Shown: positions 1 to 52,520 of the stretch, piece after piece
How positions within the stretch are numbered: the first letter of the stretch is position 1
Layout: every line of letters begins with the position of its first letter
From: Candidatus Hydrogenedens sp.
GTDB lineage: Bacteria > Hydrogenedentota > Hydrogenedentia > Hydrogenedentales > CAITNO01
Reading direction: 5' to 3'
DNA length: 52,520 nt
NCBI GenBank assembly: GCA_012522755.1
Contig: JAAYJV010000065.1
Span: forward strand, 1 to 52,520
The notes under the pieces: model-generated
The model's database searches: none
Told to the model about the DNA's origin: nothing
The model's input: the letters and a program-made list of their open reading frames with translations, nothing else
Translations under genes and position numbers: made by a program

Positions 1-81
1 GGCGATTTGTCCCATGGATTGGCCGTCTACATAGCGTGCGGCCACGACACGCTTGCGAAGATCTGTTGATGTTGGTTTCAT
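1..81 (-). CDS. IS630-like transposase, N-terminal fragment cut by the window edge
   Basis: The minus strand has an ATG at 81 and stays open to base 1, giving 27 residues that begin MKPTSTDLRKRVVAARYVDG and continue QSMGQIA. A short lead, then D-L-R-K-R-V-V and a G-x-S-x-x-x-I-A helix-turn-helix, is typical of the N-terminal helix-turn-helix of IS630/Tc1-like transposases. The catalytic DDE part lies outside the window. Bases 82-234 should hold the element end, but I could not define a terminal inverted repeat or target duplication. The family call rests only on this short N-terminus. Confidence 0.55.
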   Translation of the reverse strand, partial: MKPTSTDLRKRVVAARYVDGQSMGQIA

Positions 82-234
82 ACCCACAGTATATCATCGT
101 AGGCATATAAAATTAAAATGCTCTAAGTGATGAAAAATCAAAACCTAATCTGGATAAAGAGTGCTTTTGTATGCCTTTTCGGTGTTGTTTTGCCTGACTG
201 CAATAGCCATCAGGCTGAGATCTGTGTGATCGGC

Positions 235-1923
235 TCAGGCGGATCGCAGATCTTCCAGAATGAGTTGAATCGTTGTATTTCCGTTAAAGGTATTGAAGTG
301 GGGAGAAAAGACCAGATCCATTTTGCGGGGCAGCGAAGTGCTGCAAAAGCGTTCAGCCTTGTAAAAACCGAGTACGCAATGGGTGGTATCATTCTGATGC
401 ACAAAGAATTTCAGATGCTGTTCTTTGAGGACCTGCACGGATTCAGGGACGAGTTCTACGCCAAAAGCGCAGAAGACCGGTTCGGGATTGTTCTGGCCGA
501 AGGGCTCCATTTTTTCCAGTGCCCGGACAAAGGCATGGTCGATCTGGCTCAAGCTCACCGGCGCGTCAATGGTGATCTGGGTTTTGAGTTTTTCGGTTCC
601 CAGCTGCAAAGTGGCCTGTTTCTCAAAGGCATAGCGGAACTCATCGAGTGCTTCCGGTTTCAGGGTCACGCCGGCGGCGGCTTTATGCCCTCCATAGCGT
701 ACCAGATATTCGGCACAGGCGTTCAGTGCGGTGATCATGTCAAATTCAGGGATACTGCGGCCTGAGCCGTGGAGCATCCCGTCTTCACCCAGACAGCAGA
801 TGATGACGGGACGGCGGTAGCGGCTGAGAATACGGGAGGCCACAATGCCGATGACGCCCTGATGCCATTCATCTCTGCAAAGGACGATGGAACGCTGTTC
901 TTCCTTGAAAAAAGGATCCAGAATCTGGCGGGACTCATCATAAATAGCCTGTTCAATGGCCCGACGTTCTTCATTGATTTCGTTCAGTCGTCTGGCCAGT
1001 TCCGTCGCCTCCCGGGCATCTTCGCTTAAAAGCAATTTCAGCGCATCGTGGCCTGTTTCCATCCTTCCGGCTGCATTGAGACGGGGTCCCAGTTGATAAC
1101 CGATTTTCTGGGCCGTCACCTGGCTGATATGAAAGCGCGATGCCTGGGCCAGTTTCGCGATGCCCAGCCGCTGATGCTTTATCATGTGGCGCAGTCCCAG
1201 GGAAACGATGGTCCGGTTTTCCTCCAGCAGCGGAACGATATCGCTGACTGTCCCCAGAGCGGCAATATCCAGATCGTTGGGAGTGCCGTTGAGTGCCATG
1301 GCAAGCTTGAACGCTACGCCTGCACCCGCCAGCATATAAGTGGGATGGTCAGGGCTTGTGCGCTTGGGATTGATGACAGCCAGTGCCGGAGGCAGCGTGT
1401 CCTCCAGGCTGTGATGGTCTGTCACAATGAGATCGATGCCCAGCTCCAGCGCCTTTTCAGCCGCCTCATGGGCGCTCGTCCCGTTGTCCACAGTGATGAT
1501 CAGCTGATGCCCCTCGTCACGGGCTTTTTCCACCCTGGCCGGGGTCAGTCCGTAGCCTTCGGAAAAGCGGTCGGGCATGTCATTACTGACCTGCTTGAGC
1601 CCGAAACGATGCAGCGCTCTGGTGAGCAGGGCTGTGGCGGTGATGCCATCGACATCATAATCCCCGAAAACCAATACGGAATCGTTGTTTTTCCGGGCGA
1701 GGAGAATACGGTCAACAGCCTGAGACATATCCGGCAGCTCAAAGGGTGAGGAAAGATGGGCCAGACGGGGGTTGAGAAAATCAAGAATCTTTTCGGCCGT
1801 GTCGGCTCCCCGCAGTTTGAGCAGATGAGCCAGAAGAGGGTTGACGCCGGCACTTTCGGCAAGAGGCGCACAGCTGGCATGATCAAATTCCGCAATCATC
1901 CACTGGTGAAGGGATTCGGTCAT
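235..1923 (-). CDS. recJ: single-stranded-DNA-specific exonuclease RecJ
   Basis: A 5'-3' single-strand DNA exonuclease of the DHH phosphoesterase superfamily, acting in recombination and mismatch/base-excision repair in the cytoplasm. The 562 residues match the usual length. Visible metal-binding motifs are DYDVDG at about 88-93, VDNG at about 145-148, TDHH at about 168-171, the GTVSD motif at about 224-228 and the DHHA1 motif YGGHKAAAG in the C-terminal half. All catalytic motifs look intact. The start overlaps the end of cmk by four bases (ATGA), so translation is probably coupled. It is the last gene of the dapL-ptsN-cmk-recJ unit. No clear Rho-independent terminator follows it before the transposase fragment. 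Confidence 0.95.
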   Translation of the reverse strand: MTESLHQWMIAEFDHASCAPLAESAGVNPLLAHLLKLRGADTAEKILDFLNPRLAHLSSPFELPDMSQAVDRILLARKNNDSVLVFGDYDVDGITATALLTRALHRFGLKQVSNDMPDRFSEGYGLTPARVEKARDEGHQLIITVDNGTSAHEAAEKALELGIDLIVTDHHSLEDTLPPALAVINPKRTSPDHPTYMLAGAGVAFKLAMALNGTPNDLDIAALGTVSDIVPLLEENRTIVSLGLRHMIKHQRLGIAKLAQASRFHISQVTAQKIGYQLGPRLNAAGRMETGHDALKLLLSEDAREATELARRLNEINEERRAIEQAIYDESRQILDPFFKEEQRSIVLCRDEWHQGVIGIVASRILSRYRRPVIICCLGEDGMLHGSGRSIPEFDMITALNACAEYLVRYGGHKAAAGVTLKPEALDEFRYAFEKQATLQLGTEKLKTQITIDAPVSLSQIDHAFVRALEKMEPFGQNNPEPVFCAFGVELVPESVQVLKEQHLKFFVHQNDTTHCVLGFYKAERFCSTSLPRKMDLVFSPHFNTFNGNTTIQLILEDLRSA

Positions 1924-2615
1924 GGGCTCAACCGTTCCAGAGCCAGCTTCACAATGCTTTCAATGACCTGTTCAGGTGTCTTTGTTGTTGTATCGAGGAG
2001 CACGGCATCGTCGGCGGGACGGAGCGGCGATTCAGCGCGTTTCATATTATTTTCATCGCGCTCACGAATCTCCCGATGGAGCAGCTCCCGATCCACAGTA
2101 AGCCCTTTGGCTTCCATCTCCAGAGCCCGCCGCTCCACTCTACAGTCCAGGGAAGCATCGAGATAAATTTTGCACAGGGCATCGGGAAAAACGACAGTAC
2201 CCATATCGCGGCCTTCGGCGACGGTGGCCTGTTTGTGTCCGAATTGCTGCTGAAGGCCGACAAGATGACGACGCAGAGCGGGGATCTGGTCCAGATGAAA
2301 GATATGTCTGGTCACTTCCGGACTCCGTATGAGTTCGGACACATCTTCTCCGTCCAGAAAAATACGGGTGGAGCCCTCAATTTCTTTTTGCTCGTAGTTC
2401 ATGGCCACAGCGCAGCGGGTGAGCGCAGCCTCATCGTCCCAAGACAGATCATGTCGCATGGCGCGCAGAGTTGCAGCGCGGTACATGGCGCCTGTATCGA
2501 GAAAGGCGAAGCCCAGTCGCTTCGCAGCTGCTCTGGCGACGGTGCTTTTTCCGGCGCCGGCCGGCCCGTCAATGGCGACAATCCGGGTGCCTTCCTTTGG
2601 GATTTTATGACTCAT
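1920..2615 (-). CDS. cmk: cytidylate (CMP/dCMP) kinase
   Basis: Phosphorylates CMP and dCMP with ATP. The P-loop GPAGAGKST lies near residues 15-23, followed by FLDTGAMYRAATL, the EGRDMGTVVFP nucleotide-binding segment and the RERDENNMKRAESPL lid, all as in bacterial Cmk. I chose the ATG at 2615 (231 residues, about family length). An in-frame TTG at 2669 would add 18 residues with no homology-like pattern and overlap the preceding EIIA gene by eight bases. Neither start has a strong ribosome-binding site. It is followed by recJ with an ATGA overlap. Confidence 0.93.
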   Translation of the reverse strand: MSHKIPKEGTRIVAIDGPAGAGKSTVARAAAKRLGFAFLDTGAMYRAATLRAMRHDLSWDDEAALTRCAVAMNYEQKEIEGSTRIFLDGEDVSELIRSPEVTRHIFHLDQIPALRRHLVGLQQQFGHKQATVAEGRDMGTVVFPDALCKIYLDASLDCRVERRALEMEAKGLTVDRELLHREIRERDENNMKRAESPLRPADDAVLLDTTTKTPEQVIESIVKLALERLSP

Positions 2616-2661
2616 GCGATAATTTCTATAGTTGACAGTCGGTTCCGTAACAGTACGGGCT

Positions 2662-3114
2662 TCAATCAAGCCCCAGCAGGGTCGTCACTTCTTTCACGGA
2701 ACGGCAGGAAGCGAGGGCTGCGAAAGTTTTTTCTTCCCGAAGGGTCACCATGACTTTGGCCAGCAATCCCAGATAGGTTTTTCCCGAATCTCTGGGTGTG
2801 GCAAAGAGAACGATCACATAGACCGGTCTGTTGTCCAAGGCCTGAAAGTCGAGTCCGTCCGGGGCGATGCCGAGTGCTACTGTGGGCGACGTAACTTCTT
2901 CGATACGGACATGGGGCACGGCAACACCGTTTCCCAGCCCGGTGGTCTGAATCGCTTCGCGTTCATGAACAGCCCGGGTGAACAGTTCCTTGCTTTGTAT
3001 GGCGGGGTTTTTACACAACGCATCCACAAGAATGTCCAGGGCCTCATGTTTGGTAGCCCCGGAGGGGATAATTCGTATTTGGGAGGGTTCGATAAATTCC
3101 AGCCGTGTACTCAT
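2662..3114 (-). CDS. PTS EIIA domain protein (fructose/nitrogen type, PtsN-like)
   Basis: A 150-residue stand-alone EIIA of the fructose/mannitol/PtsN family. The phosphorylatable histidine is in GNGVAVPHVR (about His68), and the downstream pattern VYVIVLFATPRDSGKTYLGL fits the family core. No EIIB, EIIC, HPr or EI gene lies in the window, so a regulatory role is more likely than sugar import. It sits between dapL (24-bp gap) and cmk, presumably in one transcript. Whether it is PtsN itself or a paralogue cannot be decided here. Confidence 0.85.
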   Translation of the reverse strand: MSTRLEFIEPSQIRIIPSGATKHEALDILVDALCKNPAIQSKELFTRAVHEREAIQTTGLGNGVAVPHVRIEEVTSPTVALGIAPDGLDFQALDNRPVYVIVLFATPRDSGKTYLGLLAKVMVTLREEKTFAALASCRSVKEVTTLLGLD

Positions 3115-3138
3115 GGCAAGTGTGTCTGCATCCTGTAT

Positions 3139-4314
3139 TTAAAAAGAAAGAGATTTCAACCCGGTACGCATGCGAGCGAGTGCTTCGTCCAGTCGCTCAT
3201 CACTGACCGTAAGGGAGAATCGGACGAATCCTTCTCCATTCTCACCATAGGCCGCTCCAGGGGCCAGAACAACAGCACATTTTTCAAAGACCAGGTCGCA
3301 AAACTCAGCGGAAGTAAAGCCTTCAGGAACGGGAACCCAGAGATAGAAGGTTCCTTTGGGAGCATCAAAACGCCATCCCAGTTCGCGCAAAGTGGTGAGT
3401 ACTTTTTCACGGCGCTTGGAATACAGTTCCAGCATCTCCGCAATGAAGTCATCGCAGTTGTCCAGCGCTTCGATACCTGCATATTGGACCGCATTGAATA
3501 CGCCGCTGTCTGTATTGGCCTTGGATGTGGCAATGGCTTTGATGATCTCGGGATTTCCGCAGGCCATCCCGATGCGCCAGCCAGTCATGTTGTAGGGTTT
3601 GGAAAGAGAATTGAGTTCCACACCCACTTCTTTGGCACCGGGCGCATTCAAAAAGCTGAGCCGCTCCGTGCCGAAGACCACCTCGCTGTAAGGATTGTCA
3701 TAGCAAATCGCAATGCTGTATTCTTTGGCGAAAGCCACCAGATCATTGAGAAATTCAGGAGTAGCCACGGCGCCGGTGGGATTATTGGGATAGTTGAGAT
3801 AGAAAGCCGTGGCCTTTTTGGCTGTTTCAGAGGGAATGGCACTGAGATCGGGCAGAAAGTCATTTTCCGCGCGCATGGGCACGGGATGGGGCTCGGCGCC
3901 GACAAACCAGATACTCGGCTTGTAGCCCGGATAGCCCGGATCGGTGACCAGTACCGTGTCTCCGGGGTTGATCACGCCGAGAGCAAAGTGATGACAGCCT
4001 TCCTTGGAGCCGATGAGTGCGCAGATTTCTTTGCCGGGATCCAGATCAACACCATACAAGCGCTGGTACCACCTGGCCACGGATTCCCGAAAGGCGAACA
4101 TGCCCCATTCCTCATCGGTGGGATAACAATGATTACTCTTGTCCCGGGCGGCCTGGGCCAGTGCTTCCACAACATTGACCGGCGTGGCTTCCACGGGATC
4201 GCCAATGGCAAGGCTGATCACATCAATCCCGGCTTTGCGGGCCTCATTGATTTTGTTTCGAAGGGTCATGAACAAATAAGGCGGTATTTTACCAAGACGA
4301 TCTGCTATCTGCAT
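3139..4314 (-). CDS. dapL: LL-diaminopimelate aminotransferase-like PLP enzyme
   Basis: A fold-type I PLP aminotransferase of 391 residues. The start MQIADRLGKIPPYLF and the ISLAIGDP motif resemble DapL, which converts tetrahydrodipicolinate to LL-diaminopimelate for lysine and peptidoglycan synthesis. NYPNNPTGA (about 174-182), Asp206 in CYDNPYSE and the PLP lysine in LSKPYNMTGWRIG (about Lys239) are all present. The ribosome-binding site is GAGGAA upstream of the ATG, and a strong promoter lies at 4375-4403. Other class-I aminotransferases, including aspartate or alanine types, share these motifs, so substrate is inferred from the N-terminal signature. Confidence 0.82.
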   Translation of the reverse strand: MQIADRLGKIPPYLFMTLRNKINEARKAGIDVISLAIGDPVEATPVNVVEALAQAARDKSNHCYPTDEEWGMFAFRESVARWYQRLYGVDLDPGKEICALIGSKEGCHHFALGVINPGDTVLVTDPGYPGYKPSIWFVGAEPHPVPMRAENDFLPDLSAIPSETAKKATAFYLNYPNNPTGAVATPEFLNDLVAFAKEYSIAICYDNPYSEVVFGTERLSFLNAPGAKEVGVELNSLSKPYNMTGWRIGMACGNPEIIKAIATSKANTDSGVFNAVQYAGIEALDNCDDFIAEMLELYSKRREKVLTTLRELGWRFDAPKGTFYLWVPVPEGFTSAEFCDLVFEKCAVVLAPGAAYGENGEGFVRFSLTVSDERLDEALARMRTGLKSLSF

Positions 4315-4374
4315 GGAATTTCCTCTTCTATCATGTAATGCTATGGGTTACTGTCGTCGGGAGTGTATGATGGG

Positions 4375-4403
4375 ATTATAATGGTACTGTTGTGACAAGT
4401 CAA
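4375..4403 (-). promoter_or_regulatory. sigma-70 type promoter of the dapL-cmk-recJ unit
   Basis: Read on the minus strand, TTGACT (4403-4398) and TATAAT (4380-4375) are separated by exactly 17 bases. The -10 lies about 60 bases upstream of the dapL start. This is the best promoter match in the window. Confidence 0.8.
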
Positions 4404-4423
4404 TTGATCCGGGATGAAGCAAG

Positions 4424-5488
4424 TCAGGGGCATCCCAGATGTTTTTCCAGAAATTCATAGGCGGCCATCCGTTCCGTCTTGGGAAAATCATGTTCCGCAT
4501 TGGGATAATGGTCTTCAATGAGTCTGTCCGGGCTGAAAAGGGCATAAATCTTTTTGGCGGCACTGACACTTTCTTTCACCCCTACAGGCTCAAAATTGTC
4601 GTCGTGGAGGGGCGCATTGATAAAGAGAGGCCTGGGCGCCAGAGCACCGAGTACTTCCGGGAAGTCAAAGGGCATCCGTTCCGGATCATGCTTGTATTCC
4701 GTGGTGATGAGCGGCATATAGCCATCATGGGACCAGCCCTTGAGATTGCCGTTCTTATAGTGCGGGAAGGCTGTGAAACCGCAACTGGTGACGAGTACCC
4801 GGATCCGTTCATCAAAGGCTCCGACAAAAAGCGTGTTATGTCCGCCCAGCGAGTGGCCGATACAGCCGATACGTTCCCCGTCCACTTCCTCCAGGCTCTG
4901 CAGCAGATCCACTGCACGGATATGATTCCAGATGCCTTTCATGGTGCAGCTCACATAGCCCTGTTCATAAAGAAGGGTTCGCGATTCCACATCATCCCCG
5001 AAGCCGGGATAATCGGGAGCGAGTACGACATAGCCTTTTTCAGCCAGTTCCTGCCCGTAGTTTCTGTTGGTTTTTTCACCTTCGCCGGCGACTACACGTT
5101 TTCCCAGAGGCGAGGTGGGGTGCAGGCTGAGAATTGCGGGCCGTTTCCCGTCGGCATCTTTGGGCAGATAAAGAAAAGCGTGAACCGGACTTCCCGGTGC
5201 GCTTTGATAGCAGATCAGCTTTCGGACAGTTCCGGGAAACTCCTCCGACTCCAGCTCCGTCCATTCCGGTGCCTGGCTGCGATCCGCTTCGGGCAAGGGG
5301 CCCATGACTTTCTGCATGTTCTTCAAAATATGGTCGCGCCGGATGGACCATTGCTCCACCGTGTCAATCGTCACGTGCTCCCCATCCTCATTCAGATAAT
5401 AGAGGAGATCGCTTTTGTCCGCATAAAAGGGTACAGTGTCCAGCTCTGCAAAGGCCATTACTGTCAACAGAGTGATGAAAGCAGTCAT
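4424..5488 (-). CDS. exported alpha/beta hydrolase (acetyl-esterase/dienelactone-hydrolase-like)
   Basis: A 354-residue alpha/beta-hydrolase. A short hydrophobic start (MTAFITLLTVMAFA) suggests a signal peptide. The nucleophile elbow is GHSLGGHN, preceded by VVLAPDYPGFGDD. Candidate acid and histidine lie in NAPLHDDNFEP and PNAEHDFP. The architecture resembles secreted carbohydrate acetyl-esterases (CE7/CE15-like or Abhydrolase_7). The substrate is unknown. The ribosome-binding site TTGGAGG is well spaced. It starts three bases after the methyltransferase stop, so it ends the proA-nadD-yqeK unit. Confidence 0.8.
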   Translation of the reverse strand: MTAFITLLTVMAFAELDTVPFYADKSDLLYYLNEDGEHVTIDTVEQWSIRRDHILKNMQKVMGPLPEADRSQAPEWTELESEEFPGTVRKLICYQSAPGSPVHAFLYLPKDADGKRPAILSLHPTSPLGKRVVAGEGEKTNRNYGQELAEKGYVVLAPDYPGFGDDVESRTLLYEQGYVSCTMKGIWNHIRAVDLLQSLEEVDGERIGCIGHSLGGHNTLFVGAFDERIRVLVTSCGFTAFPHYKNGNLKGWSHDGYMPLITTEYKHDPERMPFDFPEVLGALAPRPLFINAPLHDDNFEPVGVKESVSAAKKIYALFSPDRLIEDHYPNAEHDFPKTERMAAYEFLEKHLGCP

Positions 5489-5491
5489 AGG

Positions 5492-6274
5492 TTATCCTCC
5501 AAGGAGTTGACGAATATTTTTGTCTATGGATTCAAATTTTTTCGCAATGGATCTGTCGCCGTCTTTCACAGCCACCAGTTCCAGACGGGCACTCCTGCGG
5601 CTGGCCTCATGCCAGGTATAAGCATCTCTTACAGCCAGGAGGGTGAGCCCCGCTTTGGCAACGGCTTTCTCCAGAAATTCCCGGGAATAAATGCGTTCCC
5701 GAGTCACGGAAAGCTCTCCGGCGTTGACACGGATACTTGTTTCGCAAACCCGGCTCTCCGGATCCCAGGCGCTGTGCCATCGACTTTTGAAGTGGCCGAA
5801 GTCTTCGCTCCAGCCGGTATTGTCGAAATGGGCCGTGATCATGCGTTCGGTAACCACATCAAAATACACCAGTCCACCGGAGACCAGCGTATCGGAAAAA
5901 GACTGGATGGCCTGTTCCACATCGGTTTCCGTGAGCAGGAAATTGAGGGAATCAAAGAGACAGGTGATCATGTGAATGCTTCGGGAGAAGGGCAGTGCGC
6001 ACATGGTGGATTGCAGGAGTGGCGAGATCTGTCGCTGGCGGCCAGCCACTTCCAGCATGGACCGGGACAGATCCGTCCCGACAGAATTCCATCCATGTTT
6101 ACTCAAAAGCTCAATGAGCGTCCCTGTACCACATCCCACATCGAGATGCAGAAAAGGCCGTGGCAGCAGCAGTGAGAGATGATCAGCAATCCTCTCCCAG
6201 CGCACATAATTCACGTGCTCCATCATCTGGTCATAATAGTGGGCTATGGGTGCGAAGTCGTCGTTTTGTTTCAC
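5492..6274 (-). CDS. class I SAM-dependent methyltransferase
   Basis: A 260-residue Rossmann-fold methyltransferase. Motif I is LDVGCGTGTLIELL at about 44-57, followed by GTDLSRSMLEVA (motif II) and a TCLFDSLNFLL segment typical of the Methyltransf_11/25 group. The start is a GTG whose GTGA overlaps the yqeK stop, with AGAGGA just upstream. The substrate cannot be inferred. Similar methyltransferases are common in nadD-yqeK neighbourhoods without an assigned role. Confidence 0.85.
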   Translation of the reverse strand: MKQNDDFAPIAHYYDQMMEHVNYVRWERIADHLSLLLPRPFLHLDVGCGTGTLIELLSKHGWNSVGTDLSRSMLEVAGRQRQISPLLQSTMCALPFSRSIHMITCLFDSLNFLLTETDVEQAIQSFSDTLVSGGLVYFDVVTERMITAHFDNTGWSEDFGHFKSRWHSAWDPESRVCETSIRVNAGELSVTRERIYSREFLEKAVAKAGLTLLAVRDAYTWHEASRRSARLELVAVKDGDRSIAKKFESIDKNIRQLLGG

Positions 6275-6855
6275 ATGTTTCCTCTTGTTTTCAACCAGAT
6301 TAAAAAAGCTTTGGTATCAGGATCCACCACAGCCTGGAGGCGAATCCAAGCGTGGCGTATTTCAGCAACGTAGAGCAGGGCGGCCTCAAAGCCTTCCAGT
6401 CGCAACAGCTTCCGGGCTTTTTCCGCCTCGGGAAAAGAGCGTGAAGGTTCGGCGAAATCGGCTACAAAGAGGGCCTGACCCAGTAATCCCAGGCCGGGTC
6501 GTCCGGTTGTATGCCAGTAAATGGCTTCATATACCTCTTCGCTCACATCCAGTTCCCGGCGACACCATTCGGCCGCCAGGGGCCCATGGAGCAAAAGGGC
6601 TTCCCGCATCTGCGTCTCACTCATGATTATGCGATACTTGCGGGCTTCTTTCCAAAGAGATGCCGCTTCGTGGTCCCGATAAAAATCATGAAAAAGTCCG
6701 GCTGTGACCGCATCGCCATGATCCACGCCCAGTGACGGTGCGAAAGAGGAGAGATATTCCGCTGTAAACACACTGTGAGACATACGCTCCGGAGTGAGGC
6801 GTTCCCGCAGCAGTTTCAGCCAGGCTCTCGCCGACGGTTCTTCCGCTATGGGCAT
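6271..6855 (-). CDS. yqeK: HD-domain symmetrical diadenosine-tetraphosphatase, YqeK family
   Basis: An HD-superfamily phosphohydrolase of 194 residues that in this family cleaves Ap4A symmetrically. Metal ligands are visible as His27 (RMSHSVFTAEYL), HD56-57 (LFHDF), His90 and the signature YWHTTGRPGLGLLGQALFVADFAEP (His115 onward). This matches YqeK, which normally sits directly after nadD, as it does here with a 10-base overlap. Translation appears coupled on both sides. Confidence 0.88.
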   Translation of the reverse strand: MPIAEEPSARAWLKLLRERLTPERMSHSVFTAEYLSSFAPSLGVDHGDAVTAGLFHDFYRDHEAASLWKEARKYRIIMSETQMREALLLHGPLAAEWCRRELDVSEEVYEAIYWHTTGRPGLGLLGQALFVADFAEPSRSFPEAEKARKLLRLEGFEAALLYVAEIRHAWIRLQAVVDPDTKAFLIWLKTRGNM

Positions 6856-7442
6856 GATTGGTACAGTCTTTCACGTTGAATGATTTCGCAGACGCCCGCC
6901 GGCAGCATGTCACTGACTTCCTTGCCTTCCTGTATCCGCCGGCGTATGGCTGATGAAGAGATATGACAAGGCTCCATATGCAACAGCGCCGCATGACCAT
7001 GCAATATTTCCGGCAGAGGCTCCATGCAGTCCGGCCGCGGAGCAATCAGCAGAGCCGCCTGTTCCAGAATTTTCCCGGGCTCTCTCCAGCGGGGGAGATC
7101 CAATGCTGAATCATAACCTATGATAAAGAAGAGCTCACTTTGGGGGTCTTCTTCGTGCAGTGTTTTCAGGGTATCCGCTGTATAGGAATAGCCCTTCCGG
7201 TCGAGCTCCACCCGGCTGATCTGAAAGGCGGGCGTATCGGCGATGGCCGCTTCCGTCATGGCCAGGCGAAGAGATACGTCCGTGAGGCTGTTGTTTATTT
7301 TATGAGGCGGATTGGCGGCCACCACAAAGAGAATCTTGTCCAGAGCAGCCTGTTCCAGGGCGGCCCGGGCAATAGCCAGATGGCCTTTGTGGATGGGGTC
7401 GAAAGTACCGCCTAAAATACCTGTACGCCTGGAGTTATTCAC
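6846..7442 (-). CDS. nadD: nicotinate-nucleotide adenylyltransferase
   Basis: Transfers AMP from ATP to nicotinate mononucleotide in NAD synthesis. The nucleotidyltransferase signature GGTFDPIHKGH is at about residues 11-21, and the C-terminal ISSSAIRRRI motif is present. At 198 residues it has the usual length. The start is a GTG at 7442, eight bases inside the end of proA. It is part of the tightly overlapped proA-nadD-yqeK arrangement. Confidence 0.93.
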   Translation of the reverse strand: MNNSRRTGILGGTFDPIHKGHLAIARAALEQAALDKILFVVAANPPHKINNSLTDVSLRLAMTEAAIADTPAFQISRVELDRKGYSYTADTLKTLHEEDPQSELFFIIGYDSALDLPRWREPGKILEQAALLIAPRPDCMEPLPEILHGHAALLHMEPCHISSSAIRRRIQEGKEVSDMLPAGVCEIIQRERLYQSCP

Positions 7443-8688
7443 GCACCTGACCTGTTCCGCGGATTACATATTTCAAAGAGGTGAGCCCTTCGAGCGCCAT
7501 GGGGCCGCGACAGTGGAGTTTGTCGGTGCTGATGCCTATTTCCGCGCCCAGGCCGAATTCAAAGCCATCGGTGAAGCGTGTGGAGGCATTGACATAGACC
7601 GTTGCGCTGTCCACTTCATCAAGAAAACGCTCGGCAAAGAGATAACTTTCCGTAATGATCGCATCAGAATGATGGCTGCCGAAGTCATTGATATGGGCGA
7701 CGGCTTCCTCAAAAGAAGAGACGATTTTGATGGAGAGTATTTTGTCCAGGTATTCAGTTTCCCAGTCTTCGTCTGAGGCGGGTGCACAGTCTATAAGCTG
7801 GCGGCTCCGTTCGCAGCCGCGCAGCTCACAGCTTTCCTTCTGCAAAGCTTCGGCCAGTGCGGGCAGCTGTAAAGGGGCGACGGCTTCATGGACCAGTAAT
7901 GTTTCCATGGCATTGCAGACGCCCGGACGTTGCAGCTTCGCATTGAGCACGACCTGACGGGCCATGTCCGGATCGGCATCTTCATGCAGATAGGTGTGGC
8001 AGATTCCATCCAGATGAGCAACAACGGGAATGCGCGATTCTTCATAAATACGGGCAATGAGACTTTTGCCGCCTCGAGGAACGATAACGTCCACATATTT
8101 GTCCATCTTCAGGATCTCGCCGACGGCTGCGCGGTCTGTGGTGGTGACAATCTGAATGGCGTGGGCGGGTACTCCGGCCGCTTCCGCTCCGGCACTGAAG
8201 ATGTTGGCAATGGCGATATTGGAATGAATGGCTTCGGAACCGCCACGCAACAAGGTGGCATTGCCCGATTTCAGACAGAGGGCGGCCGCATCCGCTGTCA
8301 CATTGGGGCGGCTCTCATAAATGATGCCCACGACACCTAAAGGCTGGCGGATCTGAGCAATGCGCAGACCGTTGGCATGCACGTACTGATGCACAATGTC
8401 GCCCACAGGATCGGGCAGTGCAGCCACTACTTCCAGACCTTCGGCCATGGCATCGATACGGTCATCGGTCAGTTCCAGGCGGTCCAGCATGGCTGCGGAA
8501 AGGCCTTTCTCACGGCCTGCTTCCAGATCGAGGGCGTTGGCTGCTTTGATCTCCGCTTTTGCATCCCGGAGATCACGGGCCACACGACGCAAGGCCTCGT
8601 CCTTGACACCACGGGAAAGCGAACGGAGCGCATTGGATGCCTGCCGGGCCTGTCGTCCCAGTTGTAAAAGTTCCTGCTGTAAACTCAT
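7435..8688 (-). CDS. proA: gamma-glutamyl phosphate reductase
   Basis: The NADPH-dependent second step of proline synthesis, reducing glutamyl-5-phosphate to the semialdehyde. The 417 residues are full length. IYESRPNVTADAAALCLKSG and VIVPRGGKSLI are typical of ProA, and the catalytic cysteine lies in RPGVCNAMETLLVH. The C-terminus HCRGPMALEGLTSLKYVIRG is the conserved ProA end. It is the first gene of the 8688-4424 unit. No proB is present in the window. Confidence 0.96.
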   Translation of the reverse strand: MSLQQELLQLGRQARQASNALRSLSRGVKDEALRRVARDLRDAKAEIKAANALDLEAGREKGLSAAMLDRLELTDDRIDAMAEGLEVVAALPDPVGDIVHQYVHANGLRIAQIRQPLGVVGIIYESRPNVTADAAALCLKSGNATLLRGGSEAIHSNIAIANIFSAGAEAAGVPAHAIQIVTTTDRAAVGEILKMDKYVDVIVPRGGKSLIARIYEESRIPVVAHLDGICHTYLHEDADPDMARQVVLNAKLQRPGVCNAMETLLVHEAVAPLQLPALAEALQKESCELRGCERSRQLIDCAPASDEDWETEYLDKILSIKIVSSFEEAVAHINDFGSHHSDAIITESYLFAERFLDEVDSATVYVNASTRFTDGFEFGLGAEIGISTDKLHCRGPMALEGLTSLKYVIRGTGQVRE

Positions 8689-8712
8689 TTGTATGGTTCC
8701 CTTTGCTTCGAT

Positions 8713-8750
8713 CCGATAAAAATATCGGCCAGTGTTTCAGTGTAAACACT
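8713..8750 (-). promoter_or_regulatory. two perfect inverted repeats upstream of proA
   Basis: CCGATA-AAAA-TATCGG (8713-8728) and AGTGTTT-N6-AAACACT (8731-8750) lie side by side, 25 to 62 bases before the proA start. A -10-like CATAAT sits just upstream on the minus strand. The larger palindrome looks like a repressor operator and the smaller like an mRNA hairpin. The binding factor is unknown. Confidence 0.45.
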
Positions 8751-8854
8751 ATTATGCCATCTTTGGCAAGTAAAAACAGCTTCTTACAAAAGAAGGGCCT
8801 GAATCAGGGGTGAAAGGTGATTTGTTGTCCTTTTCAGTCGTGGAACCACGAAGT

Positions 8855-9056
8855 CACAGCGCAGCGCAGCCGCAACGAAATGATTTTTTTCTAATTGAAC
8901 CACGAAATCACGAAGGTACGAATATTCACGAAGAAAATGAGGTAAGAGGCTTATATGTCTCTCCGGAGTCTCTTTTGTATCCCAAGGCATGCCTGCGCCC
9001 CTCCCACATCCGTCCGATCCGACCGATCCGACCGATCCGACCGATTCCCAGTGCTG
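8855..9056 (+). repeat. composite dispersed repeat R1, copy A (9-bp minisatellite)
   Basis: The 8689-9394 gap holds no gene except the one starting at 9395. R1 starts with a head module like GCAGCATAGCCGCAACC (here 8861 on), continues through a CACGAAG-rich stretch and a GGAGTCTCTTTTGTATCCC segment, and ends in a 9-bp tandem array at 9014-9049. The array has three full CCGATCCGA units plus a degenerate one. All reading frames through the array are open, so ORFs over it are artefacts. Confidence 0.85.
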
Positions 9057-9097
9057 TGTTTGTTTTCTTTTTTTACGCCATTCGTCTGGGCTTTATT

Positions 9098-9174
9098 CTG
9101 GATCCCGGTCTTTTTCTCGTTGTCTCTGTAATCATCTTTGCACTCCGTCCTCAGCGAGAAAAAACCGGGATGAC
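9098..9174. repeat. REP-like hairpin element HP1, copy 1
   Basis: Arms 9101-9119 and 9155-9171 are inverted, pairing ATCCCGG and the TTTTTCTCG run with CGAGAAAAA and CCGGGAT, with one bulge. The flanks read CTGGATCCCGG at the left and CCGGGATGACGGC at the right, resembling widespread palindromic CTGGATCCC/GGGATGACG elements. A second copy at 24692-24768 differs at only about four positions over 90 bases. Confidence 0.75.
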
Positions 9175-9394
9175 GGCGGGGCTTGAAGGCGGGGGAATTG
9201 CTGAGAGCTGAAGTGGACCAAGTGGACGAAATGGGCACAACAAAGCTATTCCCTGTCACTAACCTGAGCCCGCCGCCGATCGGCCTGATCTGACCGGTTT
9301 CCTTTTTCTGAGAATAAATCCGAGGCTGGATTTGTTTAATTAAGTGAACAATAATTCTGTCCGATGAACTTAAATATAATACCGGAAGAACAGG

Positions 9395-9682
9395 ATGAAA
9401 GAAGATTCAAGACATATCGCCATCAGCATGACCAAGAGTATCTCAAAGATTGTTGAGAGTGCTACCGGTGAAAGCCTGGATTTTTATATGCTCCTTTGGA
9501 CTGTCCACTGGGCCATTGATTATTACGGCGTGGAAAAGACTCGGAACAAACTTGTTGAGATTCTGCTGGATACTGATTTCAAGGCGCAGGGTCTGGCCAC
9601 ACAATTGAGGGATACGCTCTTTCAGGAGCAGATGGATCAGGACGCTCTGGGCGACTGGTTTGTAAAGGCCATGAAAGGGTAA
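9395..9682 (+). CDS. small hypothetical protein
   Basis: A 95-residue, probably helical cytoplasmic protein that I do not recognise. The ribosome-binding site GGAAG is six bases before the ATG and a consensus TATAAT (9375-9380) lies just upstream, with no clear -35. The sequence has ordinary amino-acid composition, an amphipathic segment near VEKTRNKLVEILLDTDF and no signal peptide or membrane segment. It is convergent with the TPR protein (18-base gap). Confidence 0.6.
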   Translation: MKEDSRHIAISMTKSISKIVESATGESLDFYMLLWTVHWAIDYYGVEKTRNKLVEILLDTDFKAQGLATQLRDTLFQEQMDQDALGDWFVKAMKG

Positions 9683-9700
9683 TCATAATCTCAGAGCCAT

Positions 9701-12700
9701 TCAGTTGTCTGCTTGTGCCGCTTCCGGGGCTTTGTCATCGTTGCTGTCAACCAGGCGCGCCAGATACTGTTGGGGAAGGGCTGCATGGGGATGCATTTCC
9801 ACCATGGTCTTCCAGAAGATTTTCGCTTCTTCGGGATCTTTGCGGACCAGCAGCCCATGGAGAAGTTCAGCGCTATGAGGTGACTCTGGTGCTTTGGTGA
9901 GCACCTTTTTAAAACTCGTGATAGCAGCTTCTTTGTTTCCCAGCTGGAGTCTGATTTCACCGATCCATACAAGATTCCAAAGATCCTGAGGTGAAATTTC
10001 CAAGGCTTTTTCAAAGAAGGTCACGGCTTTTTCCCATTCCTCTTCTTTTTGAAGGAGCTGAGCTCTCTGGCTGTATAGCTGTGATATTTTCGGGGCCAGT
10101 TCCGGCTCCAGAGTCAAGGCCTGTTCCAGATACTCCGCAGCTTTTTCCAATGGACCCTCTTCGAGAAAAAGACTCCCCAGTTGCAAAGGAGGCATGCCCC
10201 AGTCGGGATCCATATCCCGGGCCTGTTCGAAGGCTTTTTGTGCTCCTTCTCTGTTTCCTCTCTTTTTCAATATCAGTCCATGATAGAGCCGGGGCAGGGC
10301 TGCATCAGGATGTGTTTCCTTCAATTCTTTCCAGAAAAGAGCTGTCTCATCGAAGTTGTTTTGTTCCAGAAGATCATGAAGAAGTGCGGCCACATGAGGG
10401 AATAGCGGTGCTTTGGTGAGCACTTCTTTAAAGCAGGTTATGGCGTTGTCTTTCTTCCCTTGCCGGAGTCGGACTTCACCGATGCCTATGAGACTCCAAA
10501 GATCTTGCGGGAACACTTCCCGGGCTTTTTCAAAGCAGGCGACCGCTTCTTCCCAATCTTCCTTTTCTTGAAAAAGCTCTCCTTGCCGGCTGTAAATCCG
10601 TGATACTTCTGGTGCCAGTTCCGGTGCCAGCGTCAAGGCCTGTTCCAGATACTCCCCTGCATTCTCTTTCAGGCCTTTTTCGAGACATAGACGGCCAAGC
10701 TCCAAGGGGGGCATGCCCCAGACGGGATCCATATTGCGGGCCAGTTCGAAGGCTTTTTTTGCGCCTTCCCAGTTGTCTTTCTTCTTCAATATCAGTCCAT
10801 GATAGAGCCGGGGTACGGCTGCATCAGGATGTGCTTCGGCCAATTGCAGCCAGAAAGTTTCCGCTTCTGTAAGATCACTTTTTTCCAACAGATCCTGCAG
10901 AAGCATTGCCGGATAAAATGCTTCCGGAGTTGTGATGAGGGCTTCTTTAAAGCATGCTGCGGCGGCATCTTCCTTTCCTTGTTGCAGTCTTGTTTCACCC
11001 AATGCCATGAGACTCCCGAAATCTTGCGGGGATACTTCCAGGGCTTTTTCAAAGCAGGACACAGCCCCGTCCAGATTTCCGTCTTCCTTTAACAGCTGTC
11101 CTCTCCGGGTGTATGACTGTGACACTTCCGTCTCCAGATCTCGCTGCAGGATCAAGGCCTGTTCCATATATTCGGCTGCTCTGTCCAGATGGTCATCATC
11201 CAGAAGAAGACAGCCCAGTTGCAAGAGAGGCATGCCCCAATCCGGATCCATATTGCGGGCAAGTTCGAAAGCTTTTTTTGCGCCTTCCCTGTCCCCTTTC
11301 TTTTTCATGATCAGCCCCTGATAGAGCCGGGGTGCTGCTGCATCAGGATGTGCCGCAGCCAATTCTTTCCAGAAAAGCATCGCTTTTTCCGAATCGTCTT
11401 TGTCGAGCAGATCATGAAGCGGCGCAGCGGCATAATAAAGGCCCGGTACCCGGGTGAGCACTTCCTTAAAACATGTTATGGCTGCATCTTCTTTTCCTTG
11501 TTGCAGTTTTATTTCACCTGCCCATAGGAGATTCCAGAGATCTTGAGGGAATACTTCCAGAGCTTTTTCGAAGAAGGCGGCCGCCTCATTCCAATCCTTT
11601 TCTTCCTGCAGTTGTTGTCCTTTACGGCTGTATATCTGCGATATTTTTTGCGACAGTTCCGGTTCAAGAGCCCAGGCTTCTTCCAGATATTCCATCGCTT
11701 TTTCAGGGAGACCTTTTTCGAGAGAAAGTCGGCCCAGCTCCAGAGGAGGCATGCCCCAGCCGGGATCCATGTCCCGGGCCTGTTCAAAGGCTTTTTGTGC
11801 TCCAGCCGTGTCTTCTGTTTTTTCCAAAATCAGTCCATGGTAAAGTCGGGGCACAGCGGCCTCAGGGTGTGCTTCGGCCAATTGCTTCCAGAAAGTTTCC
11901 GCATCTTTCAGGTCATCCTTTTCCAGCAGATCATGAAGAAATGCAGCTGCATCGCGGAAATCCGGTGCTTTTGTGAGAACATCCTTAAAAGTGGCTTTTG
12001 CAGCATCTTCATTTCCTTCCTGCAACCAGCAGGTACCGATGAAGACCTGGCTCCACAGATTTCCGGGTGAGATTTCCAGAGATTTTTCAAACAGATGACG
12101 GGCTGTATCATACTTTTCCTTTTCCCGGGCCTCCAGGGCCTTTTCGTAAAACCAGAGTGTCGCAGTGCTCCGTCTTTCGGGACTGTTACAACCGATGAAG
12201 GACCATACGCGTTCTTCCAGAGCTGTATCACCTTTACGGGTGGCCCATCGCAGAGCGGCATCAGCATAAACAGTCTGTTCGGGGAAATGTTGAATGATTG
12301 ATTGCCATCGTCGCATCATTCTTTCATCTTGTGGATCTGTTCTCGCAAGAAGGCCGAGGCGCATGCGATGGTACCAATGGTCGAAAAGTCCGCTTTTCCA
12401 ACAACGCATTTTGTCTCGTGGCCCGGACAAGGCCATGGACAGCCAAAGCGGCAAAGTCTCCGCACCTTCCACTTCATAAATACCTTCCACCAGTGGTAAA
12501 TCTTCGCTGGCGAATTCCAGGCCTGTAAAGCGCGCCTCTTTTTCTTGAAAAAAATCAAAGGCCGGAAAATAATAGACTCCCGGGCTCTGGAGGCGGATAG
12601 TGCATTTTTTAAAAAAAACCGGATCGCTGCTCAACAAAGAAAAGCGGATTACCCGATGCGCTTCTTTGAATCGTATAGCGAGAAAGGCTGAGACTGTTTG

Positions 12701-14449
12701 TCCCGGCTGCATTTCCGTCAAGCCCTGAGGTTGGGACAGGCTTTTTTTCAGCAATAATCTGGAGGTTGTTTCATCACTTTCCATGGTGAATTCTACAGGC
12801 GCCAGGTTCAGACTTTCGTAGTCACCGGCCAATGCTTGAACACGATTCGATTGATAAGCACGTATTCCCAGCAAAGAGAAGAAAGAGATCAGAAAGATTC
12901 CTGAAAGAAGGATAATGGGCACGGCCAGACTTTGCAGATAAGTCAGCCCGGAAGGGATAAGGTTCTTTGTTTCTTTCTTCCGCCAGAGGGGAAGAAGATC
13001 GGCACGGATAAGCGCCGCAGCGAAACCGAGGAAGAGAAGAGGTATAAAGAAGAGATGGAAAAAATGGCGGTATTCAGCCAGCAGACTCGGATAGGCTGTG
13101 AAATAGAGAAAGACTCCTGAGAGTGTCAACGCGCGGATGGGCGACCGGCGACTGAAGAGCACCAGTGTTATGAGGGCTGCAATCAGTCCTGCAGTATTCA
13201 AGAAAGGGTTGACAGCATCGTGGGCATGTAACAGGAAGGAGGGTCCCGGATGATCACGGAGTACTATGAGAAGCTCTTTGAGCCGAAGTTCGACCTGAAA
13301 ACATTCCGATACGAAAAAGGATGCGGTAACCATGGAAAGGCCCCTGGCGAAGAAATCGGCTGGTACCGTCTGTAGGATTTTTTCAAAAAGTTTCCGGCCA
13401 TGTCGGGAATACTCCGGTGTAAACCAATGCAATTCCTTGTTGTTTTCCCGGCGTGCGGCAAAAGCACTTACGGTGGCCGCTACAGGCTCATCATAATCGA
13501 GATAGCCGAAATCATAATCAGCATCGCCAAACCAGATTATCTCTTCGGGAGTTTCTGTAATACCAGCCAGAAGCGTATGGACGGCTCGCATTTCTCCTGT
13601 CCCTCCCCACTGTCGCACGGGATAGGAGACCAGAGCCAGTGTAAACAGCAATAGAACTGCAGCAGCCGTCCGGGTCAGCAGGGGTCTGCTGATGCAGGGG
13701 CTCAGCAAGAAGACGACAAGCACGGACATGGGGACACAGATGAGCAGATCATCACGAAATCCCCAGCCTACGCCGATGACCGCTCCCAGAATAGCCGAGA
13801 GAAGAAAGAGCCCGACAGGACGACGTTTTCGTTTCAGGATCAGTGCCAGCAGAAGAAGTACAGCAATAAAGAAAGGAAATTTTCCGTAATCGCGCAGATC
13901 AGGAACGATGATCAACAAAGCAGGAGAGAAGGACAGGTAGCTTGTGACCGCAAAGGATAACAGGCTTCCCAGAAAAATACGGAAAAGAAAATACAGCAAT
14001 ACCATGGCGATGATATGCAGAATGATACAGGCTGTATTGAGGGTATGGTTGCTGATACCGAAGAGACGAAAGAGGATACCGACAAAAGCATTCAGATAAA
14101 CGTGGGAGCCGTAAAGGCCGTCGACTCCCATGCTTTTGCTGAAGTGTTCGGGATAAGCCTCAGGATTGATTTCGGAAATTTCCTGCTTCTTATGTAAAAA
14201 GGCTTCCAGAGCAGGAAAGTCCTCAGCTGAACAATCACCTGAATAAAAACCAGCCCCGGCTGCATACAATACGGCCGGACGAAGTACGAATAAAATACGC
14301 TTCGTTTCTTCAGACAGTTCTCCTTCCCGGGAAAAACACAGTGTATGGCCACCCCAGAGGGCTGCGACGATAATCAGCATGACGGCTGTCACATCCAGGA
14401 CACGGTGACGGTTCAAAAAAGTTTTTGTCTTCACTTCAGGTAAAGACAT
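9701..14449 (-). CDS. giant polytopic membrane protein with GT-C-like N-terminus and TPR supermodules
   Basis: A 1582-residue protein. The start at 14449 follows AGGAGATCCCC on the minus strand; upstream in-frame codons lack a ribosome-binding site. Residues of about 20-520 hold roughly ten hydrophobic segments (such as LLYFLFRIFLGSLLSFAVT and AAVLLLFTLALVSYPV), with an architecture like GT-C glycosyltransferases (ArnT/GT39-like). A linker of about 200 residues follows, then TPR repeats to the C-terminus. The TPR part contains four complete 173-residue modules plus about half of a fifth. TPR regions mediate protein contacts; combined with a GT-C-like core, a role in surface glycan or protein glycosylation is a guess. 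Confidence 0.8.
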   Translation of the reverse strand: MSLPEVKTKTFLNRHRVLDVTAVMLIIVAALWGGHTLCFSREGELSEETKRILFVLRPAVLYAAGAGFYSGDCSAEDFPALEAFLHKKQEISEINPEAYPEHFSKSMGVDGLYGSHVYLNAFVGILFRLFGISNHTLNTACIILHIIAMVLLYFLFRIFLGSLLSFAVTSYLSFSPALLIIVPDLRDYGKFPFFIAVLLLLALILKRKRRPVGLFLLSAILGAVIGVGWGFRDDLLICVPMSVLVVFLLSPCISRPLLTRTAAAVLLLFTLALVSYPVRQWGGTGEMRAVHTLLAGITETPEEIIWFGDADYDFGYLDYDEPVAATVSAFAARRENNKELHWFTPEYSRHGRKLFEKILQTVPADFFARGLSMVTASFFVSECFQVELRLKELLIVLRDHPGPSFLLHAHDAVNPFLNTAGLIAALITLVLFSRRSPIRALTLSGVFLYFTAYPSLLAEYRHFFHLFFIPLLFLGFAAALIRADLLPLWRKKETKNLIPSGLTYLQSLAVPIILLSGIFLISFFSLLGIRAYQSNRVQALAGDYESLNLAPVEFTMESDETTSRLLLKKSLSQPQGLTEMQPGQTVSAFLAIRFKEAHRVIRFSLLSSDPVFFKKCTIRLQSPGVYYFPAFDFFQEKEARFTGLEFASEDLPLVEGIYEVEGAETLPLWLSMALSGPRDKMRCWKSGLFDHWYHRMRLGLLARTDPQDERMMRRWQSIIQHFPEQTVYADAALRWATRKGDTALEERVWSFIGCNSPERRSTATLWFYEKALEAREKEKYDTARHLFEKSLEISPGNLWSQVFIGTCWLQEGNEDAAKATFKDVLTKAPDFRDAAAFLHDLLEKDDLKDAETFWKQLAEAHPEAAVPRLYHGLILEKTEDTAGAQKAFEQARDMDPGWGMPPLELGRLSLEKGLPEKAMEYLEEAWALEPELSQKISQIYSRKGQQLQEEKDWNEAAAFFEKALEVFPQDLWNLLWAGEIKLQQGKEDAAITCFKEVLTRVPGLYYAAAPLHDLLDKDDSEKAMLFWKELAAAHPDAAAPRLYQGLIMKKKGDREGAKKAFELARNMDPDWGMPLLQLGCLLLDDDHLDRAAEYMEQALILQRDLETEVSQSYTRRGQLLKEDGNLDGAVSCFEKALEVSPQDFGSLMALGETRLQQGKEDAAAACFKEALITTPEAFYPAMLLQDLLEKSDLTEAETFWLQLAEAHPDAAVPRLYHGLILKKKDNWEGAKKAFELARNMDPVWGMPPLELGRLCLEKGLKENAGEYLEQALTLAPELAPEVSRIYSRQGELFQEKEDWEEAVACFEKAREVFPQDLWSLIGIGEVRLRQGKKDNAITCFKEVLTKAPLFPHVAALLHDLLEQNNFDETALFWKELKETHPDAALPRLYHGLILKKRGNREGAQKAFEQARDMDPDWGMPPLQLGSLFLEEGPLEKAAEYLEQALTLEPELAPKISQLYSQRAQLLQKEEEWEKAVTFFEKALEISPQDLWNLVWIGEIRLQLGNKEAAITSFKKVLTKAPESPHSAELLHGLLVRKDPEEAKIFWKTMVEMHPHAALPQQYLARLVDSNDDKAPEAAQADN
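9746..12076 (-). repeat. 519-bp in-frame tandem repeat within the TPR gene
   Basis: Module starts, marked by EISPGNLW, EVFPQDLW, EVSPQDFG, EVFPQDLW and EISPQDLW, lie exactly 519 bases (173 codons) apart. The first is at 12076 and the last at 10000. Each module carries recurrent motifs such as AHPDAAVPRLYHGLI, FELARNMDP and WGMPPLELG. The spacing is invariant, which points to recent duplication. Confidence 0.9.
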
Positions 14450-14600
14450 GGGGATCTCCTGTATAAGCGCACAGCCAAAAGAATCTCGAAGAAATAGTAT
14501 ACTGATGCAAAGTGTACCCCAGCCAGTCCTGTGGTTTAAAGAACGGTTAGATCTGAAAATTGGCATTCCAGGATAACAGGTTGACTCACCGGAGGATTTT

Positions 14601-14619
14601 ACAGGATCATGAGTCCTGT
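14601..14619 (+). promoter_or_regulatory. inverted repeat in the hemH / TPR-protein divergent spacer
   Basis: ACAGGA-N7-TCCTGT is a perfect 6-bp inverted repeat. It runs into a -10-like TACAAT (14619-14624), 25 bases before the hemH start. A possible -35 (TTTACA, 14598-14603) is spaced only 15 bases away. The position suits an operator, but no regulator is identified. Confidence 0.35.
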
Positions 14620-14644
14620 ACAATCATGGTAAAAGGTTCTGCTT

Positions 14645-15625
14645 ATGCCTTCTTCTGAAAAAAACAAAGCGTTGCTCCTTCTTCATACCGGTTCTCCGGA
14701 GGCGCCGGAACGCCGTGCTGTAGCCGCTTATCTCCAGCGTTTTCTCCTGGATCCCCATATCCTCGAAATGCCCGCTTTCGTGCGCACTTTACTCGTGCGG
14801 GGCATTATCGTGCCTCTTCGTGCGAAACGCTCCACGGACAAGTACAAGCTTATCTGGACGGATGAAGGCTCGCCTCTGCAAGTCTATACTGATGCCTTCG
14901 CCCGTGAACTGGAGGCGTTGCTCCCTGACTGGATCATAGAGACAGCCAGCGCCTACGGCACTCCTGATGTGACGGAAGGATTGCGGCGCTTGTGCGAAAA
15001 AGGGGTGAATGAAATTATTGTCTTTCCTCTTTTCCCTCATTATGCCGATGCGACCCGGGGCTCTTTGAATTCCATGCTTGACTGCGCACTGAAGAAGATG
15101 AAGGGGCCATTACCGAAGATTATCCGTCTGCCCGTCTTCTATGCCCGCCGGGAATATCTGGATGCCCTGGCTGCTTTGTGTTGTCCGCTTCTGGAAAAGT
15201 TTCAGCCGGATCATGTGCTCTTCAGTTACCACGGTCTGCCCTTGAAACAGGCTCATCGTCCTCCGGGAGATGGCGGAGCGTTGAACTATGAGGAGCAGTG
15301 TGAAAAGAGTACTGATCTTCTGGCCCGGGTGTTTTCTCTTTGTGAGGGCCGATGGTCTCTGGCCTATCAGTCCCGTTTCGGTCGGGGCTGGCTGGAACCT
15401 TCCACCAGAAGTGTCCTCCAGCATCTGGCCCGGTCAGGTGCGGGGCGGGTAGCACTTATTGCCCCTTCTTTCGTGACGGACTGTCTGGAAACGCTGGAAG
15501 AGCTTGATATGGATCTGAAGGAAGTCTTTCTTCAGGCTGGCGGCGAGGAATTACTCCGGATCCCTTCTTTGAATACCCATCCCGCCTGGGTACGGGCTGC
15601 GGCGGATCTTGTCCTCTCTTTTTAG
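14645..15625 (+). CDS. hemH: ferrochelatase
   Basis: Inserts Fe2+ into protoporphyrin (or coproporphyrin) at the end of haem synthesis. The 326 residues include FSYHGLP with the metal-binding histidine (about 196), the YQSRFGRGWLEPST segment and APSFVTDCLETLEE with the conserved glutamate (about 282). No other haem gene is nearby. The stop overlaps the convergent kinase stop (TAG/TAA share 15622-15625), so the two transcripts overlap at their ends. Confidence 0.93.
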   Translation: MPSSEKNKALLLLHTGSPEAPERRAVAAYLQRFLLDPHILEMPAFVRTLLVRGIIVPLRAKRSTDKYKLIWTDEGSPLQVYTDAFARELEALLPDWIIETASAYGTPDVTEGLRRLCEKGVNEIIVFPLFPHYADATRGSLNSMLDCALKKMKGPLPKIIRLPVFYARREYLDALAALCCPLLEKFQPDHVLFSYHGLPLKQAHRPPGDGGALNYEEQCEKSTDLLARVFSLCEGRWSLAYQSRFGRGWLEPSTRSVLQHLARSGAGRVALIAPSFVTDCLETLEELDMDLKEVFLQAGGEELLRIPSLNTHPAWVRAAADLVLSF

Positions 15626-17634
15626 TGGAGATGATCCAGAGCTGCTTCAATGGCTTGCCGTGTACAGGGTACTTCCAGGGCACAACGGAATCCGAGATCG
15701 GGACTTCTGCTTTCAAAAAGCCGGGTTTCACTCTGGTACAGATGCAGTTGCCGGTTGAAGCTTCCGCCGCACAGAGGCATGGATACTCCGAAAGACGGGA
15801 CAGATGATTCTTCCGCTTTGGCTGGGCGTACCCATTCAGAGAGGTTGCCGGCCAGGTCATAACAGCCCGACCAGCTCAGATCTTCGGGGAAACTTTCGAC
15901 AGGAGCGCTTTGCCCGGTTTGAACATTGGCCCCGCCGTCCTTCCATTCATCACCCCAGGGGAAAAAGGCTGAGCCCTTTCCATCGCCATAGGCGGCCCGG
16001 GTCCATTGTTCGCGGGTGGGGAGGAATCGGCCTTTCCAGGCGGCGAAGGCCCGGGCATCAAACCAGGATACATAAGGGACGGGATACTTTTCCCAGCCTT
16101 CGAAATTACCGCCCAGCTCAGCCGGTAAAGACCAGCCTCCGGGAACCTGCTGGCAAAAAGCGGCATACTCGCCTATGGTCACTTCCTGCTGATCCATGAA
16201 AAAACCCGGTACCTGAACGGTGGCACCGTCGATCTGAACAGGGCCGGCGGGTACAAATACCATACCCGGAGGAGAGAGGAGAACAGCCAGATAATGTTGC
16301 AGCGCACTTTCTCCCCGCCTCTGTGCCGTTGCCGGATCGGATCGGGAGAAACTGAGTGCCTCTTCCCACAGGGCATCGCCGTCACTGAGCCATTGGAGTT
16401 GGCTGTTGTTTTTGTCGGGCAGCGACTGAACGGTATTTTTCAAACGGTTGGCGAGGGGCTTGAGGCCTTCAATTCCTTCCTGGCTGCGGACGACCACAGC
16501 TCCGAGGCCGTTTTCCACAGCTGAAGCGTTCTTGCGCTGGTAGCTTTCCAGTGCCCAGAGGGCGGCGCCTGTTCCCAGGAGAACCATCACGATCGCCATA
16601 GCCATCCAAAGCCGGGTTGTATCCGCTTTTCCAGCGGCTTTTTTATAAATCTGTCGGGTCGTATATCTTGTGGGATCTTTGCCCTGCTTCAGAAGTTCAA
16701 GAACAGGTTGCAGAGCCGTGCGCATTTCAGCGGCATTTTTGAAGCGTTTTTCCCGATCCTGATCAATGCAGCGTTTCAACAAATCATCCATAACGGGGGG
16801 GATGTCTTTGAAGGCTTCGGAAACAGGTTTGGGTACGCCCGTGGGTACGGCGCCGGTGAGCATTTCATAGAGCATGATGCCCACACTGTAAATATCGGCC
16901 CGGGCATCCACATCTCTGGTGTTTCTGTATTGTTCGGGCGACATGTAAAAGGGCGTGCCCATGACCACTGAAGCCGAGGTGTTGAAACGGTTGTCCATGA
17001 GCTTTGAGATACCGAAGTCCATGAGCTTGATCTGGTTATCAGGAGTGATCATGACATTTTCAGGTTTGATGTCCCGGTGTATGGTGAATCGGTGGGCATA
17101 TTCCAGAGCAATGCAAAGCTGATCGATGATATACAGCGTCTGTTTCAGGGGGAGGCGCTGTCCTGAAGGAAGTTTTTGCAGGATATCGCGCAGCGAGTTG
17201 CCTTGCACATATTCCATGGAAATAAAAATGCCCCGGCCCGCACTGCCGATATCATGGACGCGGACAATATTGGGATGGGTCAGTTTACGGGTAATGCGTG
17301 CTTCATTCAGAAAGCGGTCCACCACCATCTTTTCCTGAGTAAACTGAGGGAGCAGTGTTTTGAGAGCCAGCTCTTCGCCCAGCACATTATCATGGACTTT
17401 ATAAATGCAGCCCATCCCGCCCCGTCCGATCATGCCCAGAACAGCATAACGATTGTTCACCACCTGGCCCCGGGTAAACTGCAGAGCGTCACTGCTGCTT
17501 TGCTGCGAGGAAACGGAGCCCGGCGGTGGGGAAGGCCGAAAAGAGACACGGGGCAGGGGCGCCTGGCATTGCGTACATGCCTGGGCGTCTATCTGATTTT
17601 GATAAGAGCATTGGGGACACTTTACCGTGGCCAT
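15622..17634 (-). CDS. Hanks-type Ser/Thr kinase fused to an FGE-sulfatase domain
   Basis: 670 residues. An N-terminal zinc ribbon (CPQC at 6-9 and CTQC) is followed by a kinase domain at about 60-330: GRGGMG loop, LALK lysine, HRDIKPENV catalytic loop, DFG and MSPEQ. One membrane span (LWMAMAIVMVLLGTGAALWAL) precedes a C-terminal formylglycine-generating-enzyme-like domain (FVPAGPVQI, LPTREQWTRAAY, FPWGDEW, YDLAGNLSEW, GGSF, LGFRC). The active-site cysteine pair of true FGE is not evident near GGSF, so the domain is probably a sensor or binding module. Ribosome-binding site: GAGGT. Substrates are unknown. Confidence 0.9.
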   Translation of the reverse strand: MATVKCPQCSYQNQIDAQACTQCQAPLPRVSFRPSPPPGSVSSQQSSSDALQFTRGQVVNNRYAVLGMIGRGGMGCIYKVHDNVLGEELALKTLLPQFTQEKMVVDRFLNEARITRKLTHPNIVRVHDIGSAGRGIFISMEYVQGNSLRDILQKLPSGQRLPLKQTLYIIDQLCIALEYAHRFTIHRDIKPENVMITPDNQIKLMDFGISKLMDNRFNTSASVVMGTPFYMSPEQYRNTRDVDARADIYSVGIMLYEMLTGAVPTGVPKPVSEAFKDIPPVMDDLLKRCIDQDREKRFKNAAEMRTALQPVLELLKQGKDPTRYTTRQIYKKAAGKADTTRLWMAMAIVMVLLGTGAALWALESYQRKNASAVENGLGAVVVRSQEGIEGLKPLANRLKNTVQSLPDKNNSQLQWLSDGDALWEEALSFSRSDPATAQRRGESALQHYLAVLLSPPGMVFVPAGPVQIDGATVQVPGFFMDQQEVTIGEYAAFCQQVPGGWSLPAELGGNFEGWEKYPVPYVSWFDARAFAAWKGRFLPTREQWTRAAYGDGKGSAFFPWGDEWKDGGANVQTGQSAPVESFPEDLSWSGCYDLAGNLSEWVRPAKAEESSVPSFGVSMPLCGGSFNRQLHLYQSETRLFESRSPDLGFRCALEVPCTRQAIEAALDHLH

Positions 17635-17803
17635 ATTGCTACCTCAACGGTGGTCTGCATGAATGAAACAGGCATATTGATTGTATCACAAGGACGGACC
17701 GGGCTGGGGAACAGAATGCCTCTTTTTGAAAAGAAAAATTTCCGGACAGCTCTTATGGTGCCTCATGGTATTCCGGCTGTCTGTCGAATACAGGACAGTG
17801 CGC

Positions 17804-19291
17804 TCAGCTGCTCCCCTGCAATTTTTCCAGTGCCTGATTCCAGGCATCCCGGTTGACAGGTTCATATCGCTCAGGAGCTTCAGAATTTCGGATGACCGTA
17901 CGGAATTCTTCGAGATCCGCCAATGCGCCGGCCGCCATGGCCTGTACTCCGATATTGCCCAGAGCCGTGGCTTCTATGGGTCCGGCAACAACGGGAATAC
18001 CGCAGGCATCGGCCGTCATCTGGTTGAGGAGCCGGTTTTGCACACCGCCGCCGATGATATGGAGTACCCGTGTGTCGCGCCCCAAGAGGCCGTCCAGTCT
18101 TTTCAGTGTGCTGCGATATTTTGCCGCCAGACTTTCCAGAGCGACCCGGACAATGGCACCCCGTGTTTGAGGTACGGGATGGCCGGCCTCCTCACAGAGG
18201 GTCTGAATGAGTTCCGGCATATTATCGGGAGCCATGAGCCGACTGTCATCCAGATTGATGAGAGCTGTAAAGGCTTCGGAGGCTTGGGCATCTGCTGTGA
18301 GCTTCCCATAATCCAGAGATTGCCCATCTTCTTTTTCCCAGCAGCGGCGGCATTCCTGAACGAGCCAGAGTCCGAAGATATTTTTAAGGAAGCGGATCGT
18401 GCCGCCTACTCCGCCTTCATTGGTGAAGTCTTCGGCCAGACTCTGCTCGCTCACATGGGGAGCATCCAATTCCGCACCCAGAAGCGACCAGGTCCCGCTC
18501 GACAGATAAGCCCAGGCATCTTCATCAGCATCGGCCGGTACAGCGGCCACAGCCGAGGCGGTATCATGGGAAGCCGTTGCGATAATGGGCACATCAGGGT
18601 TGACACCCGTCTCTTCAGCCAACTCGGGGAGAATGGGTCCGAGGACAGTTCCCGGCATGATGGGATTCAGCAACAGCCGCTTGGGCAGCCCCAACTTATC
18701 CAGCAGTTCCCGATTCCAGCTGCGTGTATAAGGATCAAGCATCTGCGTGGTGGAAGCGTTGGTGTATTCGCAGCTGCGCACGCCGGACAGAAGATAGCCG
18801 AAGAGATCACCCATGAGCATGAGCGATTCGGCCGCATCCAGCAGAGGCGCCTGGCGCCGTGTATAGCCCAGCAGTTGATAGACCGAATTGAAGGGAAGAA
18901 ACTGAATTCCCGTAGCGGCATAGAGCTCGGGCTTGGGTACTTTGGCAAAGGCCAGGTCCTGCATGCCTTCATTGCTCTTGTCTCTGTAGTGTCGCGGATT
19001 GGCCAGTACAGTTCCATCAGAAGCGACCAGCCCGAAATCCACGCCCCAGGTATCCACGGCGATGCCGTCCAACTCAGGCCCATATTCGCGCACGCAGAGA
19101 GTGAGACCCTCACAGATTTCTTCGTAAATCCGGGCCAGATCCCATTGCCGCACTCCGAGCATGATCAGGCCTTCCGTGCGGAAGCGATGGATCACCTCCA
19201 GAGAAAGACGTCCTCCATGAAGGGTGCCCAGTACGGCACGACCACTTTCAGCACCCAGATCAAAGGCAAGAAAACGATAAGTATCCTTCAT
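17804..19291 (-). CDS. rhaB: rhamnulokinase-like FGGY sugar kinase
   Basis: Phosphorylates L-rhamnulose at C1 in the canonical family. The FGGY carbohydrate-kinase fold is shown by FLAFDLGAESGRAVLG at the start, VDTWGVDFGL, ATASHDTASAV and IGGGVQNRLLNQMTADACGIPVVAGP near the end. The early DLGAESGR motif favours RhaB over xylulokinase. At 495 residues it is full length. An AAAGGAG ribosome-binding site lies seven bases upstream. No rhaA or rhaD is present, so the substrate is inferred. Confidence 0.88.
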   Translation of the reverse strand: MKDTYRFLAFDLGAESGRAVLGTLHGGRLSLEVIHRFRTEGLIMLGVRQWDLARIYEEICEGLTLCVREYGPELDGIAVDTWGVDFGLVASDGTVLANPRHYRDKSNEGMQDLAFAKVPKPELYAATGIQFLPFNSVYQLLGYTRRQAPLLDAAESLMLMGDLFGYLLSGVRSCEYTNASTTQMLDPYTRSWNRELLDKLGLPKRLLLNPIMPGTVLGPILPELAEETGVNPDVPIIATASHDTASAVAAVPADADEDAWAYLSSGTWSLLGAELDAPHVSEQSLAEDFTNEGGVGGTIRFLKNIFGLWLVQECRRCWEKEDGQSLDYGKLTADAQASEAFTALINLDDSRLMAPDNMPELIQTLCEEAGHPVPQTRGAIVRVALESLAAKYRSTLKRLDGLLGRDTRVLHIIGGGVQNRLLNQMTADACGIPVVAGPIEATALGNIGVQAMAAGALADLEEFRTVIRNSEAPERYEPVNRDAWNQALEKLQGSS

Positions 19292-19414
19292 GATATTCTC
19301 CTTTTACAGCCGGCAACGCGGCAGTTTCTTATTACAGATACCATACTTATTTTTACCGCAGTCAAGCAAATCATTCCACACTTTATTTTCCGGGAGGGTT
19401 GAAGATGGTTATTT

Positions 19415-19612
19415 TTTTAAACCACGAAGGGCGCGAAGAGGCATAGCTGCAAGCAAATCATACTTTTTATTTAACCGCGAAAAGCGCAAAAGGACGCGAA
19501 AGGAATGAGAGGAAAAAGCTTATGTCTCCCCGGAGTCTCTTTTGTATCCCAAGACATACCTGCGCCCCTCCCACATCCGTCCGATCCGACGGATCCGACT
19601 GATTCTTCAGAT
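19415..19612 (+). repeat. composite dispersed repeat R1, copy B
   Basis: The 19292-20398 gap has no convincing gene. R1 copy B shows the head module (GCATAGCTGCAAGC, near 19440), a CGCGAAA-rich stretch, the TCTCTTTTGTATCCC segment and the shortest 9-bp array, two units plus a degenerate third (19581-19607). Bases 19613-19975 are AT-rich with nothing recognised. 19976-20266 is described separately. Confidence 0.8.
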
Positions 19613-19975
19613 ACCAGTAATCCCTCGTCATATTCTTCGGCGATTCATATCTGTACTTGTACAATTACGATTATGATTACGAGTGTGTATAAATTGTATT
19701 CTGTACTACAATTAAAACAGGGGTGTTTTATGAGTCTCCTGTGAATTCAGATTGGATCCGCTTTCTGGGAATTTAACAGTATCTGCATCTGATTTTGCCG
19801 GACTGGGGCGAATCCAAATGAAAAAGCGGTATCTTTCGACCAACCACTATTTGGTCATGAAAAAATCCAAGTATATCATTATCAATATGTTATATATTGT
19901 GTTTTTCTGGTAATTCTTTTCTTTTGCCAAGATAGAAGTTTTTTGAAAGGAATTGGAATATTAGTTACTGAAATA

Positions 19976-19984
19976 TGTTATACT
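19976..19984 (+). promoter_or_regulatory. extended -10 promoter-like site
   Basis: TGTTATACT matches the extended -10 consensus TGnTATAAT. The nearest -35-like TTGGAA (19953-19958) is 20 bases away, which is loose. Transcription would begin near 19991. Confidence 0.45.
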
Positions 19985-19990
19985 ATGTAT

Positions 19991-20266
19991 AGACAGTTGA
20001 ATTCTTAAGGTCTTGAGTTGATCTTGTTTCCCTTTTCCGCCTCCTTTCTGGTGCGGCATTTCGGGCACGCCGGGTTCTATGGTGGTCATAGTGAAAATGA
20101 TCAACAGATGTCCAATTACTTTGTTAACCTTTCGTCCTTTCGGGACGTTTTACTGGTAATATAGACGGAATACAAACCGTACATGAGCAGACCCATTCCT
20201 CGCAAGAGCGCGGACCGTGCCTCCCTCCTTCCCTCCCCCGCCATACGGTCCGCGCCAATTTTTTTT
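19991..20266 (+). ncRNA. candidate structured small RNA or leader RNA with anti-SD tracts
   Basis: No ORF of note. Elements in order: GTTGATC (20017-20023) pairs with GATCAAC (20099-20105), enclosing a pyrimidine tract with CCTCCTTTCT at 20040-20049. A CTATG/CATAG hairpin lies at 20077-20091, and a CGTCC/GGACG hairpin followed by TTTT at 20133-20147. A strong terminator closes the region at 20208-20266, and its loop again contains CCTCCTT. It does not match 6S, tmRNA, SRP RNA or a riboswitch that I know. It could be a free sRNA or an attenuator for the gene at 20399. Confidence 0.4.
20208..20266 (+). terminator. Rho-independent terminator with C/T-rich loop
   Basis: A perfect 11-bp stem, GCGCGGACCGT (20208-20218) with ACGGTCCGCGC (20245-20255), is followed by eight T (20259-20266). 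The 26-base loop is almost all pyrimidine and contains an exact CCTCCTT at 20224-20230. It lies 132 bases before the preferred start of the next gene. Confidence 0.85.
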
Positions 20267-20398
20267 GCGTTCTCCCCGTCATAATTTCTACAATGCATTA
20301 CAGATATCTATGCTATCGTGATCAGTAGAGCTATGTCTGCTGGTTTTCGAATGTCAGAAGAAGCAGAGATTGCCGCCCTTTTTCCGGGAGAAAAACAT

Positions 20399-20983
20399 AT
20401 GACTGAAGATCTGGGGTACATTGACTATCGCACCCTTCTGGAGTTGCAGGATCCATACAAGCCTGCTGATGTGATCCGCACCTATCGCAAAAAAATGAAA
20501 CAGCTCATGGTGCTTATCAGCGAAGATACGGAGGCTGATGACCATCGTGACCGTTATCTGCTGCAGATAGCGGAGCTGAATGCGGCTTATTATATTCTGC
20601 GCAATAAAGAGCTGGGCCGGCAATATATTCAGGAACGGGAAGAGCTCCTGGCTCTGGAAACAGAATGGCGTACTCTGGATTCCGATGAACCTTCTTTTGA
20701 TGCCATGCGCCGCCGTTATGATCAGGCATTACGCGCTTTTCTGGCCCGGTATATGGAAGAGTTGATTCTGGAAGCGGGACGGGATCCTGAATGTGTTGAG
20801 CACAGCGGTTGGAGTCCGGCCCATGAGCGTTTTGCCGGCCGTGTGTTGCGCCAGTTCCGTCAGCAGCGTTACCATGAAATCCATGAACGCCTCCCCTATT
20901 ACGATATTACGAAACCTGAGGTGGACTGGGAGGAACGGGCCCGCTTCGCCGCAACGCTCATTTCTCGGGGAGAAGAGTCATGA
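20399..20983 (+). CDS. J-domain-like protein lacking HPD
   Basis: 194 residues from the ATG at 20399, which has GGGAG eight bases upstream. Earlier in-frame starts (GTG 20318, ATG 20333 and 20351) lack one. Residues of about 8-78 follow the J-domain pattern: IDYRTLLELQ (helix I), ADVIRTYRKKMKQL (helix II), AELNAAYYILRNKELGRQYI (helix III and the DPEKRxxYD-like end). The HPD tripeptide is replaced by hydrophobic residues near MVLIS. The rest is charged and helical, with no Zn or C-terminal DnaJ domain. It overlaps the next gene by ATGA, suggesting a functional pair. Classification as a degenerate J protein is inference. Confidence 0.7.
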   Translation: MTEDLGYIDYRTLLELQDPYKPADVIRTYRKKMKQLMVLISEDTEADDHRDRYLLQIAELNAAYYILRNKELGRQYIQEREELLALETEWRTLDSDEPSFDAMRRRYDQALRAFLARYMEELILEAGRDPECVEHSGWSPAHERFAGRVLRQFRQQRYHEIHERLPYYDITKPEVDWEERARFAATLISRGEES

Positions 20984-22050
20984 CGGAAGAAACACGTACA
21001 GAAAAAGTGATCGATGATGCGTTGCTGGATCGTTGTCTCGCTGCGGCCATCGCTACAGGCGATATTGTGAACCTGCGTTTTTTATTCATGCCTGCATCGC
21101 CCTTCAGGCCCGATTCTTCTGAAGACATCAGCCAGTCCAAATATGCCTATCTCTTGCCCAAAGAAGAAAAGGGTGAGATGGATGAGGCACTGCAGTTGGT
21201 ACGTCAGCCGGAAATTTCACGGCTGGTGCGTGCTCAGCTTGCGAAAAAAGGACCGCCTCAGCTTCCCTGGGAATTGTTGCAGAGCCTGGCTGATCAGGCC
21301 TTGAAATGCGGGAAATACACGGCTGCATCCCAAGCCTATGAATTGTTGCGTACACGCCGGCGGATGCAGGAGATTTTTCTTGATCAGGCCGATGCAGCTC
21401 TGGATGGGGCTGCCTTTTATGAGGCGGCTCAGGGCTATACAATCGCTTCGGGGCTGCAATATGATTATGCAGCTTTCCCCGAGGCCTTACCCGCTGTGTT
21501 GAATTATCAGGAAAAAGCGCTGAGTCTCCATAGGGCCTATCCTCCGACAACAGAAGAAAGCGAAACAGACGACAGTGCTTTGTGCCGGTCTATTTTACAG
21601 TTTCTCATGCAGGGTGCCGAATTTCTTCAGCGTCTGGAAGGACGGGACGGGGAGGTGCTGGTCCAATTTACGGCGCAGGTGATTCGTTGCCTGGATCCAC
21701 AATGGGAACACTTTGTGAGCGCTTTTCATGAGAGCCTGGCGATCATCAAAGCCTATGAAACGCTCTTCACGCGCATCAACAGCTATACGCAGGAAGCGCT
21801 GGAAGTGCTTATGGAAGAAATTTTCACGGATGAACAAAAAGAAGAGTTGCGGCGTATCGCTCCTCTCTTTGCCCCCGGTGCTCCTGAAGGTGAAGAGTGG
21901 TGGCTCACCATGCGCACCCTGGCCTATCATCATCCGGGTTCCGTGCTTTTTGTTCGCCGCCAGCGTTTGTCGGCTACGGAAGAAATTCTGATCCCCGAGT
22001 GTCCCCGTGATTCGCAGCTTGCCCGACTCCTGAATCTTGTGGATCCCTGA
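20980..22050 (+). CDS. hypothetical protein paired with the J-like gene
   Basis: 356 residues, soluble, helix-rich, without a signal peptide or membrane span. Segments such as LADQALKCGKYTAASQAYELL and GAAFYEAAQGYTIASGLQ resemble TPR/Sel1-type helical pairs, but no clear repeat period is seen. It is translationally coupled to the upstream J-like gene by an ATGA overlap, which is the best clue to function. The family is not recognised. Confidence 0.7.
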   Translation: MTEETRTEKVIDDALLDRCLAAAIATGDIVNLRFLFMPASPFRPDSSEDISQSKYAYLLPKEEKGEMDEALQLVRQPEISRLVRAQLAKKGPPQLPWELLQSLADQALKCGKYTAASQAYELLRTRRRMQEIFLDQADAALDGAAFYEAAQGYTIASGLQYDYAAFPEALPAVLNYQEKALSLHRAYPPTTEESETDDSALCRSILQFLMQGAEFLQRLEGRDGEVLVQFTAQVIRCLDPQWEHFVSAFHESLAIIKAYETLFTRINSYTQEALEVLMEEIFTDEQKEELRRIAPLFAPGAPEGEEWWLTMRTLAYHHPGSVLFVRRQRLSATEEILIPECPRDSQLARLLNLVDP

Positions 22051-22141
22051 GGAGGTTCCGCAGCCCCATCGTTCGAACTCTTCTGTTGCCCGGTTCCTCT
22101 TGTGTATCTCTGGAATATCTGAAGTCGGAAAGGTTCCTCTG

Positions 22142-23371
22142 TTGAGAGATTTTTTAAAACAGCGCCTTTCCATCATGATGTTTCTGCAATATGTGGCTCC
22201 GGGTGCGCTCATACCCATCCTCACGCTTTATCTGACGGAGCACCTGCATTTCACCGCTTACCAGTCGGGGGTTGTCATGGCCATGCCGGCTCTGGCGGCC
22301 ATTGTCGCGCCCTTTGCCGCCTCTCATCTGGCTGACCGCTGGCTGTCTGCTGAGCGCATGCTGGTCTGGTGTCATCTTCTTGCGGGGCTGCTCATGCTGA
22401 TTCTTTCCAGTGTCGGGAGCTATCCCTTTTTCGTACTCCTTTATTTTGTCCATGGCATTGCTTTCATGCCCACCTTCGGACTGACCAACACCGTGGCACT
22501 TCATCGGGTTCGTGATGCGAACCGTGACTTCGGCGGTATTCGTCTCTGGGGTACTGTGGGCTGGCTCGCCATCGCCTGGCTCTTCGGTTATTTCTGGATG
22601 AGAGGGGCTTCCGCCCAGGAGCGTCTGCCCCATGCGCTCTTGTTCTCCAGTGGCGCCTCTTTCATTCTGGCGGTCTTCACCTTTATTTTTCTGCCGCCTG
22701 TACAAAAGAAAGGACAGAGGATTGTCACGCATTATGGTGAAGTGATCCGGATTTTTCTGAAACCGGAAATGCTTCTTCTCTGCCTGCTCACCGTGCTCAC
22801 CAGTGCCTGCCATCAATTTTACTATTATGGGATGAGCCCTTATCTTCATCAGATGGGTGTGGCCGATCGCTTCATCATGCCGGGGATGAGTTTGGGCCAG
22901 GCCTCAGAGGCATTGGTGCTCGGAGTTCTGGGCTGGTGTCTGCTCTGTCTGCGGATCAAAACAGCCATGATCCTCGGGGTGCTCGCCCAGGGCCTGCGTC
23001 TGCTGATTTTCGCCTTCTTCCCTTACACTGTTCCTGTGCTGACGGGAATCGGGCTTCATGGGATCTGCTATGCTTTCTTCTTCACGACGGGCTATCTTTA
23101 TGTGGAACGGCACAGCAGCCCTTCAACCCGGGCCGGTGCACAGCAATTGCTGACCATCATGATTTCCGGTCTTGGTGTTCTTCTGGGTTCCTGGTCCGCC
23201 GGCTGGACAGCTCAGATTTTTTCTGATGTCGGCTGTGGAAGGATTGACTTTCGCATGTTCTGGCTTGTTCCGGCCATGCTTTGCGTGCTCGTCTGTTTTG
23301 TTCTGGCCACAGGGTTTCATGAACGGCCCGCCCCGCAATCTGAGGAAGCCCGGGTTCATTCTCCGGGCTGA
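22142..23371 (+). CDS. MFS transporter, nucleoside:H+ symporter-like
   Basis: 409 residues with about 12 membrane segments. The N-terminus, LKQRLSIMMFLQYVAPGALI, resembles the NupG/NHS family start, and the loop SHLADRWLSAERML matches the MFS motif A region. I chose the TTG at 22142 because GGAAAGG lies eight bases upstream; an earlier TTG at 22037 would overlap the previous gene by 14 bases with a non-hydrophobic lead. The substrate (nucleoside or sugar) is uncertain. The 3' end overlaps the convergent gene by 16 bases. Confidence 0.8.
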   Translation: MRDFLKQRLSIMMFLQYVAPGALIPILTLYLTEHLHFTAYQSGVVMAMPALAAIVAPFAASHLADRWLSAERMLVWCHLLAGLLMLILSSVGSYPFFVLLYFVHGIAFMPTFGLTNTVALHRVRDANRDFGGIRLWGTVGWLAIAWLFGYFWMRGASAQERLPHALLFSSGASFILAVFTFIFLPPVQKKGQRIVTHYGEVIRIFLKPEMLLLCLLTVLTSACHQFYYYGMSPYLHQMGVADRFIMPGMSLGQASEALVLGVLGWCLLCLRIKTAMILGVLAQGLRLLIFAFFPYTVPVLTGIGLHGICYAFFFTTGYLYVERHSSPSTRAGAQQLLTIMISGLGVLLGSWSAGWTAQIFSDVGCGRIDFRMFWLVPAMLCVLVCFVLATGFHERPAPQSEEARVHSPG

Positions 23372-23970
23372 GTTGCTTCTCTGTCTTTTGCCGCCTTTTC
23401 TTCCGGGGAAAGAGCCTCCGTTTTGTCCGTGCTTTCGGGTCTTTCTTTTTTCACGTCTTCACCTGCTTTTTCATCGCTGTAGCTGGTGAAGAGCTTGACC
23501 CAGGAAATAAGAGGCATCTTCTGAAAGGCGGGCAGCCCCCGGAACATGTGATAGCGCAGCAGGAAGGCGAGTAAAATGATCCAGACGAAGATTTTTGTGG
23601 CCACAACGGTGACCAGCAATCTCCGATAAAACGGTACCGGGATGGAGAGATACAAGGGAAGCTGCTCCACGTGAATGGGAGCAAAGGCGATGAAAGACAT
23701 AAGAATCATATGCAGGGTTTTGAGCAGCGCATATTCATCGTTATCGCCCAACAGCCTGCTTCGGTTATAGGTGAACCCTCCCAGAAAAGCGGCTCCGGCA
23801 ATGGTGATGAACAAAGGGGTATTGGTAAAGGCACCTTTGGTCACGACGCCGGCAAGTTCTCTGGTCTGCAGAAAGACCATTTCCGGGAACAGCCCCATCA
23901 GAAAGAGCAGACACCACACGATGAAAGAAAGGCTGTCCCAGATATCTGGTGAATGTTTTTCTTCGCTCAC
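23356..23970 (-). CDS. hypothetical integral membrane protein
   Basis: 204 residues from a GTG start with GGAAA upstream. Four or five hydrophobic segments (FIVWCLLFLMGLFP, LFITIAGAAFLGGF, MILMSFIAFAPI, LLVTVVATKIFVWIILLAFLL) precede a charged, Lys/Glu-rich tail of about 45 residues (after FTSYSDEKAGEDV). No family is recognised. The tail overlaps the convergent MFS gene, so both ends may be constrained. Confidence 0.7.
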   Translation of the reverse strand: MSEEKHSPDIWDSLSFIVWCLLFLMGLFPEMVFLQTRELAGVVTKGAFTNTPLFITIAGAAFLGGFTYNRSRLLGDNDEYALLKTLHMILMSFIAFAPIHVEQLPLYLSIPVPFYRRLLVTVVATKIFVWIILLAFLLRYHMFRGLPAFQKMPLISWVKLFTSYSDEKAGEDVKKERPESTDKTEALSPEEKAAKDREATQPGE

Positions 23971-24214
23971 AATAATTTCCGGTTAAAAAAAGAGAAGCAG
24001 CGCATTTGTTCCGGAAGTTTCCAGATGCAATCAACTGTCGCCTTCACGTCTCCACCACAATATAAGAAGAATCCTTATTGTACTTGCCTGAGGCGGGTCT
24101 GTGCCAATTTTACTTTTTTTGGGTGCGATCAGCAGGTCGAATAGGGCAGCAATGAAATTATTGTTTCTTTTTTACCACAGAGGAAGGAAGAAATGGCACT
24201 GACACAAGGCCCCT

Positions 24215-24515
24215 TGGAACCACGGATGCAGCATAGCCGCAACCAAATGATACTTTTCGAATTGAACCAGGTCATTCACTGAACACACGGAAAAAGTACA
24301 ATGTGGCATAAAAAAGATCAATGGTCTTAACACGTCCACTCTGTCCACTTGGTCCACTGACCCTGCAGCAATGCCCGGAACCAACCCTCGCCCCTCCCAC
24401 ATCCGTCCGATCCGACCGATCCGTCCGATCCGACCGATCCGACCGATCCGACCGACTCCCCAGAGACTTCTGATCCCTTCAAATCTCTTATTTGCCCCAA
24501 GACATACCCCTGCCG
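24215..24515 (+). repeat. composite dispersed repeat R1, copy C (longest array)
   Basis: The 23971-25029 gap has no gene. Bases 23971-24170 show nothing recognisable. Copy C has the full-length form: head GCAGCATAGCCGCAACC, AATTGAACCAGGTCA, a second 9-base periodic stretch of GTCCACTNN units (24335-24361), and the CCGATCCGA array at 24407-24460 with five units plus a degenerate one. The tail is GATCCCTTCAAATCTCTTAT. Its closest relative is copy D, on the other side of the UroD gene in opposite orientation. Confidence 0.88.
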
Positions 24516-24691
24516 TCATTCCGGTCTTTTTGCGACCGGGCCCGCCTGTCAAAGCATTCAGCCACACTAACGCAAAAAAAGACGGTCGACTAGATTGGCA
24601 AGACGAAGAGAAGCATAACCGCTCTCTCCGATGTTTTATTCATCCTTTGTTCCTCTTACTTTCTCTTAACACCATTCTTCTTGGCTTTATC

Positions 24692-24768
24692 CTGGATCCC
24701 GGTCTTTTTCTCGTTGTCTGTGTAATCATCTTCGCACCCCGTCCTCAGCGAGAAAAAACCGGGATGAC
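24692..24768. repeat. REP-like hairpin element HP1, copy 2
   Basis: Inverted arms at 24695-24713 and 24749-24765 are identical to those of the copy at 9098-9174. The loop differs by only a few bases. In both places HP1 lies downstream of an R1 array in the same orientation. Confidence 0.75.
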
Positions 24769-24834
24769 GGCGGGCGGGGGTTGGCCTTTAGTTGGGATTG
24801 TTGCATCACGGTATTTATTTATCCTGTTTTCCAC

Positions 24835-24898
24835 GTTGAAATTAAATAATTTACTCCAGATTAACAACACAAACTTCTTCGAAAAAATAATAGAAGTT
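24835..24898 (+). repeat. dispersed repeat R3, copy 1
   Basis: About 60 bases containing AAACTTCTTCGAAAAAA are shared with 42369-42428. AACTTCT and AGAAGTT can form a short hairpin in this copy. The remaining bases up to the UroD start include a candidate promoter. Confidence 0.65.
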
Positions 24899-24941
24899 TA
24901 GGGGTAGTAGCTCGAAGCGGACCAGGTGAATATCGATGGTC

Positions 24942-24970
24942 TTGCATTAAAAGGATATTTCTGTTTAAAT
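24942..24970 (+). promoter_or_regulatory. weak promoter candidate for the UroD-family gene
   Basis: TTGCAT (24942-24947) and TTAAAT (24965-24970) are spaced by 17 bases, 60 bases before the preferred start. Both hexamers deviate from consensus. Confidence 0.35.
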
Positions 24971-25029
24971 AAAGAGACTTGGATCTTGCTGTTGTTTTCA
25001 AAGAACTACCCCCAATGGAAGGTTGCGAA

Positions 25030-26196
25030 ATGAAACAGGAAAGGATGAGCTCCCGGGAACGTGTGATCAAAGCCTTGAATCATGAAGAGCCCGACCGTGT
25101 CCCTCTTGATCTTGGAGGCAACCAGACAGGCATCCACAAGTTCGCTTATGAGGAGCTGATCAAGCATCTGGGCTTTTCAGAGGAACTCCAGATCATGGAT
25201 GCTGTGCAGCAGCTGGCACAGCCTTCCGAGGCGGTTCTGGAACGCTTTCGCATCGATACCCGTTATATTGCGGCTGGTGCCGCATCAGGTTTCGAAGGAA
25301 AGATCACAACGGAGGAACGTGAAGGGCATCTCTGGCATGATCTGGTGGATGAGTTCGGCGTGCGCTGGTCCATGCCCGATGATCACCCCTTATATATGGA
25401 TGTCAGTTATTCACCGCTGGCCGAGGCTTCCCTGTCGGATATAAAGGACTATCCTTTTCCCCGAGGCGATGATCCCGGACGTTTCGAAGGGCTCCGGGAG
25501 CGGGCGTTGCTGCTCAAGGAAGAGACGCCCTATGCAGTGGTGAGCGGTATCTCAGGTGTCATTTACGAGACCTGCTGGTACATGCGCGGTTTGGAAGCCT
25601 GGTTCATGGATATGATGACAGCCCCGGAATTTTGCGAAGCTCTGTTGGATCAGACCAGCAAATTCTGGATGGACTGGTTCCGTGTATTTCTGGACGAAGT
25701 TGGTGATCTGGTTGATGTGATCATGATCGGTGATGATCTCGCCGGACAGACGGGACCCCTTTTCAATCCGGAGTTTTACCGGACTGTGGTGAAACCCCGC
25801 CACAAAAAACTGGTTCAATATATACGCAGTCGCAGCCGGGCGAAGATCTGGTATCACACCTGCGGTGCCTGTGTACCTTATATCCCTGATCTGATTGATA
25901 ACGGTATTGATATATTGAATCCCATTCAGATCAGCGCCGCCAATATGGATCCGGCCATGCTGAAAGATACTTTTGGGAAAGCCCTGAGTTTTTGGGGCGG
26001 GGGCATCAATGCGCAGCATGAATTGCCGCTGCGATCGCCGGAAGAAGTGCGCGAGGCTGTACGCCGTAATGTGGAGATTTTCAAAAAAGGCGGCGGCTAC
26101 GTATTCAACAATGTACACAATATCCAGGCTGGTGTGCCCCCGGAAAATATCGTAGCCATGTATGATGCCGCCTATGACTTCGGCTTCTATTCGTAG
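25030..26196 (+). CDS. uroporphyrinogen-decarboxylase family protein, methyltransferase-like
   Basis: 388 residues. The ATG at 25030 has AAGG seven bases upstream; the earlier TTG at 24979 and ATG at 25015 are less well supported. The UroD/MtaA fold is indicated by SSRERVIKALNHEEPDRVPLDLGG, GDDLAGQTGPLFNPEFY, and the likely zinc ligands in WYHTCGACVPYIPDLIDNGIDILNP. The N-terminal arginines of true haem-pathway HemE are not evident, so a corrinoid- or C1-dependent methyltransfer role is more likely. Such genes are numerous near sugar-catabolic loci in Planctomycetota-like bacteria. It is bracketed by inverted R1 copies. Confidence 0.85.
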   Translation: MKQERMSSRERVIKALNHEEPDRVPLDLGGNQTGIHKFAYEELIKHLGFSEELQIMDAVQQLAQPSEAVLERFRIDTRYIAAGAASGFEGKITTEEREGHLWHDLVDEFGVRWSMPDDHPLYMDVSYSPLAEASLSDIKDYPFPRGDDPGRFEGLRERALLLKEETPYAVVSGISGVIYETCWYMRGLEAWFMDMMTAPEFCEALLDQTSKFWMDWFRVFLDEVGDLVDVIMIGDDLAGQTGPLFNPEFYRTVVKPRHKKLVQYIRSRSRAKIWYHTCGACVPYIPDLIDNGIDILNPIQISAANMDPAMLKDTFGKALSFWGGGINAQHELPLRSPEEVREAVRRNVEIFKKGGGYVFNNVHNIQAGVPPENIVAMYDAAYDFGFYS

Positions 26197-26197
26197 A

Positions 26198-26256
26198 TTG
26201 CTGGTGCGCGGAGGAAAGGGGGGGGCGGCGGGTCTTGGGCTACCCGCCGCCAGCAA
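26198..26256 (+). other. GC-rich two-level hairpin directly after the UroD-family gene
   Basis: GGCGGCGGGT (26224-26233) pairs perfectly with ACCCGCCGCC (26242-26251). An outer TTGCTGG/CCAGCAA pairing could extend the structure. No T-run follows, so it is not a classical Rho-independent terminator; it may stabilise the mRNA 3' end. A further CTTGCGCC/GGCGCAAG hairpin lies near 26328-26356. Confidence 0.5.
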
Positions 26257-26407
26257 AACGGTGGGGCGGATTTAAAACCGCTGCCTTGCCAGACTATGTT
26301 CAGGAGGAGCACGGTTTCAGGATCAGACTTGCGCCCAGGGCTGAGAAAGGCGCAAGGATGCAGCCTGGAGGTCAGTGCGTCGGTTTCAAATTCCAAGTGC
26401 AGTATAC

Positions 26408-26507
26408 CACAACATATGGGTTGTGTCAAGTGTTTTCCAATTAATTTTATACAACATGCTGTGGCAATTCCTTTTCTTTTAAAAATAACATACAATCTGT
26501 TGTGTTC
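26408..26507. promoter_or_regulatory. cluster of ACAACA-type half-sites
   Basis: CACAAC-N6-GTTGTG (26408-26425) is a perfect inverted repeat. ACAACAT recurs 42 bases after its first occurrence (26409, 26451), and TGTTGTG appears inverted at 26499-26505. The helical spacing suggests a protein-binding cluster, far upstream of the gene at 27379. The regulator is unknown. Confidence 0.3.
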
Positions 26508-26700
26508 CTTGCCTTTGACGTGCTCTTTTGGATCACGCTATATGTAGTGTTGCGGCGCATTGCAGCCACAAGTTCTGTCGACATAGTCTCGTGATCACGA
26601 TGCGCTTTGTGTTACAGCCCGTTGACTTTTCATTTTTTTACGAAGGCGTTTTGTTGTTGACGTCGTAAGTTGTTTAATTTCAACGTGTGATGTGACCAGC

Positions 26701-26822
26701 GATTCGGCAAGGTGTCTTCAGATAATCACGAACAAATAATGCTTTGGGGCATTCTCAAAGACCTTGAGAGTCACTCCTGGGAACGCCAATTTCCACATTG
26801 GCAGACAGCGTGTTATGACCCG
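26701..26822 (-). repeat. dispersed repeat R2, copy 1
   Basis: The 26197-27378 gap contains no gene. This stretch, read on the minus strand, matches 42231-42351 with only scattered differences over about 120 bases. It includes a small hairpin, GCCAAT/ATTGGC, and the segment ATTATTTGTTCGTGATTATC. Bases 26508-26700 show no recognised feature. Confidence 0.8.
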
Positions 26823-26859
26823 GGGGGACATATTGTCTTGGTTGCGGCATGACGGAGGT

Positions 26860-27183
26860 GGGGGCATGTCTTGGACAAATAAGAGACTTGAAGAGATCAA
26901 TAGTCTCCGGGGAGTCGGACGGATCGGTCGGATCAGTCGGATCGGACGGATGTGGGAGGGGTGGGGGTTGGTTTCGGGTATTGATTCAGGGTTGCCGGGC
27001 CCCGTTGCGCCTGACATGCCGGAGGGGTGGGGATTGGTTCCGGGTCAATGGACCAAGTGGGCAGAATAGACGTATTTATGATGATAGATCTTTTTATATC
27101 GCATTGTATTTTTCCGTGTGTGACCTGATTGACCTGGTTCAATGAGAAAAGAATCATTTGGCTGCGGCTATGCAGCGCTATGT
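26860..27183 (-). repeat. composite dispersed repeat R1, copy D (inverted relative to copy C)
   Basis: A full-length copy read on the minus strand: head GCATAGCCGCAGCC near 27165, AATACAATGCGATATAAAAA, a GTCCATTGACCC segment, then the 9-bp array at 26910-26945 (three units plus a degenerate one) and tail TTCAAGTCTCTTATTTG. It lies next to R2 in the same order as at 42 kb. Confidence 0.88.
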
Positions 27184-27249
27184 AAAATCTGTCGACAATG
27201 ATGGCGAATTTTTCATATTCTGAGAAAAGCATTTTGGCACTCCGCACTT

Positions 27250-27258
27250 TGTTATGAT
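27250..27258 (+). promoter_or_regulatory. extended -10 candidate for the SSS-isomerase-oxidoreductase unit
   Basis: TGTTATGAT fits the extended -10 pattern. TTGGCA (27234-27239) is only 13 bases away, too close to serve as a normal -35. It lies about 120 bases upstream of the symporter start. Confidence 0.35.
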
Positions 27259-27378
27259 AGACTTTGCCAATGGGCTGTTCGGATCATTTTTGATGCTCCG
27301 ATGAACCCGGTCTTTTTCAGGAGTGTTTTTTAATCGGGCGGATGTGCCTTTAATAACGGTATGGACTAAGGAGTGGTC

Positions 27379-28965
27379 ATGCATACTGAACTGCGTTTGA
27401 TTGATTTGATTGTACTGGTGGTTTATTTTGTTGCCATGGCGGGGATGGGTCCGTATTTCGCCAGACGCAATAAAACGACGGAGAATTATTTTCTCGGAGG
27501 TCGTTCTTTTCCGGGCTGGCTCATTGGCCTGTCCATGTTCGCCACCTCCATCAGCTCCATTACTTTTGTGGCTTATCCAGCTGATGCTTACAAGACAGCC
27601 TATCTGCGTTTCATGTTATGTCTGACCCTTCCCGTGGGTATTTTTATTGCATCCAAAGTCTTCCTGCCTTTTTATCGTCGCGCTCAAGTTACATCAGCAT
27701 TTGAATATTTGGAGGTGCGTTTCGGTGCGGGAACACGTTCTTATGCAGCCATCATATTTTTATTTACCCAGATCGCCCGCGTGGGTCTGGTTCTGTATCT
27801 GGTTTCTCTTCTCGTGCAGGAAATGACGGGGCTCAGTGCCGGATGGTGCATTCTCATCGGCGGGGTGGTTACCTCTTTCTATACGATTACAGGCGGCATT
27901 GAAGCAGTAATCTGGACGGACTTTTTCCAATCCTTCCTTCTCTGGTTCGGCGGTTTTGCGATTCTGTATGTGGCCGTGACCCATATTGACGGTGGCTTTG
28001 CGACCATTTTCAAAGTTGCGGCGGAAGACGGTAAGTTTATGCTGGGTGACCTGAACCAGGCGGGCGAGCTGGTGAAAGCACCTCGGGGCTTCAGTCTGAC
28101 TGAAAAGACGGTATTGATGATGCTGGTTGTGGGTCTGAACAACTGGTTGACCGAATACAGCAGCAATCAGAATGTGATTCAGAAATATGTAGCGACAAAG
28201 AATCCCAAAGAAGCGACACAGGCCATCTGGATCTGCTGTCTTTGCAGTCTTCCGACCTGGGGCTTTTTCATGTTCATCGGAACAGCGCTCTATGTCTTCT
28301 TCAAACTGAATCCCGATCCGACTGCGCAGGCGATTCTGCTTGGTACAGATGGTGCACGAGCCGATTCCATCGTCCCCTATTTTGTCGTTCAGAAATTGCC
28401 TTCCGGTCTTTCCGGTCTGGTCATTGCCGGTGTGCTTGCAGCAGCCATGTCTTCTCTTTCTTCAAGTATCAACGCCATCTCCGCAGTGAGTATCGTGGAT
28501 CTTTACAAACGGCATCTGGTCAAAAACCGCAGTGAAAAGCACTATATGAATGCCGCACGAATGATCTCTCTGGTCGCTTCAATCCTGATGCTTGTTTTCG
28601 CCTTCATGCTTCTCAGTATGACCAAAACAACGCTTCAGGATACGGCTACAAAGATAACGGCGATTCTTGGCGGCGGATTGCTGGGGCTGTACTGTCTCGG
28701 CTTCATGACCCGCCGTGGCGATGGTCGCGCTGTATTTTCCGGCATTGTCTGTGTTCTTCTCTTCAGCACCTGGGTGACACTGGTAGAGGCAAATGTAATT
28801 CCCATGACGATTCCCTTCGAAACCTACTATACAGGTCTTGTGGGTAATTTTGTTTTCTTTGTGGTGGGCTATCTTGCGGCATCGGCATTTTTCAAACCCA
28901 AGAAAGATTTGACCAATCTGACGATCTGGACGCAGACAGAAGATTGGAAAACGCTGAACGATTGA
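27379..28965 (+). CDS. sodium:solute symporter (SSS family)
   Basis: A 528-residue inner-membrane transporter with about 13 hydrophobic segments. Typical SSS features include ENYFLGGRSFPGWLIGLSMFATSISSITFVAYPA and LSGLVIAGVLAAAMSSLSSSINAISAVSIVDLYK, the latter containing the sodium-site serines. The ATG follows AAGGAG by five bases. The next genes are an isomerase-like and an oxidoreductase-like gene, so the imported solute is probably a sugar, sugar acid or polyol. This is inference from context. Confidence 0.93.
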   Translation: MHTELRLIDLIVLVVYFVAMAGMGPYFARRNKTTENYFLGGRSFPGWLIGLSMFATSISSITFVAYPADAYKTAYLRFMLCLTLPVGIFIASKVFLPFYRRAQVTSAFEYLEVRFGAGTRSYAAIIFLFTQIARVGLVLYLVSLLVQEMTGLSAGWCILIGGVVTSFYTITGGIEAVIWTDFFQSFLLWFGGFAILYVAVTHIDGGFATIFKVAAEDGKFMLGDLNQAGELVKAPRGFSLTEKTVLMMLVVGLNNWLTEYSSNQNVIQKYVATKNPKEATQAIWICCLCSLPTWGFFMFIGTALYVFFKLNPDPTAQAILLGTDGARADSIVPYFVVQKLPSGLSGLVIAGVLAAAMSSLSSSINAISAVSIVDLYKRHLVKNRSEKHYMNAARMISLVASILMLVFAFMLLSMTKTTLQDTATKITAILGGGLLGLYCLGFMTRRGDGRAVFSGIVCVLLFSTWVTLVEANVIPMTIPFETYYTGLVGNFVFFVVGYLAASAFFKPKKDLTNLTIWTQTEDWKTLND

Positions 28966-29035
28966 TGATCCTGCTGTGTCCGGAAGATTCGTTTCGATGC
29001 GGCCTGATCATGCATTTTGAAAGGAGAACTCCGGT

Positions 29036-29926
29036 ATGAAAATTTCGCGACGTCATTTTATTCATGGAAGCCTGGCGGGTACAGCCGGGCTCTGGCTGGC
29101 CTCCAGACAGGCGGCTCGAGCTGCGGTGAAAATCCGTTTGAGCGCCTGTGACTGGTCCCTGGGTGTCACCTGTGATCCTGCAGGGATGGATCTGGCCCTG
29201 GAGCTGGGTTTGGATGGTCTGGAGATTTCCGCAGCGGATCGTGCGGCCGATGAGCTCAAGATAGCCGATCCCGCTTATCTGCAATCCTATAAGGACGCCA
29301 TGGAACGCACAGGTCTGGTGGTATCTTCCGTTGCCATGGGTCTGCTGAACGAGAATCCTTTCGCCACGGATGAGCGTGCACCGGCCTGGCTGGAACAGAC
29401 CATAGACGGTACGGCCGCTCTCGAGGCGAAGGTTATTCTCCTCGCCTTTTTCGGCGCAGGCGACCTCATTCAATCGAAGGGTTGGTTCAGCAAGGGCGGT
29501 GACCTGAAAGAGAAGGAAGTGGACATTGTTGTCGAGCGTTTGAAGGACGGCGTCTCCCGTGCGGAAAAAGCCGGAGTGATTCTGGGTCTGGAAAACACGC
29601 TTTCAGCGGAACAGAATCTGTCCATTCTTGATCGAATTCAAAGTGATGCTGTCCGTGTGTATTATGATGTGGGTAATTCCGCCTACAGCGGTTACGATGT
29701 GCCCCGGGAAATCCGTGATCTGGGCGATCGCATCTGTCAGATACACTTCAAGGATGGCGGCTTTGCACTGGGCGAGGGCAAAGTGGACATGTCAGCCGTG
29801 GCTGAGGCCATGGAAGCCATAAACTATGACGGCTGGGTAACGCTGGAAACGGCTGTACAGAAAAGGGATCGCGACGGCAGTTTCCGCAAGAATGCCGCAT
29901 TCACACGTGATCTGTTTCAGGCATAA
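29036..29926 (+). CDS. exported sugar-phosphate isomerase/epimerase-like TIM-barrel protein
   Basis: 296 residues of the AP-endonuclease-2/xylose-isomerase-like barrel. A Tat-type leader (ISRRHFIHGSLAGTAGLWLASRQAARA) suggests folded export. Barrel motifs include GLDGLEISAAD, VILGLENTLSAEQNLSIL, VRVYYDVGNSAY and ICQIHFKDGG, carrying Glu, Asp and His metal ligands. GGAGA precedes the start. The substrate is unknown; the neighbours suggest carbohydrate conversion in the periplasm. Confidence 0.85.
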   Translation: MKISRRHFIHGSLAGTAGLWLASRQAARAAVKIRLSACDWSLGVTCDPAGMDLALELGLDGLEISAADRAADELKIADPAYLQSYKDAMERTGLVVSSVAMGLLNENPFATDERAPAWLEQTIDGTAALEAKVILLAFFGAGDLIQSKGWFSKGGDLKEKEVDIVVERLKDGVSRAEKAGVILGLENTLSAEQNLSILDRIQSDAVRVYYDVGNSAYSGYDVPREIRDLGDRICQIHFKDGGFALGEGKVDMSAVAEAMEAINYDGWVTLETAVQKRDRDGSFRKNAAFTRDLFQA

Positions 29927-29946
29927 ATTTTACAAGGAGCAAGACC

Positions 29947-31194
29947 ATGTCATCTTCCAAAGACGAAACGATGAAACGTCGTACATTCCTTCATGCGGCG
30001 GCGACTACAGCAGCGGCTTTCACGGTGCTTCCCGCTAAAAGTGTTCGGGGCCTGGAAGCCAACAGCAAGCTGCAAATCGGCATTATCGGATGCGGTATGC
30101 GCGGCCCCTGGATCGGCGAGTTTTTTGAGGAACATGCCAATTCCAAAGTAGTGGCTCTTCACGACTATTTTCAGGATCGGGTGGACGAGGCGGCCATGCG
30201 TCTGCGCGTGTCCACACAGCGCCGTTATATGGGTCTGGACGGATACAAAGAACTGCTCTCCGATACTTCCATTGATGCGGTTGCGGTGCAAAGTCCCCCC
30301 TATTATCATCCGGAGCAGGCCGTGGCCACTCTTGCGGCCGGCAAGCATCTTTACCTGGCAAAGCCCATTGCCGTTGACGTGCCCGGTTGTCTCGCCATCA
30401 AAGATGCGGCCGCCCGTGCCGGTGGCAAGCTGAGCGCCTGGGTCGATTTCCAGACCCGCGCCAATGAGGCTTTTCAGGGAGCGGCCTGGCGTGTTCATGA
30501 AGGCAATATCGGCGAGCCCGTTTGCGGTCAGTTCCATTACTACTGCATGCCCATGCCCATGGTGTGCAAGGACGACGGGACGGCTGCGGGTCGCCTTCGC
30601 AACTGGGTCTTTGACATTGCCCTTTCCGGTGATATCATTGTGGAGCAGAATATTCATGTGCTGGATGTAGCCAACTGGTATCTGCAGAGTCATCCCCTGA
30701 AAGCCCGTGGTGCCGGTGGACGCAAAGCGCGCACCTACAGTGGCGATTGCCGCGATCATTTCCTGATGACCTACACCTACCCCGATGATGTGCTTGTGGA
30801 GTTCAGTTCCGGGCAGTTCACCTACGGCTTTGATGACATGTGCATGCGCCTTTTCTGCACGCGGGGAACAGTGGATTCTCATTACGGCGGCGAAGTGACT
30901 CTTCGCGGCAAGAGCTTCAGCTGGGACGGCGGCCGGACCAATACCATTTATGTGGACGGTGCCATCAACAATGTGATCAAGTTTGCTGAAAGTATCCGCA
31001 ACAACGAGCCCATCAATAATGTGGACGAATCAGCCAACAGCAACCTGACCAGTATTCTGGGAAGAATGGCCGCCGACACAGGCGAAGAGATCACCTGGGA
31101 TGGAATGCTCGCCCGCAATGAACGTGTGGAACTTGATCTGGATCTCCCCGCAGACGGACCTTTCCACGTGCGTCAGCGTCCTGTTTTCCCCTGA
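29947..31194 (+). CDS. Gfo/Idh/MocA-family oxidoreductase with Tat leader
   Basis: 415 residues. The leader MKRRTFLHAAATTAAAFTVLPA is Tat-like (start at residue 9 also possible). The Rossmann fold is shown by LQIGIIGCGMRGPWI, and the family signature is AKPIAVDVPG, where the usual EKP reads AKP. A C-terminal GFO_IDH_MocA_C-type region continues to DESANSNLTSILGRMAA. AAGGAG lies upstream of the ATG. It is probably NAD(P)-dependent in sugar or inositol oxidation; the change from Glu to Ala in the EKP motif is noted. Confidence 0.9.
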   Translation: MSSSKDETMKRRTFLHAAATTAAAFTVLPAKSVRGLEANSKLQIGIIGCGMRGPWIGEFFEEHANSKVVALHDYFQDRVDEAAMRLRVSTQRRYMGLDGYKELLSDTSIDAVAVQSPPYYHPEQAVATLAAGKHLYLAKPIAVDVPGCLAIKDAAARAGGKLSAWVDFQTRANEAFQGAAWRVHEGNIGEPVCGQFHYYCMPMPMVCKDDGTAAGRLRNWVFDIALSGDIIVEQNIHVLDVANWYLQSHPLKARGAGGRKARTYSGDCRDHFLMTYTYPDDVLVEFSSGQFTYGFDDMCMRLFCTRGTVDSHYGGEVTLRGKSFSWDGGRTNTIYVDGAINNVIKFAESIRNNEPINNVDESANSNLTSILGRMAADTGEEITWDGMLARNERVELDLDLPADGPFHVRQRPVFP

Positions 31195-31225
31195 TCATGA
31201 ACTTTGAATAACCGAATGTTGTATC

Positions 31226-31265
31226 GCCCGGCCGGAGCCGAGTCAGTGTTCCGGCCGGGCATTTT
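31226..31265 (+). terminator. Rho-independent terminator between convergent units
   Basis: GCCCGGCCGGA (31226-31236) and TCCGGCCGGGC (31250-31260) form a perfect 11-bp stem, followed by ATTTTT. The right arm is also the last codons and stop region of znuB on the other strand, so it ends the oxidoreductase transcript while lying inside the znuB 3' end. Confidence 0.85.
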
Positions 31266-32127
31266 TGTTCTGTATGCCCCGTTGCCGCAACCGCTGCCAG
31301 AGCAGGGTCCCCACAGCGGTGATGAAATAGGCTCCTCCGGCGATGAGGATAATAGCGGGTCCTGCAGGCAGGTCGGGCTTGTAGCTGAAGGTGAGCCCGG
31401 CCAGACAGAACAGGGCGCAGAGTCCGGAAGCCCAGGCCATCATCTTCATGAGCGATCCGGCGAAGCGTCCGGCCAGAGCGGCGGGCAGGGTGAGCAGTGC
31501 GATGACCAGCACAATGCCCACGATCATGGAGAGAGCGACAACGGTCAGTGCCGTGAGTCCCAGCAGCAGAATATAAAAAAAGCCCGCATTGATATTTCTG
31601 GTTCGGGCGAACTCCTCATCAAAGCAGACGGCCTGAAACTCGTCGTACCAGCGCGCCACCAGAAGCAGAATCAGAATGTCCAGCCCAAGCAGGAAATAAA
31701 GATGATGGCGGGTTACCAGCAGGATGTTCCCGAAAAGGTAGCCCATGAGATCGCCTGTATAGCCGGGCGTGATATAGATGAAGAGGACACCCGCCGCCAT
31801 GCCCATGGACCACATGGCACTGATGGCGGAGTCTTCGCGCTCTTTGCTGTATAAAGACACCCAGCCGATGACAGCGGCGGCGCCGAGAGCGGCAATGATG
31901 GCTCCATAAGTGGGATGGAAAGCTGTCCAGCCGTAGACCGTCTGGAGATAGCGCGCTGCTCCCATGCCGCCGAGCACACAATGAGCGACCCCGGCGGCAA
32001 TATAGGTGATGCGCCTCACGACCACATAGCTGCCCACCATCCCGCAGGCCACACTGACGAGGAGAGCGGCGATGACGGCATTTTGCGCCAGGGATTGGGA
32101 GAGGGCTGTCTGCCAGAATTCAAACAT
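31243..32127 (-). CDS. znuB: zinc/manganese ABC transporter permease
   Basis: The membrane subunit of a ZnuABC-type metal importer, 294 residues with about eight hydrophobic segments. GMVGSYVVVRRITYIAAGVAHCVLGGMGAARYL and VIALLTLPAALAGRF are typical of ABC-3 family permeases. The ATG at 32127 follows GGAGG; longer in-frame starts lack this. It overlaps the end of znuC by eight bases. ZnuB and MntB are hard to separate by sequence alone. Confidence 0.87.
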   Translation of the reverse strand: MFEFWQTALSQSLAQNAVIAALLVSVACGMVGSYVVVRRITYIAAGVAHCVLGGMGAARYLQTVYGWTAFHPTYGAIIAALGAAAVIGWVSLYSKEREDSAISAMWSMGMAAGVLFIYITPGYTGDLMGYLFGNILLVTRHHLYFLLGLDILILLLVARWYDEFQAVCFDEEFARTRNINAGFFYILLLGLTALTVVALSMIVGIVLVIALLTLPAALAGRFAGSLMKMMAWASGLCALFCLAGLTFSYKPDLPAGPAIILIAGGAYFITAVGTLLWQRLRQRGIQNKNARPEH

Positions 32128-32908
32128 GCCCGGATCCTCCCCGGCTTTTCGTCGGCCCGGAAGGAGGCGACATACCGGTGATATGGCGCATGAGCGTTTC
32201 ATCCATGCGCTCCGTGGGCGGGTGCATATGCACTGTGCGGTTCACACAATAAACCTGGTCGAGAAAGCGCATGGCGACCTGAGGATAGTGGGTGACCAGC
32301 AGAATGGTCATCTGTCCTTTGAGCCTGTCCAGAATGTCCAGGATCATGTCTTCGGCGGCAATATCCACATTGGAGGTGGGTTCATCGAGCAACAGGACTT
32401 CCGGTTGAGAAACGAGTGCCCGGGCGATGAGCGTGCGCTGACGCTGCCCTCCGGAAAGACTGCTGAACCAGCGGTTGGCCAGATCATCGAGCCCCACCGC
32501 TTCCAGAGCGGTCATGACGCGATCCCGGGTTTCTTTTCGTTTGCGGAAGGGTCCGGGATTTCCAGCGCCCAGAGCGCCCATGCGCGCCACATCAAAAACA
32601 TGGACCGGAAAAAGAGGATCAAAGAGAGAGCTCTGGGGCACATAACCCATGGACAGGCGAGCATCACCGGGAGGCATGCCCAATACTTTCACACTTCCGG
32701 CTGCGGGACGTACAAGCCCCAGGATCAGTTTGAAAAGAGTGCTTTTTCCACCGCCGTTGGGGCCGACAATGGTTACGAGATCTCCCCGTTGAATTTCCAT
32801 GGAGACATCGGAAAGGGCGCAGAAGGAACCATAGTTCACCGTGGCGTGGTCTATGTGAATGGCTGGATTCATGAGGCTATTATGGCTTTCCGGCTTCACG
32901 TCTTTCAA
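32120..32908 (-). CDS. znuC: zinc/manganese ABC transporter ATP-binding protein
   Basis: An ABC ATPase: Walker A GPNGGGKST, signature LSGGQRQR, Walker B VLLLDEPTSNVD and switch His in LLVTHYPQ. A TTG at 32908 overlaps the znuA stop (TTGA), giving 262 residues; the ATG at 32872 (250 residues) is an alternative start closer to family norm. It lies between znuA and znuB with overlaps on both sides, so the three proteins are likely made together. Confidence 0.92.
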   Translation of the reverse strand: MKDVKPESHNSLMNPAIHIDHATVNYGSFCALSDVSMEIQRGDLVTIVGPNGGGKSTLFKLILGLVRPAAGSVKVLGMPPGDARLSMGYVPQSSLFDPLFPVHVFDVARMGALGAGNPGPFRKRKETRDRVMTALEAVGLDDLANRWFSSLSGGQRQRTLIARALVSQPEVLLLDEPTSNVDIAAEDMILDILDRLKGQMTILLVTHYPQVAMRFLDQVYCVNRTVHMHPPTERMDETLMRHITGMSPPSGPTKSRGGSGHV

Positions 32909-33870
32909 TTCGATGAAGGCCCGGCTTCTTTACGCAACACCTCAGCCACACGGCCGGCTATGAGTCGCATGGAATGAGGATAGTCGTAGAGGAGATTGTC
33001 GAGCATGACCATTTCCACACCGGCACTGCTCGCAATGGCTGAAAGTTCAGCCACATTGAATTGGGGCTGCGTAAAAATGGCGGTGGTACCGCTTTCTTTG
33101 ATTTCGTCGATGAGTCCGTAGAGTCTCTGGGCGCCGGGGCTCTTCCCCTCAAATTCAACGGCTTTCTGGGTCAGTTCATAGCGGTCAGCGAAATATCCGA
33201 AGGCGGGATGATATACAAAGAAAATACGATTTTCCAAGGGAGCAAGGAGGCCTGTCAATTCTTCGTGCAAGGCATCCAGTTCCTCTTCCAAGGCCTTCAG
33301 CTTTTCCTGAATGACACTTTCCTGTTCCGGAAGTGCACGGATCAAGGCCTCAGCAACGGTATGTGCCTGAATCTTCACCCGGATAGGATCCAGCCAGATA
33401 TGGGGATCTTCGTCGCCGTGATGATGATGGTCATGATCGTGTCCATCGTCATGGTGGTGGTGATGTCCCACCAGAGCCAACAGCGGCACGTCTTTGCGGG
33501 TATCCACAATGGCGAGACCGGGGAAAGCAGTGTGAAGCCGTTGAACAAGTGCCTCTTCAAAAGGCATGCCTATACGGAAATAGAGAGCCGCCCGACCCAG
33601 CGCATCCATTTGCCGTGGAGTAATCTGATAGGTTTCAGGAGAATGGTTGGGTGGCGCAAGCACTTCCGTCTTCACCAGATCACCACCGATCTTATCGACA
33701 ACCCAGGCTTGAGGTACGATACTGACGATCACATCTATGGGACTGTTATTACTCTGCTTTGTCCCGGAGCTTTCCCCTTCTTTTTGAGAAAAACCGCCGC
33801 ATGCCGTTAAAAGTGTTGCCATCACAGCGAAGAAAGCGAGACAGAGACTTGATGCCATATGTTTTTTCAT
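32905..33870 (-). CDS. znuA: zinc-binding lipoprotein of the ZnuABC importer
   Basis: A cluster A-I substrate-binding protein, 321 residues. The ATG at 33870 follows CCGGAG; the signal peptide ends in a lipobox LLTACGG. The His/Asp-rich loop (HHHHHDDGHDHDHHHH, about residues 140-155 after the start) favours zinc over manganese. Conserved His appear in PNHSPETYQ, PHIWLDP and YHPAFGYFADRY. It begins a three-gene minus-strand unit. No clear Zur box was recognised in the 305-base divergent spacer. Confidence 0.9.
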   Translation of the reverse strand: MKKHMASSLCLAFFAVMATLLTACGGFSQKEGESSGTKQSNNSPIDVIVSIVPQAWVVDKIGGDLVKTEVLAPPNHSPETYQITPRQMDALGRAALYFRIGMPFEEALVQRLHTAFPGLAIVDTRKDVPLLALVGHHHHHDDGHDHDHHHHGDEDPHIWLDPIRVKIQAHTVAEALIRALPEQESVIQEKLKALEEELDALHEELTGLLAPLENRIFFVYHPAFGYFADRYELTQKAVEFEGKSPGAQRLYGLIDEIKESGTTAIFTQPQFNVAELSAIASSAGVEMVMLDNLLYDYPHSMRLIAGRVAEVLRKEAGPSSN

Positions 33871-34175
33871 GATAACTCCGGAACCCGAGGGACAGGCTTC
33901 ATGGGGATATTGGTGCTGTCCCCTTGTCGTTGGGATATCTGATGCACACGCTTGCTTACTGTCATGAACATTGCTGAATAGCCCTTTCATTCCATTCAGT
34001 CAGGTCGGTGATACCGCGACTGAGAGGGGCTGCACCGGGATTTACGCTGCAAGCCAATAAATTTTCGTTGAAATATGTTCCAATTATGATACAATTTTTT
34101 TTGGGGCTTGATGAAGCTTTTATATTTTATTGGAGTCTCCGGTTACAGCCCGATCATTATCAGGGAGAATCTGCT
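33871..34175. other. divergent spacer between znuA and the protease gene
   Basis: 305 bases without a gene. The plus strand has a good promoter (34068-34095). On the znuA side, GGGACAG and CTGTCCC form an inverted repeat near 33890-33925, close to the znuA start, that could be a hairpin or operator. No Zur/Fur-like palindrome was seen. Confidence 0.5.
34068..34095 (+). promoter_or_regulatory. promoter of the papain-like protease gene
   Basis: TTGAAA (34068-34073) and TACAAT (34090-34095) are 16 bases apart, with an extended TGa before the -10. The predicted leader is about 75 bases. Confidence 0.6.
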
Positions 34176-35927
34176 ATGAGAAATGTCAGTTCCGTCTTCT
34201 GTTCCATTTTGCTGTTATGTCTGATGACAGGCTTTGTCTTCGCCGATGGCCTGCAAATGGCGCCTCCTGATCCGGCGTTTTTGAGATGGCTTCAGCAGAA
34301 AGACAGTTTTCCCGGATACACGCCCCCTCCTGCGCCCTTCCGGCATCGTCAGGGAAGCTCTTTGAAGGGGACCCTCCCTGAGCGCTTTGATTTGCGTGAT
34401 GTGGATGGCCTGAGTCCTGTAAAAAACCAGCGAAATTGCGGTGCCTGCTGGAGTTTTGCCGCATGCGGTGTTCTGGAGTCCAATCTGAAACTGCAATCCG
34501 GTGAAGTGTGGGATTTTTCTGAAAACCACATGAAAAACACCCACGGCTTTCTCTGGGGTCCCTGTGCGGGCGGCAACAACTACATCAGCCTGGCTTATCT
34601 CGCCCGTTGGACGGGTCCTCTGCTGGAGAGTGACGATCCTTATGATCCCTATGGCCTCGTGCCTCCGGCGGAAGGGGCGGAACGTCAGAAACTGCTGCTT
34701 CGGGGGCTTCATTTCAGCCTGGACGAGAGCGGAACTGATGCGATTAAAAACTATGTGTACGAGACAGGGCCCCTGTCAGCCACTATGATGTGGCGTGATC
34801 AGGATTATGACAATGCAAGCCGTACTTATCGTTATTCCGGAGGTGCCGGCGCCACAGGGCATATGGTCGTACTCATCGGTTGGGATGACCATAAGGCGGT
34901 GCCGGGTGCGCCGGGACCGGGTGCCTGGATCTGCAGAAACAGCTGGGGAGCCGGCTGGGGTGAAGGCGGCTATTTTTATATCTCCTATCATGACACGGCT
35001 TTTCTGGAAGATGCAGCCGGCTTTGATGAAATTGCGCCGCCCGATGCCTATGGCACCCTCTATCACTATGATCCTTTCGGGATCACGAGCTATGCCGGAT
35101 CCGGTCTGGCAACGGATGTTTACGGGGCCAATGTATTCACGGCTGTACAGGATGAAACCATCACCGCTATAGGTACCTATGCGACCAGTGACGATCTTTC
35201 CTATACCATACAAGTCTATGAAGGTGGATTCATCAACGGTATGATCTCCAACCCTGTGGTCAGCCTGGATGGCTTTTTCGAAACAGCGGGATACCACGTG
35301 GTTGCCCTTCCGGAAGATGTTGAGCTGTATGAAGGAGATGTCTTTACGGTTGTTGTCCGCTACAATTCCGCTATCTCAGATTTTCCTCTGCCATTGGAGC
35401 AACCTATTCCGGGCTTCTGCCCGGCTACGGCCGCACTGGGTCAGAGCTATATCAGTGAAGACGGACTTTTTTTTGAGGATGTCCATGGTTTGGGCGGCAA
35501 CTGGAGAAATTGCAATGTCTGCATCAAGGCGATTGCCGCCTATAAGCCCGTTGAGATTCCTCCGCCTTCGGTGAAAATCATGGGTCGACCTCGTGTTGAA
35601 GCGGGGGATTTCGTGAGTCTGCGCGCTGTCATTTCCCATTTCGCCGGCTCAGCGGCTTACGCCTGGTATAAAGATGGCGAGCTGCTCCCTTCAGCCACAC
35701 AACAGGTGTTCACAATTTCTTCCGTGGCTTTCGAAGATGCCGGGTTGTATGTGGTGCAGGTCAGTGATGGTGAATCAGGGGTCATTATCAGTCCGCCCTT
35801 TACACTCACTGTTCTTCTGGAAGGCAGCCTGCCTGTCTACGGATCAGCTGGGCTCCTTCTGCTCCTGACGCTTTTCATTGCTGTCGGAACAGTCTTTATC
35901 AGACGCCATGCCTTGCGTGAGAACTGA
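34176..35927 (+). CDS. secreted papain-like (C1A) protease with Ig-like domain and C-terminal anchor
   Basis: 583 residues. The ATG at 34176 follows GGGAGA and begins a clear signal peptide (SVFCSILLLCLMTGFVFA). Peptidase C1A residues: Gln85 in NQRNCGACWSF, catalytic Cys91, His229 in GATGHMVVLIGWDD and Asn255 in CRNSWGAGWGEGGYFYISYHD. An accessory beta-rich region follows, then an Ig-like domain (FVSLRAVISHFAGSAAYAWYKDGELLP). The end GSAGLLLLLTLFIAVG plus RRHALR is an anchor or sorting-like tail. It is cell-surface or outer-membrane associated by inference. Confidence 0.88.
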   Translation: MRNVSSVFCSILLLCLMTGFVFADGLQMAPPDPAFLRWLQQKDSFPGYTPPPAPFRHRQGSSLKGTLPERFDLRDVDGLSPVKNQRNCGACWSFAACGVLESNLKLQSGEVWDFSENHMKNTHGFLWGPCAGGNNYISLAYLARWTGPLLESDDPYDPYGLVPPAEGAERQKLLLRGLHFSLDESGTDAIKNYVYETGPLSATMMWRDQDYDNASRTYRYSGGAGATGHMVVLIGWDDHKAVPGAPGPGAWICRNSWGAGWGEGGYFYISYHDTAFLEDAAGFDEIAPPDAYGTLYHYDPFGITSYAGSGLATDVYGANVFTAVQDETITAIGTYATSDDLSYTIQVYEGGFINGMISNPVVSLDGFFETAGYHVVALPEDVELYEGDVFTVVVRYNSAISDFPLPLEQPIPGFCPATAALGQSYISEDGLFFEDVHGLGGNWRNCNVCIKAIAAYKPVEIPPPSVKIMGRPRVEAGDFVSLRAVISHFAGSAAYAWYKDGELLPSATQQVFTISSVAFEDAGLYVVQVSDGESGVIISPPFTLTVLLEGSLPVYGSAGLLLLLTLFIAVGTVFIRRHALREN

Positions 35928-35956
35928 GCGCTTGTACTGATTCATGAAAGAAAGCC

Positions 35957-36856
35957 ATGATACGCATCTCTGATTTTTTTCTTCCGGCACTGCTATGCCT
36001 GCTTCTGTCTTTTTGTCAGGTGGAAACGCCCCAGGCGGAAGAAGGTGTCCTGCTTGTGGGAGACAGCTGGGCGCAGGGCATATGGATGACCGGACTGCTC
36101 GATGTGGCATTGGCTGAGGCCGGTTTCCCGGAGATCACAGCCATTGGAGAAAGCTGCGCTCTCGGCGGAACCCGGGCGGAACAATGGAAGAAACCCGAAT
36201 ACAGAAAAAAAATCACCGATGCACTGGCTTTGTCTCCTTCCGTGGATATGGTGCATCTCATCATCGGCGGAAACGATCTGCTTAAACTCATCCGCAATAC
36301 ACATGTTTTTGAAAAGTGGACAGAAGCCCGAAGAGAAAAAGAATGGGATCGCATCGGAGCGGATATTCAGGATCTTGTTGAGTTCTGCCTGTCCTTTGAT
36401 CAAGTCAAAGTTGTGGGATTGGCCAGCTACGATTATTTGAATTCGGAAACAGCGCAGAAGGCTTTTACTGCGCTCGGGCAGGAGATGAATTTCGGCGGAA
36501 TGTCGCAGGAAGAAGTCAATGCCTGTATGATTGCCCTGGAAAAGCGGAAAAAAGAGATTGCTGATGAGCTGGAAGGCTGTGTCTATATTCACAATCTGGG
36601 CCTGCTGCAACACCACTTCGATGAACCGCCCGGATTGCCGCAACCGGGTATTCCGCCGGACTATGAACCTTTTCCCGGAGGCGATGCGACAAAAGCCATG
36701 CCCGACGCCGCTTTTCACAAAGTAAGTTTCGGCGGTCAGGAATTCGCCGGTGATGGTATTCATCCGGGTGAGGAAGCTCATTTGATCATGTTGAAGAATG
36801 CCATGGCATATTGCTATGTCCCTTATTTAGAAAAAATGCGTCGAAAAACGATGTGA
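35957..36856 (+). CDS. exported SGNH/GDSL hydrolase
   Basis: 299 residues with a signal-like N-terminus (FFLPALLCLLLSFC; that Cys could be a lipobox-like site). SGNH blocks: GDSWAQG (Ser37), Gly in GGTRAEQW, IIGGNDLL, and GDGIHPGEEAH for Asp/His. Family members remove acyl or acetyl groups from glycans or lipids. It lies 29 bases after the protease stop and upstream of a GH2 gene. Confidence 0.82.
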   Translation: MIRISDFFLPALLCLLLSFCQVETPQAEEGVLLVGDSWAQGIWMTGLLDVALAEAGFPEITAIGESCALGGTRAEQWKKPEYRKKITDALALSPSVDMVHLIIGGNDLLKLIRNTHVFEKWTEARREKEWDRIGADIQDLVEFCLSFDQVKVVGLASYDYLNSETAQKAFTALGQEMNFGGMSQEEVNACMIALEKRKKEIADELEGCVYIHNLGLLQHHFDEPPGLPQPGIPPDYEPFPGGDATKAMPDAAFHKVSFGGQEFAGDGIHPGEEAHLIMLKNAMAYCYVPYLEKMRRKTM

Positions 36857-36900
36857 CTGAGGAATAAACAATACACCAACAGCACCACAGGAGATCTGCA

Positions 36901-38889
36901 GTGGGCCTATTATCTTTGTCTTCTCTTCAGTGGAAATTGTATGGCTGGCGGCCTTTTTCCTGGAAACTGGGCAAAAGTCATCCGGAGCCGAACCCCATTG
37001 TCCCCGATATTAATGATATCCCTGTATCCTTTCCCATGTCTGTGCAGCAGGCTTTGCGGGATGCGGGAGTGATCCCTGATTGGAATGCGGGTTTGGCCAG
37101 CCGTGAATGTGAATGGGTGGAACACCGTCATTGGGAATACCGGAGCCGGCTGAGACTTTCGCCGGACGAATTTGGGGACATGGTTGTTCTTCATGCTGAA
37201 GGACTGGATTACTCCGGCTGGATTCTGGTGGATGGAGAAGAACGTGCATTCTTTTCTTCTTCCATGGTGGCTCATCGTTTTGATTTGACGGATTATCTTC
37301 TGGATGGCAAAGAACATGAGCTGAGCATTATCTTTGAAGAGCCTCCCCGGGAACAGGGTCAGATGGGCTATACCTCCCGATCGCGTTTTTTCAAATCCCG
37401 ATATAATTATGGTTGGGACTGGTGTCCCCGAATTGTTCCTATGGGTCCCTGGGAAGATGCTATTCTGCTTGGGGCGGCGGAAAGTGCGAAGCCCGATATT
37501 TTTGCAGATGTGGGTTTGGACAGTTTCTTTCGTCTTGGCACAGTCCGGCTGAAGTTGTCTTTTGAAGCTGAGTCATCGGGTCGTCATTTTCACGTGGTAC
37601 TGCAGGATGGCGAGCGCATTGTGTGTGAAAGAGACTTCAGCACAGCAGGAAGAGAGGCTGTACTGACTCTGGATTCCCTTCCCGTGGAAGCGTGGTATCC
37701 CAACGGCGAGGGTTCCCGGAAAAGATACAGGCTCACCGTGGAAGAGCGGGACGCTGCTTCTCAGGTTTTGTGGCGTGACGAGCGGAAAATCGGCTTCAAG
37801 CATATTGAATGGCGTCGTTGTGAAGGTGCTCCGGCGGAGGCGGAACCCTGGATTTGTGTTGTCAATGGCAAGCCCGTCTTTCTGCAGGGTGCCAATTGGG
37901 TGCCTCCTGTGGCTGTATATCATGATGCGCAGAAAGAAGACTACCGGAAACTCATTGATCTGTATCGGGATATGGGAACCAATCTCCTCCGTGTCTGGGG
38001 CGGTGCCATTCTTGAAAAAGAATTCTTTTACGAGCTCTGTGACGAGGCGGGCATATTCGTCTGGCAGGAATTTCCCATGTCTTCGTCGGGCATTGAAAAC
38101 TGTCCTCCCTATGATCCGGAATCCATTGCCGCTCTGGAAGATATTGCCCGTCATTATGTTTTGCAGCGGGGACATCATGTGTCTCTTCTGCTGTGGAGCG
38201 GTGGCAATGAACTGACCTGGGGCGGTCCGGACAACCCCTTTGGCGAAATACCCGTTGATGACAGCCATCCCGCCATCAGTGCTTTACGCAGCTGCTTGGA
38301 AAAACTGGATCCGAACCGGCGATTTGTGGCCACATCCCCCACGGGTCCGCGCTTTTACGGCCATCCGGAGGCCTTCGGACAGGGACTGCACCATGATATC
38401 CATGGGCCCTGGGGTTTTGCCCAATTCGAGGGTGGGACTTTCGCTGAAAAGCTGGCCTCCTGGAAATCCTATTGGGAAAAAGACGATGCTCTCTTCCGTT
38501 CGGAAGTGGGCATGCCCGGCGCATCTTCGATGGAATGTCTGGCCCGTTATGCTTCCCCGGAAGAGCTGTGGCCACCAGGCGGGGAATACTGGTTGCATAC
38601 GGCATCGTGGTGGATCCAGCAGTCTTTGTATGAGGCGGAATGGAAAGAAGGGGAGTCCGGCGCTTTGGCACATTATGTGGAACTGACGCAGTCCATTCAG
38701 GCCGAGGCCTATGGCATTGCCGCAAAAGCCTGCAAAGAGCGCTTTCCCCGATGCGGCGGCTTTGTCGTCTGGATGGGTCATGACTGTTTCCCCTGTCCGA
38801 CCAACAACTCTTTGATAGATTTTGCAGGGAATCCCAAACTCGCTTATGAAGCGTTGCGCCTGGTTTTTAAAAGGCGGATTTCGTGTTGA
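36901..38889 (+). CDS. beta-mannosidase-like glycoside hydrolase family 2 protein
   Basis: 662 residues from a GTG with AGGAG upstream. The N-terminal jelly-roll includes PMSVQQALRDAGVIPDWNAG and WEYRSRLRL; the catalytic barrel has GANWVPP, LLRVWGGAILE, LLLWSGGNELTWGG (acid/base Glu) and LFRSEVGMPG (nucleophile Glu). Family beta-mannosidases are often above 800 residues; this one ends near NPKLAYEALRLVFKRR, so the usual C-terminal beta domains are missing. No signal peptide is evident, so it may act in the cytoplasm. Confidence 0.87.
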   Translation: MGLLSLSSLQWKLYGWRPFSWKLGKSHPEPNPIVPDINDIPVSFPMSVQQALRDAGVIPDWNAGLASRECEWVEHRHWEYRSRLRLSPDEFGDMVVLHAEGLDYSGWILVDGEERAFFSSSMVAHRFDLTDYLLDGKEHELSIIFEEPPREQGQMGYTSRSRFFKSRYNYGWDWCPRIVPMGPWEDAILLGAAESAKPDIFADVGLDSFFRLGTVRLKLSFEAESSGRHFHVVLQDGERIVCERDFSTAGREAVLTLDSLPVEAWYPNGEGSRKRYRLTVEERDAASQVLWRDERKIGFKHIEWRRCEGAPAEAEPWICVVNGKPVFLQGANWVPPVAVYHDAQKEDYRKLIDLYRDMGTNLLRVWGGAILEKEFFYELCDEAGIFVWQEFPMSSSGIENCPPYDPESIAALEDIARHYVLQRGHHVSLLLWSGGNELTWGGPDNPFGEIPVDDSHPAISALRSCLEKLDPNRRFVATSPTGPRFYGHPEAFGQGLHHDIHGPWGFAQFEGGTFAEKLASWKSYWEKDDALFRSEVGMPGASSMECLARYASPEELWPPGGEYWLHTASWWIQQSLYEAEWKEGESGALAHYVELTQSIQAEAYGIAAKACKERFPRCGGFVVWMGHDCFPCPTNNSLIDFAGNPKLAYEALRLVFKRRISC

Positions 38890-39079
38890 ATATCCGACAT
38901 TTTCAGCAGTTTGAATAGTTCATGGTCAAAATATTATCATTTCCTTTTCTGACAAAAAATGAAGTAAGATGAAACCAGTTTTCGAGGAACGGAGTCTTAC
39001 CCCGTACAGGCAAAAGATTCGTGCGATGTGGTGCATGAAAGCTTTGTAATGAAGTACATAAAACACGAGGAGATTTAAG

Positions 39080-39508
39080 ATGAAAGTACTGTTGAGAGGA
39101 ATGTGCATGTGTCTGCTGGCTGCGGCGATGGTTACAGGCTGTGCCAGTGTGGGCCCTAAAGTCTCTGATGAGGATCTGATCATGGATCTGGTCACTCAGC
39201 TCAAAGTGGCTCTTGAAAATAAAGATATTGACGGTATCATGAACACCTTCTCGGAAGATTTTTATCATCATGAGGTGGGTGGCAAGGAAGAAGGCCGTGA
39301 AATGTTACAAATGGCCCTGGATGCCGGATATGCGGACAATGGCGAAGTCTCTCTGGATGATATGGAAATTCATATGGATGAAGACGGCACTGCTTCTGTA
39401 TATCCCATCGACCTTGCGGCTGATGTCGGATCCATCAGTATTGAGATTGTCGTGAAAAAAGAAGAAGCCGGCTGGCTTATTCTCGAAGTCCTCCCCGACG
39501 GCATCTGA
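39080..39508 (+). CDS. small lipoprotein with NTF2/SnoaL-like domain
   Basis: 142 residues. The lipobox VTGCAS follows a hydrophobic leader, and GAGGAG precedes the ATG. After the lipobox, LVTQLKVALENKDIDGIMNTFSEDF and the beta-strand end resemble SnoaL/NTF2-like folds (about 120 residues). The function is unknown. It is terminated by the hairpin at 39534-39562. Confidence 0.75.
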   Translation: MKVLLRGMCMCLLAAAMVTGCASVGPKVSDEDLIMDLVTQLKVALENKDIDGIMNTFSEDFYHHEVGGKEEGREMLQMALDAGYADNGEVSLDDMEIHMDEDGTASVYPIDLAADVGSISIEIVVKKEEAGWLILEVLPDGI

Positions 39509-39533
39509 TTTTTCTGACGAGATCACTATTTGG

Positions 39534-39575
39534 GGCTCCGGACTCTTTGCGGGTTCGGAGCCTTCTTTATTCTTT
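39534..39575 (+). terminator. Rho-independent terminator after the SnoaL-like lipoprotein gene
   Basis: GGCTCCGGAC (39534-39543) pairs with GTTCGGAGCC (39553-39562) with one wobble, followed by a T-rich tail. It overlaps the end of the convergent gene at 39567. Confidence 0.75.
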
Positions 39576-40547
39576 GCCCGGGGCTTCCAGATAACTGCGC
39601 ACTTCCTGCAGCACATCATCGCGGCCCAGCCATTTTTTGTAAACGAGCCGCATCTCCAGTTCATAGTCCTGGCCGACAGTGTAATCAGGGACAATCATCT
39701 GAAAATCCCAGGCGGGGTTGGTGTCGTCACCTTTTTCGGTGGGGCCGGCACCTGAAGGGGAATGGGCGAAACGTATCATGGGTCCCGGCGTGAATATGAA
39801 AATAAGGACGTGATCACGGATATGTCCATAGAAAAAAGGCACAGAATAGCGAAGGGGTGAGATGGCTTTGAAAAGGGTACTGTCCTCACCTTCAAAATTG
39901 ATCTTGAAATCATCTTTTTCGCTGCAGACAGTACTGTCGCGGTTGTGACTCTGGGTGCAGAACTGTATCCACCTCGGCTCATCCAGAGAAGAACCGGCTC
40001 CCAGAAAATAGATGCTTTTATCTTCAGGAGCATTGATATAAGAGGCCCAGAAAACACCCAGAAATCCTCCGGCAAGATCTTCGCGTAATGGGGTGCAGCG
40101 GAAGTGCATATCGAGATAGTGCGGTTCTGTCAGAGTGAAACGTGTCAAACTTTCCACGCCGTAAACAGGTGTTACGGGTTGAAACAGTTCGGCCGTATGT
40201 TCATTGATCCTTTCGAAGTTCATGGGTGCCCGCCGCGGTTCGAAAAAGACAGCACCGGGCTCTGTCACCACCTGAGCATCAAAATAATGCTCCAGATTCA
40301 GCCCGGAAAAGAGAGGGACAAAAGCATTTTCTTCATTCGTATCGCTTGTGAGCGAGAAGACGCCGTTGTATCCCCGGAGATGGGGTTCTGCTTTTGCGTT
40401 GTTGCCCAGAACACAGCGCAATCCCGGAAGTGAGAAGGGGGCGAAGTCTTCGTCAGGAGAATCAGGCTTTGCAGATGTTGCACAGGCGGACAGGGCAAAA
40501 GAGATGCTGAGAATGATGATGAGGAAGCATTTTGAAAACACTTGCAT
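39567..40547 (-). CDS. hypothetical lipoprotein
   Basis: 326 residues from an ATG after AAGGA. The leader ends in a lipobox ALSACAT, so it is probably membrane-anchored. The mature part is rich in beta-strand-like segments and contains GFLGVFWASYINAPEDKSIYFLG and IMVPDYTVGQDYELEMRLVYKKW-type stretches. I recognise no catalytic motif. It is convergent with the SnoaL-like lipoprotein gene and upstream of nothing on its own strand for about 70 bases. Confidence 0.75.
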   Translation of the reverse strand: MQVFSKCFLIIILSISFALSACATSAKPDSPDEDFAPFSLPGLRCVLGNNAKAEPHLRGYNGVFSLTSDTNEENAFVPLFSGLNLEHYFDAQVVTEPGAVFFEPRRAPMNFERINEHTAELFQPVTPVYGVESLTRFTLTEPHYLDMHFRCTPLREDLAGGFLGVFWASYINAPEDKSIYFLGAGSSLDEPRWIQFCTQSHNRDSTVCSEKDDFKINFEGEDSTLFKAISPLRYSVPFFYGHIRDHVLIFIFTPGPMIRFAHSPSGAGPTEKGDDTNPAWDFQMIVPDYTVGQDYELEMRLVYKKWLGRDDVLQEVRSYLEAPGKE

Positions 40548-40616
40548 GGGTATTCCTTATGTTCAAGCAACCACAGGCTGCCAGACATGTTTTTATGTAA
40601 AAGCGAATATTTGTTT

Positions 40617-41708
40617 TCATGAGACGTAGCGTTGCAGCAGAGCAAGCATGCTTCGATCCAGTTTATGACCGCGCCAGTTGTCATAGATGACATCCCGGCG
40701 ATTGCTGTCGAGGATGCCGAATTCTCCGCGAAAATTCCAAAGGGCCCAGCCCCAGCCCATTTCCTTCCACAGCTCCAGACAGTCTTCCATCCAGGACAGG
40801 ACGACTGTGTGCGGGGTTTTGCTGAAAGCTCCGAATTCTCCGACCATGACCGGCATGCCCTCTTCTTCCAGTGCTTTCCAGGGATCGATATGTTTTTCTT
40901 TGAGCCATTGTTTATCCATGACTGTGTTTTCCCCTTTTACAGGATAGTCGGGAAGGGGAAAGCGGTCGGCACCTTCAAGCCAACTCGCAAGATAATGGGT
41001 GAGCTGTATGGGCTCGTAGCCTCTTGTGGAAGCAGCCACGCCGAGAGGGAGCAGTTCTTCGGGGGGCATCCGTCCCCACAACCGTCCATCACAGATGATC
41101 AATCGCCTGGGATCAACCTCTCTGATTTCATCCACAATATGGGCTGTGACTTTATAATGTTTTTCGGCTGAGACAGCACCGGGTTCGTTGAAAAGATTGA
41201 AACTGAGACGCTCGTTGGGAATACCTGCATAACGTTTTGCAAAAGTCTTCCAATGCAGAGCGCAGGCGTCCAGGGCTTCTTTGTCTTTCCAGAGTGTCAG
41301 TTTTTCGGCCGGTTGGGCAACGGTGTAACCGGGAGCACGATGAAAATTCAGACAGACGTGAATTTTGTATTTGTCGCCGAAGGCAATGGCCTCATCAATT
41401 TCTTTGAGCACGTCCTCTTTGAAATCTGTCCAGTTGTCCGGGTCCACCCAGTGACGATAATCCATGGGAAGCCGCACAAAATTGAAACCCAGCTCCTGAA
41501 TCAAGATGAAGTCTTTTTCCTGAAAAGGCCCGCAATAGGGCATCATGAATTTTTCCAGCAGGTTGAAGCCGTACCACTTGGGCAAAGCCGGAGCTGTCGG
41601 CTCATGGGCTTCGGTATCGGCCCGGGCCGGGCTGACGGCCCAGGTCAGGGCGGCGGTTGAGAGTCCCAGGAAATTTCGGCGGGAAAGAGCAGAAGTAAAA
41701 CTATTCAT
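40617..41708 (-). CDS. glycoside hydrolase family 5 (cellulase-like) protein with Tat leader
   Basis: 363 residues. The start at 41708 follows AGGGTG and opens a Tat leader (LSRRNFLGLSTAALTWAVSPARA). The (beta/alpha)8 core shows GFNFVRLPMDY, NFHRAPGY, the acid/base Glu in FNLFNEPG and nucleophile Glu in VMVGEFGAF, and WALWNFRGEFG near the end. The likely substrate is a beta-1,4-glucan or mannan, in the periplasm or outside the cell. It ends 70 bases before the next minus-strand gene. Confidence 0.9.
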   Translation of the reverse strand: MNSFTSALSRRNFLGLSTAALTWAVSPARADTEAHEPTAPALPKWYGFNLLEKFMMPYCGPFQEKDFILIQELGFNFVRLPMDYRHWVDPDNWTDFKEDVLKEIDEAIAFGDKYKIHVCLNFHRAPGYTVAQPAEKLTLWKDKEALDACALHWKTFAKRYAGIPNERLSFNLFNEPGAVSAEKHYKVTAHIVDEIREVDPRRLIICDGRLWGRMPPEELLPLGVAASTRGYEPIQLTHYLASWLEGADRFPLPDYPVKGENTVMDKQWLKEKHIDPWKALEEEGMPVMVGEFGAFSKTPHTVVLSWMEDCLELWKEMGWGWALWNFRGEFGILDSNRRDVIYDNWRGHKLDRSMLALLQRYVS

Positions 41709-41865
41709 GATGACACCCTGTGATAAGCAGTGAATATTCAAAAAGTTGTTTACGTCGAAATGTAAAATTCCGCCCCTTAGTATGATTGTTTTTCGGGTAT
41801 AAAACAAAATCTTTATATTGAGAGGGAGGAGAATAGTTTAATCGGGTCAAGGACTGAACGCAGGG

Positions 41866-42112
41866 AACAGCATAGCCGCAATTAAATTAGCCTTTCTCTT
41901 TTAACCACGAAGTCACGAAGGTACGAAGATTCACGAAGAAAATGAGAGGAAGAGACATATATGTTTCTCCGGAGTCTCTTCTGTATCCCAAGACATGCCT
42001 ACGCCCCTCGCAGATCCGTCCGATCCGACTGATCCGACCGATCCGACTGATTCCCCCGAGATGTCTGATCCCTTCAAGCCCCTTATTTTGCCTCAAGGCC
42101 AACCCCGCCGTC
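41866..42112 (+). repeat. composite dispersed repeat R1, copy E
   Basis: The 41709-42712 gap has no gene. Copy E has the head GCATAGCCGCAATT, the best CACGAAG periodic stretch, a GGAGTCTCTTCTGTATCCC segment, and the 9-bp array at 42020-42055 (three units plus a degenerate one). It is followed by R2 and R3. Confidence 0.85.
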
Positions 42113-42230
42113 TGCCAATGGGGACATTGGCGCTCCCAGGATACGACCTTCACCGCCGGAAAGTTTTCTCAGTAACGGATTTGTTTGAAAAAAAGAGATA
42201 TCATGCCGCAATCAGATCTAAAACTTCTCC

Positions 42231-42351
42231 GGGTCATCATACACTGTCTGCCAATGTGGAAATTGGCGTTCCCAGGAGTGAATCTCAAGGTCTTTCAGGG
42301 TTTCCAAAGGCATTATTTGTTCGTGATTATCTGAAGATGCCTTGCAGAATC
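42231..42351 (+). repeat. dispersed repeat R2, copy 2
   Basis: Matches 26701-26822 in opposite orientation. A GCCAAT/ATTGGC hairpin is included. A shorter related hairpin, GCCAATG/CATTGGC, lies at about 42115-42132, with changes on both arms that keep the pairing. Confidence 0.8.
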
Positions 42352-42368
42352 GAGGCTCTTATAATATC

Positions 42369-42428
42369 TTGAACTTAAATGATTTGCAGAGCCAACAACA
42401 TAAACTTCTTCGAAAAAACAGTGGAAGA
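42369..42428 (+). repeat. dispersed repeat R3, copy 2
   Basis: Shares AAACTTCTTCGAAAAAA with 24835-24898. A fragment like the R1 head (AAAGATCCATAG ... TTTGTCCATTGAC) follows at about 42470-42515. Bases 42516-42712 hold the probable promoter area of the next gene, with a -10-like TATACT at 42588-42593. Confidence 0.65.
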
Positions 42429-42712
42429 TGATGGATAGTAAGGCGGAACCCGTACAGTAAAGCATAGAAAGATCCATAGCCTTGACAGGTTCACTCCGCC
42501 CACTTTGTCCATTGACTTGCCATCATAATTCTGGTTCCAGGCCAAATGATCTTTAAAAGGCTTTTCGATCTTTCGTCCCCGGTTGCATATACTACGGGTA
42601 TAAGGTCATAATGAAGTATCAATCAGTTTTTCAGCTTGAGTGTAAACAGAACGACGCTACAGCTGTTGTAGTCAATGAACATAGGATTGCAAAGAACGAG
42701 GAGATCATATCC

Positions 42713-43645
42713 ATGCGTAAAAAAAGTATCGTTGCGCCAGACTGGTGGGATTATACAACTCTGGATGATGAGCTGTTGACAGACGTTGCGAGGCTGTCGG
42801 AACAGGATCTGTTTCAGCTGTCCCGTGAAGGGTTCAAAGTTGTTTTTCATGAGACGCTTGAATCCTTTTATCTTGCGGAAGCTCTTCAGTATATTGAGGC
42901 CTGGCAGGCATCGACACCGGATAACCCTGTGGGCGTATGCGGTCCCATCGGGCCCACGGAGCAATTGCCTCTGGTCGCCATGCTTGTGAACGAGCTGAAC
43001 ATCAATCTGTCGAAACTCGGTGCTCAGTTCTGGGGCATGGATGAGTGGGTGAAAGATGGCAAGACCTTGCCAGCCGAGCATCCTCTGTCCTTTCAGAAGG
43101 CCAATCTGGATCTTTGCTTCAATCTGATGCAAGCTGAGCTGCGCCCCGCTCCCGATGCGCTGCATTATCCCATCGGTGATTTCGAAGCCTTTTCCAGCTC
43201 TTTTGATTCCATACGCTGTGCCGTTATGCAGGGTGGTCAGGGCGATGTCAAACACTGGGCCTTCAATGATCCCATGAAACGGGAAGGGGAATGGGCTGAT
43301 GCTCCGCCTTCTCCTGAAGAATACCTGAAACTGGGTACCCGTGTCGTGGATCTGCATCCCATGACGATCATGCAGAATTCCCGCACTTCCGGTGGTGGCC
43401 GTCTCTCGGAAATCCCCACACAGGCGACTACGGTGGGTCCTGTGGAAACCTGGAAATCGGAGAAGGTCTCCATCTGGCAGGCCGGTAACCATGACAACCC
43501 CTTCGGCATGCGTCTGACGGCTTTCATGATCAGCAAAGGTCTTCCCGATTCAGCGGTTCCCATGAGTCTTCTGGCCCTGCACCCCAATGTGGAATTCCAC
43601 TATTATCGTCCGGCCATCGGCAGCTGCTCCATTGAGATGCACTGA
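42713..43645 (+). CDS. NagB-like (glucosamine-6-phosphate isomerase family) protein
   Basis: 310 residues from the ATG after GAGGAG; the earlier ATG at 42611 lacks a ribosome-binding site. GMDEWVKDG (Asp110, Glu111) corresponds to the MDEY motif of Nag[15 protein letters not shown] (174-187) corresponds to its GGVGNDGHIAFNEP loop, but the catalytic Asp is offset by one position and the final Glu is Asp. The fold assignment is fairly good; deaminase activity is uncertain. It is followed 11 bases later by tatD. Confidence 0.75.
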
Positions 43646-43656
43646 CGGAATTTCCG

Positions 43657-44436
43657 ATGCAATTGATTGATGTACACTGTCATCTTGACAGTCCGGTTTT
43701 TTCGGGCCGTCTTCACGATCTGCTGGAGACGGCCCGTTCAGCCGGGGTTTGTGGATGGATTACCTCGGCCATCCATCCTTCCAATTGGAAAGCAGTGGCG
43801 GAACTTTCCCGACAGCATGCCGGAGTCTATCATGCGGTTGGGGTCCATCCCTGGTATTGTTCCGATGACAGCCAGCCCCTGTTGCCTTCTCTGGCCGATT
43901 ATGCGGATGAGGCCGTTGCCATTGGTGAGATCGGTCTGGACAGCAAAAAGATGCCCTTCCCCATGGAACGTCAGTTGGAAGTGTTCACAGTGCAACTGGG
44001 CATTGCCCGGGAATTGGGGCGGCCGGTGATTATCCACTGTCGGGGCGCTTTCAATGAGATGATGCATATTTTCCGTAAAGAAGGCGCACCGCCGGGAGGC
44101 GTGGTTCACAATTTTTCAGGCGGGCCGGAACTGGCCAAAGCCTTTATGGATTTCGGTTTGTCCTTCAGTCTGGGCGGCGTCCTCACGTGGCGGAACAGCG
44201 CCCGGCGCACCCGTCTTTTAAAAGATATTTATCCTCATGATTTTCTTCTGGAAACGGATGCTCCCGACATTACGCCTGTTGAAGCCCGGGGAACGGTGAA
44301 TTCTCCCGCAAATATCCTATACAATCTGAAGGCGGCTGCTGATATTCTGGAAGAGCCGGCGGAAGCCATTGCCGCAGCCAGCACGGCCAATGCTGTACGT
44401 ATTTTCGGCCTCCAAATCGAAAGGGACTTCTCATGA
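43657..44436 (+). CDS. tatD: TatD-family metal-dependent hydrolase
   Basis: A metal-dependent (amidohydrolase-fold) nuclease family member, 259 residues. DVHCHLD (N-terminal metal site), AVGVHPWY, IGEIGLDS (Glu), IIHCRGA (His) and LLETDAPDI (Asp) give the full ligand set. Family members act as 3'-5' exo- or endonucleases; YchF/YcfH-type paralogues share these motifs, so the exact subfamily is open. The end overlaps the next gene by ATGA. Confidence 0.87.
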   Translation: MQLIDVHCHLDSPVFSGRLHDLLETARSAGVCGWITSAIHPSNWKAVAELSRQHAGVYHAVGVHPWYCSDDSQPLLPSLADYADEAVAIGEIGLDSKKMPFPMERQLEVFTVQLGIARELGRPVIIHCRGAFNEMMHIFRKEGAPPGGVVHNFSGGPELAKAFMDFGLSFSLGGVLTWRNSARRTRLLKDIYPHDFLLETDAPDITPVEARGTVNSPANILYNLKAAADILEEPAEAIAAASTANAVRIFGLQIERDFS

Positions 44437-45266
44437 CTCTGATGACATTACTGCTCACAGCGATAACAGCAGCGGGACAACTTTCCTCTCCTTTTCCGGG
44501 TCCGCCCAATCATGGCCTTGTTTATGTGATTGCTCACCGTGGTGTTCATGAGGGTATTCCGGAGAACACCCTGGCGGCCTATGCAAAAGCCATAGAACTG
44601 AATGTGGACTTTGTGGAGATTGATGTACGGGAAACCCGGGACGGTCATTTTGTAAGTATCCACAACGCCACGGTGGATGCCTATACGGACGACGCTCAGG
44701 GACCGGTCAAAGATTTCACGCTTGCCGAGTTGCAGGCTCTGGATATCGGCAGCCGGGTCGGGCCTGAATGGAAAGAGGAATCCATCCCCACCTTTGATTC
44801 CATTCTGGAACTGTGCAACGGAAAAGTGAAGATCTATCTCGATTTCAAACAGGCACCTCTGGAAGCGGTTGTGGACAGGTTGCGCGCAGCCGGTCTGGCG
44901 GAAAGCACCGTGTGGTATGCGGGCAGCGGTCCTCTGCGGACGTTAAGCAAGATCTGTCCTGAATGCCTTCCCATGCCTGAGGTCGGTTCCGGAGCCAGCC
45001 TGGACAGAATCCTGAAACATCATGCGCCCCGGGTTGTGGCTTCCACCTGGGCTTCGGCTACGGAGGAAATGGTGAAGGCCTGTCATGAAGAAGGGATTCT
45101 CGTCTTTGTCGATGACGGCGGGCCCGAAACCTGGCAGACACTCTTTGAGTGGGGTGTGGACGGGATCCAGACAGACCACGTATCCGGACTCATTGAAGCG
45201 GTGAAGGCCTATTCCGAAGAGGCGGCCCGGGAGACGGTGACGGATCAGGCTGTTGGAGTGCCATGA
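44433..45266 (+). CDS. exported glycerophosphodiester phosphodiesterase-like protein
   Basis: 277 residues with a short signal-like N-terminus (MTLMTLLLTAITAAG). The GDPD barrel shows IAHRGVHEGIPENTLAA, FVEIDVRETRDGHFVSIH and DGIQTDH. The usual HDxxxxRTT signature reads HNATVDAYTD, keeping the catalytic His but not the following Asp and Arg. It may hydrolyse a different phosphodiester. ATGA overlaps occur at both ends. Confidence 0.82.
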   Translation: MTLMTLLLTAITAAGQLSSPFPGPPNHGLVYVIAHRGVHEGIPENTLAAYAKAIELNVDFVEIDVRETRDGHFVSIHNATVDAYTDDAQGPVKDFTLAELQALDIGSRVGPEWKEESIPTFDSILELCNGKVKIYLDFKQAPLEAVVDRLRAAGLAESTVWYAGSGPLRTLSKICPECLPMPEVGSGASLDRILKHHAPRVVASTWASATEEMVKACHEEGILVFVDDGGPETWQTLFEWGVDGIQTDHVSGLIEAVKAYSEEAARETVTDQAVGVP

Positions 45267-46141
45267 AGCCGCAGCTTTCAGTGATAATTCCTTCCTTTGA
45301 GCCTGACAGACTGCTCCTGCAAAAACTTCATGACTCTCTGTGCGCACAGGAGTTCAGAGATTTTGAAATCGTCATTGCAGATGATGGCTCTTCCGATATG
45401 TCTGTCTATGATGTGTTCACTGATGAACGAACGCGTATCCTCCGTCAGGAAAAGAATCAGGGGCCGGCGGTTGCGAGAAACCGTGGAGCCCTGGAAGCCC
45501 TGGCTTCCAAGTTATTTTTCACTGATACGGACTGTGAACTGGCACCACAGACCCTGTCAAAAGTTGTTGAGGTCTTGGAACAAGAAGAAATAGTCACCGG
45601 CAACACCCATACCCGTGTCAAGAGCGCATTGGGTCGTGCCATTGCCTTGCTGGGTTTTCCCGGCGGCGGAATACTCGGTTTCGATAAGGTCTGGCGTGTG
45701 GATCCGGCCGGATACGCCCGAAGCTTCAGCAGCTGCAATCTCGCCATGAGCCGTAAAGCCTTTGACGCACTGGGCGGCTTTGACGAGACCTTCCCTCTGG
45801 CTGGAGGGGAGGATACGGTTCTGGCTGCTCGGGCCGTTTCTGAGGGATATGCGATCCGCTATGTTCCGGAAGTGCTTGTCTATCACATCGAAAAAAGCAG
45901 CCTCATCAGTTTCATGCGCTGGCAGCTCGTGCGTGGCCGGGGCAACTGGCATATCAAAAGGCGGGTTCCTTCCGTAAGTGGATATTTGCGTCTTCGTGTC
46001 TGGACATTCACCAACAGTATGAGGAAGGCCGGGATTTTATACGGGCTGCCTGTTTTTGTTTTGATATGCCTGTCTGTTCTGTTGCAGCTGGTCGGTATGC
46101 TGCGGGAAAGCCGTCGCATGAAAAAAGAAGAGGCATCATAA
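45263..46141 (+). CDS. family 2 glycosyltransferase
   Basis: 292 residues. The GT-A fold is shown by LSVIIPSFEPDRLLLQKL, IVIADDGSSD, GPAVARNRG and FFTDTDCEL as the DXD motif. GGFDETFPLAGGEDTVLAARA lies further on, and one membrane segment (LYGLPVFVLICLSVLLQLVG) near the end suggests membrane attachment. Donor and acceptor are unknown. It is translationally coupled to the GDPD-like gene. Confidence 0.9.
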   Translation: MKPQLSVIIPSFEPDRLLLQKLHDSLCAQEFRDFEIVIADDGSSDMSVYDVFTDERTRILRQEKNQGPAVARNRGALEALASKLFFTDTDCELAPQTLSKVVEVLEQEEIVTGNTHTRVKSALGRAIALLGFPGGGILGFDKVWRVDPAGYARSFSSCNLAMSRKAFDALGGFDETFPLAGGEDTVLAARAVSEGYAIRYVPEVLVYHIEKSSLISFMRWQLVRGRGNWHIKRRVPSVSGYLRLRVWTFTNSMRKAGILYGLPVFVLICLSVLLQLVGMLRESRRMKKEEAS

Positions 46142-46212
46142 GATATAATAGAGTCCGGCTCTTTGGAAAGTGCAGGTTGTTTTTTAAAAGTGACTGGTAA
46201 AGTAAGTTGCCC

Positions 46213-47328
46213 ATGAAAAAATACTTTTTGCTTTTTGTCTTTTGCATTGCGCTGATGGCTTTCGTGACAGCGGATGCCGCCCCGGCTGCCAAATCGCCGA
46301 CGATCCGCTGGCCAGCCGTAGCGGGGGCGAATTATTCTTCCGATCCGGAGATGCTTCTGGCAACCTTGGTCAATTTCCGTGTTCAGGCGGAAGTACCGGA
46401 AGTGGGCAATAAACTCATTGCCCTTATCGCCTCTCCGGCACCCTATGGCCTGGCCGGCAGGACAACGGCCCATGCTTTCAAATCACTCCAGCCCGGGCAA
46501 TATGATCGTGTGGTGATTCTGGCACCCGGTCACGGCCCTTCCTTTGAAAACTGTTCTGTCCCGGCTGTGGATGTTTTCATGACACCTCTGGGCCCTGTGC
46601 CTCTGGATGGTTCGGCCATTCGCACGCTCATGTACTCGCCCCTGTTTCAGATGCATCAGCTCCGCTATGACGGCGTGAAACCTCATGAACGCATTCACGA
46701 ATATGAGTTTGCCATAGAATCCTTGCTGCCTTATCTGCAGGAACGTCTTTTTGAATTCAAACTTGTTCCTGTTCTGGTCGGTGATTTGAAAGATCCGAAA
46801 GGCAACACGACAGAAAATACCATGACCGCCTTTGCCAATGCCATCAAGCCTGTTATTGATGAGCGGACGCTGGTTGTCGTGGCCAGCAGTTTCACGCACT
46901 ATGGCGAAGAGTATAAAAACACGCCCTTTACGGAAGAGATAGAAGAGAATATCGCCCATCTTGATCGCCTCGCCTTCGAACAGATACTGGGATTGAACCT
47001 GAGCGGTTTCCGTTCTTATATGAAGCGCAGTAAAAATGTGATTGACGGTGAGAACTGTATCCAGATTCTCCTGCAATTGCTCCCTGTTCATACCCAGGCA
47101 CGGCTGCTGGCTTATACCACTTCCGGCACAGTGAGTGGCCATTGGGATAACTCAGTGAGCTACGGGAGCTTTGTCTTTCATGATCTCGATGCGCCGGCTC
47201 TTTCCGCCCGTCCGGATCTCGTGCGGCCACTGGTTCTGCGCAAGCCTGAACAGACAGCAAGTCCGTCCCAACCGACGTCTCCCGTGGTGAAGGAAGGCGA
47301 AAAAGAGAAGAGTGAAAATCCGCAGTAA
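46213..47328 (+). CDS. exported MEMO-family protein (AmmeMemoRadiSam system protein B-like)
   Basis: 371 residues. An N-terminal signal-like segment (YFLLFVFCIALMAFVTADA) precedes the MEMO domain: WPAVAGANYSSDPEML, APGHGPSFENC, HERIHEYEFAIESLLPYLQ, VVVASSFTHYGEEY and GENCIQILLQLL, which resemble the family's His/Asp/Cys positions. The usual partners (AMMECR1 and radical SAM) are absent from this window. The C-terminus is low-complexity, rich in Pro, Glu and Lys. Its role is unknown. The start is the ATG at 46213 (a TTG six bases earlier is in frame). Confidence 0.85.
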   Translation: MKKYFLLFVFCIALMAFVTADAAPAAKSPTIRWPAVAGANYSSDPEMLLATLVNFRVQAEVPEVGNKLIALIASPAPYGLAGRTTAHAFKSLQPGQYDRVVILAPGHGPSFENCSVPAVDVFMTPLGPVPLDGSAIRTLMYSPLFQMHQLRYDGVKPHERIHEYEFAIESLLPYLQERLFEFKLVPVLVGDLKDPKGNTTENTMTAFANAIKPVIDERTLVVVASSFTHYGEEYKNTPFTEEIEENIAHLDRLAFEQILGLNLSGFRSYMKRSKNVIDGENCIQILLQLLPVHTQARLLAYTTSGTVSGHWDNSVSYGSFVFHDLDAPALSARPDLVRPLVLRKPEQTASPSQPTSPVVKEGEKEKSENPQ

Positions 47329-47352
47329 GATGACAAGAGACAGACAGAGGGA

Positions 47353-48201
47353 CTAGTCTGTCGGAGCTTCCAGCCTCTGGCCCATCCACTCCACAATGCT
47401 ATCCATGAAGGCCTCTTTATCCAGATCGTTGTAGACTTCATGATAGCCTTCTTCAAAGCTTTTCAGTGTTTTGTCTTCGGCGCCGGCATGCTCATGGAGG
47501 AGGAGGCTGCCTGAAGGAGACACCACACGATCACACTTGCCGTGTATGGTCAGCATGGGCAATGTGATCTTGTCCAGTTCCCGGCGGATGAGACCGATGA
47601 TACGATAGAACTCACCGGCCGTATGAGCGGTGACACGCCCCTGATATCCCAGTGGATCGTTATCGGCAATACGTACAATCTCCGGATCACGGCTGAGCCC
47701 TCTATTATCGACTTTGCTCACCGGTGCCCAGGGCGCGAGTCTGGCAACCAGAGGCGTAAGGGTAATGAGTATGGCGGGCACCTCATCAGGGAATGCCAGG
47801 AAGGGACTGCTGAAAATGAGGCCTGTGAGATGAGGCTTCCGGGTCTGAGCCCAGCGGGCCAGAACCATTCCGCCCATACTGTGGCCCATGACAAAGAGAG
47901 GCAAGGTGTCGTCACTTTCCTCACGGACATGCTTCAGAAAGAGATCCAGATCGTCCAATAATTCTTCAAAGCGCACAATATAGCCGCGTTTACCTGGTGA
48001 ACGACCATGTCCCCGTTGGTCATAGGTATAGCTTGCCATTCCGGCTTTTTGAAATTCTTCCATGACCCAGCTGTAACGGGTGCAATGATCGCCGTATCCA
48101 TGAAGGATGATCACTCTTCCCCGGGGAGCGGTAGCGGGTAAGAGACGACGTTCGAAGAGTTTCAGACCGGGTGCGATTTCAAACCATTTTTCCTCAAACA
48201 T
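47353..48201 (-). CDS. alpha/beta hydrolase, lysophospholipase / monoacylglycerol lipase-like
   Basis: 282 residues. VIILHGYGDHCTRYSWV, the nucleophile motif GHSMGGMVLARWA, IHGKCDRVVSP (acid) and GYHEVYNDLDKE (His) match the hydrolase-4 family (PldB/monoacylglycerol lipase). No signal peptide is present, so it is cytoplasmic or membrane-peripheral. It follows the InlB-repeat gene by 41 bases on the same strand and converges on the MEMO gene. Confidence 0.87.
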   Translation of the reverse strand: MFEEKWFEIAPGLKLFERRLLPATAPRGRVIILHGYGDHCTRYSWVMEEFQKAGMASYTYDQRGHGRSPGKRGYIVRFEELLDDLDLFLKHVREESDDTLPLFVMGHSMGGMVLARWAQTRKPHLTGLIFSSPFLAFPDEVPAILITLTPLVARLAPWAPVSKVDNRGLSRDPEIVRIADNDPLGYQGRVTAHTAGEFYRIIGLIRRELDKITLPMLTIHGKCDRVVSPSGSLLLHEHAGAEDKTLKSFEEGYHEVYNDLDKEAFMDSIVEWMGQRLEAPTD

Positions 48202-48242
48202 GTTTTTTCCTTTCCATGATACGGGGAGATCGTCGGTATTAC

Positions 48243-51113
48243 TCAGGAGCCGGGCCTATTCAGACAGAGGGTGAGAGGCTCTGGAACAACGTATTTTTTG
48301 AAGATGCCAACGATCTCGTGTCGGCCGATACCCGGTTCAATTGTGAAGTGGTATGTGCCACGACGGGAAAGCAGGAGTCCGGCATGTGTGTGCCACCCTG
48401 CAAAACTGTATTGCGAATCACTCTGATACGCTTTTAAAGTTACCTTCATGTGTTCCGCCAGACGATAAGTGCCCGGTGGTGGATCAATCCTTCCCACTTC
48501 GACACTGTCAAGAAGAAGGGTGAGAACAGAACCAGCCTGCGCCGTTCGCATGCCTACGGTTTTGTCTTCATCCAGAAGCAGAGCCTTATCCTTATAGACA
48601 ATATCTTTTTCTATCTGACCTGTCCAGCCGCCGAAGAAGGCATTGTCGGCAAGAACCGCTGTGAGATGGATGAGTGCATTTCTGGAGAAAAGGTAGCTTC
48701 CCGCTTCCATATTCCGGATATGGCTGGAAGTCGTTGCGTCCGTCGGCAAGAGGGTGAGCCGGACACAGTCTGTTTCTTCCTTCCGGGCGAAACAGGCGGT
48801 CAGTGTGATGTCTTCATCCGGAGTGAGCATATGGTCGGGATGAATACTGTTGAGGTCTCCTGTCCATCCAGTAAAAACAAAGTCGCTGTTCACGGGCGGC
48901 ATGGCCAGCAGGGATATCCCTGTTCCTTTGAGGTAACCATGTGTTCCCGGGTCGGGCATGAGCTTCGGATTTTCCATATCTTCAGGACCCTGCAGCTGAA
49001 GATGGAGCTGTACCTCGGCCGGAATAAAACGCGCCATAATCCGGCTGTCTTTGTCCATGGTCAGGCTGATCTTGGGTTGAGAAGGCTGGGCATTGGCGGG
49101 CAGATCGCCTTCCCATTCCAGAAAAACGGAATCAGGATCGGGTCGGGCCTGCAACTCAATAACAGACCCCTCTTCCACCCTATCGAATTGTTCCTGATTG
49201 CTTTCAACCTTTCCACGGCCTTCAATGGAAAGATCAAGTCTGTGGAGAGGACGGCCGAAGACAGCCTGGAAGCTGTCGTCTTCTGTAAGGGTAGTCCGGA
49301 AGAAAGCTTCAGTGGAAAGGATACCCTTTTCAGCAGAGAGCCAATGATGAAAGGCCAGGCCTTTCGGAGTCTCAGCACGGAGATCGATCATGGTTCCCGG
49401 AGCCAGAAGATAGTCACCGGGAGAGGGTGTGATTTTTCCTTCAGGGTGAGAGGATACCAGAGCAATATGACAGTTGGTCTGAGCGAAGAAGGCTGTGACA
49501 TGAAGATTTTCTTCAATCTTCAGAGGATGCTGAGGGGTGATCGCTGTCTGTTTCAGCCCTTCTGTATTGTGAATTCTCCATCCCCCGAAACTGCGTCCCA
49601 GTTCCGGAAGAGCCTGTAAAATAATTTCTGAACCTGGTGCCATTGCATAGGATCCCGGAGGAGGCACGAGCTTTCCCCGGGCACCTTCAGACTTTTCAAC
49701 AGTGAGTGTACACAGATTCAGCCGGGTGAAGCATGCGCGAATTTTGCGGTCGGCTTCCATGGACAGAACAAGTTGTCGATCTGCGGGATTGATATCCCCG
49801 GGCAGATCACCCTCCCAATGGCTGAAGGCCATGTCTCTGTCTGTCAGGAGCGGTGCCTCCAAAAGAGCTCTGGACAATGCTGTCCCGGTAAAGCCGTGAC
49901 GTCCGGGAGCGAGCGAAAGGCTCTCCGGCGGCAGAGTGGCCGCTTCGCCGTCTATGACTGCTTCGAGATCGAGAAAGCTTATGGCTGGAACAAAATGAGC
50001 GGTCAGTTCCGTATCATCTTCCACGGTGAAACTGAGAGAGGGGTCACAGGTCGGTTCTTGCAGGCTCTCGCCGGACCACCCAGCGAAAGCGCTGGCACTG
50101 TTCAGTGGTTCAGCCTGCAGGTTCAACGTTGTTCCATAATCGGCTTGCAGCGTGGAGGTACAGGGGGAATCATTGAAAAGGATTTGTCCTGATACAGGAT
50201 CTGCGGCATCTATGGTAAGACGGATGTGTTTTTCCAGAGGTTTGAAAATGGCGCGATACCTTTTGTCTTCCGTGACCCGAATAGAAAAGGTTCCGGCTCT
50301 GTGACTTGTGGAAAGAGAAACAAGCTCATCCTTTTCATCTCGTATACCGTCCAGATACCAACCATCGGCGGCACCTGCACTTACGAGCATTTCTGTGCCT
50401 GCGGCCAGGACATGAGAGCCTTCAGGCAAGTTGAACCAACCATTTCCTTCCTTCTCCAGAGTAATGATTCCGCCTTTCTTATGGAACCAGGCAACAGCAG
50501 TGAGGTTCTTTCCGGGAGGAAGTGTATAGGGCGGCAAAAGTTCCGTGGTGCTTGTTGTCTGGTCCTCATCTTCACCATCTTCAAAAAAAATCTGCCAGCC
50601 TCCGAAAAAATGTCCCTCGGCCGGAAGGGCAAGAAATGTTTCTTCCACATCGGTGCGAAAGACCCAATCTCCCGGCGGCGGATCCGTGGTTCCACATCCC
50701 GGGCCGGCACATTGGATGGTGACATACTGAAAAGAAGTGCCTGGAGCGGGCTCATCGGAAAAGACAGCGGTGATCATCCGCGATCTGTTATTCAGGTAGA
50801 CGACAGCTTCCGGGAGGGTGGTGGTGATTGTGCCCTTCCATTCCCGGAATCCCTGTCCTGTATCGGGTAAAGGTCGAGCCAAAAGACGGGCTGGCTCATT
50901 ACGGTAGAATAAAGGGAGAAGTTCATCGGGAAGGACCTGGCCTTTTCCTTCAATCCAGTAAAAAAGAATAAGCTCCTCATTGATAAACAAGAGAAAGACA
51001 GCAATGAAGACAGTCAGAAATATTGTCAGTTTTACAGCGCGTACGAGAAATCGCCGGGTCTTTTTTTTAATGGGAGTTTCCATACAGAGAGTCGGTTTCC
51101 AATCTGCAGACAT
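48243..51113 (-). CDS. membrane-anchored protein of divergent InlB B-repeats
   Basis: 956 residues. One membrane segment near the N-terminus (AVKLTIFLTVFIAVFLLFI) is followed by a long exported part with about ten beta-grasp-like repeats. Each ends in a motif such as FAGWSGE, FSHWEGDL, FLEWEGDL or FTGWTGDL with a following TAHF/TACF strand. This is the divergent InlB B-repeat (Listeria-Bacteroides) pattern. The start at 51113 is favoured by a TACAAT -10 at 51131-51136; ATG 51083 is possible. It is likely a cell-surface structural or adhesive protein. Confidence 0.82.
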   Translation of the reverse strand: MSADWKPTLCMETPIKKKTRRFLVRAVKLTIFLTVFIAVFLLFINEELILFYWIEGKGQVLPDELLPLFYRNEPARLLARPLPDTGQGFREWKGTITTTLPEAVVYLNNRSRMITAVFSDEPAPGTSFQYVTIQCAGPGCGTTDPPPGDWVFRTDVEETFLALPAEGHFFGGWQIFFEDGEDEDQTTSTTELLPPYTLPPGKNLTAVAWFHKKGGIITLEKEGNGWFNLPEGSHVLAAGTEMLVSAGAADGWYLDGIRDEKDELVSLSTSHRAGTFSIRVTEDKRYRAIFKPLEKHIRLTIDAADPVSGQILFNDSPCTSTLQADYGTTLNLQAEPLNSASAFAGWSGESLQEPTCDPSLSFTVEDDTELTAHFVPAISFLDLEAVIDGEAATLPPESLSLAPGRHGFTGTALSRALLEAPLLTDRDMAFSHWEGDLPGDINPADRQLVLSMEADRKIRACFTRLNLCTLTVEKSEGARGKLVPPPGSYAMAPGSEIILQALPELGRSFGGWRIHNTEGLKQTAITPQHPLKIEENLHVTAFFAQTNCHIALVSSHPEGKITPSPGDYLLAPGTMIDLRAETPKGLAFHHWLSAEKGILSTEAFFRTTLTEDDSFQAVFGRPLHRLDLSIEGRGKVESNQEQFDRVEEGSVIELQARPDPDSVFLEWEGDLPANAQPSQPKISLTMDKDSRIMARFIPAEVQLHLQLQGPEDMENPKLMPDPGTHGYLKGTGISLLAMPPVNSDFVFTGWTGDLNSIHPDHMLTPDEDITLTACFARKEETDCVRLTLLPTDATTSSHIRNMEAGSYLFSRNALIHLTAVLADNAFFGGWTGQIEKDIVYKDKALLLDEDKTVGMRTAQAGSVLTLLLDSVEVGRIDPPPGTYRLAEHMKVTLKAYQSDSQYSFAGWHTHAGLLLSRRGTYHFTIEPGIGRHEIVGIFKKYVVPEPLTLCLNRPGS

Positions 51114-51303
51114 GAAAGATCTGTGTACACATTGTACTTGACTATTGTCCACTATTGCCGAAGGAAAAGTCTATTCTCAGGATGATGGTTTGTTTGTGAG
51201 AAAAATCCGCAGTCAGGGAAGAGGGTATGGCGTGGACTGTGAATCATGATTTTTGCGGTGAAAGAAAAGCGGTAGCGGATTTTTTTGAATGGCAAGGCGG
51301 CTT

Positions 51304-51828
51304 TCAAATTTCGGTCTGCTGTTCAACAGGCTTTTTTTTGAGTCCGGCCTCTTCCAGATTCAGAAAACGTGTTTTCCAGGAAAGACCGTAATAGTAACCG
51401 CCCAGTGTTCCCGTGGAACTGACTATGCGATGACAGGGGACAACGAGACAAATGGGGTTGACACCCAGAGCTGTGCCTGTGGCCCGGGCGGCGCCGGGAT
51501 GTTTGATGCGCCGGGCCAGTTCGCCATAGGTGGCTGTCTTTCCATAGGGGATACGATAGCATCCTTTCCAGACCTTCTGCTGAAAGGGGGTGCCTCCAGT
51601 CATGTCCAGAGGGATGGCGTCAAAACTGACTGTCCGTGCACAGAAGTATTCGCTGAGGAGGCCATGCAATGTTTTGTCCCAGCCGGCTGCGGGAGCCTTC
51701 GAAAGCCGGGCGGGTATTCGTTCCCCTTCCGGTACCAGTGTGAGACGCTTGAGCCCCAAATCAGAAAAGAATCCGTAAAAGGCGCCTCCCTCAAAACGAA
51801 AACAGAAGTTCACATCCTGTTCGTGCAT
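51304..51828 (-). CDS. ogt: methylated-DNA--protein-cysteine methyltransferase
   Basis: Repairs O6-alkylguanine by irreversible transfer to its own cysteine. 174 residues from an ATG preceded by AGGAG. The PCHR motif (Cys132) and the surrounding GTALGVNPICLVVPCHR are canonical; FQQKVWKGCYRIPYGKTATYGELA is the DNA-binding wing. It lies about 27 bases downstream of the rnpB 3' end on the same strand, so it may depend on read-through from the rnpB promoter. Confidence 0.93.
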   Translation of the reverse strand: MHEQDVNFCFRFEGGAFYGFFSDLGLKRLTLVPEGERIPARLSKAPAAGWDKTLHGLLSEYFCARTVSFDAIPLDMTGGTPFQQKVWKGCYRIPYGKTATYGELARRIKHPGAARATGTALGVNPICLVVPCHRIVSSTGTLGGYYYGLSWKTRFLNLEEAGLKKKPVEQQTEI

Positions 51829-51854
51829 GATACAGCTCCTGAGCGGTAAAAAAA

Positions 51855-52210
51855 GAAGCGGGCCTGTAAGCCGGGTTCTGTCCGAAACGCCTGAGCGCCT
51901 CTGAACGGTCATTCATCTGGGACGCATGTCACCATACGCCTCTAGCATCCTACCCGGGACCGGTGCGGGCAACACCATAGGTCCTCTATTTGGACTTGCT
52001 CCGGACGGGGTTTGGCAAGCCGCCATGTCACCATGACGCTGGTGCGCTCTTACCGCACCTTTTCACCATTGCCTCTGAAGAGGCTGTGTATTTTCTGTTC
52101 CACTTTCCGTCGGATCACTCCGCCTTCGCGTTACGAAGCGTCCAGCCCTGTGGAGCCCGGACTTTCCTCGACACAGCCTGAGCCATGCCGCGACCGTTCG
52201 GCCCGCTTAT
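51855..52210 (-). ncRNA. rnpB: RNase P RNA, type A
   Basis: About 356 bases. The P1 stem pairs AAGCGGGCC (52208-52200) with GGCCCGCTT (51864-51856). The universal GAGGAAAGTCCGGGC lies near 52152-52170, and ACAGAACCCGGCTTA lies near the 3' end. A T-run at 51848-51854 follows P1. The RNA makes the catalytic subunit that removes tRNA 5' leaders. Confidence 0.96.
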
Positions 52211-52216
52211 GTCTGT

Positions 52217-52222
52217 AGTGTA
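52217..52222 (-). promoter_or_regulatory. -10 element of rnpB
   Basis: TACACT read on the minus strand lies seven bases before the predicted 5' end near 52210. A -35 is not clear: TGGACT lies 18 bases upstream of it. Confidence 0.5.
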
Positions 52223-52244
52223 CCCCAGGCCTTGGTAAAAAGTC

Positions 52245-52385
52245 CAGTATTTTGGGAGGTGGGGATGGGGTTTGGAGATATAAGATACTTGAAGGGATCA
52301 GTGGTCTCTGGGGAATCGGTCGGATCGGTCGGATCGGACGGATCGGACGGATGTGGGAGGGGCGGAAGCATGTCTTGGGATCATC
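52245..52385 (-). repeat. composite dispersed repeat R1, copy F
   Basis: Read on the minus strand: CATGCTTCCGCCCCTCCC, then three 9-bp units plus a degenerate one (52311-52346), then GATCCCTTCAAGTATCTT. The head module differs from copies A-E. CACGAAG-type sequence recurs near 52477-52502. Nothing else is recognised up to the window end. Confidence 0.8.
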
Positions 52386-52520
52386 CTTGTCCCAATTAGC
52401 TTTTCTTGGACAGGCCAATGCAACGACCAGTTAGCCTGATTCTGGAAAGCGCAAGTGTTGAATTATTTTTTCTTCCACGAAGTCACACTAAGAAACACGA
52501 AGGGAAGAAAAGAAAAGGAA

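Follow-up and report, generated by a model that had tools for sequence, protein, structure and literature searches.

The window analyzed in this study, 52,520 nucleotides in length, is one whole contig (C28) of the 4.0-Mb draft genome of Candidatus Hydrogenedens sp. Its minus strand carries a bacterial RNase P RNA of class A (51851-52209, 322 bits) and a gene whose product joins a protein kinase to an FGE-sulfatase (formylglycine-generating-like) domain (15622-17634). On the plus strand lies the J-like gene (20399-20983), the start of which was placed by an alignment of starts at the ATG at 20399, preceded by the Shine-Dalgarno (SD) sequence GGGAGA; a start at 20318, as in the listed open reading frame (ORF), lies too far upstream for this gene. 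The J-like gene is overlapped by the gene at 20980-22050, and neither of the two has a Pfam family above the cut-off. Homologues of the J-like gene were found in 54 of the 60 relatives searched, with a protein identity of 60-65% in other genera.

A conserved island upstream of the J-like gene

The first-pass annotation had taken positions 19976-20266, upstream of the J-like gene, for one feature, a possible anti-SD small RNA (sRNA) or leader. It had described the stretch as free of ORFs, and indeed no ORF of at least 80 aa starts or ends inside this region. The unity of the region, however, was not borne out. A BLAST search of 19950-20300 against 100 relatives gave an end-to-end alignment in the congener G001 only, with 83% identity; the alignments with the family's other genera were confined to about 20186-20268, with 93-100% identity. 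We found that the true feature is the 3' third of the region, 20186-20266 on the plus strand (AGCAGACCC..TTTTTTTT), a core of about 80 nt (79-80 nt). Beyond the genus, conservation is lacking in the 5' two thirds, the other hairpins proposed for the region are not conserved, and the whole 277 nt fold with a z-score of only -1.45. The suggestion of an anti-SD small RNA is thus well supported for 20186-20266 and not for the 5' two thirds.

Seven homologues of the core were compared, five with the J-like gene adjacent (G000, G001, G003, G004 and G008) and two located elsewhere (G013 and G016); G001 is a congener, and the near-identity of the core extends to further genera within the same Hydrogenedentota family. 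The identity over the 79-nt core is 100% in G001 and G003, 98.7% in G016 and 97.5% in G013, and the G008 core is 100% identical apart from a single 4-nt deletion in the loop. Against the 97.5-100% identity of the core, the flanks are 16-56% alike overall outside the genus: with gaps counted, 41-53% in the 35 nt 5' of the core, 32-41% in the 165 nt further 5', and 16-37% in the 130 nt 3' of the core. Conservation begins abruptly at about 20186. A conserved island so sharply set off from unconserved flanks points clearly to strong purifying selection acting on a short element, which is present in one copy per genome in genera g1, g3 and g4.

The core had no match above the gathering cut-off among 4227 Rfam families, in agreement with the first-pass annotation, which had recognized no RNA family; the only Rfam match in the window was RNase P, and over 19600-20420 the best match (E = 1.5) was located outside the core. 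The exact core was absent from IMG/VR, and a mobile-element or phage origin was rejected. A peptide was also rejected as the product, as the short frame beginning with GTG at 20217 lacks an SD; moreover, no frame stays intact across the 4-nt loop deletion in G008, indicating that the element is non-coding. A loose pattern search of the genome contigs returned mostly chance matches.

The 79-nt piece folds at -22.1 kcal/mol (z = -4.5), and consists of an unpaired 5' segment, a 12-bp stem, a 24-nt open loop and a run of eight T residues, in that order. The 5' segment (20188-20207, plus strand; CAGACCCATTCCTCGCAAGA) is conserved, with one substitution in six genomes. The terminator hairpin (20208-20255, plus strand), recovered by both the fold and a hairpin scan, has the stem GCGCGGACCGUG/UACGGUCCGCGC, made of 11 Watson-Crick pairs and one G-U pair, and is followed by the conserved U-tract of an intrinsic terminator, T8, read directly at 20259-20266 on the plus strand. 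Its C/U-rich loop (20220-20243, plus strand; CCTCCCTCCTTCCCTCCCCCGCCA, or CCUCCCUCCUUCCCUCCCCCGCCA as RNA) is nearly all C and U, is wholly unpaired in the fold, and contains CCTCCTT at 20224-20230. The perfect terminator stem with a CCTCCTT loop described previously was thereby confirmed, with the G-U pair in addition. No other stem of at least 11 bp in the window both encloses 3-40 nt and precedes T6, and no such hairpin arose when the window was shuffled 40 times under a first-order Markov model. The relatives' cores adopt the same fold; since the stem is invariant among close homologues, covariation speaks neither for nor against it.

Upstream motifs and the length of the RNA

Two motif pairs upstream of the core keep their spacing among relatives, and either could be a candidate promoter. 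The proximal pair, GTTAAC-N17-CGTTTT (20123-20151, plus strand), has a conserved spacing in a six-genome alignment and reads GTCAAC-N17-CGTTnT in relatives, about 40-65 nt before the core. The distal pair, GGAATAT-N15-GTT (19955-19979, plus strand), is a candidate promoter or regulatory site about 230-265 nt 5' of the core, and its spacing is conserved in six of six genomes. It is followed on its 3' side by GACAGTTGAAT (19992-20002), found in five of the six; these two motifs lie about 190-265 nt upstream of the sRNA, and the sequence around them has diverged. The extended -10 reported earlier is indeed present at 19976 (TGTTATACT), where it overlaps the distal pair, but no -35 passed the consensus scan. 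We also noticed a hairpin, CGTCC-TTTCG-GGACG, at 20133-20147 before TTTT, which in the congener has the form CGTTC-TTCGC-GAACG with a compensated pair; none was seen in other genera.

A rival explanation, which follows the first-pass annotation, takes the conserved 80 nt as the 3' terminus of an RNA of about 277 nt, transcribed from the extended -10 at 19976, in which only the terminator domain is functional and the 5' portion can vary freely. The similar upstream distances of GGAATAT-N15-GTT and GACAGTTGAAT in five to six genomes are consistent with this explanation, as is the retention of TGTTATACT in the congener. However, the middle is unconserved between genera (32-48% identity), conservation starts only at 20186, and the whole folds no better than most shuffles, and we consider a long RNA rather unlikely; a single 277-nt structured RNA was rejected for its fold and its unconserved middle. 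The abrupt start of conservation instead favours a short RNA, and a free-standing gene would yield a predicted regulatory RNA of about 80-115 nt, with the length set by the position of its 5' end.

The anti-SD loop and its predicted action

The loop heptamer CCTCCTT equals seven letters of the anti-SD in the 16S rRNA 3' end, GGATCACCTCCTTTCT. As the draft assembly itself contains no 16S gene, this end was read in eight genomes of the phylum, including the sRNA-bearing G016. The heptamer is kept in seven of seven homologues, and in five of these the J-like gene is still the neighbour, so that the comparison of loops proposed by the first-pass annotation came out in favour of conservation; it survives both the 4-nt loop deletion in G008 and several loop substitutions in G004. 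The pyrimidine tract that had been matched to the 16S end, CCTCCTTTCT at 20041-20050, is present and gives a longer match, but the congener G001 reads CTTCCGTACC at this place. The tract lies outside the sRNA, was rejected as a part of it, and appears to be a chance match, or at least one that is not conserved.

SD-like sequences precede plausible starts of many genes in the window, for example AAGGAG before 29947, AAGGAGAAC before 29036 and GGGAGA before 20399. In a simple energy test, the loop paired with start regions of the window at a median of -10.0 kcal/mol and with interior regions at -9.4 kcal/mol, a weak separation. A dedicated target recognized by long complementarity was rejected, as long loop-complement sites were no commoner than those of a reversed control pattern. 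The two best start-site candidates were likewise rejected, their pairing not being kept in relatives: in G000 this was a gene resembling a prepilin peptidase (-26.6 kcal/mol), in G003 one resembling oppB (-35.6 kcal/mol). None of 68 genomes of the phylum, a set that came out the same in order-level and phylum-level searches, gave an Hfq match in a search that matched 5 of 14 control genomes. The lack of a detectable Hfq fits with Hfq-independent sRNAs having C-rich loops, such as sX13 of Xanthomonas.

Taken together, these results indicate that 20186-20266 is a real, new and lineage-specific RNA element. To judge from its sequence, it is conserved and non-coding, with changing neighbours, a predicted intrinsic terminator and an anti-SD loop; it is very probably an sRNA, and an anti-SD action of this predicted sRNA is probable. 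The hypothesis that we prefer, and consider fairly likely, is that it acts in trans on ribosome-binding sites independently of Hfq. The terminator hairpin would present its unpaired 24-nt C/U loop, which would pair with G-rich or GGAGG-type sequences around the start codons of several mRNAs, block the entry of ribosomes and repress translation without Hfq. We infer transcription, pairing and repression rather than read them from the sequence. Short SD pairing with many mRNAs is possible, as is a role as a protein sponge.

As a sponge, the C-rich strand would titrate Rho, as a rut-like site, or a cold-shock or KH-type RNA-binding protein. The near-total C and U content of the loop is compatible with this role, as is the result of the target search, which found no single conserved mRNA target; furthermore, related elements in sister genera (see below) keep a C-rich tract, CCTCCCCCTCCCC, in the unpaired 5' part and not in the loop. 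We nevertheless regard a sponge as improbable, because the anti-SD heptamer is kept exactly although C-richness alone would suffice, and the 24 nt of a loop that a 12-bp stem closes offer little length for the primary site of Rho. A conserved DNA element, namely an i-motif/G-quadruplex or a protein-binding palindrome, might account for the near-perfect identity and for the complementary strand of the loop, GGGGGAGGGAAGGAGGGAGG, but is very improbable in view of the strand asymmetry, with T8 only 3' of the hairpin on the plus strand, and of the conservation of the unpaired 5' segment as well.

The gene neighbourhood bears on the remaining explanation. G000, G001, G003, G008 and G004 carry the element upstream of the J-like gene and on its strand. 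In G013 and G016, it is flanked by a peptidase M23-bactofilin operon on one side and a converging GFO/IDH/MocA oxidoreductase gene on the other, and the J-like gene of these genomes has no such element. A separate candidate promoter for the J-like gene, which is not a part of the sRNA, was recognized by alignment at 20265-20294 on the plus strand (TTGCGT-N18-TACAAT), beginning inside the T-run. The form TTGCTT/TTGCGT-N18-TACAAT is kept in G000, G003 and G008, where the J-like gene adjoins, and TACAAT is absent in G013 and G016, where it is not adjacent. An attenuator or leader in which the terminator decides read-through into the J-like gene, as the first-pass annotation had allowed, finds support in the same-strand adjacency in five of seven genomes, but is already largely refuted and hardly to be expected, given the separation of the two in G013 and G016, the J-like gene's own conserved promoter after the terminator, and a 12-bp stem plus T8 with no alternative antiterminator pairing in the fold. 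The predicted sRNA gene is thus to be seen as free-standing.

Related elements and known systems

A model built on this sRNA (R1) also matched C/U-loop terminator hairpins in G046, G038, G034, G005 and genus g7. These hairpins (L067, L070 and L072 in g7; L068 in G046; L071 in G038; L078 in G034; L082 in G005) differ in stem and place, and perhaps represent a wider RNA class. A second model, R2, was built from g7 and g5 sequences only, and its search found 13 genomes, all of the same family, with one match each; in G000, G001, G003, G008, G013 and G016, the match was exactly this sRNA (E of 3e-4 to 5e-3). The R2 stem has one compensated pair among seven sequences. The R1 and R2 models find each other's members, the contexts differ, and 49 of 2000 structure-preserving shuffles gave R1-R2 alignments as good, which makes homology between this sRNA and the g2/g5/g6/g7 element suggestive.

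In g2 and g5, the R2 element lies directly 3' of the stop codon of a gene for a protein of about 95 aa that ends in WF..AMK, and the tract CCTCCCCCTCCCC with the strong hairpin terminator is a possible 3'-UTR-derived sRNA. This protein family, which has no Pfam match, includes L272, L273 and L275 and a copy in the window (9395-9682, plus strand), behind which no such 3' element was found.

In staphylococci, the UCCC-motif sRNAs use C-rich unpaired motifs to block ribosome-binding sites. The likeness of the present element to them lies in the motif and in the predicted blocking of ribosome-binding sites; the element has no Rfam match. RepG (HPnc5490) of Helicobacter pylori, which is short, highly conserved and intergenic, pairs through the C/U-rich loop of its terminator hairpin (PMC8295292). 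The likeness drawn here is one of design only, as phylum and context differ; the target of RepG is a homopolymeric G-repeat in a single leader, whereas the loop described here holds the exact anti-SD heptamer. The Xanthomonas sX13 has C-rich loops and, independently of Hfq, represses mRNAs that carry G-rich motifs close to their start codons (PMC3771888); it has three stems with 4C/5C loop motifs, in contrast to the one hairpin of the predicted RNA. The alpha-r14/NfeR1 and other CCUCCUCCC sRNAs of Rhizobiales display an ultraconserved anti-SD within the open loops of their stable hairpins (PMC10746234, PMC3927594), and the anti-SD loops of NfeR1 occlude ribosome-binding sites (PMC10746234). 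These sRNAs have three or more hairpins with divergent stems, whereas our element has one hairpin with CCUCCCUCCUUCCCUCCCCC and an invariant stem; the mark of alpha-r14 and cuckoo RNAs, several hairpins each with CCUCCUCCC, is absent from it. The CcsR/cuckoo RNAs of Rhodobacter are cotranscribed behind the small-protein gene ccaF1 (CIN1 locus) and end in an intrinsic terminator (PMC10253847). The C-rich elements just after the ~95-aa ORF in sister genera recall this arrangement, as a likeness only; the sRNA of the window is free-standing, and the ~95-aa protein has no Pfam match or DUF1127 assignment. The precedents of sX13, RepG and NfeR1 make pairing of the terminator loop with G-rich starts the likeliest mechanism, and the element is a new family of a functional kind already known elsewhere.

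A broader proposal, that Hydrogenedentota use lineage-specific terminator-loop RNAs, namely this sRNA and the possibly homologous C-rich 3'-UTR terminator of the small-protein gene in sister genera, as general anti-SD regulators, is doubtful. If true, it would mean a "decoy anti-SD" system reduced to one hairpin, which might compete with 16S rRNA for many SDs at once and not for a single target. Our literature search on the RNA biology of this phylum found no paper, and to the very little that is on record the present element adds a candidate regulatory RNA that Rfam lacks. Its invariance over 80 nt recommends it as a strong probe for metatranscriptomes. It would add a lineage without detectable Hfq to Helicobacter, Xanthomonas and staphylococci, in which sRNAs with C/U-rich terminator loops or C-rich loops occur, and would support the view that such loops arise repeatedly where strong GC pairing dispenses with a chaperone.
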